Shown here: positions 1-56,042 of the stretch, in pieces
Layout of the letters: the number at the start of each line of letters is the position of its first letter
Position numbering within the stretch: position 1 is the first letter of the stretch
Assembly: GCA_030533405.1 (NCBI GenBank)
Contig: JAUNJF010000022.1
Coordinates: 3,364-59,405 of the forward strand
Source: Eubacteriales bacterium
Lineage (GTDB): Bacteria; Bacillota; Clostridia; Lachnospirales; Lachnospiraceae
Reading direction: 5' to 3'
DNA: 56,042 nucleotides
Made by a program: the position numbers and the translations under genes
Notes under the pieces: model-generated
The model's input: the letters and a program-made list of their open reading frames with translations, nothing else
The model's database searches: none
Told to the model about the DNA's origin: nothing

Positions 1-2
1 AA

Positions 3-1046
3 AATATTGCAATCAATAACAACGTTGTAGAAAACTGCGATATCGGTATCGAGGTTGCAAGTGAACATTATGGAAGATCCACAGAGTCCATTACCGTAAA
101 TAATAATCTTGTTTACAAATGTGATGAAGAAGGTGGTATTTCTCTTGGCGGATATGATGCAGATGCTGGTTCATCAAAAAACATCAAAATATATAACAAC
201 ACTGTTTATAACACTGGAAAAGCTCCTATTGTCATTCAAAGAGCAAACGATAAAACCAATGAGATTTACAAAAATATTCTTGTTGCAACAAATGATGCAA
301 AAGCACTCTACTTACCTACCGAGGACGCTGAAACAAAAAATGTGGAATATAAAGCGAATCAGATTTATGACAACATCATCAGTCCTAAAACTACATTTGC
401 TGATTTTAAGAACAATATTTATACAACTGTTACATTGAGTGGCTATAATGAGAAAAATAGAACCATCACAGCGAAATCCTCAACAGATTTAACTGGTTAT
501 GGATTTACAAATACTCCTGTAGCAAACGAGCCAACAGTGGAAGTTGCAACGACCGAAGCAACAACAGAAAAACTTACAACGGACGCACTAACAACAGAAG
601 CTCCAGCTGTTTCTGAACATTGCAATATTGTTGTGGATGGTAAAAATACCGATTGGAAGGACTATGCATCCTTAGCTTCTTCCGGTAACATCAAATCTAT
701 CAAATCTGATAGTGACGATGATTTTGTTTACTTCTGTATCGACGTGAAAAAGTTTGATACTAATTATCAATTTTTCATCAACACAGATCACAATAAAAAA
801 ACTGGTTATTCCAACGCAGGATATGATTATATGATTGAAAATAATACTCTTTACAAAAGTACTGGTTCTGGTTGGAGCTGGAAAAAGGCAGATGCATCTG
901 CATTAAAGCTTACTAAGAAAACTACTGTTTTGGAATTAAGCTTAGATTTAAACAAGGTTAGTTTTGATGACTCATATGCATTCAAATTTAGTATTTTAAA
1001 TAGCAAATATGCTGAGAAATATTCTGCTACAGGTGTGGCTGAATAA
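3..1046 (+). CDS. Right-handed beta-helix surface protein, 3' part only
   Basis: The reading frame is open from the first complete codon of the window to TAA at 1044-1046, so the start and signal peptide lie outside. Residues 1 to about 160 carry N-rich repeats such as NNNVVENC, NNLVYKC and IYNNTVYNTG, typical of right-handed parallel beta-helix (pectate-lyase-like) proteins that bind or cleave polysaccharides. A Thr/Glu-rich linker (VEVATTEATTEK region) follows. The last ~145 residues (from CNIVVDGKNTDW) resemble a secreted beta-sandwich, carbohydrate-binding type module. Catalytic residues cannot be judged from this fragment. Inference: a secreted or wall-associated polysaccharide-active protein. 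A strong terminator follows 27 bp downstream. Confidence 0.8.
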   Translation, partial: NIAINNNVVENCDIGIEVASEHYGRSTESITVNNNLVYKCDEEGGISLGGYDADAGSSKNIKIYNNTVYNTGKAPIVIQRANDKTNEIYKNILVATNDAKALYLPTEDAETKNVEYKANQIYDNIISPKTTFADFKNNIYTTVTLSGYNEKNRTITAKSSTDLTGYGFTNTPVANEPTVEVATTEATTEKLTTDALTTEAPAVSEHCNIVVDGKNTDWKDYASLASSGNIKSIKSDSDDDFVYFCIDVKKFDTNYQFFINTDHNKKTGYSNAGYDYMIENNTLYKSTGSGWSWKKADASALKLTKKTTVLELSLDLNKVSFDDSYAFKFSILNSKYAEKYSATGVAE

Positions 1047-1072
1047 CAAAAAAATATGTTCTTTCCAAAGTT

Positions 1073-1112
1073 AAAAAGGTACCCTGTGAAATTTCACAGG
1101 GTACCCTTTTTT
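1073..1112. terminator. Bidirectional intrinsic terminator between convergent genes
   Basis: A perfect 28-base inverted repeat at 1078-1105 (arms GGTACCCTGTGAAA and TTTCACAGGGTACC) is flanked by five A at 1073-1077 and by CTTTTTT at 1106-1112. It can therefore end transcription from both strands. It lies between the plus-strand beta-helix gene and the minus-strand histidine kinase and touches the kinase stop codon. Confidence 0.93.
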
Positions 1113-2487
1113 ACATTGGTATCATAATCTCCATACTAAATTGACTCATTCCATCCTCAGACAAATTTGCCTGCAAATGCACCTCCCCATCATACTTTGC
1201 ACTTGCCTCTTTGATATTGATCATTCCAAATCCATGACGTTCACGATTCTTTTTAGTTGTTGGTAACATATCGTCTTGAATCTTTAACAACTGCGCTGTC
1301 GGATTCGTCTCACAAATAAACAGATAATGATTGCTTTTTCGAATTGACAAACGAATCCATTGTTTTTTCTTTTCTAACTGCTCTACCGCCTCAATTGCAT
1401 TGTCTAACATATTTGCAAAAATAGTACAGATATCTAACGCCGACATCTCCATGCCAAACATATCACCTTCCACCGTCATCGAAATGCCTTTTCCCTGCGC
1501 CAACTTTTTCTTTTCGGATAAAATCGCATCTGCAATCTCATTTCCTACATGTACGCTATGCTCTGCCTGCTCCAAATGCTCTCCTAAATCCTCTAAGTAG
1601 GTACCCATTTCTGCATATTTTTCATTCTGATACAAATTTTGCAGACAATAAATGTGATTCTTCATATCATGCTTGATTTTACGAATCTCACGATTGGATT
1701 TCATCAAACTTTCATAGTGCGTTTTCTGCGTTTCCAAATAATACTCCTGAATCGCACTCTTCTTGTTAAAATAATCCGCCTCAGACTCCCGAATCACAAC
1801 AAGGATAAATAAAATAATAAAGATAAAAATGATTCCAATCAATGTTACCGTCATTGCCTCTTCCTGTATTTGCCTTGGAAACACCAAACGGTAATTCATA
1901 ATCGTCTGAACTTCGGAATAATTTTCGACGTCAAAAAAGCTCATCAGCATATCAACAAACATACATAAAATTTGCGTTGCGATAATCAGCAAGAAACGCA
2001 TTGGCTCTCTTCGTTTTCGAAACGAAAGCCAGGAAATCCCATATATAAAAAGAATGGATAACAACAATTGCGCGATTGGTAACAGAAAAAAATAAGGAAA
2101 TGATAACATTTGAGGAAGCTTGAATAAAGTAACCATACATGAAAAAACTTCCATAATACAAACCGAAAATTCCGTTGCAAAAAGTGTCACCAAAATACGT
2201 TTCACCGGCCCAACACCAATCATCTGTCGATACCAGTAAATGATACCAAACAATACAATCAGTCCATTGGTTATCCCTACCTCTTGATGATTCTTTTGTG
2301 CAATATAGTAAAGAATCAGATTTCCCACAGCATATATAGTTGCAACACTTCCCAATAGCACGTTTCGATTTTTAGACGGTTTTACAGGATATCCATAAAA
2401 CATCGTCACAATAAACATTGTAGTCAGCAACCAAAACAGTCCATCTACAAAATATAAAATTCCCCGAACAATCATGTGTTCTAACAT
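1111..2487 (-). CDS. AgrC-like membrane sensor histidine kinase (GHKL type)
   Basis: This is a membrane sensor kinase of the peptide-quorum (AgrC/GHKL) class, 458 residues. Residues 1 to about 235 hold six or more hydrophobic segments. A linker leads to the phospho-acceptor box IRKIKHDMKNH (His273), followed by the ATP-binding domain with N-box NMLDNAIEAVE near 357-368 and a glycine motif HGFGMINI. Such kinases autophosphorylate and pass the phosphate to a LytTR regulator, here encoded 11 bp upstream in the same direction. AGGAGG stands 6 nt before ATG. The neighbours suggest that it senses a peptide or envelope stress handled by the ABC exporter upstream. The ligand is unknown. Confidence 0.9.
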   Translation of the reverse strand: MLEHMIVRGILYFVDGLFWLLTTMFIVTMFYGYPVKPSKNRNVLLGSVATIYAVGNLILYYIAQKNHQEVGITNGLIVLFGIIYWYRQMIGVGPVKRILVTLFATEFSVCIMEVFSCMVTLFKLPQMLSFPYFFLLPIAQLLLSILFIYGISWLSFRKRREPMRFLLIIATQILCMFVDMLMSFFDVENYSEVQTIMNYRLVFPRQIQEEAMTVTLIGIIFIFIILFILVVIRESEADYFNKKSAIQEYYLETQKTHYESLMKSNREIRKIKHDMKNHIYCLQNLYQNEKYAEMGTYLEDLGEHLEQAEHSVHVGNEIADAILSEKKKLAQGKGISMTVEGDMFGMEMSALDICTIFANMLDNAIEAVEQLEKKKQWIRLSIRKSNHYLFICETNPTAQLLKIQDDMLPTTKKNRERHGFGMINIKEASAKYDGEVHLQANLSEDGMSQFSMEIMIPM

Positions 2488-2498
2488 ACATGTTCCTC

Positions 2499-3215
2499 CT
2501 ATTTTGCACTATTTCTGACGTAAGCGTATAATTTCTCCTTGAATGTAGCGACATAGCCTCGACTCAGTGGAAGTGTCACATTTCCAGTTAAATAGACCTC
2601 ATTTCCGCGATGTTTTTTGACATGCTCCAAATTCACAATATACCCTCTGTGAATTCTTGCAAAATCATCTGTTAAATCAGATAACTCCTGTTCCAAATCT
2701 GAGAGTTTTTTTCGAATCGTATATTCTTCGTCCTTTAGAACAATAGAAACTGAATTGTTCATCGCTTCCACATAACGAATATCATTTAAAAACAAAATAA
2801 CATCTTCGCCTTCATAACGAATCAGCAAACGCTTTTTTTCCCACAATGCCTCCTTTAAATCCTGCAGGGTTTTCTCTAATTTCCCTGGATCCATTGGCTT
2901 TGCTAAAAACCGAAATGCAGACACCTCGTAGCCATCCATTGCCAACTCTGTGTGACTGGTTAAAAAAATGATTGGTGCTTCTAATCCAGCCTTCCGAAGC
3001 TTTCCCGCTGCCGTCATCCCATCCATATGCGACATCTCTATATCTAAAAATACAGCCGAAAATGTCTCACCTTGTTCATAAGCAGCCACCAGCTCACTTC
3101 CATCCTCATAGCTCAGACACTCTACATCCAGCTTGCCAAAATAATCATAAACGGCAGTTATCATTTCGTCCCGAAATATCTTCTCATCATCACATATTGC
3201 TATCTTCAAATTCAA
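2499..3215 (-). CDS. LytTR-family response regulator (AgrA-like)
   Basis: A two-domain transcription regulator of 238 residues. The receiver domain (1 to about 118) has the acidic pair Asp9-Asp10, phospho-acceptor Asp58 in FLDIEM, Thr86 and Lys106 in FLAKP. The LytTR DNA-binding domain (about 135-235) has the usual IRYVEAMNN and ARIHRGYIVNLEHV strands. LytTR proteins bind paired direct repeats upstream of their targets; no such pair was identified here. It lies 60 bp downstream of the ABC ATPase gene and 11 bp upstream of its partner kinase, so all are probably co-transcribed. Likely role: controlling the exporter/peptidase genes in response to the kinase. Confidence 0.92.
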   Translation of the reverse strand: MNLKIAICDDEKIFRDEMITAVYDYFGKLDVECLSYEDGSELVAAYEQGETFSAVFLDIEMSHMDGMTAAGKLRKAGLEAPIIFLTSHTELAMDGYEVSAFRFLAKPMDPGKLEKTLQDLKEALWEKKRLLIRYEGEDVILFLNDIRYVEAMNNSVSIVLKDEEYTIRKKLSDLEQELSDLTDDFARIHRGYIVNLEHVKKHRGNEVYLTGNVTLPLSRGYVATFKEKLYAYVRNSAK

Positions 3216-3275
3216 CCCTCATACACCATTTATTCATACTAATTTTGTTCCCTTACAAGGGACAAAATCGTACTT

Positions 3276-3962
3276 CTATTTTATCTCATCCGAAATGATA
3301 TGTCCATTTTCAATCTGCACAATCCGGTCACTATAAGATGCACAATCCGCAGAATGTGTAACCTGCAAAATGGTAATTCCTTTTTCCCGATTCAAACGCT
3401 TAAACAAATCCATAATCTCTTTACCGGATACAGAATCCAGGTTACCAGTTGCCTCATCTGCAAGAATGATATCTGGATTGCCTAACACTGCTCTTGCCAC
3501 AGCCACACGTTGCTGTTGACCACCTGAAAGCTGGGCTGGCATTGCTTTTCGTTTTTCTGTCAGGCCCGTGATATTCAAAATCTCATCCAACGCTTCCTTT
3601 AACTCTGATTTCTTATATCCCTTCACAGTTAAAGGAAGTAAAATATTATCCTCTACATTCAGGTTTTGCACCAGATTATAAAACTGAAACACAAAACCAA
3701 TTTTATCTAAACGGAACTTCGAAAGTTCCTTTTCCTTCATGGTTGTAATCTCCTGTCCAGCCATAGAAATGCTTCCTTCAAAATCACGATCCAAACCACC
3801 AATCAAATAAAGGAGCGTAGATTTTCCACTGCCAGATGCACCCATTAACGAGACAAATTCTCCTTTTTCTACAGAAAAGGTTGCATCATTTAAAACCTGA
3901 TTTTTGTTTTCATTTTTTCCAAAACATTTATTGATTCCCTTTACATCAATCATTGTACTCAT
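3276..3962 (-). CDS. ABC transporter ATPase, MacB/LolD/BceA type
   Basis: Nucleotide-binding subunit of a lipoprotein- or peptide-type exporter. Walker A GASGSGKS, signature LSGGQQQRVAVARA, and Walker B DIILADEATGNLD are all intact. The phrase DEATGNLD is characteristic of the MacB/LolD/FtsE group, which pairs with FtsX-fold permeases such as the one encoded upstream. An ATG at 3971 overlaps the Shine-Dalgarno sequence (AAAGG), so the ATG at 3962 (MSTMIDV), 9 nt beyond that site, is the better start and gives 228 residues. The gap to the permease gene is 56 bp. In Gram-positives such pairs move antimicrobial peptides or sense them together with a two-component system. Confidence 0.93.
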   Translation of the reverse strand: MSTMIDVKGINKCFGKNENKNQVLNDATFSVEKGEFVSLMGASGSGKSTLLYLIGGLDRDFEGSISMAGQEITTMKEKELSKFRLDKIGFVFQFYNLVQNLNVEDNILLPLTVKGYKKSELKEALDEILNITGLTEKRKAMPAQLSGGQQQRVAVARAVLGNPDIILADEATGNLDSVSGKEIMDLFKRLNREKGITILQVTHSADCASYSDRIVQIENGHIISDEIK

Positions 3963-4018
3963 TTTTATCATCCTTTCTTCTATCGTTATTCCATATCTGC
4001 TTCGCAGATGAAGCCAAA

Positions 4019-6475
4019 CTATTCATACTTTAACTGGTCTGCTAAATTCATCTTTCGTAGTTTGCGTACTGGGAATAGCGCTACCATTGTGAAGGTTACC
4101 CAGAGGGCAATCACAAAAATTCCGTAAAATTCCACATGGTATACAATTGGAAACTCGACAGCCGCAATTACCAGCATACGCTTAAATGGTTCAAACGCGA
4201 TAAATGCAAGTGGAAATGCTACCAGTAACGCAATCCCGGATGCAATCATACTCTCTAAAATCAACATCCACGCAACCTTTTGTCTTGTCATAGAGGTAGA
4301 TGCCAACACTGCACATTCTCGTTTTCTACCCTCAAATCCGATGAGCTGATTACTTACCATGCCGAAAACTGTTAAACCAATACCAAACACGATTACTGCA
4401 AACAGGATTCCCCTCATTCCTTTTTTCTTATCTTGCCAATAAATCTTATACTCTTCAATCGTACGGATATCCGATAATGTTGTTTCTGAATATTTATGTA
4501 ACTGCTCAACTACCTTTTGAGGATTATCACATCGAACCAATATTTCTCCAGCCTGTTCATGATACATGTCTATGTAACGATCCATCGAAATTACAATCGA
4601 ATTTCCTACGGTGTCATACTGGTATGAATTGATAAATCCTGCCAATTTCATTTTCTTTTTCATCGGTAAAAATGACATTGCATTGAATGTAATCTCAACC
4701 TCATCACCTACCTGAATCTGCCATTTTTTCGCAAGCCCCTTATCCATTAGCATAGAATCCGAATCCAACTGTGTTGGACAATTTTCAATGGCAGTTAACA
4801 GACGATATCCCCCATCATTTAGTGCAAAGATATTTGCATCCTGCTTTTGATCATTTATCAAAACTGACGTCGAAAGATTATAGATTGTTTCCGTCTCCGT
4901 AACGCCATCCAAATCCTTTATATACGCAAACTGCGCAACATCTTCGTTATCATTCACATTGGATATCACATCACAGTCATATGTTTTTAAATCATAGACA
5001 CCATCCAGTATTGATACAAAAATGAAAATAATCAGCGCAAGTGTAGAAGCAGTAACACATAATACCATACTTCCCACCGTACTTTTTTTCGAACAACTTT
5101 CCACAGCTGCCATATGCGCAATCGGCATATTCCAATGCGCAAACAGCTTTGCTAAACAGTTTGCAATCAAACGAAGCAGCAGCGGGAACAATAATGCCAC
5201 AGCAACCATAATCATTGCAAAACAAACAACCTGTGCAATCCCATTTTCAACAAAGAAATTCGTAACAACTGCAACAATTACACAAATGATTCCAACTCCG
5301 ACTGTCGACTTACGAAACTGATACGCAGTATCTTTATTGTCAAAAATGATATCTCGAATCGCCATTTTGGATGTTTTCAAAATCTCCTTTAGTGGACAGA
5401 TACACATTACCAACACACCAATCACAATACATCCAACAACAGCCAAGGGACTTAACGGCGTCAATATCGTATCAAGCTCTAAATTTCCAGCACTATCAAC
5501 CTCAAAAATTCCATAGAAAATCGGTGTTCTTGCAAGCAAATATAAAACAACACCTAGCAAACCACCAATAAATCCATACAAACCTGTTTCAATCAGCAAA
5601 ATTCTTGTTGTAAATGAAGATGACAGTCCCAAACTTCTGAAGGTTCCCACAACAGCAATTCGCTCACATACAATTCGACTCGATACCGAAATTGCCACAA
5701 AAATAACAAGAAAGAAACAAACCAAAAAGATTAGGAAGAATAAAGCACTTAACTCCATCATCATTTCTTTATTCTCTTCTGAATCCACAAGCAACTGCAC
5801 GGTTGCGTTATATGCAATCTCCTTAAGCTCCTCACTGGCAGCTTTTGCCTCACTATCATTAAGCACATCTACATAAATACTTTTCGCTCTGCACTGTTCC
5901 ACAAGCTTCGCATAGTCATCCATGCTCACATATACATTACATTTACCATTTGCATTTCCGTAATTTTCCAGAATTACTACGACTGTAAATTCCTGCTGTT
6001 CTTCATATAAATCCGAAAGGGAAATCACATCACCAACCTTCCAGTTTTCGCGTGCTGCCATTGTTTTTGTAATCGCAGCTTCCCTGTTTCCAAGCGTTAA
6101 CACATTTTTCATCAAACGCATTTTATAGGCTTTCTCATAATCCATAGAAACAACCGAAAAATCTCTCTTTTGAAAGAATGTATAAAAACCCTCTGGAATC
6201 ATCGTTGTTCCATCTGTTTTTTCGTAAACCAGTAACTGTTCATTCTCATACGGAATATCAAATTCCTTTGTCACACCAACGGAGTCATGCATCATGATAT
6301 CCGAACTGCCTGTAATCTGTGTCAGCATGGTTTTCACCATTGGTTCCATACTTCCGATAATATCAAAGCTAAGAAGTGCCACAAAACTGCATGCACAAAT
6401 GCAGACAACCAGTAATATGGTACGAAATGGCTTTGCAAACATGTTTTTCAACAAATATTTTCCTATAATTGACAT
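4019..6475 (-). CDS. FtsX/MacB-type ABC permease, duplicated core
   Basis: Membrane subunit of the exporter, 818 residues. An N-terminal membrane anchor (about 15-40) is followed by an extracellular MacB-PCD-like domain, then three membrane segments (about 240-360), another helix pair near 395-440, a second anchor near 470-495, a second extracellular domain and three C-terminal helices. This is the two-FtsX-domain arrangement of LolCE- or YtrF-like permeases. AGGAGG lies just before ATG. The ATPase gene follows. Substrate is unknown; the adjacent LytTR/GHKL pair and the upstream metallopeptidase suggest a peptide or envelope role (inference). Confidence 0.9.
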   Translation of the reverse strand: MSIIGKYLLKNMFAKPFRTILLVVCICACSFVALLSFDIIGSMEPMVKTMLTQITGSSDIMMHDSVGVTKEFDIPYENEQLLVYEKTDGTTMIPEGFYTFFQKRDFSVVSMDYEKAYKMRLMKNVLTLGNREAAITKTMAARENWKVGDVISLSDLYEEQQEFTVVVILENYGNANGKCNVYVSMDDYAKLVEQCRAKSIYVDVLNDSEAKAASEELKEIAYNATVQLLVDSEENKEMMMELSALFFLIFLVCFFLVIFVAISVSSRIVCERIAVVGTFRSLGLSSSFTTRILLIETGLYGFIGGLLGVVLYLLARTPIFYGIFEVDSAGNLELDTILTPLSPLAVVGCIVIGVLVMCICPLKEILKTSKMAIRDIIFDNKDTAYQFRKSTVGVGIICVIVAVVTNFFVENGIAQVVCFAMIMVAVALLFPLLLRLIANCLAKLFAHWNMPIAHMAAVESCSKKSTVGSMVLCVTASTLALIIFIFVSILDGVYDLKTYDCDVISNVNDNEDVAQFAYIKDLDGVTETETIYNLSTSVLINDQKQDANIFALNDGGYRLLTAIENCPTQLDSDSMLMDKGLAKKWQIQVGDEVEITFNAMSFLPMKKKMKLAGFINSYQYDTVGNSIVISMDRYIDMYHEQAGEILVRCDNPQKVVEQLHKYSETTLSDIRTIEEYKIYWQDKKKGMRGILFAVIVFGIGLTVFGMVSNQLIGFEGRKRECAVLASTSMTRQKVAWMLILESMIASGIALLVAFPLAFIAFEPFKRMLVIAAVEFPIVYHVEFYGIFVIALWVTFTMVALFPVRKLRKMNLADQLKYE

Positions 6476-6489
6476 TTTTTCCTCCTAAT

Positions 6490-6608
6490 TATGAAACTTC
6501 GTTTCATAGGCAATTTAAGGTAGGTCACAAGGTATCCTCCCACTTCGTGGGCGCCCTCCTTGCGACAATTCGTAAAATTGCATTCCAAGTATGAAACTTC
6601 GTTTCATA
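6490..6608 (-). repeat. Structured intergenic repeat, copy A
   Basis: Three stem-loops lie between the peptidase and permease genes. TATGAAAC-TTC-GTTTCATA occurs at 6490-6508 and again at 6590-6608. Between them an extended hairpin has outer arms 6524-6532 and 6558-6566 (9 bp with one G-U on the minus-strand RNA) and an inner stem CCCAC-TTC-GTGGG at 6539-6551. The same architecture recurs at 29590-29673. On the minus-strand transcript all loops are GAA. It sits inside a probable operon, so it may be an RNA processing or stability element, or a small palindromic mobile repeat. Confidence 0.75.
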
Positions 6609-6615
6609 GGCAATT

Positions 6616-8640
6616 TTACTCCCATCTACTAACTCTTTGTTCGGGTGCTACATACATGCCGTCCCCTGGTTTCACATCATATATTTCATAAAACTCTTTG
6701 ATCGACGAAAGAACGGCATTGACACGAACCACATCCGGACTATGCTCGTCATTTTGAAGCAAGTCAAGCGCCATTCCACTTTCTTCCAATGTACACCAAA
6801 TTCTTGCATAATTTTCTATTGCTTTTTTCTGACTCTCTTTGTCATTACGAAAGACATTCATCACGCTCTCTACCGCACCAATATCTGCATAATTTTCTCC
6901 ACTTGTTTTTGCACCATTGACATGATAAATGTCCATAATCGTCATACCCGAGTAATAGTTTTCCATTTGCTGCAAACGAGTCTTTAACAACGCTTGATCC
7001 TCCTGACAAATTTTCTCTGGCGCATACTTTCCATTTTCATCAAACACGATACAGTTTGAATCAAATGCATGCCCCATTTCGTGTCCCATCACCACACCAA
7101 GGCCTCCCATATTCGAAGCATAATCTGCATGTACATCGAAATAAGGTGCATGCATAATCGCAACGGTAATCGTAAATGTATTACACGGACTGTATGCTGC
7201 ATTTACTTCCATCGACAACATGTTATTCTGTGTCTTATCAATTGGTTTTCCAAGTATTTCCATATCCCTTTGTACTTCACGTTTTTTTACATTTACCATT
7301 GTTTCAAATGCATCTTTTCCAATCACATTTGCATCTTCTTTTCGAATTTCATGCGGTGTTCCCGTTCCCGCCACAAAATGCATATTATGTAGTTTTGCAA
7401 GAAGTTGCTTTCTTGTTTCCTTTGTCAGCCAGTCTGCATTTGTAATCAGGTCATCATAACTATCCACGATATCGCAAAACATTTTCTGAATCACCTGATC
7501 CATTTCCTCTGTGTAGTAATACTTTACATACAGGTCACTAACCTCATCATGGAAAAGATTTGCCACCATATAGGCTGCCTCTTGATCGTAGTCCTTTTTC
7601 TTCGTTCCACCTGCATCCAAAAATGGATAATCTTCCTTCAAGTAATCCTTATATGCAAACAATAAATCCCCCAGCATATACAATTTTAGATTGTCCAAGT
7701 TCTCTTCCTGAAAGCTTTTGCTCAAAAATGCAAGTTGTTCCTCATCCTGTATGAGCCACGCACCATACGGATTATCAATGTCATAAATTGCTTCAACATC
7801 CTCAATTTTCATACCTTCTAAAATCGAATTCAAATCCTCATTTTTTACTTCTCGAATTGTCGCAAGCGGACTTACCGCTTCCTGTATTGAAAAATCTGTA
7901 TCACAGGATAAATCAATCATAAAATATACAAATGCTTTCGCCTGTTTTGCCGCTTCCTTTGGCGCTACCCCCGTTGTCACCAGTGCCTCTGTCATATAAG
8001 CAAGCAGCTGTTTACGCACATCATCCTTTTTATAAATGTCCTCAAGCTTAACTCCACAATACTCTGTTTGCTGATCTAAAAACAAAGCATGATTGGTTCC
8101 ATCCAAATAGTTATCATTAACCGATATATTCCAGTATGATGTGATTCCTCGCTGTCTTAGCTGCGAGAAATTATTCTTGATTTCATCCATATTTTTTGCA
8201 TCCATAATCTGTTTTGCAAGTTGTAAATATGTATCCTTTGCCGAACTTTCTTTGTTCTCCAAATACGTCTTAATCTGTTCGTAAGCATCCTTTATAATCT
8301 GTTCATCACTTCCAAGTACAAATGCTTCCTTGCTATTGACAATTTCCTGAATCATCACATAAATTTCTTCTTCCACCTGATTCTGAATATCCTTCGCTGC
8401 GCCTAGCATCTGATCTGTGTAATGCAACGCATAGGTACTTAATTTTTCTTTGTTCATATATCCATAAAAATCATCCTGTGCCCGAATTGCTTCTTCTTTT
8501 GACGCTTCCACATCTGACTCCTGCGTACTTTCCTGATTTGAATTTGCTACTCGTTCTTCCTTTTGCACACCACAGCCTGACATTCCAATCACCAGACTCA
8601 GTGCAAGACAGACTGATCGTATTCTCTTTTTATGTCTCAT
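6616..8640 (-). CDS. M13 (neprilysin/PepO-family) metallopeptidase lipoprotein
   Basis: A zinc endopeptidase of the M13 family, 674 residues, anchored outside the membrane: the signal peptide ends in lipobox MSGC with Cys23. Zinc ligands are His520 and His524 in HEMGH and the downstream glutamate in GENYADIG (Glu582, Asp586). The substrate-binding motif NAAYSP lies at 480-485, and the protein ends near the usual C-terminal Trp (SRWE). Length matches PepO/neprilysin relatives. M13 enzymes cleave oligopeptides. It is the first gene of a same-strand group with the FtsX-type exporter and the LytTR system, so it may trim a signal or antimicrobial peptide (inference). The start is supported by GGGAGAG 7 nt upstream. 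Confidence 0.93.
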   Translation of the reverse strand: MRHKKRIRSVCLALSLVIGMSGCGVQKEERVANSNQESTQESDVEASKEEAIRAQDDFYGYMNKEKLSTYALHYTDQMLGAAKDIQNQVEEEIYVMIQEIVNSKEAFVLGSDEQIIKDAYEQIKTYLENKESSAKDTYLQLAKQIMDAKNMDEIKNNFSQLRQRGITSYWNISVNDNYLDGTNHALFLDQQTEYCGVKLEDIYKKDDVRKQLLAYMTEALVTTGVAPKEAAKQAKAFVYFMIDLSCDTDFSIQEAVSPLATIREVKNEDLNSILEGMKIEDVEAIYDIDNPYGAWLIQDEEQLAFLSKSFQEENLDNLKLYMLGDLLFAYKDYLKEDYPFLDAGGTKKKDYDQEAAYMVANLFHDEVSDLYVKYYYTEEMDQVIQKMFCDIVDSYDDLITNADWLTKETRKQLLAKLHNMHFVAGTGTPHEIRKEDANVIGKDAFETMVNVKKREVQRDMEILGKPIDKTQNNMLSMEVNAAYSPCNTFTITVAIMHAPYFDVHADYASNMGGLGVVMGHEMGHAFDSNCIVFDENGKYAPEKICQEDQALLKTRLQQMENYYSGMTIMDIYHVNGAKTSGENYADIGAVESVMNVFRNDKESQKKAIENYARIWCTLEESGMALDLLQNDEHSPDVVRVNAVLSSIKEFYEIYDVKPGDGMYVAPEQRVSRWE

Positions 8641-8681
8641 GTTTGACTCTCCCTTACTTACTTTTAATTTCCATTTTGCTC

Positions 8682-8711
8682 ATTGTATACAAAAAAAAAT
8701 CACCACATCAA
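8682..8711 (-). promoter_or_regulatory. Candidate sigma-A promoter for the peptidase gene
   Basis: On the minus strand, TTGATG (8711-8706) and TACAAT (8687-8682) are separated by 18 bp, and the peptidase ATG lies about 42 bp further on. The -35 box falls inside the terminator of the preceding gene. The match to consensus is moderate. Confidence 0.4.
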
Positions 8712-8723
8712 AAAATGTGGTGA
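8691..8723 (-). terminator. Intrinsic terminator after the YaiI/YqxD gene
   Basis: On the minus strand a 9-bp stem (TCACCACAT / ATGTGGTGA, 8723-8700, loop of 6) is followed by nine T (8699-8691). It ends the transcript of the 8798-9259 gene 75 bp after its stop codon. Confidence 0.9.
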
Positions 8724-8797
8724 CTTGCATCTATTTTGTGGTGAATGACATATTCTATTTTAGTACCTTTCGTATTTGTTGCTCTGTGGCAATCGGA

Positions 8798-9259
8798 TTA
8801 CTTTTTCACTTCCTCTTTTGCCTTCTCCACTAATTGAATCAATGATGTTTCAAATCGTTCATCATCCTCTTCGGTTCGCTTTGATGGTCCTTTTAAATGC
8901 TTTTTACCACGTTTTTCACTACGTGCCTTCTTTGCCATATGACGTTCCATCAACATCTGGTCAATATTATCATTGGTATACCATTTCCCACTTTGATGAA
9001 TTGCATAAGCACCTTTCCCCAGCGCCATAGCAGCCACTCCATAATCCTGCGAAACCACAATATCCTTTGCACGACAAATATTAATCAATGCATAATCCAC
9101 TGCATCCGCGCCTGCACCAATCACCTTCACATCCGAATAGTCAGACTGCAATACATGATTGGTATCACACAAAAGCGTGCACGGAATCTGATATTGCTTT
9201 GCTATTTTTTCAACAATCCTTACCACTGGGCATGCATCTGCATCCACCAAAATCTGCAT
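8798..9259 (-). CDS. YaiI/YqxD family protein (DUF188)
   Basis: A 153-residue cytoplasmic protein of the conserved YaiI/YqxD (DUF188) family, recognised by the N-terminal MQILVDADACPVV motif, the internal GADAVDYALI and VVSQDYGVAAMAL motifs and a basic C-terminal region (KKARSEKRGKKH). The fold is PIN/NYN-nuclease-like and the acidic residues Asp6 and Asp8 are kept, but the biochemical role of the family is not established. GGAGG lies 10 nt before ATG. It has its own terminator, so it is probably a single-gene unit. Confidence 0.93.
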   Translation of the reverse strand: MQILVDADACPVVRIVEKIAKQYQIPCTLLCDTNHVLQSDYSDVKVIGAGADAVDYALINICRAKDIVVSQDYGVAAMALGKGAYAIHQSGKWYTNDNIDQMLMERHMAKKARSEKRGKKHLKGPSKRTEEDDERFETSLIQLVEKAKEEVKK

Positions 9260-9349
9260 CGATCATATGCCTCCTTTTTATCAAATTCACATTTTTAGAT
9301 AATTGTTTATATTGAACAACCATAATCTACATAATTGTGAGTTTCGCAA

Positions 9350-10207
9350 TTATCTATTTACGCAAAATTCTTTATAAAATGCGTCGTAATTCTCGGTTTC
9401 ATAGCCGCGGCAAAATACTGCGTATTCTATCGTATCAAAATAATTCTGATACAAGTTCGTCACTTTATAAAATACCTCTGCAACAAGTTCTGGCGGATTA
9501 CAAAATGCGCCACAGCCAAAAGCACCAAGGATAATCACCTGCGCGCCATTTGCAATTGCGACTTCAAACATACGCGTAATTCTTGCATCTAATAATGCGC
9601 TAAGTGCTTCCTTATTTATTCCTCTCACGGATTCTCCACTATCCGGATTGTAGAGATTACTTGGATTTTCTCGAAGATTTGGAGCAGCACAGGTCAACAC
9701 ATCCACCTTGTACCAATCCTTTTCTTCCATTCGCTTTGGAACACTTTCATCTGTTTTTATTACATACACATCTGGTGTATAAATGCAATCATCATTATAC
9801 AATGCATTATGTAATGCTCTGTGTGGTTTGTAAAAATGTTCCCACATGTATGATGCATTCAAACACGGATACAAGGAACTGCATCTGCACAAACACTCCT
9901 CCTGCGCTGACGAACCATGTTTCACACCACCACCCGGATTCACGGACGATGCAAAATTTAATACACACACTTTCTTTCCTTGTCTTGCATATATCGAAGC
10001 TGCCTCAAAAGAACGTTTCTTACTAATGACAATCTGCGCAGCTTTTTCTCTTTTATTCTCAAACTGAAACTCATAAGCCTCATTTTGTAAGTATAACTTC
10101 TGGTTTTGAATGGACTTCTCAACCGCCTGTCTTAGCTTATCATTTTCTTTTAACCAATTCTCTGTATCCTCAAATACTTCTACATTTTTTTCTCTTCGAT
10201 CAAACAT
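9350..10207 (-). CDS. Bacterial-type poly(ADP-ribose) glycohydrolase (TIGR02452 family)
   Basis: A macro-like ADP-ribose hydrolase of the microbial PARG type. The signature GGG...QEE is present as NPGGGVKHGSSAQEECLCR (near residue 93), with the following CSSLYPCL and, later, ILGAFGCGAFCNPP, which form the ADP-ribose pocket in this family. Such enzymes remove ADP-ribose from proteins or nucleic acids. The first ATG (10216) overlaps the AAAGG ribosome site; the ATG at 10207 (MFDRREKN), 9 nt downstream, is the better start, giving 285 residues. The next two genes upstream encode a VWA protein and a macro-domain fusion, so the three may form one ADP-ribosylation-reversal pathway (inference). Confidence 0.92.
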   Translation of the reverse strand: MFDRREKNVEVFEDTENWLKENDKLRQAVEKSIQNQKLYLQNEAYEFQFENKREKAAQIVISKKRSFEAASIYARQGKKVCVLNFASSVNPGGGVKHGSSAQEECLCRCSSLYPCLNASYMWEHFYKPHRALHNALYNDDCIYTPDVYVIKTDESVPKRMEEKDWYKVDVLTCAAPNLRENPSNLYNPDSGESVRGINKEALSALLDARITRMFEVAIANGAQVIILGAFGCGAFCNPPELVAEVFYKVTNLYQNYFDTIEYAVFCRGYETENYDAFYKEFCVNR

Positions 10208-10311
10208 ATCTATCATCCTTTCATAGACCTGTTCCGCTCAAATGCTCTTTCGCCGTATTGATTCATATTTTATCATATACGGTATCAAAGAGCAAAATGA
10301 ACAACATCTAT

Positions 10312-10980
10312 TTATCTATTATTTCTCTCCTGATAATCTGCTTCAATGGCCATAGCACATTCACATAGTACCTGATCCATTTCCTCTACACTTCTACTTC
10401 TGCGCACCGCACTTACTGTTTCACTTAACACCTGATAATTATGCTGTGTGCCTGCCTCATCACATTTATAATTGATTGCACGATCCTTTCTGATTCCAAA
10501 TTGACTGCCCACATCCATCGCATCTATGTTAGCACCTAAAAACAGAAACTCCCAATCATATTTTTTCTGCTGACGTTCTACCATTTTCTTTACCTTTTGA
10601 TAGTTATAACGCTGACTGGAATTTTCCATACCATCCGTTGTAATAATAAATAATGTCTTTTCCGGACGATCTTCGTCTCTGGCATATTTATGCACATTTC
10701 CGATGTGATGAATTGCACCTCCGATTGCATCTAATAATGCAGTGCAGCCTCCCACATAATATTGCTTGTCATTTAGCGGCTCTACCTTTTTTACATCTAG
10801 TCTGTCATGCAAAACCTCCACCTGATCATCGAATAAAACAGTGGATATCATTGCCTCCCCCTCTTCTTTCTTTTGTTTTGCAAGCAATGCATTAAAACCG
10901 CCAATTGTGTCTGCCTCCAAACCCTCCATAGAACCACTTCTGTCCAAAATAAATACAACTTCTGTTAATCCTTTTTTCAT
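10312..10980 (-). CDS. von Willebrand factor A domain protein
   Basis: A compact 222-residue VWA protein without signal peptide, hence cytoplasmic. The metal-ion-dependent adhesion site is intact: DRSGSME (Asp13, Ser15, Ser17), Thr in GCTALLDA, and Asp in TTDGMENS. It ends soon after the VWA fold. Single-domain VWA proteins usually act as metal-dependent protein-binding adaptors, and here the neighbours on both sides handle ADP-ribose. AAAGGAGG stands 8 nt before ATG. A terminator separates it from the macro gene, so it is probably transcribed on its own or with the PARG gene. Confidence 0.9.
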   Translation of the reverse strand: MKKGLTEVVFILDRSGSMEGLEADTIGGFNALLAKQKKEEGEAMISTVLFDDQVEVLHDRLDVKKVEPLNDKQYYVGGCTALLDAIGGAIHHIGNVHKYARDEDRPEKTLFIITTDGMENSSQRYNYQKVKKMVERQQKKYDWEFLFLGANIDAMDVGSQFGIRKDRAINYKCDEAGTQHNYQVLSETVSAVRRSRSVEEMDQVLCECAMAIEADYQERNNR

Positions 10981-11020
10981 AATACATTCCTCCTTTACTG
11001 AATAACTGCATTATATAAAA

Positions 11021-11053
11021 AAGGATAAAAAAAGAAGTCGCCACAAGGGCGAC
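11021..11053 (-). terminator. Intrinsic terminator after the macro-domain gene
   Basis: On the minus strand the stem GTCGCC / GGCGAC (11053-11037, 5-nt loop) is followed by TTCTTTTTTTATCC. It lies 18 bp after the stop codon of the macro gene and 40 bp ahead of the VWA start codon. Confidence 0.85.
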
Positions 11054-11070
11054 AAGTCTTTTTTGACAAA

Positions 11071-12117
11071 CTATGTAATAATACATGGCAATCCATGTTC
11101 TTCTAACTGAATATCTAACTCAATCATGTCATAAAATTCATTCTCAATAAAATACGAAAAAATGATATCTGTTTTATCGCAAGGCGACAGCGCATAACCA
11201 GCTCTCGCGAGTAAGTCTTTTGTTTCATCTAGATTCAATTTGGCACCAATACACAAACAAAGTGCTGTCAGCTTTTGTGGATGATAATCTGGATTATTCT
11301 TAATCTTCGAAAATGCTTTTCGATCGACAATAGCGCGTTTGTAAACCTCTGCATTGGTCATTCCTTTTAATTCAATCAAATAAAGCAAATATTCCGAAAA
11401 CGTATCCGCAATATGTTCCATGCGCTCATCCAATGCGTTTTCCAAAGAATCCAGGAATGCGTCGTCACTTTCATAGCAAGCAATTGCCTCACAAACTTGT
11501 TCTTTGGGTGCTGGTGGTTCAAATAATCTTCTGAATACAGCATTTACTCCATCCCGTCCACTATATTCCTGAATCTCCTTCTCCTGCACATAATTCCGGT
11601 CTATATACTCTTCCAGATTCGGATAAATCTTAGCACCAATCTGCGTTGCCTTTTCATCAAACACAACCAAATAAATGAGCATATCATGTTGTATTAAAAA
11701 TGCACTAATCTCATCTATCGCAATTCGCATACCTTCTTCTTTCGGATATCCAAAACAGCCTGTTGAAATCAATGGAAACGCGATGGATTTTACATCATGC
11801 TCCACAGCCAGCTGCAAGCTTTTTTGATAACAGGAACGCAACTTGTTTTCTTCATCCTGCGAACCATCAATAAACATCGGACTTGTTGCATGAATAATGT
11901 ACTTCGCTGACAAATGAAACCCTGGCGTAATAAATGCTTCTCCATGTTCCACAAATCCAATATGTTCTTTTCGATAAGCAAGCAACTCATCATATCCCGC
12001 TGCCTCGTATATTGCTGTATCACAACCACTTCCTACTTTGGGACGACAATTTGCTGTGTTCACAATTGCATCCGTATTCATTTTTGTAATATCATTTCTA
12101 ACTATTTTTAAGGGCAT
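11071..12117 (-). CDS. Macro domain fused to a C-terminal helical HTH-like domain
   Basis: Residues 1 to about 170 form a macro domain: NTANCRPKVGSGCDTAI for the ADP-ribose loop, GEAFITPGF, and SIAFPLISTGCFGYP for the second loop. Such domains bind ADP-ribose and often remove mono-ADP-ribose or deacetylate O-acetyl-ADP-ribose. After a linker, residues about 235-348 form a helical module (EYLLYLIELKGMTNAEVY, SKIKNNPDYHPQKLTALCL, NLDETKDLLARAGYALS) that resembles XRE-like helix-turn-helix folds. The fusion suggests ADP-ribose-responsive binding to DNA or a partner; that is inference. AAAAGGAG lies 7 nt before ATG. Confidence 0.87.
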   Translation of the reverse strand: MPLKIVRNDITKMNTDAIVNTANCRPKVGSGCDTAIYEAAGYDELLAYRKEHIGFVEHGEAFITPGFHLSAKYIIHATSPMFIDGSQDEENKLRSCYQKSLQLAVEHDVKSIAFPLISTGCFGYPKEEGMRIAIDEISAFLIQHDMLIYLVVFDEKATQIGAKIYPNLEEYIDRNYVQEKEIQEYSGRDGVNAVFRRLFEPPAPKEQVCEAIACYESDDAFLDSLENALDERMEHIADTFSEYLLYLIELKGMTNAEVYKRAIVDRKAFSKIKNNPDYHPQKLTALCLCIGAKLNLDETKDLLARAGYALSPCDKTDIIFSYFIENEFYDMIELDIQLEEHGLPCIIT

Positions 12118-12148
12118 TTGCTTCTCCTTTTTTTCGACAAATTTATTT

Positions 12149-14368
12149 TTAAACCAGTATCTTATTCTCTGGCAAATATGCCTTAATTGTTTTCTCTAGC
12201 AATTTCCCTTCGACCGGCTTTGAAATGTAATCGTCAAATCCCTCATTTAAATACATCTCTCGCATTCCTGCCACAGCATTGGCAGTCAGTACAATAATCG
12301 GTGTGTTCGCATTTAACGCACACTCCTCTTTGATGTACTTCATACACGAAATTCCATCCATATCTGGCATCATATGATCCATTAAAATGATATCATATTG
12401 CTGCTCTTTGCACCTTCGCAATGCCACCTCACCACCATTTACAAGTTCAACCTGTGCCTGCGTTTCTTTTAACAGTTCCTTAATGACAAGCAGATTCATT
12501 TCCACATCATCTACCGCTAAAATCTTCGCATTTGGTGCAGTAAACTTCTGTACGTAATCTGTTTTGCTAGATTTTATTTGCTCTACACGTTTCTCAAAAT
12601 CACCGATTGGTATGCTATTTTCAATGCGCTGAGGTATGCGCACAACAAACTTAGAACCAACACCATAAATACTTTCTACCTGTACATCTCCATCCATCAG
12701 GTCAAGCAATGATTTGGTAATAGACAAACCAAGACCTGTTCCTTCGATTGTTTGATTCTTCACTTGATCTAATCGAGTAAAGGTTGAAAACAGGTGAGCC
12801 ATATCCACATTTTTCATACCGCGTCCGGAATCTCTTACGGACATAATCAAATTCACATGCTCGTCATCAACCTTCTCGTAATCGCATTCCCACAACACAA
12901 AACCCTCATCGGTATATTTCACAGCATTCATCAAAATATTAACTACAATCTGCTTGATTCGAATCTCATCTCCTTCCATACGCGAAGGAACCGAAGGATT
13001 CACCTTCACCTCAAGCTTGAGTCCCTTATCCTTTGCCTGTTGCGAAGTAATAACATACAAATCATTCAGCATACTGGACGTATCATAAACACCCATACGA
13101 AGATCCATGCTACCCGATTCAATTTTTGAAAAATCCAAAACATCATTGACTAAAGACAACAACAAACGTGTCGCACTCTGAATGTTTGTAGCATAAGAAA
13201 TCGTCTGCTGTTCTTTACTCTCTCGAAGAATCATCTCATTCATACCAAGAACGGAATTAATTGGAGTACGAATTTCATGCGACATCGAAACAAGAAAATG
13301 ATCTTTTGCCGCATTTGCCTTTTGCAGTTCTTCAAGCATATAAAGCTCTTTGGTCATATCGTATACTAATAAAATATAACAATATGGTTCATGAAAGCGA
13401 TCGATCACTGCAGAAAGTCTTCCATTACATTCCACTCCTGTGTTATGTGTTTTTAAATAAATAACATCTTTATTTTCCTCTGAAATCTGTTCAAAAAAAC
13501 GATCTGCCTGTTGTGTTGTCACATCAAAAACATCTGTAACATGTTTTCCTATATGCTCCTGACATTCCGTAATTTTCTTGCTATACGAGTTTGCATAAAC
13601 AATTTCTCGTTTATCATTAAACACAAAAATACCGGCATTAATGGAATCATAGATTTGCTCAAACAGATTGGCTACAGATACATCAAATGCACTGAATCTT
13701 ATTGTTCCAATCCAGATAATCACCGCACAGATCAGCGCGCCAAAGCCCGATGTTGGCAATGCATACCCTGATACAAAAAATGTATCCAGTGAGCTTGCAC
13801 CTAACAGCATGAGATTTGCAATATAAAAGCACACCATAAAACTCTTTTGTCTTTTATAGCGATATGCCTTAAATCCACACACACCCATAATCGCCATCGT
13901 AACAACTAACAAAACGACAGTAGTATTATGAATGTTTCTCTCGATACAATCATTTGCAATCCATGTCATATAGCCATCTAATTTTACAAAAGAATCCACA
14001 CCATCCTGCGTAAAAATAACCCAATCCAACGCCAGTAAAATAGCTACAATATAATTCATAATTTTTACAAGTTTCGCATTCAACTGTGCAATCTTAGAAA
14101 CAATATAAAAATCTATCATCAAGAACACATCAACCGATAATGCTCCCACCTTACGTATACTTTCTACTTGTGCAACGCTATCCGCAAATCCAATCCGTCC
14201 ATAACAAAATGCCCAGACACATGCTGCCGTTGAATACATTAACAACGCCAAACGCATTGAACCAGCGCTCTTTTCTCGCCTATAAAAACCAATTCCCATC
14301 ATTAACACAATTCCTGAAAAGAAAATCAGAGCTGTGCTAATCTCTTTTCCCATCATCTGTATTTCCAT
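12149..14368 (-). CDS. Hybrid sensor histidine kinase with C-terminal receiver
   Basis: Domains in order, 739 residues: a seven-helix membrane sensor (1-225), a PAS-like domain (240-345), HisKA with phospho-acceptor His364 in SMSHEIRTP, HATPase with Asn481 (NAVKYT), G-boxes DSGRGMK and GTGLGLS, and a receiver domain (615-735) with Asp664 in ILMDHMMPDMDG and Lys in YISKPV. A hybrid kinase needs an HPt protein to pass phosphate on, and one is encoded two genes upstream. Its start lies 14 bp after the HD-GYP gene stop, so it is the last gene of that operon. The signal sensed is unknown. Confidence 0.95.
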   Translation of the reverse strand: MEIQMMGKEISTALIFFSGIVLMMGIGFYRREKSAGSMRLALLMYSTAACVWAFCYGRIGFADSVAQVESIRKVGALSVDVFLMIDFYIVSKIAQLNAKLVKIMNYIVAILLALDWVIFTQDGVDSFVKLDGYMTWIANDCIERNIHNTTVVLLVVTMAIMGVCGFKAYRYKRQKSFMVCFYIANLMLLGASSLDTFFVSGYALPTSGFGALICAVIIWIGTIRFSAFDVSVANLFEQIYDSINAGIFVFNDKREIVYANSYSKKITECQEHIGKHVTDVFDVTTQQADRFFEQISEENKDVIYLKTHNTGVECNGRLSAVIDRFHEPYCYILLVYDMTKELYMLEELQKANAAKDHFLVSMSHEIRTPINSVLGMNEMILRESKEQQTISYATNIQSATRLLLSLVNDVLDFSKIESGSMDLRMGVYDTSSMLNDLYVITSQQAKDKGLKLEVKVNPSVPSRMEGDEIRIKQIVVNILMNAVKYTDEGFVLWECDYEKVDDEHVNLIMSVRDSGRGMKNVDMAHLFSTFTRLDQVKNQTIEGTGLGLSITKSLLDLMDGDVQVESIYGVGSKFVVRIPQRIENSIPIGDFEKRVEQIKSSKTDYVQKFTAPNAKILAVDDVEMNLLVIKELLKETQAQVELVNGGEVALRRCKEQQYDIILMDHMMPDMDGISCMKYIKEECALNANTPIIVLTANAVAGMREMYLNEGFDDYISKPVEGKLLEKTIKAYLPENKILV

Positions 14369-14382
14369 AATTCATCACTACC

Positions 14383-15840
14383 TTATATACTTTGTCCAAT
14401 TTCATAAGATGGTTTAATCTCCGCATACAAACAGTTTTTATAATAGCCACTAAAAATACGCTCTACCACCATGCTAATATATTTCTCATCCGCTTCTGTC
14501 AACACCACTATGTGTTGCGAATTGGATATACGACTCGTTAAATCTGTGCTTCGCAAACATTGCACAATACTATATTCCATCGCATCCATTGCACGTTGTA
14601 AATGTTTCTCATCTACAGTTCCTTTACCCGATGAAAGAGAAATTAATATTGTCACAAAGGACATTCCATGTCTGAGATTATTATTTTTCAGATAAGCATA
14701 CAGCTTCACAAGCTCGTCATGTTTTAACATGATAGCCCCATTGGTATTTCCTGCGTCTGTAATCTCTGCTATATAATCAGACAAATCTACCACATTTGCC
14801 TGCTGTGACGCCTCTTCATTTATCGCATCAAACTGACCAGCTTCAAATAATTCCAAAAATACATCCACAAGTTCAGGATCAAATTGTGTGCCACGCCCTT
14901 TTTCAAATTCGTGTCGGATAATCTCTTTTGATAACGCCTTACGATACACACGATCAGAAGACATCGCATCATAGGAATCCGCAATGCCTACCACTCTTGC
15001 CTCTAACTCGATTTCTTCTCCAGCTAATTGATCCGGATATCCCTTCCCATCATAGCGCTCATGATGATGTCTCGCCACTTTGGAAATTTTATCCAGTCTT
15101 GAAATTCCCTGCAAAATGGAATAACCATACACAGTATGACTTTTGATAATCTCAAATTCATCATCCTCAAGGCGTCCTGGTTTATTCAGTACTCTGTCTG
15201 GAATAGATATTTTTCCAACATCATGTAACAACGCCATCATACGAAGGTTTTCCACTCGATTTTCGTCCCAACCCAATCGTTTTGCAAGCATCACTGAATA
15301 CTCTGCTACACGTGAAGAATGACCTTTTGTATACATATCCTTTGTATCGATTGTTGCAGCCAATGTCTGAATAATCTCAAAAGATAACGTATCCAGCTCC
15401 TTACGTTTTTCGTCAACCTTTCTTGTCTGATGTTCCACCTGATGCTCCAAAGAATTACGAAGTTTTGCACTTTCTATGCTTCGCTTCACACGTTTTAAAA
15501 CAATACTGCTGACAAATGGTTTTCGAATAAAATCATCTGCGCCCATATCAAATCCCTTTATCTCTGCCGAAATATCATCTTCTGCAGTAAGAAAAATAAT
15601 AGGAACCGTTGCACCATTTGGCAGTTCGCGAATTCTTTGAAATGTCTCAAATCCATCAATTCCTGGCATATTAATATCTAACAACACCAAATCCGGAACA
15701 TTGTTTTCGATATATTTAATTGCCTGTTCTCCCGACAAAGCCGCTGCGATTTTATATTGTTCCGCAACAAGAATCTCCTGCGCCTTTTTTAAATTCATAC
15801 GGTCATCGTCAACCAATAAAATTAATGATTGCCTATCCAT
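14383..15840 (-). CDS. Response regulator with HD-GYP c-di-GMP phosphodiesterase domain
   Basis: The receiver domain (1-120) has phospho-acceptor Asp55 in LVLLDINMPG. A coiled linker leads to an HD-GYP domain (about 150-340) with the catalytic pair in LLHDVGKISIPD and the signature HHHERYDGKGYP. HD-GYP enzymes hydrolyse cyclic di-GMP, so the relay probably adjusts motility or surface behaviour. The ~145 C-terminal residues (ISLSSGKGTVDEKH region) look like a degenerate GGDEF-type fold, which is tentative. The in-frame TTG at 15849 abuts GAGGAG; the ATG at 15840, 9 nt beyond that site, is preferred (485 residues). It sits between the HPt gene (27 bp) and the hybrid kinase gene. Confidence 0.93.
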   Translation of the reverse strand: MDRQSLILLVDDDRMNLKKAQEILVAEQYKIAAALSGEQAIKYIENNVPDLVLLDINMPGIDGFETFQRIRELPNGATVPIIFLTAEDDISAEIKGFDMGADDFIRKPFVSSIVLKRVKRSIESAKLRNSLEHQVEHQTRKVDEKRKELDTLSFEIIQTLAATIDTKDMYTKGHSSRVAEYSVMLAKRLGWDENRVENLRMMALLHDVGKISIPDRVLNKPGRLEDDEFEIIKSHTVYGYSILQGISRLDKISKVARHHHERYDGKGYPDQLAGEEIELEARVVGIADSYDAMSSDRVYRKALSKEIIRHEFEKGRGTQFDPELVDVFLELFEAGQFDAINEEASQQANVVDLSDYIAEITDAGNTNGAIMLKHDELVKLYAYLKNNNLRHGMSFVTILISLSSGKGTVDEKHLQRAMDAMEYSIVQCLRSTDLTSRISNSQHIVVLTEADEKYISMVVERIFSGYYKNCLYAEIKPSYEIGQSI

Positions 15841-15867
15841 TTCACACAACTCCTCGTTTCCATTTAT

Positions 15868-16938
15868 CTATAGTGTATTTAGCAAATCCTGCGCTTCCAA
15901 ATAATTTAAATTATCCAACGCTTTTTGAATCTCTGAAAGAATACCAGGATTACCGTCTTCCAGTTTCATTTCTTCCAGTAACCGTAGAGCTTCCTCCTGA
16001 TCAAAATTATCAATTGCCTCTGCAAGTCTATCTTTTAATGTGTTACCCATTTTGTCAATCACAATATCATTTGCATCTAAATAGTCTTGAATATGCGCCA
16101 GTGTCTCCGATAACAACTGAATCAGCTTGTCATTGTTCGCAACAATTCGCTCATACTCACTATCCTTCGCTGCAAACTCCATCTCCTTCGCCGCATCCCC
16201 TAAATCATTGGCGCCAATCGAATAAGAACCTGATTTCACAGAGTGTACTTTTATTTGATAATTACCCCAATCCTCATTTTGCACCATGTTTTTCAAATCA
16301 TCTATAAAGCCTGCACCACTCTTCACAAATTCAACCAAAATCTTTTGATAGAATTCTTTGTTATTGCCGACAAATGCCATACCTCTTTCCATGTCAATTC
16401 CAGCAATATCATCATTTGGATTGTGTACGTCTTCCTCAACAGCCTCCACAGCCTGCTCTAGCAACACCTCCATAAAGTTGCCTTCACCAATCGTTTCCTC
16501 TGTGGATACTTTATGTTTTACCTGAAAACTGACACTTGCCCCGAGTTGTTCAATATTTGTAATAGACAATGTCGCCCCAAGCTGTTTCAACAATGTCTCC
16601 ACTCGTTCTTTCCACTCAGGCGTTATCTCATAGCTTTCTCCTGTATCTAAAACTTCATATCGAACATCAATGGTATCGCCAACCGCGAACGAATTCATTG
16701 ATAATAAATCCTCTTTTGCATAGGTAATTGCGAGCAAAACCTTTCCACGCATCGTATGTGAAAATGATTCCTTAAGGAATGTCTTTAGGACCAATCCAAG
16801 CACCTGACGATTGCCCTCTATCACATTTGGCAGACCGGAATCCGCCATTACCCGGAATATCAGTTTTTTCTCCTGCGCAGCATTCACATATGATTCGAAT
16901 GCTTCATTCAACAAATCTTTTAATACTATCTGATCCAA
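15868..16938 (-). CDS. HPt phosphotransfer protein with degenerate ATPase-like N-terminus
   Basis: The C-terminal half contains an HPt four-helix domain (about 185-290) with the phospho-accepting histidine in IKVHSVKSGSYSIGA (His235 counted from the GTG at 16947). Residues 1-150 resemble a histidine-kinase ATP-binding fold (a late-strand segment like GATLSITNIEQLGASVSFQ) but lack N and G boxes, so the domain should not hydrolyse ATP. The tail is acidic and repetitive. The protein would shuttle phosphate between the hybrid kinase receiver and the HD-GYP regulator. AGAAGG lies 8 nt before TTG at 16938, which is a better start than the GTG at 16947 that overlaps it. The upstream gene ends at 16951. 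Confidence 0.83.
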   Translation of the reverse strand: MDQIVLKDLLNEAFESYVNAAQEKKLIFRVMADSGLPNVIEGNRQVLGLVLKTFLKESFSHTMRGKVLLAITYAKEDLLSMNSFAVGDTIDVRYEVLDTGESYEITPEWKERVETLLKQLGATLSITNIEQLGASVSFQVKHKVSTEETIGEGNFMEVLLEQAVEAVEEDVHNPNDDIAGIDMERGMAFVGNNKEFYQKILVEFVKSGAGFIDDLKNMVQNEDWGNYQIKVHSVKSGSYSIGANDLGDAAKEMEFAAKDSEYERIVANNDKLIQLLSETLAHIQDYLDANDIVIDKMGNTLKDRLAEAIDNFDQEEALRLLEEMKLEDGNPGILSEIQKALDNLNYLEAQDLLNTL

Positions 16939-16950
16939 ATTTGTCACCTT

Positions 16951-19377
16951 CTATTTCTTTGTTACTACACTCTTTTTCTCTGACCATTCTGAATAGTACT
17001 TTGTTGATCCAATCGATTTAAATGTTCGGATTCTGACATAGTACTTCGTCTTTGCTTTCAATCCCTTAACGTTTTTTGAAATCGTCTTCGCTGATGTTAC
17101 TTTCATTGTCTTTGCTCCGCTTTCAAAATCAGACGATGTCGCATACTGTATTTCATATCCAGAAACCTGAGAAGACTTCTTTGCCCATTTTACAGTAAAT
17201 GCTTTCGCGCCAGCCTTCACACTGCTTATCTTTGTTTTTGGCGGATACACTTTAAATGTCAAACTCTTAGAACCACTGTAATCCCCTTTCAATGTAACCT
17301 TTACTGTGTGCTTGCCAACATTTTTTCTATCTGACGAATATGTTACCGTGTAGTTGCTTGCTGCAATGGTATTGCCCTTGCTATCTGTCACTGTAACCTT
17401 TGGTGTTTTTGCCTTACCATCATATGTATAATAGATTGCAGAAAGCTTTACATTTTTTACTGCATAAATGATGTTTGACTTTATAAATTTACCACACTCT
17501 AAACATTTTGTTTCACGCTTTCCATCCTTCGTCAAGGATGCCTTTGTCACTGTAGTCTCTGCGATATGCTCTCCTGTTGCTGGTACCGTAACAGATGTTC
17601 TTCTTAATACCTGTTCACATTTTGTACAGTAGACTACCTGATCATAACTACCTTCCTTACCACATGTTGGAATTATACTATTCTCAGTCACCTCTTTGCT
17701 CGGCGAACAAGTTAAATGTTCTGATTCTCTCTGACAATTCTTGCACTTTTGATAGTGTTTTCCTGGCTCACTTGTGAGATACACCTGCTCGGAAAAATCA
17801 TGTTTTGTCAAATCAAATTCTCCATACTCAAAGGTTGCATCACTTATCTTTCCGCAAGCACTACAGTGCTTATTATATACTGCTTTTTTAGTGCAAGTTG
17901 CATCTGATACCTTGTATTTGTCCAGTGCACCCTCTTTGCCATCAACATACAAATGTCCCTTTGCCTTTACATACAAGGACTCCTGCAAATATGCTCCACA
18001 GTCTAAACACTTTATATCTCCGGACATTCCGCTTTCTGTACAGGTCGCATCAATTTTACCTGTTGTGCTGATATTGACGTGATTACAATTTGGTGTCACA
18101 TCATATGCCAAGTCTGAAAGTTTCAAATAATAATCGGAAAGATTTGTTTTCGTGCTATCATCATATGTGTAAGCAATCTTACTTCGCCCACAGTTTACCT
18201 GATAGTTACCAGATGTAAGGCTGGCACCAGCTAAAAACAACTCTCCGCCCACACCAATATTTCCCTGATCTGAATTGGTAATATCTGCCAAATATACTTT
18301 ACCATTTGGCATACGTACATGATTCCACATATGAGCACCGCTTGCCTTTGCAGAATCCACAACACCGCATAAACCGCTTACAATCACACAATCAATGTTA
18401 TCTTTAAATACCGTTTTATCGCACAAATACTGAAATGCCTTCGAATACCCTTCACAAACTACTTTTGTGGAAGGATCGCCATCAAATACATAAATCATCT
18501 GCCATGGATCACCAAAAACATGTGGTGCGGAAACCACTTCACGATTGTAGTCAGTCATCTCACAGATTTGCTCTTTGAAGTAACGAAGTTTTTCAACATC
18601 AGAATAGCTACTTGCTGCAGCTACAATCTTTTGCGCATTTTCTACTGCAATTCGTGTTGCACTGATTTTCTCTGTATTCAATGTATAAGAATCTGTTGTT
18701 GCATAATCCTTACAAACGCAAAAACGAAAATGCATCTTATTCATTCGAATACCACCATCTTTTGTCCTGTCATACTCATAGTTATACGACATACCTTGTG
18801 TTTTATCATACCAATATAAATCATATGGACAATCTCGTAATAAATACGTCATAACCCTTTTCAGCTCAACACGTTGAACAAAATCCTGAAATACAATTTT
18901 ATAATCCTCTTCACTTTTAATTCCACTAATTCCTAACTTTTCAAGCGCAGCTGAATCATAAACAATATTATAATCACTTAAATCGACAGTAATATTTCGC
19001 ACACTTGCTAAAGATCCATTTGCAACACTTTCAAACGTCTGTTTTAACTGGTTATAAACCGCCAAGCTTTCGCCGCGAAGATATCTGTTTCCCAAACCTT
19101 TGTCTGCTATTGGTGTCGCGCTAAACATCTGTGCTTCAAACATCATATCCACATAATTGGCAAACAATGTCTCATTGGACGCTTCCGGTTCAAGCACTGG
19201 CATAACTTCTGAAAGCTCGTCCAAAATCTCTTCCGACTCACGCATATTCGGTGTATAGATTGCGATATCACTCGACTTCGCTTCTACCCCATACGCAGAC
19301 GCATTCACCGTTGCAATGACCAAACCCAAATACACCAGCAATGTTGTAACACTTTTCTTTCTCCATCTGTGCTTCAT
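16951..19377 (-). CDS. Secreted transglutaminase-like protein with zinc-ribbon repeats and Fn3 domain
   Basis: An N-terminal signal peptide (cleavage near ASA-YG, about 26-30) opens an 808-residue protein. A transglutaminase-like fold has the triad Cys308 (VVCEGYSKAF), His353 (MWNHV) and Asp365 (LADITNSD). It is followed by five CxxC-containing segments (CLDCG, CSACG, CKNC, CTKC, CLECG), a bacterial Ig-like domain (YDGKAKTPKVTV) and a C-terminal fibronectin type III domain ending VVTKK. It probably acts at the cell surface as a cross-linker or cysteine peptidase. It is the first gene of the phosphorelay operon, so it may supply or modify the signal (inference). GGAGG lies 8 nt before the ATG at 19377; the in-frame GTG at 19386 is too close. 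Confidence 0.87.
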   Translation of the reverse strand: MKHRWRKKSVTTLLVYLGLVIATVNASAYGVEAKSSDIAIYTPNMRESEEILDELSEVMPVLEPEASNETLFANYVDMMFEAQMFSATPIADKGLGNRYLRGESLAVYNQLKQTFESVANGSLASVRNITVDLSDYNIVYDSAALEKLGISGIKSEEDYKIVFQDFVQRVELKRVMTYLLRDCPYDLYWYDKTQGMSYNYEYDRTKDGGIRMNKMHFRFCVCKDYATTDSYTLNTEKISATRIAVENAQKIVAAASSYSDVEKLRYFKEQICEMTDYNREVVSAPHVFGDPWQMIYVFDGDPSTKVVCEGYSKAFQYLCDKTVFKDNIDCVIVSGLCGVVDSAKASGAHMWNHVRMPNGKVYLADITNSDQGNIGVGGELFLAGASLTSGNYQVNCGRSKIAYTYDDSTKTNLSDYYLKLSDLAYDVTPNCNHVNISTTGKIDATCTESGMSGDIKCLDCGAYLQESLYVKAKGHLYVDGKEGALDKYKVSDATCTKKAVYNKHCSACGKISDATFEYGEFDLTKHDFSEQVYLTSEPGKHYQKCKNCQRESEHLTCSPSKEVTENSIIPTCGKEGSYDQVVYCTKCEQVLRRTSVTVPATGEHIAETTVTKASLTKDGKRETKCLECGKFIKSNIIYAVKNVKLSAIYYTYDGKAKTPKVTVTDSKGNTIAASNYTVTYSSDRKNVGKHTVKVTLKGDYSGSKSLTFKVYPPKTKISSVKAGAKAFTVKWAKKSSQVSGYEIQYATSSDFESGAKTMKVTSAKTISKNVKGLKAKTKYYVRIRTFKSIGSTKYYSEWSEKKSVVTKK

Positions 19378-19460
19378 CCCCAACACCTCCGTATTATCTA
19401 CAAATTACATAGGTTCCTTTTTTCTTAAACTGATACTGTCCCGTACCACTCTTCATAGCT

Positions 19461-19874
19461 TTAAATAATAATTCCTTCTAAATGATCCATCTCATGCTGC
19501 ACAATCTGCGCCACATGCCCCGTCAGCTTCTGGGTTTGCTTTTTAAAATTCGTATCCTGGTATTCCACCTCGATCTCTTTATATCTGGTTGTCTTACGAA
19601 CACCATCTAAAGAAAGACATCCCTCCTGTGTTTCATAGGGACCCACCTTTGATTTCAATACAGGATTAATCATCACAATATTGGCAAATCCAATACTGAC
19701 AATAATCATCCTTTTCTTATATCCAATCATATTGGCAGCCATGCCAACACATCTTTGCTGATTCGCCGCCAATGTATCCTGTAAATCTTTTATAATTGCG
19801 CCATCCATCGCATTAGCCGGTTCAGATTTCTGACCAAGAAACATAACATCCCGAACAATTGGTTTTACTGCCAT
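19461..19874 (-). CDS. def: Peptide deformylase, divergent
   Basis: This removes the formyl group from nascent N-terminal methionine. Motif 2 EGCLS (zinc Cys) and motif 3 QHEMDHLEG (two zinc His and the catalytic Glu) are intact. Motif 1 is altered to VGMAANMIG from the usual GxGLAAxQ, so the active-site Gln is replaced. At 137 residues it is short and ends directly after motif 3, lacking the C-terminal helix of type 1 enzymes. AAGGAG falls on codons 2-3 of the longer frame that begins at 19889 and 6 nt before the ATG at 19874, so the shorter start is right. Probably a secondary deformylase paralogue. Confidence 0.9.
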   Translation of the reverse strand: MAVKPIVRDVMFLGQKSEPANAMDGAIIKDLQDTLAANQQRCVGMAANMIGYKKRMIIVSIGFANIVMINPVLKSKVGPYETQEGCLSLDGVRKTTRYKEIEVEYQDTNFKKQTQKLTGHVAQIVQHEMDHLEGIII

Positions 19875-19914
19875 ACTATTCTCCTTCATCTACCATTTTA
19901 AATCACTACGCATC

Positions 19915-20139
19915 CTATGCCTTTAATTTTCCTTCTGCTAAATCTCTTTCCGTCAAATAGTTCGTAGAAAATGCTGCGTTACACTCTGCAATTTCCTTTG
20001 CTCCATTAATATAATCTGCATACAAATCCCAAAGATCTATTCCACCATAAGACTCCAAACCATCATCATCTGGCAACCATTCCTTAATTAATGCAATGCG
20101 TTCTTCCTTTGTTGTATCTTTAATTAATGTTGACTTCAT
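19915..20139 (-). CDS. Small acidic protein of unknown function
   Basis: A 74-residue soluble acidic protein without recognised domain. The core reads IALIKEWLPDDDGLESYGGIDLW, followed by LYADYINGAKEIAECNAAF; it looks mostly helical. AAGGAG lies 11 nt before the ATG at 20139 and 5 nt before an in-frame TTG at 20145; either could be the start. The frame is open upstream to 20187 but without a ribosome site there. It lies 40 bp upstream of the deformylase gene on the same strand and may be co-transcribed. No function is proposed. Confidence 0.65.
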   Translation of the reverse strand: MKSTLIKDTTKEERIALIKEWLPDDDGLESYGGIDLWDLYADYINGAKEIAECNAAFSTNYLTERDLAEGKLKA

Positions 20140-20270
20140 CGACAATGTTGCTCCTTCCTTTTGTAAAGAATCTAATCTATTTCTCAATGTTTTCCACTAA
20201 AATTCCAAATCACTGTCCTCATTTAATTATACCAAATTATAGGCTATATTCAATCTAATTAGGTAGTTTC

Positions 20271-20311
20271 ATAATAAAAATATAAGGATGACACTTTTTT
20301 GTGGCATCCTT
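20271..20311 (-). terminator. Intrinsic terminator of the reverse transcriptase operon
   Basis: On the minus strand an 11-bp stem with one mismatch (AAGGATGCCAC / GTGTCATCCTT, 20311-20284) with a six-A loop is followed by ATATTTTTATT. It lies 17 bp after the stop codon of the last gene in the operon. Confidence 0.8.
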
Positions 20312-20328
20312 GTTTCTGAATATATCCT

Positions 20329-20673
20329 CTATCTTTTTTCCTCTTCCAGCTCCTCTAGCGCATCGAAATAGTTTTCCATAAACGCATTTTGATTTCTGCT
20401 TCTCTCCTCCAACTCGGAATCATCCTCGACTACTATGTCATCCTTTCCTGGCTCATACAATGCACCATCCATTCCGATCACAGCATCAGAACCTTCATCT
20501 AATCCTCGCTGATACATGATTGCATCTTCCATCTCCACAATCCGTTCTTCATATTCACCATTTTCATCTGACTCGGTAGCCCTCAGGCAAACCCGAACCA
20601 TCGGAACATAATCCGCTGGTCGCTCCTCACAACCATAATCTGCTTCCTCTATACGAATAATCTTATAAATCAT
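20329..20673 (-). CDS. Small acidic protein, third gene of the reverse transcriptase operon
   Basis: A 114-residue acidic protein of unknown function. The N-terminal half looks like beta strands (MIYKIIRIEEADYGCEE, then MVRVCLRA), with IGMDGALYEPGKDDIVV in the middle and a Glu-rich helical tail. The ATG at 20673 overlaps the end of the preceding gene by 11 bp, so translation is coupled; the frame opens further upstream (20715) but without a good ribosome site. Its placement behind the reverse transcriptase and the 95-residue gene, and the terminator directly after it, make it part of one unit. It could be a partner or regulator of the enzyme (inference). Confidence 0.7.
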   Translation of the reverse strand: MIYKIIRIEEADYGCEERPADYVPMVRVCLRATESDENGEYEERIVEMEDAIMYQRGLDEGSDAVIGMDGALYEPGKDDIVVEDDSELEERSRNQNAFMENYFDALEELEEEKR

Positions 20674-20950
20674 CTGTATCCAATCCCTCCCGATAAAGTC
20701 TCGTAACCGCAGCATTTGCCTCTTCTGCTTCGTGTTTCTTGCGGAAACGTTCTCTGTCCTCTAATATCGCAATCATTTCATCTACCACAAGCTCCACACT
20801 GGGACTTTCATGGTTATACAGATAACCAAGCATTCTCGTGGCAGTATAATCTGTCGTCATATGTTTATATGCAATTTCCTTACAAAGATCTTCATGGAAT
20901 CCCTTTTCCTTCAAAACCTTGTATAGTTCATAACTCTTTTCTGATGGCAT
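20663..20950 (-). CDS. Small helical protein, second gene of the reverse transcriptase operon
   Basis: A 95-residue, highly charged and mainly helical protein. Recognisable stretches are SYELYKVLKEKGFHEDLCKEI, here in two parts, and TDYTATRMLGYLYNHESP. It matches no family that I can name; it is too short and unlike in sequence to be a diversity-generating-element Avd protein. GAGGAG lies 8 nt before ATG, and the gene starts 2 bp after the reverse transcriptase stop codon, so the two are tightly co-expressed. A role as accessory subunit is inferred from position only. Confidence 0.75.
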   Translation of the reverse strand: MPSEKSYELYKVLKEKGFHEDLCKEIAYKHMTTDYTATRMLGYLYNHESPSVELVVDEMIAILEDRERFRKKHEAEEANAAVTRLYREGLDTDDL

Positions 20951-20952
20951 AT

Positions 20953-22173
20953 TTATCGCTCCTCTTCACCATATGTATGATTCTGAAATTTCCAATAGCT
21001 ATTCACCAGACTCTGGAATCCCAGTTCTTGAATCTTTTCATATCGCAGATTGTATTTTTTCTTTCCGTAGTTTCCGTAATAAACATAACGGATACAATCT
21101 ATTGCATACTGATCAATACTTTTTAATTTATCCTCTTTTGTGATTACTGGGAAATACCAGCGGCACCAGGTGATTTCTCCATGAATTGGATTTTCATAAA
21201 ATTTGCGATTCAAAAAACGTATATACGCTAATGCTGCTTTTTCATCTGGTACCTGATTGCGAATTTTCCAACGATAAATTGCCCGTGCTTTACGCTTCAT
21301 TTTTCCCTTTAGCTTTTGAACCGAGATGTCTGCCACTCGCACATCATCCTGAAAAAATTCAAATCCCAAAAACTCGATTCGATTTCCTGGCTGAAATCGA
21401 TACTCTTTTTTCTCATTTATAATCAAACCCTTATGCGCAAGCGTATTCTTAATAATCCTCTCATGTTCCATCAATTCTTCTTCCTGACTAGCAAACACAA
21501 TGATATCATCAGAATATCGAATATACGAAATGTCATTCTTTGCAAAATACACATCCAGCTCCATCAAATATAGATTTGCCAAAAAGCCCGAAATCGGAAC
21601 ACCAGCCATAATGCCTTTTCGAACTTCAAGAAGCTTCTCCTCCTTGCGAGCATACGGATTTCTCAACAGGTTTGCAAACAGCTTATAAAGCTTTCTTTCC
21701 GCCGGCAAATGCTGTTGAAAGAGCGCCAAAATCCCTTCTGTGTCTACCGAATTAAAATAATCATGAATATCTACCTTGTAAGCATAACATTTCGCAATAT
21801 CTACATTACGAACCAGGGAAAACACTGCACGCTTGACACCTGTATTTTGTCGAAAGGAGTATAGATTGTCCGCGAATAAATGGTCATAGGACTTGAGAAG
21901 AAATGCAATCATTTTCAACACATAATTCTCTTCCCGCCCAAATGTAAATACCACTCTTTTTTTATTCGTACCCTTTTTATTGATCTCATTTACACTTGGA
22001 ACGTCAAATTCATAGGTGCGTTCCAGCTTCTCCAACACACTAAAATACTCTTTTCCCGTCACAAATTGCTCCAAATCAAGCAATTCCTTTTGACAAAGAT
22101 TGCCTTTTGTACGCTTGTACTCCAAAAATTCCATCCAGTATTTTGTTTTAAAAAGTTGATCAAATAACTCCAT
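20953..22173 (-). CDS. Free-standing reverse transcriptase of unassigned class
   Basis: RNA-directed DNA polymerase, 406 residues. Conserved blocks: ADNLYSFRQNTG (block 2), YKVDIHDYFNSV with catalytic Asp135 (block 3), GIMAGVPISGFLANLYL (block 4), RYSDDIIVF with Asp222 and Asp223 (block 5, YSDD rather than YADD), GLIINEKK (block 6) and NRIEFLGFEFF (block 7). A thumb-like basic region follows. There is no maturase, HNH or other extra domain, and no retron VTG motif. It most resembles group II-like or unknown-group (UG/DRT-type) enzymes. The ATG at 22173 has AAGGAG 6 nt before it; the in-frame TTG at 22188 lies before that site. An intrinsic terminator stands immediately upstream. Two small genes follow. 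Confidence 0.9.
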   Translation of the reverse strand: MELFDQLFKTKYWMEFLEYKRTKGNLCQKELLDLEQFVTGKEYFSVLEKLERTYEFDVPSVNEINKKGTNKKRVVFTFGREENYVLKMIAFLLKSYDHLFADNLYSFRQNTGVKRAVFSLVRNVDIAKCYAYKVDIHDYFNSVDTEGILALFQQHLPAERKLYKLFANLLRNPYARKEEKLLEVRKGIMAGVPISGFLANLYLMELDVYFAKNDISYIRYSDDIIVFASQEEELMEHERIIKNTLAHKGLIINEKKEYRFQPGNRIEFLGFEFFQDDVRVADISVQKLKGKMKRKARAIYRWKIRNQVPDEKAALAYIRFLNRKFYENPIHGEITWCRWYFPVITKEDKLKSIDQYAIDCIRYVYYGNYGKKKYNLRYEKIQELGFQSLVNSYWKFQNHTYGEEER

Positions 22174-22186
22174 AAAACACTCCTTC

Positions 22187-22217
22187 AAAAAAAAGGGTAG
22201 ATACTTGTTCTACCCTT
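22187..22217 (-). terminator. Terminator/attenuator directly before the reverse transcriptase
   Basis: On the minus strand a perfect 9-bp stem (AAGGGTAGA / TCTACCCTT, 22217-22193, 7-nt loop) runs into eight T that end next to GAAGGAG, the ribosome site of the reverse transcriptase. It can release a leader RNA before the gene or act as an attenuator. Confidence 0.85.
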
Positions 22218-22363
22218 ACATTAATCATGCGATTCTGGAAAAGGATTTAATATCCACGTGTGGATAAACCAGACTCAACATAAAACGATTGCCTGCAAAA
22301 TCATGTCTGTTCTATGCTTCATCCCTGACAGGCGCATCACTGCATTCCATTTCTATGATTAAC
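22193..22363 (-). ncRNA. Candidate structured leader RNA of the reverse transcriptase
   Basis: The sequence between the promoter and the attenuator would give an RNA of about 170 nt. It can form a multi-stem domain closed by GCCTG...CAGGC with an inner TGTC...GACA, then the hairpin TATCCACACGTGGATA (22266-22251), then the terminator hairpin. Several defence reverse transcriptases and all retrons use an RNA encoded just upstream of the enzyme. That this is a template or cofactor RNA is inference. One frame through it would read as protein if a UAG were ignored, so a decayed coding remnant is an alternative. Confidence 0.5.
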
Positions 22364-22369
22364 TATAAA

Positions 22370-22398
22370 ATTATATCAAATTATAGACACACTGTCTA
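22370..22398 (-). promoter_or_regulatory. Sigma-A promoter of the reverse transcriptase operon
   Basis: On the minus strand, TAGACA (22398-22393) and TATAAT (22375-22370) are separated by exactly 17 bp. This is the best promoter match seen in the window. It lies just downstream of the rhomboid gene stop codon. Confidence 0.75.
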
Positions 22399-22400
22399 TA
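22382..22400. promoter_or_regulatory. Perfect palindrome over the -35 box (operator candidate)
   Basis: TATAGACA-CAC-TGTCTATA has 8-bp arms and a 3-bp centre. The right arm contains the -35 hexamer of the reverse transcriptase promoter, so a dimeric repressor bound here would block RNA polymerase. No candidate repressor gene is adjacent. It could also act as a weak end for the rhomboid transcript. Confidence 0.6.
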
Positions 22401-22410
22401 TCGGTGCAAT

Positions 22411-23010
22411 TCAGACAATATCCTGTTGCATGTTATTGTCTGGATTCTTCCTCCGATTCAAATTATACCCTATGATCGAGCCAACTAATCCGCCTATAAT
22501 ATGTGAAATATTCGAAACATCATCCTGTAAAAATAAGCCTTCATACACCTGTTGTCCTATAAAAATCACAGTAACCAGAATAAATGTTACCGGTATTTCA
22601 CCTTCTTTAAATCCAGTAAATGATGCCATTATGATAAACGCAAAGACGACTCCGCTCGCACCACACAATCCTGTATGCCAAAAGAAAACATAATTGAACA
22701 GTCCTGTGATCAGCGCTGTAACTGCAATAATTTCTGCGATTTGCGCCGATCCATGCTTTTCTTCAAGCATTGGTCCTAACAACAAAAGATATGATGCATT
22801 GCCAATAAAATGACTCCATCCGCTATGACCGAAAATATGCGTAAAAAACCGTACATACGTCATCGGACTTAATAAGGATGTATGATACGTCATAAATAAT
22901 TGTTGCGTTATTCTTCCACCCGAACAAACATCAAGTAGCGTTGCGATAAAACACACAATCACCAGACTCAACGTTACTGGTGCATTAAATGACAATTTTA
23001 CTTTCTTCAT
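22411..23010 (-). CDS. Rhomboid-family intramembrane serine protease
   Basis: A six-helix membrane protein of 199 residues. The catalytic serine is Ser119 in GLCGASGVVFA (GxSG), and the paired histidine is His170 in SNISHIIGGLVG. The N-terminal hallmark HIFGHSGWSHFIGNA near 58-71 is also present. Rhomboids cleave single-span proteins inside the membrane. GGGAAGGG stands just before the ATG. It is transcribed toward the reverse transcriptase but separated from it by that operon's own promoter. Substrate is unknown. Confidence 0.93.
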   Translation of the reverse strand: MKKVKLSFNAPVTLSLVIVCFIATLLDVCSGGRITQQLFMTYHTSLLSPMTYVRFFTHIFGHSGWSHFIGNASYLLLLGPMLEEKHGSAQIAEIIAVTALITGLFNYVFFWHTGLCGASGVVFAFIIMASFTGFKEGEIPVTFILVTVIFIGQQVYEGLFLQDDVSNISHIIGGLVGSIIGYNLNRRKNPDNNMQQDIV

Positions 23011-23072
23011 TTTTATCCCTTCCCTGACTATGATTCACTATGCCAAATGCGTAAGTTCTATAATGAAATATA

Positions 23073-24035
23073 TTACTTCAAATCACCTACATATTCAAGG
23101 CTATTCAAATCATCTCCAGCTGAAAGAATCATAACATCTCCTTCCATACCTTTCTGGATTGCATAGTATGTATCTGCCTTTTTGAAGATCAATGCATCCT
23201 TATTGTATGCATAAATGTTAGCCTCAGTAAGAACATCACTATGTGAATAGTAAAATACCCATTTGGTTCCCTCTGGGAAATTGTCTGCTGTGAAATCCGA
23301 TTCTGCCAAAGGACAAATCCTAATATTCAACTCGTCTGTTGGATAGTAATCTCCTTTGAGCGCTTCAAATACAGAATCCAAACTTACATCTACACCTGCA
23401 ATACTGTTCTGAACTGTTTCAGAGATTGTAAATGTCTCCTGCTTTGCCTCCGCTAAAATCTTTGCCAATTCGTACACTCTTGCACGTGTCATGGTCATCG
23501 CTGTCGAATTCTCCAATAATGGCTGCATACTACCACCATACGCCTCCAAACCAGCGGCACAAACATTTTGCTCCTTACGTTTCACCCAAGCAATCTGTTC
23601 CTCCTGAAGTGCTGTCATCTTATCCTCTGAAAGTGTCTTTCCCAGACGAGACCACAATGCATTTAACTCGTCATCCCAAAGCATATACCACTCGTTTGAT
23701 TTAGAATTCATTTCCTGCTGCGGAATATCCCAGTTAGCTTTTTCATACTCCACAGACTTAGCTTCTACAGCATCGATTTCCTCCTGAAGAGAAACCGTGT
23801 TTTCCTTCTGCTCTTCGCTACCATCTGTAGTACTTTGCTGTTGTTCCACTCCCTCAACATCCTTTGCTGCATCCTCTTTGTCAGCCTCTTCCGAATCTTC
23901 AGAAGCTTGCGTAGCAGCCTGCTCCACAGCAGTCGTAGCAGTGTCTGAACCTCCACTGTTTGCTGCATTTCCACAGCCAAATAAAATAGTTGCACAAACC
24001 AATAATGTAATCGATATAAGGGATTTTTTTCTCAT
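23073..24035 (-). CDS. LprI-like (DUF1311) lipoprotein
   Basis: A 320-residue lipoprotein. The signal peptide ends in lipobox LFGC. An Ala/Glu/Thr-rich low-complexity spacer (about 28-80) follows. Residues about 85-190 match the lysozyme-inhibitor LprI N-terminal (DUF1311) fold with its typical pattern of Trp, LNALW and the EEQIAWVKRKEQNVC helix. The C-terminal ~115 residues are of unknown fold. GGAGG lies 7 nt before the ATG at 24035; the in-frame ATG at 24056 lies before that site. Likely surface role in envelope protection; the lysozyme-inhibitor function is known only for some family members. Confidence 0.85.
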   Translation of the reverse strand: MRKKSLISITLLVCATILFGCGNAANSGGSDTATTAVEQAATQASEDSEEADKEDAAKDVEGVEQQQSTTDGSEEQKENTVSLQEEIDAVEAKSVEYEKANWDIPQQEMNSKSNEWYMLWDDELNALWSRLGKTLSEDKMTALQEEQIAWVKRKEQNVCAAGLEAYGGSMQPLLENSTAMTMTRARVYELAKILAEAKQETFTISETVQNSIAGVDVSLDSVFEALKGDYYPTDELNIRICPLAESDFTADNFPEGTKWVFYYSHSDVLTEANIYAYNKDALIFKKADTYYAIQKGMEGDVMILSAGDDLNSLEYVGDLK

Positions 24036-24132
24036 ATCTTTACCTCCATCAATCATATTTTTTCAAAATCGATGTCAGTATAGCACCCCATTTACAAAAT
24101 AACTACCACCTCAAAACAATCTTCATATAACC

Positions 24133-24158
24133 TTAAGAATAATATCATTTATTCTTAA
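24133..24158. repeat. AT-rich inverted repeat
   Basis: TTAAGAATAA and TTATTCTTAA form perfect 10-bp arms around a 6-bp centre between the ABC-2 operon and the lipoprotein gene. On neither strand is there a proper T run after it, so it is at best a weak terminator of the ABC-2 operon or a protein-binding site. Confidence 0.5.
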
Positions 24159-24181
24159 CAAAAAATGTAAAAACTCATTTT

Positions 24182-25021
24182 TCAAGAACCACTTCCATCA
24201 TATTTCGAAGCACCCTTCATCCATAATTTGTAGCTGCCATAAAAAGCAGCAATTCCCAAAACAGGGGACAACCATGTCAAAACTGGCACCTCATCTGGTC
24301 TAAGAATTGCCAGACTAGGGTAATACGCCATAAATGCAACTGGCAAAATAAATGTAAAAATGAATTTGAAAACATCATTAAAAATCGTCACTGGATACTT
24401 TGCGTAATCCTTCATTTTAAGCGAAATGTCAAGTAGCCAAAATGAATTCTGGATCCAGAAACACGAAGCTGCGGCAGCATTTTGAAGCGCCATCATGAAT
24501 AACGAAGCTGTGACCAATGCAACAAGTAGTTCTACCACCATAAGAACTGTCACAGGCAGCCCCAATTTCACCCATGCGTAGATTAACGTACCGATTCCAA
24601 AAAACAGCTGACTGAATCCTTTCACATCAAACACCTCTGAAATATAGTAAAACCACAAGTTGATTGGACGGAAACAATATTTCACAAAATCACCATCGTA
24701 AACATAACGGCGCAGGCTCCAGTTATTATCCAATAAACACTGGGTCGGTGTTATAGAAATCAACGAAAAGCCATAAAGAAACAGGATTTCATAATAGCTC
24801 CATCCATTAATGGACGGAAACTTCCCAAACATAATCAAAAACGCAATGAAACCAGCAATGTTTGTGGCAATCATACCGATTGTGGAAATGATAAAATCCG
24901 CGCGATAACTCATTTTACTCTTTATATCCTGAACAATAATTTTAAAATAGATTTTTGTATAGAATGCAAGTCCTCGTTTTTGCAAAACGATACCTGATTT
25001 TGTTGTACTCGCTTGATTCAT
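24182..25021 (-). CDS. ABC-2 family exporter permease (second)
   Basis: A 279-residue membrane protein of the ABC-2 family with six hydrophobic segments, starting with the amphipathic stretch ...YTKIYFKIIVQDIKSKMSYRADFI typical of this two-permease exporter type, given here only for position (about 15-45). The ATG at 25021 stands 1 nt after the stop codon of the preceding permease gene, with GGAGG 5 nt before it; the in-frame ATG at 25033 lies upstream of that site. It would form a heterodimer with the other permease. Substrate is unknown. Confidence 0.9.
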   Translation of the reverse strand: MNQASTTKSGIVLQKRGLAFYTKIYFKIIVQDIKSKMSYRADFIISTIGMIATNIAGFIAFLIMFGKFPSINGWSYYEILFLYGFSLISITPTQCLLDNNWSLRRYVYDGDFVKYCFRPINLWFYYISEVFDVKGFSQLFFGIGTLIYAWVKLGLPVTVLMVVELLVALVTASLFMMALQNAAAASCFWIQNSFWLLDISLKMKDYAKYPVTIFNDVFKFIFTFILPVAFMAYYPSLAILRPDEVPVLTWLSPVLGIAAFYGSYKLWMKGASKYDGSGS

Positions 25022-25022
25022 G

Positions 25023-25829
25023 TCAACCTCCATTTACTGTTACCTGCTTTATTGAAATGCGCCAAAAAATTGCACTAAAAATCGAAATTGCAACCACCCA
25101 GAACAGTGACATTCCAAGCTTTGACATAACGGTTTGCAGGTCTGGATTTTTGGTCATCAAAAGGGTAAGTGGTGTGTCATAAATTGCCCTAAATGGTAAG
25201 TATTTTACAACACTTGCAACCCGATCTGGAAAAAACGCAAGGGGAATCGTTGCACCGGATAACAGCGACACAATCACCTGTCTCATCATATTAATTCCCC
25301 AAATTGATTCCGTGTACAGACAGATTGTGCCTACGATAAAATCAATGTTGTAATTTATCACAATCGAAAAAATAAATGCAACAAAGAAATAAACCAGATT
25401 CCAACCTAGCGGAATCGTCCCCTTCGTCATCAACCCAACAATGATAAATGTCGGAATAAATGTGACAAAAAAGTTCACCACAAGCGTTCCTGAATTTTCC
25501 CAAAAGACGTATTGCTTGTATTTGAATGGTCTAAGTAAATCCAAAACAATCTTTCCATTTTGAATGTTACGACCAATTTCCCAAACAAGATATAACTCTA
25601 CTACCCCATAAAGTGAGGATGCTAAAACCAAATATACCATTGTCATTTCAAAGGTCATACCATTTACAACATCCGTTCCTGCCGATGTGAAAATTGCCTT
25701 CCACAAAAAATAGATCAGGGTAAGATAAAGAAGATTTCCAAGTACCATAACAAACAATGCAAGACGCCACTGAATGGTTTCCAGAATACCAAGCCTGGTT
25801 AAAGCAAAGTATTTTTTTAGTTGTTTCAT
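25023..25829 (-). CDS. ABC-2 family exporter permease (first)
   Basis: A 268-residue permease with six membrane segments and a periplasm-facing loop after helix 1 (FTSAGTDVVNGM). The family is the one used by BcrB/daunorubicin-type exporters with two different permeases. Its ATG overlaps the stop codon of the ATPase gene by 4 bp (ATGA), so translation is coupled. Together with the ATPase and second permease it makes a complete exporter. Confidence 0.9.
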   Translation of the reverse strand: MKQLKKYFALTRLGILETIQWRLALFVMVLGNLLYLTLIYFLWKAIFTSAGTDVVNGMTFEMTMVYLVLASSLYGVVELYLVWEIGRNIQNGKIVLDLLRPFKYKQYVFWENSGTLVVNFFVTFIPTFIIVGLMTKGTIPLGWNLVYFFVAFIFSIVINYNIDFIVGTICLYTESIWGINMMRQVIVSLLSGATIPLAFFPDRVASVVKYLPFRAIYDTPLTLLMTKNPDLQTVMSKLGMSLFWVVAISIFSAIFWRISIKQVTVNGG

Positions 25830-26854
25830 AATGCTACCTCCTCCCCACTCTCCAATGGCGAATTGTATATTTTCTTGATTACGTCTTCTGTGGAAATCTC
25901 TTCTAGCTGCATATCTCTTACATTCAGGATTTCCTGAACCTGTTCCAGAATCTTCATGACACGTACCTTTTCTTCATTTACAAGAATTGAAATCCAGGTA
26001 TCATCATTTGTAACAGACACTTCAAACTCAGCTAGTTGTTCCTTTAGCTTTGCAGCTGCCTCTGTTACCTTTTCCCGCGGACGTATTTTAAGCGTTCTGT
26101 AGGCACCAAAGAATTTCTTCAAATGCTCAATATCATTGTCATACAACATCTTTCCCTGATCGATAATGACAATCCTCTGGCATAACGCATCCACATCTCC
26201 CATATCATGCGTGGTAAGAATTACGGTTGTATTCTTTTTCTGATTCAGTTCTAAAATCATCTCACGTATTTTACTCTTCATCGCCACATCGAGACCGATT
26301 GTTGGCTCGTCAAGAAATACCACCTTCGGATTATGTAAAAATGCGGCAAGAATGTCGCTGAGTGTTCTTTGTCCTAATGACATCTGACGTACTGGTTTAT
26401 GCAATAGCGAATCCAAATCCACCATGCTACCATACAATTTTAGCATTGCATTGTAGTTTTCATCAGGAATCTGATAAATGTCTTTTAACAGTTTAAATGA
26501 TTCCACCAGCGGTAATGCCCACCAAAGCTGTGATCGTTGTCCAAATACAACGCCCATTTCCTGACTGTTTTTCGATCTGTCCTTGTAAGGAATACGATTG
26601 TTTATGATGAGTTCTCCAGCACTCGGTTCCAAAACACCTGTCATCATTTTGATTGTGGTGGATTTTCCTGCTCCATTTGGACCAAGGAAACCGACGATTT
26701 CTCCCTGCGCAACTTCTAAATTAATGTTATCTACTGCACGCACTATTTTATAATCACGAGAAAACAAATCTTTAAGGCTACCCTTCAGTCCTTCGTGTCT
26801 GTTCAACACCTTAAATTCTTTTGTTACATTTTTCAATTCAATAATGTTTTCCAT
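25826..26854 (-). CDS. ABC-2 exporter ATPase
   Basis: A 342-residue ATPase. Walker A GPNGAGKS, the signature MSLGQRTLSDILAA (a variant of LSGGQ), Walker B VVFLDEPTIGLD and the switch histidine in TTHDMGD are present. An N-terminal extension (EFKVLNRHEGLKGSLKDLF) and a C-terminal domain (about 240-330) of the type found in multidrug and YadG-like ATPases are visible. It is the first gene of the three-gene exporter operon and is divergent from an AraC-family regulator, with repeated operator sites between them, which suggests that this regulator controls it. Confidence 0.94.
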   Translation of the reverse strand: MENIIELKNVTKEFKVLNRHEGLKGSLKDLFSRDYKIVRAVDNINLEVAQGEIVGFLGPNGAGKSTTIKMMTGVLEPSAGELIINNRIPYKDRSKNSQEMGVVFGQRSQLWWALPLVESFKLLKDIYQIPDENYNAMLKLYGSMVDLDSLLHKPVRQMSLGQRTLSDILAAFLHNPKVVFLDEPTIGLDVAMKSKIREMILELNQKKNTTVILTTHDMGDVDALCQRIVIIDQGKMLYDNDIEHLKKFFGAYRTLKIRPREKVTEAAAKLKEQLAEFEVSVTNDDTWISILVNEEKVRVMKILEQVQEILNVRDMQLEEISTEDVIKKIYNSPLESGEEVAL

Positions 26855-26974
26855 GCTTAACTCCTTCTTGAATAACTTCGCCTCGTGTTACTATTCATCT
26901 TGTATAAATTCACCGCGATGTGATATAATCACAATATAACACTATAAAGTATAAAAAAAGGCTAATTTGAACAC

Positions 26975-27057
26975 ATTTTTATAACAAAATTGCACTTTAT
27001 TTTATTTTGTTATAAAAATATTGCGATATTACACAAATTGTTGTTTTGTTATAAAAG
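26975..27057. promoter_or_regulatory. Repeated TTTTGTTATAAAA operator upstream of the AraC regulator
   Basis: A perfect 16-bp inverted repeat has arms ATTTTTATAACAAAAT (26975-26990) and ATTTTGTTATAAAAAT (27004-27019). A third copy, GTTTTGTTATAAAAG, lies at 27043-27057 in direct orientation, and a partial fourth (ATTTTGTTATG) overlaps the start codon of the AraC gene at 27064-27074. These are likely binding sites for the AraC protein, covering its own upstream region and that of the divergent exporter operon. Confidence 0.7.
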
Positions 27058-27071
27058 GGTGGTATTTTGTT

Positions 27072-27959
27072 ATGATAGAGGCAAATATTGGATTAATTGC
27101 AAAAAAAGAAGACGGATCCGAACTGGTAAACTACCAGAACGATAATTTTCCGTCTTATTTACATGTTGGATCGGTATTCCCAGGCGCAAGCTGGATTAAT
27201 AAGCCGCATTATCATGAAGACCTGGAATTCATCACCATTACGAAAGGGAAAACAGGCTATAACATTAATGGTGAAATCATTTATTTGGAACAGGGCGACA
27301 CACTTATGGTCAACGCGAATCAGGTCCACCATAATTTCACAACACAACAGGAAAGCTGTTCTTACTACATTGCCATTTTACATCCTTCCCTCTTGTGTTC
27401 GAGCTATTATGTACAATCTCATTTTGTAGATCCGATTATCAAAAATGAAAATATTCCTTATGTTCTACTCAAGCACAATGATCCATTTTCTATCCGTATT
27501 TTTTCAGATGTGGAGAATTTAATTGATGCGATTGACTCTGAACTCAGTATTACCATTTGTTTTCTCAATTTGTTCAAGCATATATTTTCCTGGTGCAGAG
27601 GAAAGGGCATGTTGGAATATAAAACCGAACTGGATTCCACCGACTCAAGCTTTAAAAACATGCTTGATTTTATTCGCGCCCATTACACAGAATCTCTGAC
27701 ACTAGGTGATATCGCAAAAGCTGGTGGCGTAAGCAAAACCCACTGTAACAATTTGTTCAAGCAGTTCGCCGGCACCACGCCTATGAACTATCTAAACCGT
27801 TACCGCGTGGAACGCGTTGCCTATTATGTCACGAACACCAAGCTTTCCATGAGTGAAATTGCGGAAAAAACTGGATTTAGCGGTGCAAGCTACATGACAG
27901 AAACCTTTAAGAAAATAAATGGGGTTTCGCCACGGGTTTATGCGTCGAAGGCGAAATGA
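27072..27959 (+). CDS. AraC-family transcription regulator with cupin sensor
   Basis: Residues about 25-110 form a cupin sugar-sensing domain (HYHEDLEFITITKGK, EQGDTLMVNANQVHH). Residues about 195-293 form two helix-turn-helix units (LTLGDIAKAGGVSKTHCNNLF and LSMSEIAEKTGFSGASYM) ending in GVSPRVYAS. Such regulators usually control sugar uptake or export genes in response to a small ligand. The ATG at 27072 is preceded by AAAAGGGTGG; a TTG at 27021 is in frame but has no ribosome site. It is one of only two plus-strand genes and is divergent from the ABC-2 exporter, its probable target along with itself. Confidence 0.93.
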   Translation: MIEANIGLIAKKEDGSELVNYQNDNFPSYLHVGSVFPGASWINKPHYHEDLEFITITKGKTGYNINGEIIYLEQGDTLMVNANQVHHNFTTQQESCSYYIAILHPSLLCSSYYVQSHFVDPIIKNENIPYVLLKHNDPFSIRIFSDVENLIDAIDSELSITICFLNLFKHIFSWCRGKGMLEYKTELDSTDSSFKNMLDFIRAHYTESLTLGDIAKAGGVSKTHCNNLFKQFAGTTPMNYLNRYRVERVAYYVTNTKLSMSEIAEKTGFSGASYMTETFKKINGVSPRVYASKAK

Positions 27960-28003
27960 GTGGTTTGCGTCTCTACTCCCGCAAATGCATTCTTTCTCCT
28001 AAT

Positions 28004-28462
28004 TCAAACCTTTTTGAAAAATTTATCTATTCTATATGGTTCAAGTAAATGTTTATTCTTTTGAGAATAATTAATTCCCCATTCAGGCTTACTCTTCTGC
28101 CCTGGTTTATCATAATTCCGATCTACCAAAACAGCATTTGGAGTTTTCCAAGCAGTTATCGGAATTATATAAACATCAGGCATCTTATCATCCTCAAAAC
28201 GAAGAAAACATACCAAATGTGTATCATCCATTATGATTTTATCTTTCAAAATAAAAACATAATTTCCACGACACATACTTTTTACTTGTACTTCGTAAAA
28301 GATTGATGTTTTAGGATCCTTAACAACAAAATCTACTCCATGGTCATCCACCTCAGATGTATAAACCTCATACCTATACGATGTAAACTCCATTTTAGCG
28401 TAATACTCTGCATACTGACCCAACTGCATATGATTTAACTGACTCCACTCTAAATTTGGCAT
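28004..28462 (-). CDS. DUF4365 protein, nuclease-like fold
   Basis: A 152-residue soluble protein matching DUF4365. The segments LGQYAEYYAKMEF, DDHGVDFVVKD and FYEVQVKSM give the D...ExK spacing of a PD-(D/E)XK nuclease core. DUF4365 proteins occur alone or fused in defence and mobile contexts; activity is not established. It is convergent with the AraC gene with no clear terminator in the 44 bp between. A stand-alone gene. Confidence 0.85.
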   Translation of the reverse strand: MPNLEWSQLNHMQLGQYAEYYAKMEFTSYRYEVYTSEVDDHGVDFVVKDPKTSIFYEVQVKSMCRGNYVFILKDKIIMDDTHLVCFLRFEDDKMPDVYIIPITAWKTPNAVLVDRNYDKPGQKSKPEWGINYSQKNKHLLEPYRIDKFFKKV

Positions 28463-28585
28463 ATTTCCTCTCTTTTCTATTCTTCAGTTCACAATATATT
28501 CCCTTATTTTATCATATTACACTAATAATTTACAAAAATTGTCGAGTATTCTTTTTTATGGTAACAAAAAAGAACCTCACATATG

Positions 28586-28617
28586 GTATACCCCCATCAA
28601 CTAGACAAGGGGTATAC
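28586..28617. repeat. Inverted repeat downstream of the CHAP-dockerin gene
   Basis: GTATACCCC and GGGGTATAC form 9-bp perfect arms around a 14-bp loop. On the minus strand TTCTTTTTTG follows 11-20 bp later, so it could be part of the transcription end of the CHAP-dockerin gene, though the spacing to the T run is not canonical. Nothing else is seen in the 259 bp between the two genes. Confidence 0.45.
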
Positions 28618-28721
28618 TAAAAGAATTTCTCTCATCATTTATTTTTTGCTTCCATAGCAATACCTGCAAATAAATCAGTATGCATACAATAAATTGGAAT
28701 TCAACTCTTAATACTTATATG

Positions 28722-29561
28722 TTATTTTTTATTAACCATATATCTCATCAAAAGGGTTAAATCATCTTGCTTCACATAACCATCGTTATCGATATCTGCT
28801 CTTGTATAGCATTCTTTTAAATCATAGTTTCCCCATGTTGTTTTAAAACGAGGTTCAAACATCATTTCGTTCATTACTGATTTCATAATGATTACATCTG
28901 AAATATTGATTTTATTATCACCATTTAAATCACCGACTAAATAATTAACTTCTTTTTTTATAACTGGAGAAACATAACCAGATATCATACTGTATCGTAC
29001 ATTGTTGTAAGGCACAAGACCGACGATTCTTTTTTTGGGATCATGACTATTACTTTTTTGTCTATACAATTCCTTAGATATATTTCCATCTACATAAAAA
29101 TAATTTCCTTCGACTGTCTGAATTTTATCTCCATTAACACCAACTACAATTCCAACATGATCACTACCATCCTCAGGTCCACCAGGAACAGTTTCTTCAT
29201 ATAACACCAAATCACCAACAGCTGGTTTAGATTCTTTTTTCTTTAATAAGTTGTCTCTTTCCGCGTCTCTTTCTATTTTAGAAACATATGCATGATTTGC
29301 ATCCTCATCATCATATAATTTTGAAACAAATCCTGCACACCAATGACCATCTGGTAATCCAAATTCATCTTTAAGGTCTTTATAAGACTCTCCCCGTACT
29401 GCTAGCGCATAATGAACAGCCATATCGACATTCGTATATACACGATATGTTCCACAAGGATTGTTCGTTGCTGCTCTAGACACACTATTTCCCACACTAG
29501 AACATAAAATCATTGTGGTTGCTAAACTACATGCTATCATTTTTTTTAATGTCTTTCTCAT
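28722..29561 (-). CDS. Secreted CHAP amidase with C-terminal dockerin
   Basis: A 279-residue secreted protein. The signal peptide runs to about residue 30. A CHAP (Cys/His) amidohydrolase domain follows, with Cys75 in GHWCAGFVS, His134 in SDHVGIVVG and the third polar residue in VEGNYF (about 150-152); such domains cleave peptidoglycan cross-bridges. Residues about 205-275 form a type I dockerin with two calcium loops, GDLNGDNKINISDVI and ADIDNDGYVKQDDL. Dockerins bind cohesins, so the enzyme may dock on a surface scaffold. GGAGG lies 8 nt before the ATG at 29561; the frame is open upstream through the leader repeat but has no ribosome site there. Confidence 0.9.
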   Translation of the reverse strand: MRKTLKKMIACSLATTMILCSSVGNSVSRAATNNPCGTYRVYTNVDMAVHYALAVRGESYKDLKDEFGLPDGHWCAGFVSKLYDDEDANHAYVSKIERDAERDNLLKKKESKPAVGDLVLYEETVPGGPEDGSDHVGIVVGVNGDKIQTVEGNYFYVDGNISKELYRQKSNSHDPKKRIVGLVPYNNVRYSMISGYVSPVIKKEVNYLVGDLNGDNKINISDVIIMKSVMNEMMFEPRFKTTWGNYDLKECYTRADIDNDGYVKQDDLTLLMRYMVNKK

Positions 29562-29918
29562 TTTTATATCCTCCATGTATAATATGTAGGTGCTAAGGAT
29601 TCCTCCCACTTCGCGGGTCTTCCTTGGCACATATCGTTCGGAGCATTCCTATGTTATGAACTTCGTTCATAACGGCTCCTCACTATTTACAACAGTTCTC
29701 TATTATATCACATGTGCACGTTGTATGTTTTTACAAAGATTTTTGTATATACTGCACAACCCACAACAAAAAGCAACTATCATTCCCTTTTTTGATATTT
29801 TAACATATTGTAGTGGCAATTTATAGAACATGACATGCATTGATTTTAAACAAATATCAAAACCATCACTCTCAAACTCATATTATACTGATAATTTTTT
29901 CCTTTTTATCACCCTTCA
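29562..29918 (-). other. Leader and intergenic region of the CHAP-dockerin gene
   Basis: This 357-bp stretch holds, on the minus strand, an extended -10 (TGATATAAT, hexamer 29707-29702), then repeat copy B in the transcribed leader, then GGAGG and the start codon. The part nearer the FtsH-like gene (29720-29918) is AT-rich, and I see no gene or convincing terminator in it. Confidence 0.6.
29590..29673 (-). repeat. Structured intergenic repeat, copy B
   Basis: The same two-hairpin design as at 6490-6608. GTTATGAAC-TTC-GTTCATAAC (29653-29673) has a perfect 9-bp stem. An extended hairpin (29590-29630) has outer arms GTGC/GCAC and AAGGA/TCCTT and an inner stem CCCGC-GAA-GTGGG on the minus strand, where G-U replaces the A-U of copy A. 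It lies in the leader of the CHAP-dockerin transcript. Confidence 0.75.
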
Positions 29919-31661
29919 TCACCCCAAAATCTCAGCCACTTCTTTCCCGGTCAATATCTCGTTTTCCAACAATGCCTGCGCCAATACAATTACATGCTTG
30001 TAATTGTTCCTTAATGTAGCTTCACATTCATGGTAAATATCCGCGATTAATACTTTGATTCGATCATATGTCTGAACCGCATCTATCAAATCTGCCTCAG
30101 ATAAAATCTCTAAATTCACCAAACCGATTTCTTCATCAAAACCATATTTACATACATACGCCATAGCAAGCTCGGTCGCTTTCTCGATATCATTCACAGC
30201 ACCTGAGGTCGCCACACCATATTGGATTTCCTCAGAAACTCTGCCTGCTACACACACTTTGATTCTATTTCTAAAATCTTCTTTTGATTGGAACATACTG
30301 TCCTGTTCTTCTCCAAAAACAGCACCACCTACACCCGATGTTGTTCCTGCAATAGATACTCGAGATATTGGTTCGTTGCATAAATATTTCATAATCGCAT
30401 GCCCCGCTTCATGATAAGCCACTATTTGTCGATCCTTTTCCTGCTGATGTCTCTTACTTCGGTTTCCTTTGAAAACCTTCTTGTCTATTGCTTCTTCAAT
30501 ACACGCTTCATCAATTACATCCTTGCTATGTGAAAGAGCAACCAAACTAGCTTCATTGCAAATCATCGCAATATCAGCCCCAGTAAATCCACTTGTCACT
30601 CTTGCAATCGCCTCATAATCCAATCGTGCATCCACCTTATAGTTTGATAAATAATACTCAAACATCTGCTTTCGAACCTCCCAATTTCTTGGTGGATTCA
30701 CACAAACCTCTCGATCAAATCTTCCTGCTCTTTTCAATGCAGGATCCAGATTTTCTGGACAATTTGTTGCAGCCAACACAAAGATATTCTCTGTAACCGT
30801 AAAGCCATCCATTTCCTTCAACAACTGATTGATGGTTTGTCTATCTTCTGAATCACTTTTTCTCGAAGTACGATCACCACCAATAGCATCAATTTCATCA
30901 ATAAAAATGACACATGGAGCATTTTTACGCGCAATCTTAAACATCTCTCGTACTCGCTTTGCACCAACGCCCTTATAAAGTTCTTGAAATTCCGAACCCG
31001 ACATCGAAATAAACGGCACATCCGCCTCGCCCGCTATCGCCTTTGCAATCATTGTTTTTCCTGTTCCCGGCTGCCCTGTTAACAGCATTCCTTTTGGCAG
31101 TTTCGCCCCGATCTCCACTCCGTAATCATGATTTTTAATCATCGAAACATACAGTGTCAAATCATCAATGATTTCCTCTAAACCAATAACATTTTCAAAC
31201 TTAATGTCACTCGTTTGAATAACATTCTGATCTTTCATTTTTTTCTGTGTAGACTTTAAAAATATTAAAACTGCTACTTGAAATGCAATCAAAACAATAT
31301 TAAGCAACAACTCAAGCACTGTTGTGGTTGACATACTTTCTTTTCTATCTAATTTTATTCCCGCTTCCAGCATATCCTTTCTGAAATCCTCATAATCTGG
31401 ATAAAGCGTTTTACACACTGTATTATCCTTTAAATAGATTGTCATATACTCTTCGCCAGAATCATAATAAATACTTTTCACCTTGGATTTCGAGAGCATA
31501 TCTTTTAATTCTATATATGTAATCTCCGTTTTCTTTTTCTCTTTTTGATGTTCATACGTGTTATAAGAAATAATCGCTATCACAATAAATGTAACAATAC
31601 AGAACAATAATACTTTATGCTTTTCCATAATACCTTTAAACCAACTTAATAGCTTGTCCAT
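29919..31661 (-). CDS. FtsH-like membrane AAA+ zinc protease
   Basis: A 580-residue protein with membrane segments near 15-33 and 115-136 and an extracellular domain between them. The AAA+ module has Walker A GQPGTGKT (196-203), Walker B FIDEID (253-258) and the second region of homology [11 protein letters not shown]. The M41 peptidase site is HEAGH (417-421), with the third ligand in [10 protein letters not shown]. FtsH removes membrane and short-lived proteins. The C-terminus is shorter than in housekeeping FtsH, and the neighbours are not the usual tilS/hpt genes, so this is probably a second, accessory FtsH. AGGAGG lies 7 nt before the ATG at 31661. Confidence 0.9.
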
Positions 31662-31814
31662 AATTGTCCTCCTAACCAAATCACATCTTACTCTATATTT
31701 CAAACCAATCAATATTTCTTCTATACCTTTTTGAAATCACAACAACCTCTGGATAACCAATTTCACGCAGAACTCAAAAATCATTTTTTACCATCTTCAT
31801 AGATTTCTTTGAAT

Positions 31815-31979
31815 TTACCAATCTTCCCAATAATCCTCTGCATCGCTCCCATCTGGCATATTACCATCCCAGTCGTCCATGAATTCTTCATAGCTCTCGT
31901 AATCATCGCAATCAGGCATTTCCTGTTTTTGTTTCTTCTTTGACGAAGATGTTTTGTATGTATTTGTTCTAGTAGGTTT
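31815..31979 (-). other. In-frame acidic tail beyond the exonuclease UAG stop
   Basis: After the exonuclease TAG (31982-31980) the same frame stays open for 54 codons to TAA at 31815-31817. The peptide looks like real protein: a Ser/Lys-rich linker (TYKTSSSKKKQKQ) and an acidic, Trp-ending tail (DDYESYEEF, then EDYWEDW). Either the stop is a recent nonsense change, or it is read through, or the tail is a separate remnant. A related tail remnant lies at 35677-35775. Confidence 0.55.
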
Positions 31980-32651
31980 CTAAGCAATCTGAAGTGCCGA
32001 AAAATCGAACAAACTTCCAAGCGAAAGCACTTCCTCAGGCTTTTCTTCCTCCTGAACAAAATGGATTAAATCCCTAATAGCCTGCATTTCCATCGGATCT
32101 CTTGACATTACAAATAACTTGCTGGTATTTCTTGCATCCCATAACGCATCATGTATTTTTCCTTCAAATCCAATTCCTGCATTATTGAGTGCTCGTTCCA
32201 AAGATATTACATTCTTCGAATCAATCATATCACAGTACTCTCTTTGGAAATCCTGCCAATTGTCAAATAGATTCTGCATTAACGCAGTCGTTTCAATCTG
32301 CTTTAGCTGCATTTCCTTTTGAATTTGATATAAATCACTATCACTCCATGCATAAATAATATAAGAATCATCCAGTTCCTCACACCACTTTGCAAAATGA
32401 CAAAGCACCTTTTCAAATCGATTGGCTCCTGCTACCATCCCCGTTGTAATTCCGGTCAATTCTGTATATTTACGAAATATCGTATCTGAATAATCTGGCT
32501 TTACAAACTCTTTGAAACAACCGATTTCCTGATAATTGTCATCCAGTACAATTGCACCTATTTCAATTATCTCACGTTTGCAAATGCTACGCTCTTTCTT
32601 ACATTTACGAGGAATAGAATTCATTTCTAAATCAATAAATACATACTTCAT
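31980..32651 (-). CDS. DEDDh-family 3'-5' exonuclease
   Basis: A 223-residue exonuclease of the DnaQ/RNase T/KapD group. Catalytic residues are Asp7 and Glu9 in FIDLEM, an Asp near 104 in YAWSDSD, and His167 with Asp172 in KIHDALWDARNT. Such enzymes trim RNA or DNA 3' ends with two metal ions. It ends in a TAG after ALQIA, but the frame continues to 31815 with protein-like sequence, so the full product may be longer. AAAGGGG stands 7 nt before ATG. The upstream region carries a 46-bp sequence that is also found before the 34679 ORF. Confidence 0.88.
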   Translation of the reverse strand: MKYVFIDLEMNSIPRKCKKERSICKREIIEIGAIVLDDNYQEIGCFKEFVKPDYSDTIFRKYTELTGITTGMVAGANRFEKVLCHFAKWCEELDDSYIIYAWSDSDLYQIQKEMQLKQIETTALMQNLFDNWQDFQREYCDMIDSKNVISLERALNNAGIGFEGKIHDALWDARNTSKLFVMSRDPMEMQAIRDLIHFVQEEEKPEEVLSLGSLFDFSALQIA

Positions 32652-32674
32652 AAATATCGCCCCTTTCGATTTTG

Positions 32675-32720
32675 GTTTCTGCTTTTAATATAACATTGGG
32701 GTGTGACAGACTGTGGCAAA
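32675..32720. repeat. 46-bp duplicated upstream sequence, copy 1
   Basis: It matches 34713-34758 at 42 of 46 positions (core TAATATAACATTGG, then GTGTGACAGACTG). Both copies lie between the stop codon of one gene and the start of the next, 20-35 bp before the next start codon on the minus strand. TATATT could serve as a -10 box, so it may be a duplicated promoter or regulatory site. Confidence 0.7.
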
Positions 32721-32744
32721 TTCTTTTTTTATCCAACAACTTTT

Positions 32745-33353
32745 TTATTTTTCAAGAAGTGAATTTAATTGCATTACTTCTTTACGCAAGACATCTTTGT
32801 ACTTTAAATCAATTGCCTCCACTATTCCTTCAATTAGCTTTCCAACATCAATATTTCCATCTATGTATTCTTTTGACAACTCATTTAATTCTTCACCAGA
32901 CATCTGCTTTAATTTACTCACATGAGAATTGCGTTGTTCTTTTGTTGTTAAAGATACATTATACTTTTCCTTTATTTCATCACCATCGTAAAATATACTA
33001 GCCACATAATTCAAAAAATTGTATTCTATAAGAACAAAATATATAGATTCTAATCCTTGCTTAATATAATAATCTCTTATTTCATCAAATTGTATTTTAA
33101 TAAAACGAAAATAAAAATGTCTCCATCTAGTCTGATCACTATCTTTTTCATTATTTTTCTTTTTTCCAAACACTAACTCATCAAGAGTTATTTCAAACAA
33201 CTCCGCAAGCATGATTAGCTTTTTAACATCTGGTTCACTATTGCCACTTTCCCATTTTGTCACAGCCTGTCGGGAAACACCACAATATTCTGCCAATTTC
33301 TCTTGTGTAATATTTTTCTTTTTTCTAAATGTAGCAATATTTTGTCCTAACAT
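32745..33353 (-). CDS. XRE-family HTH regulator
   Basis: Residues 1-60 form a Cro/CI-type helix-turn-helix (GQNIATFRKKKNITQEKLA, CGVSRQAVTKWESGNSEPD). The remaining ~140 residues are helical and of unknown role (FIKIQFDEIRDYYIKQGLES region). GGAGG lies 8 nt before the ATG at 33353; the in-frame ATG at 33368 is upstream of that site. A palindrome 80-100 bp upstream (33434-33452) may be its own operator. It may control the exonuclease gene downstream or the exonuclease-like gene upstream. Confidence 0.9.
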   Translation of the reverse strand: MLGQNIATFRKKKNITQEKLAEYCGVSRQAVTKWESGNSEPDVKKLIMLAELFEITLDELVFGKKKNNEKDSDQTRWRHFYFRFIKIQFDEIRDYYIKQGLESIYFVLIEYNFLNYVASIFYDGDEIKEKYNVSLTTKEQRNSHVSKLKQMSGEELNELSKEYIDGNIDVGKLIEGIVEAIDLKYKDVLRKEVMQLNSLLEK

Positions 33354-33433
33354 AATAAATACCTCCATTTAATTTGATAACTATATAATAATTATCCATT
33401 ACCCTATAATCCACCAACCATTCGTATCAAAAA

Positions 33434-33452
33434 ATGCTACTTTTAGTTGCAT
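33434..33452. promoter_or_regulatory. Palindrome upstream of the XRE gene (operator candidate)
   Basis: ATGCTACT-TTT-AGTTGCAT is symmetrical apart from one T-T position. Its place between the exonuclease-like gene and the XRE start codon fits an autoregulatory site. No experiment or second copy supports it. Confidence 0.4.
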
Positions 33453-33525
33453 ACTAACAACATGTTTTAATAACTCTAAAAAGATTTCAAAAACAACCAT
33501 AATTCGTTTTTTTAACCAAAAAATC

Positions 33526-34569
33526 TCACTCCAACCTATACATCTTATGGTCGTGAATAAACTCAAACAAATCCTCTAGACAGTTACCTTTAAAAAGTTG
33601 GCGATGAAAATATTTATCCGATTCTGCTGCGTGCAATATAGCATCTTCGTTATATGAATTTGCATGCAACACATAAAGTATTTTTGTATCATAGTATATC
33701 TTCCATAATTCAGAATCACTATTAACAATAAAAAAATCAGAATACACATCACAAAGAAAATGATACAATCGTGCTAACGATAGAATCTTTTTCTTTTTTC
33801 TCTTACTAATATTTTTCTTTCTTTTATTTGGCAACCTTTCTATCCCATTGGTTACGATCTTTTTATTTAAATTATGTTTATTCATGCAATTTTTACACAA
33901 ACACAAATACCCCAAAGAATCAACACCAACCACTTCCTCAACATTATCTTCATCAATATTCTTTAAATGAAAACAATCAGGATAATGAACAATATCATTG
34001 CCTTTTCTTCGAATATACTTAACCCTACATTTTTCAATTAATTGATGTTCCTGCATGACCGCATCATAAATATTATGAAGGCCATAAGCCCGCCATAAAG
34101 AATATGACATCTTTTTATCATTGTTCACTATATTCCACCTATTAATACAATTATCAAAGCCAACCACTTTTCCCATAATCGTAAACATGACATCTTGCAT
34201 ACATATACATCTAGGTTTTGAATGGCTAATATTAGCCTCATCCATCTTTGCCAAAAGTATCTCGCTCTCTATACTTGTCCATGTAACTAATACGTCTACT
34301 TCTCCAAATCTTCTAGATATATTTTCTAATTGTTCATCTAATTCCTTTCCTTGAAAAATAACCGTTCGATAATACGGAATTTTCTTTAAAACCCATGGAT
34401 CACATGTTTCATAATACTTTGGTCGCACATTTTTTGAATACTTAGTTTCCTCATTATTTTTTGTGTTAATTTTCTTCCATGAGACACATAATATATCCCG
34501 AAATGGACGTTGTTCTTCATCATAAGATTCACACCACAAAACATTCATAAATACGAAAATCATATTCAT
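33526..34569 (-). CDS. Unknown protein: degenerate exonuclease-like domain plus Cys motif
   Basis: I do not recognise this 347-residue protein with certainty. The N-terminal half follows the DEDDh exonuclease pattern in outline (IFVFMNVLWCESYDEEQ, VDVLVTWTS, SYSLWRAYGLHNIYDAV), but the catalytic acids expected in the first and last blocks are gone, so it should be inactive. The middle has a Cys/His cluster (VHYPDCFHL, YLCLCKNCMNKHNL) that could bind zinc, followed by a very basic stretch (NKRKKNISKRKKKK). The ATG at 34569 shares its A with the stop codon of the 36-codon ORF upstream (TGATG), and AAGGG lies 6 nt before it. Confidence 0.65.
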   Translation of the reverse strand: MNMIFVFMNVLWCESYDEEQRPFRDILCVSWKKINTKNNEETKYSKNVRPKYYETCDPWVLKKIPYYRTVIFQGKELDEQLENISRRFGEVDVLVTWTSIESEILLAKMDEANISHSKPRCICMQDVMFTIMGKVVGFDNCINRWNIVNNDKKMSYSLWRAYGLHNIYDAVMQEHQLIEKCRVKYIRRKGNDIVHYPDCFHLKNIDEDNVEEVVGVDSLGYLCLCKNCMNKHNLNKKIVTNGIERLPNKRKKNISKRKKKKILSLARLYHFLCDVYSDFFIVNSDSELWKIYYDTKILYVLHANSYNEDAILHAAESDKYFHRQLFKGNCLEDLFEFIHDHKMYRLE

Positions 34570-34679
34570 CACCAACCCTTGCAATAACCCCTCTCGACAA
34601 ATGCTTCAATCCCCGAAGTATCACCATCAAATACTGCAAAAATAGCTCCTATTACCAATAAACAAATTTCTAATCCCAT
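34569..34679 (-). CDS. 36-residue ORF coupled to the exonuclease-like gene
   Basis: A short ORF starts with ATG at 34679, with AAGGAG 9 nt before it, and encodes a hydrophobic N-terminus (LEICLLVIGAIFAVF) and a short tail ending GYCKGW. Its TGA overlaps the ATG of the next gene by one base, the usual arrangement for translational coupling. It could be a small membrane protein, a leader peptide that gates translation, or the start of a gene split by a frameshift. Confidence 0.5.
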   Translation of the reverse strand: MGLEICLLVIGAIFAVFDGDTSGIEAFVERGYCKGW

Positions 34680-34712
34680 GTCAATCGTCTCCTTGGTAAA
34701 AAAATGCATATT

Positions 34713-34758
34713 GTTTCTGCATCTAATATAACATTGGAGTGTGACAGACTGCGGCAAA
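34713..34758. repeat. 46-bp duplicated upstream sequence, copy 2
   Basis: Second copy of the sequence at 32675-32720, 42 of 46 identical, placed 34 bp before the ATG of the 36-residue ORF and 92 bp after the macro gene stop codon. Confidence 0.7.
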
Positions 34759-34850
34759 GCAATATTATTTTTTTTAATAATTTTATATTTTACAAATCAC
34801 ATTTCAGGTTTCACAAACGGCTTACCAAAAAAGGAACCTCACTTTGGCGC

Positions 34851-35564
34851 TTACTTTTTAAGAATTACTGCTTTTACAATTTCTTTTCCAAATTTAAAAG
34901 CCATCTCTCGATTCTTAGGATTCTTAAAATAATTAATTCCTTTTTCTAATTGATCAACCATAAACTGCTGAGCAACAATCTTCGCATCATCTACAATCTT
35001 TTTCTTTTCTTTTTTATTTTCGTATAACTTCTGTTCATTTGTTAAATCAATTGGAAGTAATGAGACCTCATATCCTTTACTTTTAATATTAGCAGCTATG
35101 TTATTCCCAAATATAATAATCTGAACATACTCTAAATTTTTTGCCTGATACTTCTCTATACTTTTAACAGCAATCTCAAATGCCAGATCCACATCAAAAC
35201 CATTATTTCCAGATGCCAAAAGCGGAAATGCAATACTTTTACATTCCATTACATCAGCAAGATCTAACGCAGATGCATACGCAGAACTCAATATATCATA
35301 CTCGTTGTGTTCACCATCTATCCACTTTGGAACTACAGTATGAATAATATAATTTGCATTCAGTTCATATCCCAACGTAGGGACAGCTGAACCCATTTCG
35401 CAAAATCCGATTTTATTACATGCTTTTGTAAGGTTCTTACGACCTGCCGCTTTAAAAATCACTTCTGAAGTACCACTTCCCTCTTTTAACCTTTCATTTG
35501 CAGGTAATACTATTGATTCCGCCTTTGAATTTACTATATTACCCTTTAATATTTTAAATTCCAT
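34851..35564 (-). CDS. Macro domain protein with Lys-rich helical tail
   Basis: A second macro-domain protein, 237 residues. ADP-ribose loop residues appear in VLPANERLKEGSGTSEVIF and SIAFPLLASGNNGF, with the usual NYIIHTVVPKW strand between. The ADP-ribose Asn is kept in PAN, but the glycine loop is shortened, so binding rather than hydrolysis is possible. The last ~70 residues are Lys-rich and helical. GGAGG lies 6 nt before the ATG at 35564; the frame is open to 35609. Unlike the macro-HTH fusion at 11-12 kb, it stands among exonuclease-related genes. Confidence 0.88.
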   Translation of the reverse strand: MEFKILKGNIVNSKAESIVLPANERLKEGSGTSEVIFKAAGRKNLTKACNKIGFCEMGSAVPTLGYELNANYIIHTVVPKWIDGEHNEYDILSSAYASALDLADVMECKSIAFPLLASGNNGFDVDLAFEIAVKSIEKYQAKNLEYVQIIIFGNNIAANIKSKGYEVSLLPIDLTNEQKLYENKKEKKKIVDDAKIVAQQFMVDQLEKGINYFKNPKNREMAFKFGKEIVKAVILKK

Positions 35565-35676
35565 ATTTAACCTCCAATTCATTCTTCCTTGCAATTTTTG
35601 TCTCATCACTCAAATCGCCTCATAAAACATTTTTGTAACACCTTTATCATCAAATGATACCACACATACCTAATCT

Positions 35677-35775
35677 TTACCATCTACTCCACATCTCATA
35701 TTCCTTTAAATCCTTTGTGGATTTATATGCTGTTTTTATTTCTTTGGGGACGAATATGTTTTGTATGTATTTGTA
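35677..35775 (-). pseudogene. Remnant of an exonuclease C-terminal tail
   Basis: On the minus strand this stretch begins with sequence almost identical to the exonuclease tail (ACAAATACATACAAAACAT, TTCGTC, AAAAACAG in register) and translates to TNTYKTYSSPKK before a stop. After frame changes it ends EYEMWSRW-stop, like the EDYWEDW-stop of the other tail. No catalytic part of the gene is present upstream. It is a decayed copy of the region at 31815-31979. Confidence 0.55.
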
Positions 35776-35779
35776 CTCC

Positions 35780-35808
35780 AAAAAAGGAACCTCACTCCGT
35801 GAAGTTCC
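35780..35808 (-). terminator. Intrinsic terminator after the DUF6591-type lipoprotein
   Basis: On the minus strand GGAACTTCAC-GGA-GTGAGGTTCC (10-bp stem with one G-T) is followed by six T. It lies about 110 bp after the stop codon of the lipoprotein gene. The 3' half with its T run is also found at 34827-34844 and, with changes, near 28567. Confidence 0.88.
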
Positions 35809-35918
35809 CTTCTTCAGATAATGTTGTATTTGGATTAATCAATACAAACAAATAAACACCCAACATATCACACATACATGTGATATGTCAGATGCTATCA
35901 TTTCTTAACAGACCTAAT

Positions 35919-36443
35919 TTACTGAACTGCTACTTCCAATAATTTCTTATTAATTCTTGTTGTGACATCAAAGTAGTACATCGTCTCTGCTTCATTCATT
36001 TCTTCATCACCAAGCTTATCCATTTTCTTCATTGTATCCGCATATTGCGTCATATAGTTTGCATAATCTATAAGCAATGAAGTCGTATCTGAAGAACTAG
36101 AATATTTCTTCATAAATGCAATATACTCATCAAAGAATTTCTCGTAACTGTCCATAGCCTCTTTGAATTCCGGATGCATACCATCCACTAGATTGTCATC
36201 TTCTTTGCTTTCTTCCGTTGTATCTTTCTCTGCCTCTTCGTTAGTATCATCCGTTTCGTTCGAATCTTCTGTTTTGTTTGAGTCCTCTGTTACCTTTTTC
36301 GTAACTTCTTCTGTTGTCGTTATCTCCGCTTCCTCAATTACATCCTTTACTATTTCTTTTGCTAATTCGGATCTACAACCACATGCTCCTAACATCAAAA
36401 CACATACACTACCCAAGCATAACTTTTTAAATACTTTCTTCAT
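35919..36443 (-). CDS. Small lipoprotein, DUF6591-like
   Basis: A 174-residue lipoprotein. The signal peptide ends in lipobox LGAC with Cys21, followed by another Cys pair (GCR). A Glu/Thr/Asp-rich spacer (about 38-85) separates it from a helical C-terminal domain (EFKEAMDSYEKFFDEYIAF, YANYMTQYADTM), which resembles the DUF6591 domain of Bacillota lipoproteins. Function is unknown. GAGG stands upstream of the ATG, and the MerR gene ends 63 bp upstream on the same strand, so the two are probably co-transcribed. Confidence 0.8.
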   Translation of the reverse strand: MKKVFKKLCLGSVCVLMLGACGCRSELAKEIVKDVIEEAEITTTEEVTKKVTEDSNKTEDSNETDDTNEEAEKDTTEESKEDDNLVDGMHPEFKEAMDSYEKFFDEYIAFMKKYSSSSDTTSLLIDYANYMTQYADTMKKMDKLGDEEMNEAETMYYFDVTTRINKKLLEVAVQ

Positions 36444-36506
36444 TTCTTATACCTCGCTTCTTATAATTTGTAATGAATTTTGAAAGTAGCCTTGCTAGTC
36501 ATCCAT

Positions 36507-36836
36507 TTACAATTCCTTTATTTTTTGTTCCACATGAATTATTAATTGCTCCATTTTGTCACGTTTCAATTTCAGACATTCAAGTCGTTCCCTAAGAACC
36601 TTTTTCTTCATGTCATCCGTGGCATCAATAATTTTGCCAATATCTTTCACACGAAAGCCAATTTCCTGGTACATCCTAATTAACTTGATTCGTTCAATCG
36701 ATTTGTCATCATAAAGCAAATATCCCATTTTCGTTTTACCAGTTGCATGAACCAAACCTTCCTTTTCATAGCCTTGAATCGCGCGCCTGGAAATACCCGT
36801 ATCTTCTACAACTTCTCTTAACAATTTACCTTCCAT
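36507..36836 (-). CDS. MerR-family transcription regulator
   Basis: A 109-residue regulator. The winged HTH (LLREVVEDTGISRRAIQGYE, DDKSIERIKLIRMYQEIGF) is followed by a long coiled dimerisation helix and lacks a C-terminal effector domain. AGGAGG lies 8 nt before the ATG at 36836 (MEGKLL). MerR proteins activate promoters with overlong spacers by binding a palindrome between the boxes. The site GCACGTTATGTGC lies about 27 bp before the start codon, and the same palindrome precedes the 40034 operon, so both are its likely targets. It is followed by a lipoprotein gene. Confidence 0.92.
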   Translation of the reverse strand: MEGKLLREVVEDTGISRRAIQGYEKEGLVHATGKTKMGYLLYDDKSIERIKLIRMYQEIGFRVKDIGKIIDATDDMKKKVLRERLECLKLKRDKMEQLIIHVEQKIKEL

Positions 36837-36862
36837 AGTCATACCTCCTATAGCTTGAAACT

Positions 36863-36875
36863 GCACGTTATGTGC
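36863..36875. promoter_or_regulatory. MerR operator candidate before its own gene
   Basis: GCACGTTATGTGC (near-perfect palindrome around one base) is preceded on the minus strand by TTGACA, a consensus -35 box. The same motif, as a perfect palindrome, lies at 40077-40089. The -10 box is not obvious. Confidence 0.55.
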
Positions 36876-36913
36876 TGTCAACATGTAAAATGTCAGATTG
36901 CAAAAGCCACTTT

Positions 36914-37046
36914 CATAACATGGCTTGTAAATTTCGCGTGCACTTCGCTATAAGAGAATTTGTAAATTTCGCGAATGCATTTCATAACAGAAGATGTGAT
37001 TTTCGCGTGCAGTAATCCTAATAACAAGACTCGTAATTTCCACACA
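36914..37046 (-). repeat. Four degenerate tandem repeats of about 35 bp
   Basis: The motif TTGTAAATTTCGCG occurs at 36925-36938 and 36960-36973, with related ATGTGATTTTCGCG at 36994-37007 and TCGTAATTTCCACA at 37030-37043. Each unit begins near ATAACA. The period is 34-36 bp, about three and a half helical turns. The array lies 90-210 bp upstream of the MerR start codon. Confidence 0.7.
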
Positions 37047-37072
37047 AAAAAAAGAGTGCCTCAATGACACTC
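37046..37072 (-). terminator. Intrinsic terminator of the DUF4230-like operon
   Basis: On the minus strand the stem GAGTGTC-ATTGA-GGCACTC (37072-37054, one G-U) runs into eight T (37053-37046), 16 bp after the stop codon of the last gene in the operon. Confidence 0.9.
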
Positions 37073-37087
37073 TCTTAATCCAATCCG

Positions 37088-37864
37088 TTACTCTGTAAAC
37101 TGAACCTCTACATTCAAATTATCAAATTCAGGATTTAACTCTTTTATTAAATTTGAAATCAACATTTTTGCTGAAGATTCGGCATTTTCATAATATTCTT
37201 GATTTGACACTACTGACTGATATATTTTCTCAGCCCCTTCTTGTCTCATACTAACAACAAGGTTCTCGCCTGCAGCTATTGAACCATTAGCTAAAAATTT
37301 ATCATTTTTATACAATAATTGCTTGTCGCTTACTGTAGTGAAATGCTTTCTATCCATAATCGGTTTAGGTACTCTTGCCCATACATGTTGGTTTTCGGCA
37401 TCAAAAATAAATTCTGCACAAGTCAAATCAACTGTATATACTCCTTTTGCAATCACCTCTAACCATAATTCATCCTTTTCTAAATTATCATTCGCTTTTT
37501 CAATTATAATTTCCGATCCTGAAACTTCTAGAACCTCTAAATCAGCTTTTTCCCGAACATTACCTAACTGTAAAACAACTCTATTTTTTACATGATTATT
37601 TGCCTCAGCCACATCATAACTAATTCGATACGCATATTCTTCCTTCTCCTTACGCGCCTTTTCCTTGCTATTCTCCATATCCTCTTGATATGCCACTTCA
37701 GCAGAATTAGCACCAATTGTAATAGAACGTATAGTTATATAAACTCCTAACGTAAGAACAAGAGCTGAAACAACAATCAAAGCAACAAATATCGTAACAG
37801 AATTCTTCTTTTTTCTTTTAGGGGTCTGTTTCTCTGCATTCTGAATATCTTTTTTATCCTTCAT
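37088..37864 (-). CDS. Membrane-anchored protein, DUF4230-like, third in operon
   Basis: A 258-residue protein with a Lys-rich N-terminus, one membrane helix (about 25-48) and an extracellular part. The pattern of YTVDLTCAEFIF, VWARVPKPIMDRKHF and a final helix-strand pair (AKMLISNLIKELN, NVEVQF) resembles the DUF4230 fold of small bacterial membrane proteins; this is tentative. It is similar in outline to the next gene upstream, so the two look like paralogues. AGGAG lies 5 nt before the ATG at 37864, within the stop region of the preceding gene. Function is unknown. Confidence 0.7.
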   Translation of the reverse strand: MKDKKDIQNAEKQTPKRKKKNSVTIFVALIVVSALVLTLGVYITIRSITIGANSAEVAYQEDMENSKEKARKEKEEYAYRISYDVAEANNHVKNRVVLQLGNVREKADLEVLEVSGSEIIIEKANDNLEKDELWLEVIAKGVYTVDLTCAEFIFDAENQHVWARVPKPIMDRKHFTTVSDKQLLYKNDKFLANGSIAAGENLVVSMRQEGAEKIYQSVVSNQEYYENAESSAKMLISNLIKELNPEFDNLNVEVQFTE

Positions 37865-37866
37865 AA

Positions 37867-38667
37867 TCACTCCTCACTTTCTTTTGATTCTTCATACATT
37901 TCATTCCCCTTAACATCACTTTTCTCAATAGGTTTGATTTTCGAATCAACTATATTCACTTGTACAATTACTTCATCCTTACTCATCGCTTTTACCAACA
38001 TGGTGACTTGATTATTGACTGCTTCATAGGCTTGATCCGAAACAGATGATGTTTCAGATAATTTTTCGAGTAATTTCTCTTCAATTTCTTTCTGTGTATT
38101 TTTTTCTGCTTCAATACCTGATTCAGTTTTTCCATTAAAAAATTTACTCTCCCATTCTGTCACAGTCTTCATCTTTGTATCATCAACAAAAATATTAACA
38201 TCTAAATTGGGAATATTTACTATAACAGTATTATTCTCCTGTTCTATCTCTGCATGATTCAAATCAACAGAAATCACACCCATGCCTTCATATACTCGTA
38301 AAGAAGCATATTTACAAACATTAACAGGTACATTTTCCTCGGAATCATCACCATATGTATGAATATTCCACGCCTTAATGTCTGTAGTCAATACTTCAAG
38401 TCTTCCTAATTTTGAAATTTCGGTCACATAATCAACTTTTGTATCCTTTGCGCTTTTTCCATCCTCCTCACCAGCTTTTGAACCCTTAACCATACCAGAT
38501 TCAATTCCTTCCATAGAACCAACTGCTGTTCCAACTGCAGTACCTATTCTACTTCCTATCTCTTTTCCATTGTTTTTTGCCGCAAAATAATTGGGCAAAA
38601 CCAAACCAAAGAAGGCAATAATAACAGATATAAAAATTAAAGCAGATATTATTTTAAATTTCTTCAC
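37867..38667 (-). CDS. Membrane-anchored protein, DUF4230-like, second in operon
   Basis: A 266-residue protein with one N-terminal membrane helix (about 5-29), a Gly-rich stretch (GSRIGTAVGTAVGSMEGIESG) and an extracellular domain with DUF4230-like strands (SLRVYEGMGVISVDLNHAEI, VIVNIPNLDVNIFVDD). It starts with GTG at 38667, whose G is shared with the TAG of the preceding gene, and AAAGGGG is 8 nt upstream. The three genes of this operon (lipoprotein and two membrane proteins) probably form one envelope complex, possibly controlled by the MerR protein. This is inference. Confidence 0.7.
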   Translation of the reverse strand: MKKFKIISALIFISVIIAFFGLVLPNYFAAKNNGKEIGSRIGTAVGTAVGSMEGIESGMVKGSKAGEEDGKSAKDTKVDYVTEISKLGRLEVLTTDIKAWNIHTYGDDSEENVPVNVCKYASLRVYEGMGVISVDLNHAEIEQENNTVIVNIPNLDVNIFVDDTKMKTVTEWESKFFNGKTESGIEAEKNTQKEIEEKLLEKLSETSSVSDQAYEAVNNQVTMLVKAMSKDEVIVQVNIVDSKIKPIEKSDVKGNEMYEESKESEE

Positions 38668-40034
38668 TACTTTGCCCCTTTCTTTTCGATTTCTATATAA
38701 TCCTCCGCAACAATTGTCTTACCATCCAATTCACTTGTAATTTTTATTTTTTCTTCAATTATATTTTTCCTGTCAAACAGTCCTTCAAAGAATCCTTTTT
38801 TTATCCTATAATTATCATCTGTCAGTGTATATTGCATTTCAAGTTTTTGTCCATCCCTTATTAACACTGTTCCACTAACGGGTTTTCCATCAAGCAGGAA
38901 TTTGCACTCTCCATGCGCTTCCTTATCAGAAAGAGTCACTTCATACTTTTTGTTTACTTCAATACTAACCTGATTACTTTTGGCATCTGTAACTTCGAAC
39001 TTATACGCCAATTTATCATCTTTTTTTTCAGGCTTAGAAATTTTAACATCATCAGAATAAACTCGAAATTCTGGATTCACTTCCAAGTACACAATCTGAC
39101 CTAACTTTAAATTAGATATTTTTTCTGAAACCGTTTGTTTTTCATTATCCACATTTACTAACAAAATTGCTTTTTCCAGCTTATCATCCGTGTCGACCTT
39201 TACATGCATATACTTATGTAATTCCACTTCATAAGAACTATCATTCTTTTGAGAATCAGATTTTGGAAATTCCACACATCCCTGAGAATGAGAAAAACAT
39301 GAAGGAATTGAATTTACAAAATAGTATTCTTCTGCATCATATTCGCACTTAACCGTATATGACTCACGTGCATCAACCTCAGCATCTTTGTCATGAATTT
39401 CATCATTAACTTTCCAAACTGAAGATACAACCTCATGTTTACCTTCCAAATCAGCATAATATGTGTTAAAATTCAACTTCTTAGTCTGATATTCTCCAAC
39501 TGGAACAATAGAAATCTTAGACCCCTTAAAGTTATCAGGTATTGTATATACAAGATTAATGCTTCCGTTTGTACTTCCCAGAAGACTATATTCATTTTCT
39601 TCGGTAACTTCATAAATCTGATATTCTAAAAATACATAGGACGCCATTCTTTCATTATTCACATCAACCTGCGAAGCATATAAGCTATCGCCAGGATTCA
39701 TGTAACAATATGAAGCATTTATCTCTTGCTGCATATTAGGATCCGTATAAAACTTCATTTTTAAAAAACTATTCGTTGCCAACGACACTTGTACTTGGCC
39801 ACTTGGCAATTTATTATGTTGCTCCTCTAAATCTGCAAGCTGTTCTCCTCTATAATATCCCTCATCATCAATCTCTTGATTTTGACTTAATTTATTATAT
39901 AGTGCATACTCTGACGATTTATCAATGCCTGCCCGTTTTTCCATTTGCTTTTGAATTAAGCCATCATATTGGGAACAGCCTGACAAACAAAAAGCAGCTA
40001 ACATTACTTGGCTCACTACTATTGCTTTCTTCAT
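38667..40034 (-). CDS. Large lipoprotein, first gene of the DUF4230-like operon
   Basis: A 455-residue lipoprotein with lipobox LSGC at about residues 18-21. The rest is a soluble surface protein with Asp/Lys/Glu-rich strands, suggestive of several beta-sandwich or Ig-like domains (YTVKCEYDAEEYYFVNS, KKYEVTLSDKEAHGECKF, DGKTIVAEDYIEI). No family is recognised. GGTGG lies about 8 nt before the ATG at 40034; an in-frame GTG at 40046 is upstream. The palindromic MerR-like site lies 42 bp upstream of the start codon. Confidence 0.75.
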   Translation of the reverse strand: MKKAIVVSQVMLAAFCLSGCSQYDGLIQKQMEKRAGIDKSSEYALYNKLSQNQEIDDEGYYRGEQLADLEEQHNKLPSGQVQVSLATNSFLKMKFYTDPNMQQEINASYCYMNPGDSLYASQVDVNNERMASYVFLEYQIYEVTEENEYSLLGSTNGSINLVYTIPDNFKGSKISIVPVGEYQTKKLNFNTYYADLEGKHEVVSSVWKVNDEIHDKDAEVDARESYTVKCEYDAEEYYFVNSIPSCFSHSQGCVEFPKSDSQKNDSSYEVELHKYMHVKVDTDDKLEKAILLVNVDNEKQTVSEKISNLKLGQIVYLEVNPEFRVYSDDVKISKPEKKDDKLAYKFEVTDAKSNQVSIEVNKKYEVTLSDKEAHGECKFLLDGKPVSGTVLIRDGQKLEMQYTLTDDNYRIKKGFFEGLFDRKNIIEEKIKITSELDGKTIVAEDYIEIEKKGAK

Positions 40035-40076
40035 ATGTTCTTCCACCTTATCATTTGTTTTGTTTATATTATTACT

Positions 40077-40089
40077 GCACGTTACGTGC
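40077..40089. promoter_or_regulatory. MerR operator candidate of the lipoprotein operon
   Basis: GCACGTTACGTGC is a perfect palindrome around its central base. On the minus strand it is preceded by TTGTTA and followed by TAATAT and TATAAA, so it sits between plausible -35 and -10 boxes, as expected for MerR-type control. The same site is found before the MerR gene. Confidence 0.6.
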
Positions 40090-40152
40090 TAACAATACTC
40101 TTTTACACCACTACTGCATATAATCATTCTTTGCTCCAGGAAAATATAACAG

Positions 40153-42549
40153 TTATTTTTTCTCCAACTTTAAGACATCTACAGTCTTATCTTTTATCAA
40201 TAATACTTTTGATTCTAAAAATCCCACGCGATTCGAAAGCATAGAATCCAATTCTTCAATTGTATTATTAATGTATTTTAGACAAAGATTTAGCCGCTTT
40301 ATTTTTTTCTTATTATCTTTTGTCTTTTCTTCTATCTCATCTAATACCTCCTCAGTCTGACTTACACATGTTTCTAAAGCTGCAATTACATAATTAAGCA
40401 TTTCCGGCTGATTATGCTTTTCAATAACAATCATCTTACAAAAAGTTAACAATTTACAACATTCATTTAATGTATAATCTTCCGATATTTGACCAATTAC
40501 TGATAGTAATGACGCAGATCCTGAACCTGCTAATCCAATCAATGCTCCACCACCAGTTAAAATCGCCGTTCCGCCAGCCATACCTAATCCACCTGCAGCT
40601 AGAGAACCACCACCAATAGTAGCAAGCGAAGCACTAGTAAGCGCAGCTCCTGATAACCCCGCCACGGTTTCTCCTGCTAACACAACAGCAATCTCTGGAG
40701 CAAATGCAAGTGCTAATCCACCAGTTAATGCAGTCGTTACAACTGTAGTAACCACTGTTGTAGCAACCTTCTTGCCTGACTCTTTTAGCTTCATTTCATA
40801 AGATTTATAATTCTTTATAATACCTTCATAATCATCTTTTGTTACAACTGCTTGCTTGTTTACAAAAGAATCCATGACATATTTTCCTTTACATTTCAAT
40901 CCCTTGAATAAGTCCTTGTCATATTCATCAAAACTATAATATGCTTGAAATAATGCAAGTTCCAATGACAATAGATACATCCAACCTTGGCTATTACTTT
41001 CTTCATCAATTTTTTCAATCAATTCATATGCAACATCTTCATCAAGAAAATACTCTTCCCTTGATACACCAAAGCTAGTTGCGGTAGATTCTTCCCATCT
41101 ACTAAGCCATTCCTTTTTCACAAACTCTTCCTTTGCATCTTTTGTAATTTCAATATCATATAAAACCGCTGCCTTTTTCAAAGAGTATAAAATCTGATTT
41201 TGCTTATCTGTAAGTGATAAAAAGTTTGCACCAAATGTAAATTGGCTTTGTTTTAATTGTTCAACGGACTTATAATAGTTTTCATATATATCTTTCAAAT
41301 CATCCGCTATATACTTAGCATCCGCTACACACGCAAAACAAAGACGGCCAATGCCTACATAATTCACTCGTAAAAAAAACTCTCCGATTGCAACTTCCTT
41401 TACACCTTTCGATTCTGCAGCTGCTTTTACTGCAGTGCCAGAAACATTTACAGCTACAAAAGTTCCACTCGCTATTGTTAACATTCTTGTCAAAGCACGA
41501 TTTTTTATTGGAATAAATTTGCTCGGATTTAACCTATCCAGTTCCAAAACAGACTGGATATTCTTAGCTTTTACCTCTTCAACAAATCTTGTTAAAAAGA
41601 ATATTGACCTTACCAAACATTCATTGATAACAACCGGCTTGTTTTGATCCATAATAAAATGGCCAATACCAATTTCCGTTCTCAAATCAAATTTGATTGG
41701 TTCTCCATTTTCATTTTTGAATCTTGTACCATTAAACAATTTTGATACGTATTCGGAAAAAACTTTTGGCTTATTTATATTATCTTCATTTACTTTTTTA
41801 AATATAGGAAGTGTTGCCAACTCTTTTAATAGCGATAGCATTGGTCCGGGAATTCCCGTTCCTTTTCCAGTTCCATTTAACACACTTCCACTAGAACCAT
41901 CAAAATCGCTTACTAAATGTAAAAACCAATTAAACACACCAAAAACTATTTTTTCTGGAAATGACTTTCCAATAAATCCATCTTTTATAATCTTTGTACG
42001 TATAAAATTTCCTTGAGTATCTGTACCATAACCTTCGCCAGTAAACTGCATAGCAATAGAACAAATCAGTCCTACTGGTGATGCATGATGCGAAAAATCC
42101 CTAAGGTGATGTTGTTTCCCACCGCCAAAATCATTTGTTAATGCATCACCTGCCATGGGAAAATTCTTTTCTAAAAAACGAATCGATTCCTTTAAATCGT
42201 CGCCTTTATATCCAAAATGCTTTGCAACATCTTTTACTAATTCATCGGCTTTATCATTTCCCCATTTATGTGCATTTTCAAGATCAAATTTCTTACTCCC
42301 AAAAATACTTAACATACCAGAAACAAAACCACACGATGCTGCAATCAAATAATCATTCTGGTCCGCCTTTGGTACATTTTCATCAAATTTAATATCAATA
42401 TAATCTTCTTCCAACTCTACAATTGACTCACCTAGATATTGAATTTTCTCAGATGCAATATAATCCACAAGGCTTTTATCCGAAAAAAACAATTCGCACT
42501 CTTCATAATTCATCAATGTATTCTCTTGGTAAAGTTGTAATTCTTTCAT
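40153..42549 (-). CDS. Large unknown protein with metal-like His/Asp motifs and Gly/Ala-rich hydrophobic segment
   Basis: I do not recognise this 798-residue protein. The N-terminal region has a His cluster, GKQHHLRDFSHHASPVG (about 143-160), and a later HLVSDFDGSSGS (about 210-222), a pattern that could bind metal as in phosphohydrolases. Residues about 595-690 are hydrophobic and rich in Gly, Ala and Thr, with probable membrane-spanning helices; a helical, coiled tail follows. This architecture (enzyme-like head, membrane-active segment) suits an abortive-infection effector, but that is inference. GAGGTG lies 8 nt before ATG. It is the last gene of the seven-gene cluster. Confidence 0.7.
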   Translation of the reverse strand: MKELQLYQENTLMNYEECELFFSDKSLVDYIASEKIQYLGESIVELEEDYIDIKFDENVPKADQNDYLIAASCGFVSGMLSIFGSKKFDLENAHKWGNDKADELVKDVAKHFGYKGDDLKESIRFLEKNFPMAGDALTNDFGGGKQHHLRDFSHHASPVGLICSIAMQFTGEGYGTDTQGNFIRTKIIKDGFIGKSFPEKIVFGVFNWFLHLVSDFDGSSGSVLNGTGKGTGIPGPMLSLLKELATLPIFKKVNEDNINKPKVFSEYVSKLFNGTRFKNENGEPIKFDLRTEIGIGHFIMDQNKPVVINECLVRSIFFLTRFVEEVKAKNIQSVLELDRLNPSKFIPIKNRALTRMLTIASGTFVAVNVSGTAVKAAAESKGVKEVAIGEFFLRVNYVGIGRLCFACVADAKYIADDLKDIYENYYKSVEQLKQSQFTFGANFLSLTDKQNQILYSLKKAAVLYDIEITKDAKEEFVKKEWLSRWEESTATSFGVSREEYFLDEDVAYELIEKIDEESNSQGWMYLLSLELALFQAYYSFDEYDKDLFKGLKCKGKYVMDSFVNKQAVVTKDDYEGIIKNYKSYEMKLKESGKKVATTVVTTVVTTALTGGLALAFAPEIAVVLAGETVAGLSGAALTSASLATIGGGSLAAGGLGMAGGTAILTGGGALIGLAGSGSASLLSVIGQISEDYTLNECCKLLTFCKMIVIEKHNQPEMLNYVIAALETCVSQTEEVLDEIEEKTKDNKKKIKRLNLCLKYINNTIEELDSMLSNRVGFLESKVLLIKDKTVDVLKLEKK

Positions 42550-42600
42550 TGTTTAAACACCTCATAACTAATATAAACCACTGAATTTCGACTTCTCAAA

Positions 42601-43779
42601 TTACCCTCTATTCCACAGCTCATACCCCTGTCTCTTCGCCGAATCATAAACAGGCTGCATATTCTTCTGCAAAATATTCATAAATTCGTCCTCACTATTT
42701 CCTCTGCGATACAATTCCTGTCCTGCCCACAAAGAATGCAGATTATCTCTATAACAGGCTTCATACAACTTACGAATTCCTTCTTTTTCATGAATCATCT
42801 GGTACATAATAAATTGATTCCTTGCAAACTTTTTAAAGAAAGGATTCCACTTAGGAAGTCGATTGCTTTTAGACGAATTCAACGAAGAATCCATCGGCAT
42901 CAAATTCCACAATTCGTCGTTCATCACAAACGACCATGGAATAAAGTGGTCCACATCATATTGATTTGAAACAACTACGTCATCTGTAAACACATCCCGA
43001 ATCTCACTTATCTCTATAATACCTTCCCATAATTTACGAACATGATTTAGCTTACGCATTTTCTCATCCATCGGTGCAAGCTTATAAATGAGTCCAGGTA
43101 CTTCTGGATTATTATTTTGTAACCATTTCACCTTCTCATATTGAATCCAACCAAGAATCGCTACAGTCTGATCCTGTATCATTTCAACCCAATCATCCTG
43201 AAAATAAACCTTCTTTTTCAATTTACTTTCTTCGCCTAAAATATACGGCAGCAACACTATATTCTTATTGATTCGCTCAATATACTCGGTCATTCTTCGA
43301 ACACTGCCCCAAACCGCACTTTCCTCACTTTTATGAAAAAATCCTGCCAATGCTCTATACGGAACCATATTTGTTAGCTGCTCTTTATAATTTTTCAGAG
43401 CATCGTTATGCTCATGAATTGCATTTTTGATTTCAACCTTGGACGCATTCGCTGGAAGACCTGATAATTCGGTCAATAACAAAACCGCTCTTTCCAAACC
43501 ATCTCTTACCTTACCATCAATTTGTACACCGCTTAAATGAATATGAAACTCACGTACAGAATACCAGGCATTGCAAATCATCTCGTCAATAATTGCATCA
43601 AAGGTTGTCTCCTTGATACCTTCCGAAATCAACTGCACAATCGCTTCTAACCAATAAAATTTGTAGCAATACGAAGGATCCTTCATCATGAGCGAGAAAC
43701 CTTCGATATCCAACGAATTGTAATATTTTCCATCAATTGTTAATGTTAATCCTGCTTTCGTAAAATCAGATTCAACCAT
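42601..43779 (-). CDS. HNH endonuclease domain protein
   Basis: A 392-residue protein whose C-terminal third carries an HNH-type site: YDVDHFIPWSFVMND, then LWNLMPMDSSLNSSKSNRLP (about 275-310). This spacing resembles HNH nucleases of restriction systems, where DHFIPW places the metal-binding His. The N-terminal two thirds are helical and of unknown role. Its ATG at 43779 lies inside the end of the methyltransferase gene (34-bp overlap), with GAGGGG upstream, so expression is coupled. Likely a DNA-cutting subunit of the cluster. Confidence 0.87.
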   Translation of the reverse strand: MVESDFTKAGLTLTIDGKYYNSLDIEGFSLMMKDPSYCYKFYWLEAIVQLISEGIKETTFDAIIDEMICNAWYSVREFHIHLSGVQIDGKVRDGLERAVLLLTELSGLPANASKVEIKNAIHEHNDALKNYKEQLTNMVPYRALAGFFHKSEESAVWGSVRRMTEYIERINKNIVLLPYILGEESKLKKKVYFQDDWVEMIQDQTVAILGWIQYEKVKWLQNNNPEVPGLIYKLAPMDEKMRKLNHVRKLWEGIIEISEIRDVFTDDVVVSNQYDVDHFIPWSFVMNDELWNLMPMDSSLNSSKSNRLPKWNPFFKKFARNQFIMYQMIHEKEGIRKLYEACYRDNLHSLWAGQELYRRGNSEDEFMNILQKNMQPVYDSAKRQGYELWNRG

Positions 43780-44402
43780 TTCTCCTCACCCCTCATCGGT
43801 CTCACATCACCAGTAATCCACGACTCTTCAATCCGCAGATTCGGTATATCCTGCATAAATGCTTCAAATGACTCCAACGTAAAATCCGTAAAATATCTAC
43901 CGTTACGTTCCCCTTCAAACTCCCCATACTTAAATGATGTATAAATGACACCATCCTTTTTTAGTGCTATTACCATCTTCTGCAATACATCTTTTAATTC
44001 CTTTTTCGGTAAATGCAATATCGAGGAACAAGCCCAGATTCCATCATATTTTTCGATTTCATCAAGTTCTTCAAAAAGCATATTCTTTACCGGAATTCCA
44101 GTATACTCACTTGCTAGTTTACAAATTTCTTCTGAGCCATCAGTTGCTTCAACCTGATATCCTTTTTCTAGAAAATACTTCGTGTCACGTCCTGAACCAC
44201 AACCGAAATCTAATATGTATGCTCCGTTTGGAAGTTTTGCAAGAAAACGTTCTTGTGTTGCAGAAAAATCAACAGAAAGTGTTCCCTGTGCGAATTGATT
44301 TGCGTTTTGATTGTAGTATTCTAATGTTTTTTTCATATTCTGCTGTCCACTTCCTCTATCCATAACATAGTAATGATACTTATTACACTTTTCATCTATC
44401 AT
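43746..44402 (-). CDS. Class I SAM-dependent methyltransferase
   Basis: A 218-residue Rossmann-fold methyltransferase. Motif I is ILDFGCGSGRDTKYF and motif II includes VEATDGSEE; later VIYTSFKYGEFEG marks the central sheet. It lacks the DPPY/NPPY motif of DNA amino-methyltransferases, so it is more like the small-molecule or tRNA type (TehB-like), and a protective DNA methylase role is unlikely. The ATG at 44402 overlaps the helicase stop by 4 bp; MKKTLEYYN at codon 23 is an alternative start closer to relatives, but without a good ribosome site. Confidence 0.87.
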   Translation of the reverse strand: MIDEKCNKYHYYVMDRGSGQQNMKKTLEYYNQNANQFAQGTLSVDFSATQERFLAKLPNGAYILDFGCGSGRDTKYFLEKGYQVEATDGSEEICKLASEYTGIPVKNMLFEELDEIEKYDGIWACSSILHLPKKELKDVLQKMVIALKKDGVIYTSFKYGEFEGERNGRYFTDFTLESFEAFMQDIPNLRIEESWITGDVRPMRGEEKWLNLILRKQD

Positions 44403-47356
44403 TCTCTCTTATCCTGAAATTTTTCATTCCAAAATCTTTCTCCAGAATAAGGAAAAATAGTACTTTTTTCCTCTGAAGGAACATATTTTGCAATATCTTC
44501 AATCGAAGTTGTATCCAAATCAATTTCAATATCTTTCTTAGCATAGCTAGACGAATCTAACAACGGATCTGCCGATAATTTAAACTGCAGTACTTTTCGC
44601 AACTGATTTTCATCAACCGATTTACCCATGTACGGATAGTTTACTTCTACCTTTGTATGTAATTTGTTTAATCTATCTCGATGTGTTTTACTAAAAAATC
44701 TATCTACTCTACCAATTCGCTGTTCTAAATCGCCCGGAGTCCATGCAAGACCATAGTGATAGACTCGATTACAAAACAGATGCAAATTGATTCCCTCTTT
44801 TAATACATCTGTACATACTATAACATCAGGATAAAATGGTGTGTTAAAACGCTTGATTAACGCTTCATTTCCATTACTACCACCTGTTGCAGGCATAACC
44901 CACTGTTGTAAATTCATAAATGCTGGATTGTATTTATAGTCTATCTCTATTCCACCCAGCAATTGATTACATACTAATTCTGCATTTTCGAACAATAATC
45001 GAACTCGTTGTCCATGTGTACTTTTAGCCCCAAAGATGGATTCATAAACTTTCTTCTGAAATAAATCCTTATCCCTTCTATCCTCCAACATGCAATAACA
45101 ATATAACAATTCCAACACAGCTTCACTAGACTTTAGATATTTTTCTGTCCAATTCTTCATCGCCTCTCGTTTTGAGAAATCCACCACTGTAAACCAATTA
45201 ATTAATACATTTCCAATTGTATTGTCATCACACAACATATTCCAAATTGAACTCTGAGCAAGCACCTTTTCAATTTGCTGTCGTTCTATTCGATTTTGAC
45301 TAGTTTTACATTTATCTTTTATATCATAAAATTCAAACAATCTATCAGCTATTGGATGATTTTCAAAAGCTAAAGCAATACAGCAACATAACACCTGAAG
45401 ATTTGAATTATTATATTTTTTCTTTCCTTTTGATTCTTGAATATATCGTTTCGGTTCCGCTTCAATATAACTAGTAACTTCATCCACAAACTTTGAATCA
45501 ACCAGTTTTGTAACTCGTTCTTTAAATACGTCATCATCCTCGTCTACATGAGCAGTTCTATAATAATTCTCATCAAATAAAATACTGTTAGTTTTATTTT
45601 TCAACATGGATTTTTTAAATAAAGACACGCAACTATAATCAAAATTTGTGTCTTTCTTTTTAATTGCAATCCACCTCAAAAGTGCACTTTTTACATCTTC
45701 ATCTGAATTCTCATCAGATTCTTCAACATCACCGTCCTCCTCTGATTCATCATCTTCATTCATATCCCTATTTTGCAATTTACTATTTGTATATAACTCT
45801 TCAAATGCTATTTGTATATCTTTTAATTCAATATTTTTTTTATCAATTTCAATTTTTTTTGCCCAATATTTTATAATCTGCTCTTCATACAAACGATTCA
45901 ATCTATGGTTCACAAGTTCATCTACAGACGCCAGTCTTCTTACAAATACAATAGATTTTTCTGGCGACTGATTACTGTTCATAGACTCAATATTAATCTG
46001 CAAACATTCTTTTATCTCATCTTCCATAAAATTAAGTTTTGGATGAGGTGGACATTTTTTGCCATCAAATTGCTTTGCATATGATTTTGCAATACTCAAA
46101 AGCATCTGCTTATCCTGTGCTGCACCTCTTTCTTCTTGCTTCGCAGATCCACCATTCTCAAATTCCTTACCTTTCTCTCCCGTTTCTTCATCACTCGCAG
46201 TGAACGAAGTAGCATCATAACTCTCAAACGTTTCCAGAAAACCTATTTTAAAAGTAGCATTATTTGCAGATTGATGTTGTGCCAACTTACTTTGCACTAA
46301 TGCCAAGAATAAGCGTTGCTCGATACTTATATCCCTTGCCACGTCATCAGGACGTATATTTCGGACAGCATACTTACTGTCACCATTATATGTGCGCAAT
46401 CTTCGTATCATAAATTGTTCCAAATAGTCATGATCTATCTGTGGAATATTTTTTGCTTTTTCAAAATATAAAAGCTGATTTCTTAATGATTCTACGCCTC
46501 TGTGTGCAGGTGTTGCACTTAACAATAGATACTTTCTTTCCTTTGATACACTATTATTCTTCGAAAGCTCTTGCAGTTTTTCCTCAACATTTAAATTGGT
46601 TTCACGATTAAATCTTCGCAGTCCGAGCCAATAATTCAAGAAAGCAGTAGCATTGTTCTTATTTCGTATATTTTGCGCCTCATCAATTACAACCAAATCA
46701 AATTTTGGTGTGTATTTTCTTAGTGCGCAACCACATATTTTTCCTGCATCACATGAATCAAATGAGCCTCTACCACTTTGCATATACCGATTTGTAATTG
46801 TCTCAATTCCATTAAAAAGATCTCTTGCTGATATATTATTATGACTATAAGAAAATCCTCTGTTACCCAATTTTGTCACTTTTTCTCCAACACCTGAAAA
46901 GGCGGTAAGCCTTACTATGTAAATGGTTGCCTTTTTACGTTTCAACGCATATTCTTTAATTATATCCACGGGATGTGCACTCCATGGATTTTCCTTTTGT
47001 TCACAAAATAATTTATCTGCTATCTCTAGATAATCATCTTCCAAAATATTCTTACTAAAATTTTTTATCTCATTTATCCAGTTTTTTTGCACAGCTTCAT
47101 TAGGCGCAATAATAAGTATTTGAGCATTCTTTTTTTCTCTAATAAGCATAGAAATTACACCAAGTGCCTGATAGGTTTTTCCCATCCCTACCTCATCAGC
47201 TAAATATGCATACTGACTTTCACGCAATATTTTGCATAATGCAGTGACACCCTTGGTCTGTAAATCTGGTATTGAATTTTCTCCTTCAAAATTCCTATTT
47301 TTTCCTGCAAAATTTAATGTTTCTTTTACAGTACTCAAACTTACCTCATCAAACAT
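44399..47356 (-). CDS. SNF2-family (RapA-like) DNA translocase
   Basis: A 985-residue superfamily 2 ATPase. Walker A is DEVGMGKT (54-61), motif II is VVIDEAQNI, motif III is LLLSATPAHRG, motif V is CTDVLKEGINLHLF and motif VI is DLEQRIGRVDRFF, as in RapA-type SNF2 proteins. Between the two cores is a ~400-residue insert that includes a highly acidic stretch (DESEEDGDVEESDEN). Such translocases move along DNA and feed nucleases, here the PLD protein encoded directly upstream. The ATG lies 1 nt after that gene's stop codon, with GAGG 6-7 nt before it. Confidence 0.92.
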   Translation of the reverse strand: MFDEVSLSTVKETLNFAGKNRNFEGENSIPDLQTKGVTALCKILRESQYAYLADEVGMGKTYQALGVISMLIREKKNAQILIIAPNEAVQKNWINEIKNFSKNILEDDYLEIADKLFCEQKENPWSAHPVDIIKEYALKRKKATIYIVRLTAFSGVGEKVTKLGNRGFSYSHNNISARDLFNGIETITNRYMQSGRGSFDSCDAGKICGCALRKYTPKFDLVVIDEAQNIRNKNNATAFLNYWLGLRRFNRETNLNVEEKLQELSKNNSVSKERKYLLLSATPAHRGVESLRNQLLYFEKAKNIPQIDHDYLEQFMIRRLRTYNGDSKYAVRNIRPDDVARDISIEQRLFLALVQSKLAQHQSANNATFKIGFLETFESYDATSFTASDEETGEKGKEFENGGSAKQEERGAAQDKQMLLSIAKSYAKQFDGKKCPPHPKLNFMEDEIKECLQINIESMNSNQSPEKSIVFVRRLASVDELVNHRLNRLYEEQIIKYWAKKIEIDKKNIELKDIQIAFEELYTNSKLQNRDMNEDDESEEDGDVEESDENSDEDVKSALLRWIAIKKKDTNFDYSCVSLFKKSMLKNKTNSILFDENYYRTAHVDEDDDVFKERVTKLVDSKFVDEVTSYIEAEPKRYIQESKGKKKYNNSNLQVLCCCIALAFENHPIADRLFEFYDIKDKCKTSQNRIERQQIEKVLAQSSIWNMLCDDNTIGNVLINWFTVVDFSKREAMKNWTEKYLKSSEAVLELLYCYCMLEDRRDKDLFQKKVYESIFGAKSTHGQRVRLLFENAELVCNQLLGGIEIDYKYNPAFMNLQQWVMPATGGSNGNEALIKRFNTPFYPDVIVCTDVLKEGINLHLFCNRVYHYGLAWTPGDLEQRIGRVDRFFSKTHRDRLNKLHTKVEVNYPYMGKSVDENQLRKVLQFKLSADPLLDSSSYAKKDIEIDLDTTSIEDIAKYVPSEEKSTIFPYSGERFWNEKFQDKRE

Positions 47357-47357
47357 T

Positions 47358-49334
47358 TTATGCCTCGTTTCTAAACAATTCTTTTTCTATCCATCTTAAA
47401 TATTCTTCAAAATACTCCTTTGATAAATCTCTTAATGCTTCTTCTTTCATTTCAGTTTCGTATTGAGATTCCAATTTTGTTATTTTTTTCTTAATCTCTC
47501 TTTTCTTTGTTTTAAATAGTTCAATTCCCTCCAAAGCACTTGGCATGAATTTTATCGCTTTACTCAAGTATTTGGATATTATCCACATATACACGATATC
47601 ATTGGAATCTGATTTTTTATTTTTTTCTTCCATAAAAGATACTATCCTTGCTATACTTCCTGGATATGTAAACAAAATACCATATAATGCTTTTTCACCC
47701 TTTTTTCTATTTGAATACCAAGTATAGTATCTTGGACATCTTCTTTGCACAGGGCATGTAGCCAATGCCAATTCTTTATTGGTTATTACTTGCTCTACCA
47801 AATAACCTAATGCTCTTGATACGAGATAATAATTATCAAACACATCTGTTGATGACGATGCATCACCACCTATTATCACTTCAGTAAGTGCATCATCATC
47901 AGATATACATTTTAATTCGTATGCTCTTCCACTACTTTTCTTGTCAAATACATAATACCATTCTGCAAGCGTTTCATCTAAGTTTTCACATCCTATCTCC
48001 GGACGAACACCTTGCCAATTTTTCTCGCTTATTAATCCTTTAAAGCAAGCTCTATCATTCATATAAACCGTAAAAAACTTGTGTTTCAAAAACAATCGTG
48101 CTATTTGATTGTCAATTTTACTAATCATTTGTTTCTTTTTCGAATCAATCGACCATCCCCGATGTGAACCTGCTCCGTCTAGCTGAACAATATACTTATC
48201 TCTTTCTTTAGGTAAATCATAATCAATAGTTATTGAATTGTTATTCCAATCAACCGTCATTGAAGCAAAAAACGCTATTCTTTCTGAATCATTTTCATCC
48301 TGATTATTAATTAGCTCATTTTCTGGCAAAAATCTATTTTCGTCGATAGGACTAGTATGAAAATACATTTTCTCTTTTTGAAAAAAAATCAGAGCTGCCT
48401 CAGCATTCATATTCTTCATGGCAGCAGTTGTAAAATTATAGGATCCAACAATACAATAGTTTCCTTTAGAAATCAATTTAGCATGAATAAATCTATTCTT
48501 ATTATCTATTTTCCTTAATTCCGCAAATTTCACACCGCTAGATTTTAACGATTCATAATTTGATTTATGTATATTGTAAAACTCTCCATCCACTGCAGGA
48601 AGAATAGTTAATTTCCCATCTATTGATAATTCTTCCACTAATTTTTCTGGCCCATTCTCGTCATAATACGGTGAAACAACTGTCATGTTTTCTCCTGATA
48701 GTTCACAAATCTTTTGACACATTGTGATTCCGCTATTACCGTAATTCCAGAAAAACTCTACAGTTTTACTATTGCTAAACTTGTTATGTTTCAAACCATC
48801 TGATAAAAATTTTACAATACGTAAATGTCTATCATCATCTCCTTCAGAAAGTTTATTGACAAAATCCAACACACTCCTCGCAACTTGTCTATTTGTAATT
48901 TGAACACAGGAAAATGCCTCCTGATTCCGTCCATAGCCAGAAACCGTTAAATTACAAGATGATACAATAATATAAGCACTCGTCATATCCTTATTCTTCA
49001 ATTTGCCAAAGACTAATACAACCTTAGGATGAAACACACCTGTGCTAACATGCTGCGGATAAACTGGTATTGTCAAACAAGTAGAACCTGAACTTAGTGC
49101 AGCTTTATCATAATAAACACTAATATTATTTTCATTTATCCAATCATTGGTTGCATTTAAATCGCCAATTGTACTAATCTTCTTATCATTTCCCATTAAA
49201 TATGAAATTATATGTTCTTCAAAGAAATCAGGTTCAAAACCATATGTTGTAAAAATAAAGTCATATACCTCATCATACAAATCATATACTGACTTCAAAA
49301 GATTTCGAATATTCTTCTCTTTGCAATCGTTCAT
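47358..49334 (-). CDS. Phospholipase D-family nuclease-like protein
   Basis: A 658-residue protein with two HKD-type motifs: GVFHPKVVLVFGK with SSCNLT downstream (His102, Lys104) and RFIHAKLISKGNYCIVGSYN with FTTA downstream (His284, Lys286). Two such half-sites make one phosphodiesterase active site, as in restriction and DISARM-type PLD proteins. The C-terminal ~350 residues are of unknown fold. The ATG at 49334 overlaps the preceding stop codon by 4 bp (ATGA); the longer frame from 49400 lies in the gene upstream. It sits directly before the SNF2 helicase gene and is its probable nuclease partner. Confidence 0.9.
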   Translation of the reverse strand: MNDCKEKNIRNLLKSVYDLYDEVYDFIFTTYGFEPDFFEEHIISYLMGNDKKISTIGDLNATNDWINENNISVYYDKAALSSGSTCLTIPVYPQHVSTGVFHPKVVLVFGKLKNKDMTSAYIIVSSCNLTVSGYGRNQEAFSCVQITNRQVARSVLDFVNKLSEGDDDRHLRIVKFLSDGLKHNKFSNSKTVEFFWNYGNSGITMCQKICELSGENMTVVSPYYDENGPEKLVEELSIDGKLTILPAVDGEFYNIHKSNYESLKSSGVKFAELRKIDNKNRFIHAKLISKGNYCIVGSYNFTTAAMKNMNAEAALIFFQKEKMYFHTSPIDENRFLPENELINNQDENDSERIAFFASMTVDWNNNSITIDYDLPKERDKYIVQLDGAGSHRGWSIDSKKKQMISKIDNQIARLFLKHKFFTVYMNDRACFKGLISEKNWQGVRPEIGCENLDETLAEWYYVFDKKSSGRAYELKCISDDDALTEVIIGGDASSSTDVFDNYYLVSRALGYLVEQVITNKELALATCPVQRRCPRYYTWYSNRKKGEKALYGILFTYPGSIARIVSFMEEKNKKSDSNDIVYMWIISKYLSKAIKFMPSALEGIELFKTKKREIKKKITKLESQYETEMKEEALRDLSKEYFEEYLRWIEKELFRNEA

Positions 49335-50545
49335 CTGCTTAGTTCCTCTATTCCATATCGTACACTTGCCAACGATGTTAAATAATAATTTCTTCCCCAA
49401 TCATCAAGTGAAATACTCCCCTCAGATTCCACATAAGATTGAATATTACCATTACTATCCACTTCAATCCAAACAGAACTCTTCTTTTGTTTACAAACCT
49501 CTGTGTGATAGTCAATAATGCTTTTCACATACATATCAGACTCTGGTGAACATTTTGTCTTTATAAATTCAAGTCTTTTATCTAACAATGTGAATTCTTT
49601 ATCTTTTCGTCTCTCAATCTGAATAAAATCATTAAATCTTCGTATATGCTCTTTCCGTTCATTTTCATTGATGACAATAGAATCCAATCTTCGAGTTTCC
49701 AATGCTCTATTGAATACAGATTCCATACATCTCAAAAACGGCTCCATTAATGCAATTTCTTTAGCTTCAGTTGAATCAATCAACTTGTGAATAATCCCTT
49801 CAGAATTCAACTCTCCACAAGTAAGATAATAACTTGTTCTCATCAATTCATCCGCATAATCGCCTTCAACCTGTAATTTCTCTAACCAAAAATCTTTTTC
49901 TCCTAATCTAAACGTACCACAAACAGCTTCAAACAACTCATTTCTCGCCTTAAAATTCTTAAAGCATCTATCATTTTCTTTTCTCTCAACAAAACTACTA
50001 AACGCAGAAAAAATCTTACGATAATTATCTGATCCATAAAGCTTCATAACGTCAATATCTGAAAAAACAATATTATTCTTGTTTATCACTCCCATAGTAC
50101 TAAGAGGCGTTTTATAACGCCCATAATAACCTAACGATATCTCATTAACAAGGATTGTATCCTGTGCACTTATTTCTGGATTTTTCCCTTTTGCAACAAA
50201 TTTTGATTTACCATTGTCTGCTCCGATAATACCTTCTATACTGATATTACTATTTGAAAGATTTTTATCAATCATTGTATAAATAAATAACTGCTCAAAT
50301 ACCAAAATCAGATTTCTATATGACCAGTCTGTATTCTTCTTCTCTTTGTACCCATTACAAATAGAAAGGCACAAAAGCACCTCCCTAAATCCTCTAATAT
50401 CTGTACTTACTGTTGTAAGATGTTTTACAACTCTTCTACCATAAAAAGACCAAATAGGCTGTAATCCCAACGGATCTCGTTGTGATGTTCCTGTTATCTT
50501 ATCATCATATTCAGTAAAAAATATGTTTTCAAGCACATCTTTCAT
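49331..50545 (-). CDS. Unknown protein, second gene of the nuclease/helicase cluster
   Basis: I do not recognise this 404-residue soluble protein. It is charged and mainly helical, with no nucleotide-binding or metal motif that I can see. Distinct stretches are GLQPIWSFYGRRVVKHL near 27-43, LGYYGRYKTPLSTMGVI in the middle and SVWIEVDSNGNIQSYV near the C-terminus. AGGAG lies 6 nt before ATG. It starts 9 bp after the 50555-51193 gene and overlaps the PLD gene by 4 bp, so it is an integral part of the cluster, perhaps a scaffold or specificity subunit (inference). Confidence 0.8.
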   Translation of the reverse strand: MKDVLENIFFTEYDDKITGTSQRDPLGLQPIWSFYGRRVVKHLTTVSTDIRGFREVLLCLSICNGYKEKKNTDWSYRNLILVFEQLFIYTMIDKNLSNSNISIEGIIGADNGKSKFVAKGKNPEISAQDTILVNEISLGYYGRYKTPLSTMGVINKNNIVFSDIDVMKLYGSDNYRKIFSAFSSFVERKENDRCFKNFKARNELFEAVCGTFRLGEKDFWLEKLQVEGDYADELMRTSYYLTCGELNSEGIIHKLIDSTEAKEIALMEPFLRCMESVFNRALETRRLDSIVINENERKEHIRRFNDFIQIERRKDKEFTLLDKRLEFIKTKCSPESDMYVKSIIDYHTEVCKQKKSSVWIEVDSNGNIQSYVESEGSISLDDWGRNYYLTSLASVRYGIEELSR

Positions 50546-50554
50546 TGCTATCTC

Positions 50555-51193
50555 CTAACGCTTCTCTGGATAATTAATCCAATTTTCTCCATCATATTCA
50601 TCAATTTGCCTTACAAGCCTATCAATATAAACATCAAGATTATCATCTAATTCAGAAGCATACCACACATTAGCTCTACCAAATCCGAATTTCCAACCAT
50701 TTGCTTTTCTCGGAACTTGCCATTGCAGTTTTTTAGAACGTACGCTAACTGGTAAAAGAACGCAATCGCTTGCCTTTGCAACTGCATTATAATATTGAAC
50801 TTCATCCTCTGAAAACCAAGCCTCTTTATAGTTGCGAAAAACTGTAGCATGCTTGTACCAACCTACAACAGTCGTATACTTATGAGCAGGATGTTTTGCA
50901 CAATATACAACCAATACATCTTCTACATAATCTTCTTTGTTACACAATTTACATCCATTAATATTTTCTATATGCATCTGATTCACCGTATTGCCATTAT
51001 ACGATTTTGTCTCGTAAAATCCCAAACAATAATACTCTTCTTTGTTTTGAAAACTAACAGGAGTGAAGTTATACTTCTCATGTCCATCTCCAGTTTTTTG
51101 AACATAATCACCGCCAAATTTTGGAGTGTCCGTTCCGTCCACATTTCCTGTATATTCTTTCATCCACGCAATGTTAAAAAATACTATTCTCAT
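50555..51193 (-). CDS. Possible modified-DNA reader domain protein, first gene of the cluster
   Basis: A 212-residue protein. The N-terminus MRIVFFNIAWMKEYTG and the later VVGWYKHATVFRNY and GFGRANVWYAS stretches resemble a beta-barrel domain that I associate with HNH and restriction-type proteins, possibly a PUA/EVE-like reader of modified bases; this is from memory of motifs and uncertain. A CKLCNK pair could bind metal. It would suit a system that recognises modified phage DNA. It is the first gene of the cluster, with a palindromic ATGTTAT-AGA-ATAACAT 51-67 bp upstream of the start codon. Confidence 0.6.
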   Translation of the reverse strand: MRIVFFNIAWMKEYTGNVDGTDTPKFGGDYVQKTGDGHEKYNFTPVSFQNKEEYYCLGFYETKSYNGNTVNQMHIENINGCKLCNKEDYVEDVLVVYCAKHPAHKYTTVVGWYKHATVFRNYKEAWFSEDEVQYYNAVAKASDCVLLPVSVRSKKLQWQVPRKANGWKFGFGRANVWYASELDDNLDVYIDRLVRQIDEYDGENWINYPEKR

Positions 51194-51243
51194 AATTTAA
51201 TCCGCCCCCCAACATACTCATTCTAACAGCGAACAGGAAACTA

Positions 51244-51260
51244 ATGTTATAGAATAACAT
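51244..51260. promoter_or_regulatory. Palindrome upstream of the nuclease/helicase cluster
   Basis: ATGTTAT-AGA-ATAACAT lies in the 147-bp gap before the first gene of the cluster. It may be an operator for a regulator that I cannot identify. No clear promoter boxes are visible around it. Confidence 0.4.
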
Positions 51261-51340
51261 CTATCCGCGAGTTTTTTCATTTTTGTTAATTCTCTAGAAT
51301 GTAGCATTTACCACTCCCTATCAGTTTCAGAAATTATACA

Positions 51341-51673
51341 TTATAACTTATTGTATTTATCACTCTTGCCTTTGGCTTTATCTACGGGATACTTTTCATT
51401 GTTCACTTTTATTTTTTCTTGAACTATTTCGTCAATATCCAATCCACATACATCCGCCATGAGCACACAATAATTTATTACATCTGCCAACTCTTCTTTT
51501 ATTTTTTTTTGTTTATTTTCATTTGATGTGTCAGAACCACTCCACTGAAAAACCTCAAGTAATTCTGCGGCCTCTAAAGAAATTGAAATAGCTAAATCCT
51601 TGGGATTATGAAATTGCTTCCAATCTCTATCATCTCTAAATTTTAAAATCTGACTAATAGTTTCTTGCGTCAT
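51341..51673 (-). CDS. MazG-like nucleotide pyrophosphohydrolase
   Basis: A 110-residue MazG/iMazG-type protein that hydrolyses (d)NTPs or related alarmones to monophosphates. The metal-binding pattern is complete: SLEAAELLEVFQW with two acidic ligands, then EELADVINYCVLMAD. AAGGAG lies 8 nt before ATG. It follows the DUF2075 gene by 12 bp on the same strand, so the two are co-transcribed. This pairing recurs in defence neighbourhoods, where nucleotide depletion limits phage growth; that use is inferred. Confidence 0.92.
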   Translation of the reverse strand: MTQETISQILKFRDDRDWKQFHNPKDLAISISLEAAELLEVFQWSGSDTSNENKQKKIKEELADVINYCVLMADVCGLDIDEIVQEKIKVNNEKYPVDKAKGKSDKYNKL

Positions 51674-51685
51674 AATTAAATCTCC

Positions 51686-53440
51686 TTATTTTGCGGCCTC
51701 TAACAATGCCTGTCGCAATTCTGGATCGCATGCATAAATATACATCCCATTTACTCCACGCGTCATAAGAACCCTTACTTCATGCTGTATTAACGTCTGA
51801 CCAAATTTTTGTTTTGTTCCATCAGATAATGTTCTGTTTCTTATAGCCTTATCATTATGACTAGCTGATGGATCAAAAATTATTTTTCCATTTCGATATT
51901 TCACTGATGGTCCAAGTATCACTCCTGCATAATTTAAATCAAATCCTTGAATAGTAAAGGTTGATCCTACTTCTTTTATCGTTTGCGGTTGTTCTGCCCA
52001 CGCAAGTCCACGAATTTCTCTTTTTTCTTTTCTGGACAATTCTGATTCAAGTTCTCTATTCCATGGTTTATGCCATGTTCCAATAAGAACTTCCCAATAT
52101 TTTAGTAAATGATTTGGGGGTTTATTAATTGAACTATACTCCCAATCATATGTAGCAATAACACGAGACAATTCTGAATCGCCATCCTTTGCCTTTTTTT
52201 GAATTTCTATATCAAGATTCTCCGGAGTATCAAATACTTTGATACTATATCCTCCAAGGTCTTTGGGTATCTTTTTTAGTTGACCTAGTTTCGTAAAAGA
52301 ATCAATCCAATCCATTGTTTCTGGATTAACTTGCATACGCAATTGCTTATCAAATACAATATAATTATTTCCTAATTTTGCTTGACTCCTATATTTTTCA
52401 AGAATTTGCGCCTCCCAAAATTGTTCCGTAGTAAGAATTTGATTTTCATCAAACATTACAACCGTAACTTTTGCTCTATCAATAATATCTTTTAATTGAT
52501 TTTCGCCACGATATGACTGTTTTCCCTGAGTAAGTAGCAAATGCGCTTCATCTATAAATGCTACATCCACGGGATCATCCTCTGTATGATTATTAATAAA
52601 TGTCGTTGGTTTACTAACAACTTTTCCGTATTTTTCTGTCAGTCCTAATTTATCTGCTATTTGTTCATATACAGTAATCTGCTCATCATGATTAACTAAC
52701 AAATGACAACTTAATTCCTTATTATTTTCTTCTGCGAGGCAATACAACTCATAAAAAGTACTACTATTAAGCACTGTCTTTCCCGTTCCTGCTTCTCCGT
52801 CTATAAAAATCAATTGTTTTGTCTCACCATTATCAATAGCTTTAAAAACCTTTTGAATAATCAAATCTCTAGCCTTTTCTTGGTCCTTTGTAAGCTTATG
52901 TAATGGTGACGCCTTATATATAGCTGAATCTTTTATTTTACTCTCTGTCGGGAATAATTCTTTATTTTCTCTACGAAGGCCTTTCCATATTTTTCTGAAT
53001 ATATCATCCAATTCCTCCATAGGATAATAACTTGTTTGAGGATTATCTCTTAGATTATGTACATGCTTTACCCTATCTACGCTCATCATATAATGCATCA
53101 ATCGATTTTCAATATCTAATGTCAACGATTTATTAAAATGTTCATGCCCAATAATAAAAAGACTCGCATCTTTTTCTACTAATTTACTTTGCCATCTTTT
53201 CTTATCTGAAGCGGCATCATAATGTTGACGTGTTCTTTTAAAAATATCATTTGACTCACCTACATAAACCTCAAAATTTCCTGATTCTTGCCAGTTATGA
53301 ATATAAACGGTAGGGAAGTTCATAATTATTTTTTGCGTTTTTTCATCCTCGGCAGGCAATGACACGGTTTCAAAAAAATCCAATGCATCTCGGCTATCTT
53401 TTATTTGCTTTATGATTGGTTTTGCTATATTAACACTCAT
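51686..53440 (-). CDS. GIY-YIG nuclease domain fused to a DUF2075-type helicase
   Basis: A 584-residue protein. Residues about 43-90 have a GIY-YIG-like motif (VYIHNWQESG, YVGESNDIFKRTRQHY). After a linker, a helicase core has Walker A GEAGTGKT (215-222), Walker B VAFIDEAHLLL (about 300), a QLRMQVN-type motif and a C-terminal motif VLMTRGVNGMYIYACD, the hallmark of the DUF2075/Schlafen-group helicases. A nuclease-helicase fusion of this type fits restriction of foreign nucleic acid. The ATG is preceded by AAGGAG at 12 nt. It is followed by the MazG-like gene. Confidence 0.92.
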   Translation of the reverse strand: MSVNIAKPIIKQIKDSRDALDFFETVSLPAEDEKTQKIIMNFPTVYIHNWQESGNFEVYVGESNDIFKRTRQHYDAASDKKRWQSKLVEKDASLFIIGHEHFNKSLTLDIENRLMHYMMSVDRVKHVHNLRDNPQTSYYPMEELDDIFRKIWKGLRRENKELFPTESKIKDSAIYKASPLHKLTKDQEKARDLIIQKVFKAIDNGETKQLIFIDGEAGTGKTVLNSSTFYELYCLAEENNKELSCHLLVNHDEQITVYEQIADKLGLTEKYGKVVSKPTTFINNHTEDDPVDVAFIDEAHLLLTQGKQSYRGENQLKDIIDRAKVTVVMFDENQILTTEQFWEAQILEKYRSQAKLGNNYIVFDKQLRMQVNPETMDWIDSFTKLGQLKKIPKDLGGYSIKVFDTPENLDIEIQKKAKDGDSELSRVIATYDWEYSSINKPPNHLLKYWEVLIGTWHKPWNRELESELSRKEKREIRGLAWAEQPQTIKEVGSTFTIQGFDLNYAGVILGPSVKYRNGKIIFDPSASHNDKAIRNRTLSDGTKQKFGQTLIQHEVRVLMTRGVNGMYIYACDPELRQALLEAAK

Positions 53441-53661
53441 TATTCAATCATTTCTCCTTATCCCAATTCCATGTATACTTGGTATATTTCCCACAATTTT
53501 CGCTGTACTACTTATCCAACAACCAATTTGCAATAACCTCTATCTGAATACCTTCATACTGATAATTCTCCTGATGTATTCTAGCAAGAATCATTTTAGG
53601 ATAACTTTCGTAGTAACACCATAATCAAAGTCTTTTATAATACTTTCAAAAAAACTTCTTT
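53441..53661. other. Intergenic region between the Nudix and DUF2075 genes
   Basis: These 221 bp are AT-rich. I see no gene, clear hairpin or repeat in them. A plus-strand open frame of 70 codons here is hydrophobic and without ribosome site, and I take it for chance. Confidence 0.5.
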
Positions 53662-54063
53662 CTAAATACTCCCCTTTATCCTCTCCAACACTCCAACATC
53701 CGCCGGCAACCATTCCACGTCATCCAGCTCCTCTTTCTTCAACCATCTAGCAGCCTCATGCTCCTTCAGTACCAAATTACCAGTTACAATCTCACACCAG
53801 AAGCAATCCATGGACAAATGAAATGTTGGGTAATCATACTCAATTGTTTCAATCAACTCACCAACTGAGATTTCTGCATCAAGTTCCTCCAAGATTTCTC
53901 TTTTCAAAGCTTCCTGTGGAGTCTCACCTTCTTCAATCTTGCCGCCTGGGAATTCCCAACCACCTTTCAGATCACCATAGCCACGCTGGGTAGCAAAGAT
54001 GATCGATTCTCCTTTTTCATTTATCGCTTTTATGACTGCTGCAACAACTCTAATAGTCTTCAT
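53662..54063 (-). CDS. Nudix hydrolase, MutT-like (8-oxo-dGTP or dCTP type)
   Basis: A 133-residue hydrolase. The Nudix box GGKIEEGETPQEALKREILEELDAEI is complete, given here in outline: GX5EX7REUXEEXGU with Glu residues at REILEEL. The N-terminus (RVVAAVI) and the C-terminal segment (KEELDDVEWLPADVGVLERI) match the MutT family that cleans oxidised nucleotides. GGAAGG lies before ATG. It stands 23 bp after the DEAH helicase gene and is probably co-transcribed with it. The 221 bp downstream show no gene. Confidence 0.93.
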   Translation of the reverse strand: MKTIRVVAAVIKAINEKGESIIFATQRGYGDLKGGWEFPGGKIEEGETPQEALKREILEELDAEISVGELIETIEYDYPTFHLSMDCFWCEIVTGNLVLKEHEAARWLKKEELDDVEWLPADVGVLERIKGSI

Positions 54064-54086
54064 TTTTATTTCCTTCCTAACAGTTC

Positions 54087-56042
54087 CTAACTATTCACAA
54101 TATATTCATAAATATCTTCTCTGACTGGCACATCCAAAATCCATTCGATTTCCACCGCTGATTTTGCAGTATTTGCCATCGTGAATTCCTTTGCATTTCC
54201 ACTTGCTGTCATTCGTCCAAGATAATAGAACTCCTTGGAAATCTTATCATCCTTATTTTTACGGACAAATAATTCTACTTGAATACCACGTTCTTCTGCC
54301 TTCAAGAAATTCTGTACATCATCCGACGCCATACTTCTACCAGACTTCGATATCGCAATCAATGTTTTATTACTTGTGAAATGATCCTCATATTTTGTGG
54401 TATCACTGATATCCTCTGACTTGTCATAGTTGATGAATACCGGGAATGTCTTTGTCTTCTTATCAAACTTATATCCACCGATATTCAAAGGCACCTCATT
54501 GTTCTCCCAATTGAGAAGTCTACACACATCTTCATATGTATATTTTTGATAAAGCACCAAATCCGATTGTCCATAACAATCACTATAATCTCGCTGATAC
54601 CTTCTAATACCAAACTCCACAAGCTCTTTGATCACCTGATAGAAATCATCATCTGCAAGCATTTGTAAAAATGCTTCTGCCGGCTTAAAATCATCTGATT
54701 CTTCTTCAATAAATACACACTGTGCATATGTCTTTTTACCGGAACCAGCTGGGAATTCATTCGTCATCACATTTACGATATTGTCCTGCTGATTTTTACT
54801 AAGCGATTTGCCATATGCTTTCAAATCATCTGACAATCCTGCAAACAATCCAATCTTCGAAAATCCATGCGCATATGCCAATACACGATTTAACAACTGA
54901 AGCTCTTGAATTCGTTTTCCAGATGCCAACTTCTTAGAAATGAACTCAATTGTTTTCTCCTGTTCTTCCGAGAATCGAATCGTATATTCCTTCTCGTATT
55001 TCACAAGGAATTTGTAATACGAACCCAAGCTATTATTGTCAAAGATTCGAACGACATCCATTTCTCCATAATCATCAAAATCACGGAGTGCCGGTATTCT
55101 TCCTAATTTATTTTTCAAGTTTGTATAATTCTCTTTAATGAGTTTGATATCACTGAAGTTTGCATTATCTACCGATGCAAAAATTCGCTTACGACTAATC
55201 TCATCAAAATGCACCGTGGAAGCTCCTGGTATCACACGACCACCTTCCATAATATATCTACGGATGTTGTCCTTGTTATATGTATGGTCTCCCGACAACG
55301 CAATCGGAATCATAAAGTTATTATTATAATTCCCAATGAAATCAAGAATGACAACATATTCCTTGCCATCCGCCTTTCGAAGACCTCGTCCAAGCTGCTG
55401 AATAAATACAATCGGAGACTGCGTTGGACGCAACATAATAACCTGATTCACCTCAACAATATCCACACCTTCATTTAAAATCTCATAAGAAAAAATGTAG
55501 TCTAACGGTGTCCGTTCTGCTGTAGCCTCGTTTTCATTCATTGCTAACCGTTCAAATGCATCCTGGCGCTCTTGTTCTGAGGCGCTACCATTTAACGCAA
55601 TCGTTCTATAATACATTCCAGTTTCTGGATTGATTGTCTGATTGAATTTCGCAGACAATGTTTCTGTCTCCCGAATTCCACTACAAAAAATCAATCCCTT
55701 CACTTTCTCTCCGCTATATCCATAGTAATTCGCCTGCTTGATGATATGCTTCACACGCTCATCACTGGTAAGCATATTGAAGTCTCTATTTGCCTCTTCA
55801 TCATCTCCAATGATTGCCAAGTCCGTAATGCCAAAATAATGGAATGGACAAAGCAGGTTATCTTCCATTGCCTGTTGCAATCTAATTTCATATGCAATGT
55901 TATAATCAAACAATTCGTATACATTTCTACCTTCGATATTATCATCTCGTTTATCTGGCGTAGCAGTCATTCCAAGCCATAACCTAGGCGTAAAATGCTT
56001 CATAATCTTCTGATAGGTATCCGCTGAAACATGGTGTGCTTC
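54087..56042 (-). CDS. DEAH helicase of the DUF3427 type, N-terminus outside the window
   Basis: The frame is open from TAA to the right edge of the window, so this is the C-terminal part (652 codons) of a larger gene. The last codons at the edge read EAHHVSADTYQK, the end of a DEAH box, followed by motif III GMTATPD. Motif V/VI is YEILNEGVDIVEVNQVI and QQLGRGLRK, typical of superfamily 2 helicases. The C-terminal half with its QLLNRVLAYAHGF and DFKPAEAFLQML stretches fits the DUF3427 family, which usually carries an N-terminal PLD domain. These are restriction-like DNA defence enzymes. A Nudix gene follows. Confidence 0.9.
   Translation of the reverse strand, partial: EAHHVSADTYQKIMKHFTPRLWLGMTATPDKRDDNIEGRNVYELFDYNIAYEIRLQQAMEDNLLCPFHYFGITDLAIIGDDEEANRDFNMLTSDERVKHIIKQANYYGYSGEKVKGLIFCSGIRETETLSAKFNQTINPETGMYYRTIALNGSASEQERQDAFERLAMNENEATAERTPLDYIFSYEILNEGVDIVEVNQVIMLRPTQSPIVFIQQLGRGLRKADGKEYVVILDFIGNYNNNFMIPIALSGDHTYNKDNIRRYIMEGGRVIPGASTVHFDEISRKRIFASVDNANFSDIKLIKENYTNLKNKLGRIPALRDFDDYGEMDVVRIFDNNSLGSYYKFLVKYEKEYTIRFSEEQEKTIEFISKKLASGKRIQELQLLNRVLAYAHGFSKIGLFAGLSDDLKAYGKSLSKNQQDNIVNVMTNEFPAGSGKKTYAQCVFIEEESDDFKPAEAFLQMLADDDFYQVIKELVEFGIRRYQRDYSDCYGQSDLVLYQKYTYEDVCRLLNWENNEVPLNIGGYKFDKKTKTFPVFINYDKSEDISDTTKYEDHFTSNKTLIAISKSGRSMASDDVQNFLKAEERGIQVELFVRKNKDDKISKEFYYLGRMTASGNAKEFTMANTAKSAVEIEWILDVPVREDIYEYIVNS

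Follow-up and report, generated by a model that had tools for sequence, protein, structure and literature searches.

The stretch of DNA analysed here (56,042 nucleotides; hereafter the window) encodes on its minus strand a reverse transcriptase of 406 aa (20953-22173, ATG at 22173), which was assigned to UG26 on the basis of PADLOC, Pfam RVT_1 and alignments and whose YSDD active site is intact. The PADLOC profile PDLC03764 (RT_UG26) matched residues 1-398 with 507.5 bits (E 5e-153), and the next UG profile reached 97.6 bits. UG26 was followed in the PADLOC ranking by a generic reverse transcriptase profile, and then by UG27, UG17, and Drt9 as the next DRT profiles. The six relatives submitted also had UG26 first, with UG27, UG17, and Drt9 among the next. 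This full-length match bears out the preliminary description of the locus, in which a DRT-type enzyme had been proposed. Across 96 UG26 enzymes both catalytic aspartates of YSDD were kept without exception. Tyr356 is also found in all 96 and Tyr378 in 94, neither of which can be singled out as a primer since the residues surrounding Tyr356 show weak similarity to a group II intron enzyme in the alignment as well. The reverse transcriptase family is matched twice in the window genome, the second time on another contig. According to excerpts of PMC12632851, every UG enzyme characterised so far acts in phage defence. A defence role for UG26 is probable by this kinship, on which the PADLOC label rests likewise.

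The ribosome site of the enzyme gene (GAAGGAG, 22186-22180) is preceded on the same strand by signals for a separate transcript. A consensus scan located a promoter at 22398-22370 (TAGACA at 22398-22393, 17 bp, TATAAT at 22375-22370), near-consensus as previously described, with 11 of the 12 letters. It ranked first among 17 promoter-like sites in 20000-26000, a count of sites that is not above that of shuffled sequences (mean 20.9). Judging from the promoter spacing and the closing helix of the RNA, the transcript is expected to start near 22363. It would end at an intrinsic terminator (22217-22187) made of a hairpin of nine pairs (22217-22193) and a U run (22194-22187), the one with the most pairs among six terminator-like sites in the surroundings (shuffle mean 2.9 sites). 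The U run directly abuts the ribosome site, again as described before. An exact palindrome, TATAGACA-n3-TGTCTATA (arms of 8, spacer 3), is indeed present over the -35 region (22382-22400), but a regulatory role for it is not supported. Palindromes with arms of 8 and a loop of at most 3 number six in the 56-kb window versus one to eight in six random sequences, and a genome-wide pattern search of the window genome returned one exact copy, that of the locus itself, so that the palindrome is not beyond chance and is probably a product of it. At up to three mismatches there were 28 genome matches, fewer than for the backward control (57), and the candidate was rejected. As a separate observation, two near copies of the TATGGACA-type palindrome lie 8.6 kb apart on contig C5 (L142 and L144; 59226 and 50632), one on each side of the other reverse transcriptase gene of this genome.

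The leader (22363-22187, minus strand) holds an RNA of the Rfam family RF03026 (RT-5) at 22337-22238, which scored 65.5 bits against a cut-off of 45.7, covered model positions 1-104 of 104, and is the sole RT-5 match of the window genome. RT-5 was reportedly described in a paper of 2017. The window also carries a GA-cis RNA (Rfam RF02987) at 6527-6623 on the minus strand, with 41.1 bits versus a cut-off of 34.7. An extended model that includes a closing helix (P0) was built from 26 RNAs and matched 22355-22222 with 60.5 bits (E 8e-13). The RNA with this helix spans 22363-22220, and P0 begins at the predicted transcript start. Its 5' strand (22363-22355 and 22349-22345) pairs with its 3' strand (22240-22236 and 22228-22220), on the basis of the window RNA fold and of covariation in relatives. 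Model alignment and covariation placed P1 (22324-22321 with 22274-22271) and, inside it, the P2 arm (22317-22309 with 22286-22278; inner part 22302-22299 with 22290-22287). Covariation further pointed to a pseudoknot between GCCUGU (22333-22328) and GCAGGC in the P2-arm loop (22296-22291), and to a hairpin P3 (UAUCCA-CACG-UGGAUA, 22266-22251). P3 is separated from P0 by the linker UUAAAUCCUU (22250-22241), a candidate template by its position. The RNA family itself is already catalogued; the closing helix and the pseudoknot are additions beyond the Rfam model.

Conservation of this fold was assessed by searching the extended model against 96 sources, namely the window and 95 of the 102 loci L002-L103 (the duplicates L027, L030, L032, and L035 and the truncated loci L025, L056, and L092 were left out). 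Matches were obtained for 93 sources and extended over the full length of the model in 92, and no match to the extended model was found in L093, L099, and L103. On 92 distinct rows, 93.3% of the cells of the consensus fold pair, versus 69.7% in shuffled and 41-45% in slid alignments, and changes on both sides were observed at 41 of the 43 consensus pairs. P0 showed such changes at 13 of 13 pairs in an alignment fitted to the helix, and all counts for modelled helices lean towards structure because these helices were fitted in the model. The six-pair pseudoknot is absent from the model and thus provides a cleaner test, in which all 527 cells are paired, with compensatory changes at all six pairs and 52 compensatory cells versus 10.2 in shuffled alignments, and pairing falls to 19-40% when slid. 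The GU directly before P3 is invariant (93/93). When the strands of the closing helix were swapped among loci, the observed mean was 30.0 versus 19.3 for swapped strands, with 38 of 93 loci under 0.05 and seven under 0.01; few loci are significant because many share a near-identical helix sequence, and the covariation counts say more about this helix than the swap test, though the alignment was fitted to it. The single-sequence folding energy of the leader is ordinary (z -0.85). The covariation search upstream of homologous enzymes that had been proposed from the letters of the locus yielded a conserved fold with a fully paired pseudoknot. The previous mention of a leader with several possible stems was an understatement, as the leader fits a curated family of RNAs whose fold covaries over 93 RNAs. 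Such a conserved, covarying structure upstream of homologues supports the view that the locus resembles DRT systems in having an RNA with a defined fold that goes with the enzyme and is encoded in its leader, and the earlier reading, a conserved RNA next to a DRT-type enzyme, was largely right.

Retron RNAs are closed by a helix of their two ends, and NAxxH and VTG are motifs of retron enzymes. If P0 were an a1/a2 duplex of this kind, the G just behind it would prime, and P3 and the linker would be copied once into a branched RNA-DNA. The closure of the RNA by its two ends, the varying length of P3 among relatives, and the sequence of the window enzyme, which is clearly related to solved retron enzymes (less so than to group II and DRT9 enzymes), are in line with this scheme. 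The retron profile, however, reached 60.7 bits, below its cut-off of 235, VTG is found in 7 and NAxxH in 3 of the 96 enzymes, and UG26 was the best PADLOC family, with no retron family among the matches listed. The retron reading that had been raised for this locus is thus not supported, and a retron-like mode of action is decidedly improbable.

RT-5 and UG26 are closely tied. RT-5 was detected above cut-off in 22 of 392 genomes of the order, all of them among the 27 that have UG26 at E<=1e-60 (the next genome follows at 5e-41), and it is absent from the other 365 genomes of the 392 scanned. The enzyme reading frame lies downstream of the RNA in all 22 RT-5 loci. Five of the 27 strong-UG26 genomes (G120, G210, G334, G362, and G381) gave no extended-model match at E<=10 in 4.4-9 kb. 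One of these, G334, encodes its UG26-like enzyme as the C-terminal part of a 1271-aa frame (L134, 1156-4971), with no RT-5 RNA nearby; by eye, the N-terminal part of this frame looks like a radical-SAM protein. The UG26-like enzyme of another, G381, is divergent and altered in its core motifs (L135, 1824-3041), also with no RT-5 RNA nearby, and the 711-aa frame beside it (3358-5493) resembles by eye an ABC exporter of the peptidase type. Named genomes, scanned separately, provided 80 UG26 loci (the best 80 of 559), of which 75 carry the RNA according to an RNA-core profile (E<=0.01). The five others are L025, L056, and L092, whose contigs begin at most 130 nt from the enzyme, and L093 and L099. 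Matches to mobile elements comprised 13 plasmid records and one phage record, none covering 80% of the query, and viral contigs gave a single weak fragment match at 30% identity. A partial search of the literature retrieved no paper linking RT-5 and UG26, no described role for RT-5 and no described RNA for UG26, and our claim of priority is limited accordingly. To the catalogued family the present analysis adds the closing helix and the pseudoknot, the close association with UG26, the arrangement of the genes, and the failed tests for DRT9, DRT10, and retron features, which set it apart from these systems.

Gene orders around the RNA bear on the question of whether it is a scaffold or regulator only, for example through leader attenuation of the enzyme gene, and not a template. 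The RNA ends at most 250 nt upstream of the enzyme in 69 of the 75 RNA-bearing loci. In the window a terminator lies between the two, which would suit such a role, as would the lack of a repeat pattern in the linker. In L040-L042, however, one gene sits between RNA and enzyme (that of L040 has SAP and DUF6434 domains, and the other two cluster with it), and in L058 (9597-10415), L080 (12311-13127), and L090 (13107-13866) the RNA lies directly behind the partner gene, 1-5 kb downstream of the enzyme. The RNA therefore acts not only as a leader of the enzyme gene. Moreover, such RNAs serve as templates in the Class 2 relatives that have been characterised, as far as the available parts of their descriptions go, and a role as scaffold or regulator only is unlikely.

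The partner protein corresponds to the PADLOC family RTasCOG2852, a DRT accessory, which was matched by eight of the ten neighbours submitted (L101 at 1e-59, the others weakly); no Pfam family covers it convincingly. A partner-like gene stands next to RNA and enzyme in 67 of the 91 loci tested (relatives and window) and in 55 of the 75 RNA-bearing loci from the best 80 of 559; L013 and L015 are among the loci where it is present. No RTasCOG2852-like gene was found within 1.8 kb upstream in the window. A search of the window genome for RTasCOG2852 also gave no match, but neither did the controls. The enzyme tree grouped the window with nine other enzymes at moderate support (96/65); of these ten, eight are partner-less, one (L025) is truncated, and one (L029) has the partner. 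The partner-less state required four changes, and 500 of 500 shuffles were as low; with 53 of 76 rows in no group, the tree is no test of a single partner loss. Behind the window enzyme lie small genes of 95, 128, and 90 aa, which had no match in the families searched and were not found within 5 kb of 80 other enzymes, except for a relative of the 95-aa gene near L058. No defence gene was detected among the five window neighbours scanned.

Transcription signals differ with the presence of the partner. Of the 93 aligned RNAs, 67 are preceded within 1.8 kb by a partner-like protein and 24 (window included) are not; two were not assignable. A -10 box (at least five letters, at most 26 nt upstream of the RNA) was found in 18 of the 24 partner-less loci and in 20 of the 67 with a partner, versus a background of 34 in 275. 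A separate terminator hairpin within 75 nt behind the RNA was present in 7/24 and 10/67, respectively, against 1/93 in a control 400 nt further on. These counts suggest that most partner-less loci transcribe the RNA from a promoter of its own and that in many other loci it is embedded in a longer transcript. P0 itself ends in a U tract in 12 of the 24 partner-less loci and in 45 of the 67 with a partner, and perhaps doubles as terminator in the longer transcription units. The arrangement of the window, with own promoter and separate terminator, is not the rule among relatives.

The linker between P3 and P0 is 8 nt long in 83 of the 93 RNAs, contains AA in all 93, and starts with UUAA in 52. 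One reading would have a U tract of the RNA template poly-dA, as in DRT9. Drt9 (UG28) is among the related profiles, and the window linker is followed by UUUU. Counted over the linker and two further letters, at least five U were found in 1/93 and at least four in 13/93, whereas the DRT9 tract is called universally conserved in the sections of PMC12483538 at hand, and copying of this kind is very improbable. The A-B-A' pattern of DRT10 was also sought. A first count was slightly high (a match of at least four in 25/93 versus 17.7 shuffled), but in a swap control on 79 distinct contexts the mean was 2.75 versus 2.77 for swapped tails, and the signal was gone. Since neither an A-B-A' enrichment nor a U tract was found, no repeat template can be read from the linker.

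The linker does show complementarity to P3. Specifically, AUCC of the window linker (22246-22243) can pair with GGAU of P3 (22255-22252). On 81 distinct contexts, complementarity between the last four linker letters and the P3 3' strand averaged 7.19 versus 5.85 for swapped tails (sd 0.18), and 0 of 1000 swaps were as high, a result that is not a probability because related sequences are not independent. The same scan along the rest of the RNA ranged from -2.3 to 1.7 standard deviations, and the controls gave 2.1 (P2 strand) and 3.4 (direct repetition of the P3 5' strand). At least three Watson-Crick pairs are possible in 50/93 RNAs and four in 17/93; some loci, such as L008 and L026, are without this complementarity. 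It may reflect a second hairpin or a switch. UG26/RT-5 could conceivably represent a further Class 2 mode that dispenses with a C-terminal protein primer and with a repeat-aligned template, and in which the linker can pair with the 3' strand of P3 in place of the 5' strand. The strand exchange between P3 and linker (GGAU with AUCC) could then serve to open the template, to close it or to reset it from one round of copying to the next. We consider this mode possible though rather unlikely.

Alongside the RNA family, its fold, its close tie to UG26 enzymes, and the intact active site, which were established by computation, we propose as the likely reading that the locus is a two-part UG26 system acting against phages, in which the RT-5 RNA is a scaffold that is repeatedly copied by the enzyme, probably at the linker. 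An RNA of about 140 nt would have a promoter and a terminator of its own, with the enzyme encoded just behind. The enzyme would hold the RNA, presumably stable, as a scaffold and reverse-transcribe a short part of it over and over; this part is probably the linker of 8-10 nt that separates P3 from the closing helix. We infer the place of the template from its position, as in Class 2 DRTs. The copying would serve an anti-phage response. Those members of this enzyme family that have been studied produce repetitive DNA of an unusual kind, and a common ancestry with telomerase is possible, as stated in parts of PMC12632851. The tie of RT-5 to UG26 with a complete covarying fold provides a defined RNA and enzyme that can be tested for a DNA product.

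Compared with known systems, the window RNA is not different in kind from Rfam RT-5, whose model is without the closing helix and the pseudoknot. Likewise, the window enzyme is a full-length UG26 like those accompanied by RTasCOG2852, the difference being the missing partner gene upstream. In DRT2 (UG2) the enzyme-bound RNA has a pseudoknot (portions of PMC12039810), as RT-5 does, but the DRT2 template comprises about 120 nt between ACA motifs, whereas the whole RT-5 RNA is about 140 nt long, with 43 consensus pairs. DRT9 (UG28) and DRT3a have related profiles and a short template in a loop by a stem-loop (excerpts of PMC12483538 and PMC13174585), whereas RT-5 has no conserved U tract and the window locus has one enzyme gene. 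DRT10, which is UG17 according to the available text of PMC12632851, combines a related enzyme with an upstream ncRNA of 137 nt that has a closing stem with arms and a last stem-loop just before the template loop (same source and extent). On the other hand, the UG17 profile match ends at position 370 of 429 near the UG26 C-terminus, leaving the last 59 positions unmatched, and the C-terminal Ser/Tyr primer of DRT10 has no counterpart, as the last residue is Ser in four and Tyr in none of the 96 UG26 enzymes. The partner is SLATT in DRT10 and another protein in UG26; the five neighbours scanned in the window gave no match to a SLATT family, and the neighbours of relatives were partly scanned. 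With primer tail and repeat pattern missing, one should not presume that UG26 works as DRT10 does. UG26/RT-5 does not show those hallmarks of DRT9, DRT10, and retrons that were tested. In DRT3a, DRT9, and DRT10, a short loop segment by a stem-loop of a cis-encoded RNA is copied repeatedly, as described in the accessible parts of PMC13174585, PMC12483538, PMC12489045, and PMC12632851. UG26/RT-5 shares with these Class 2 DRTs a cis-encoded structured RNA tied to the enzyme, and most likely works like them.
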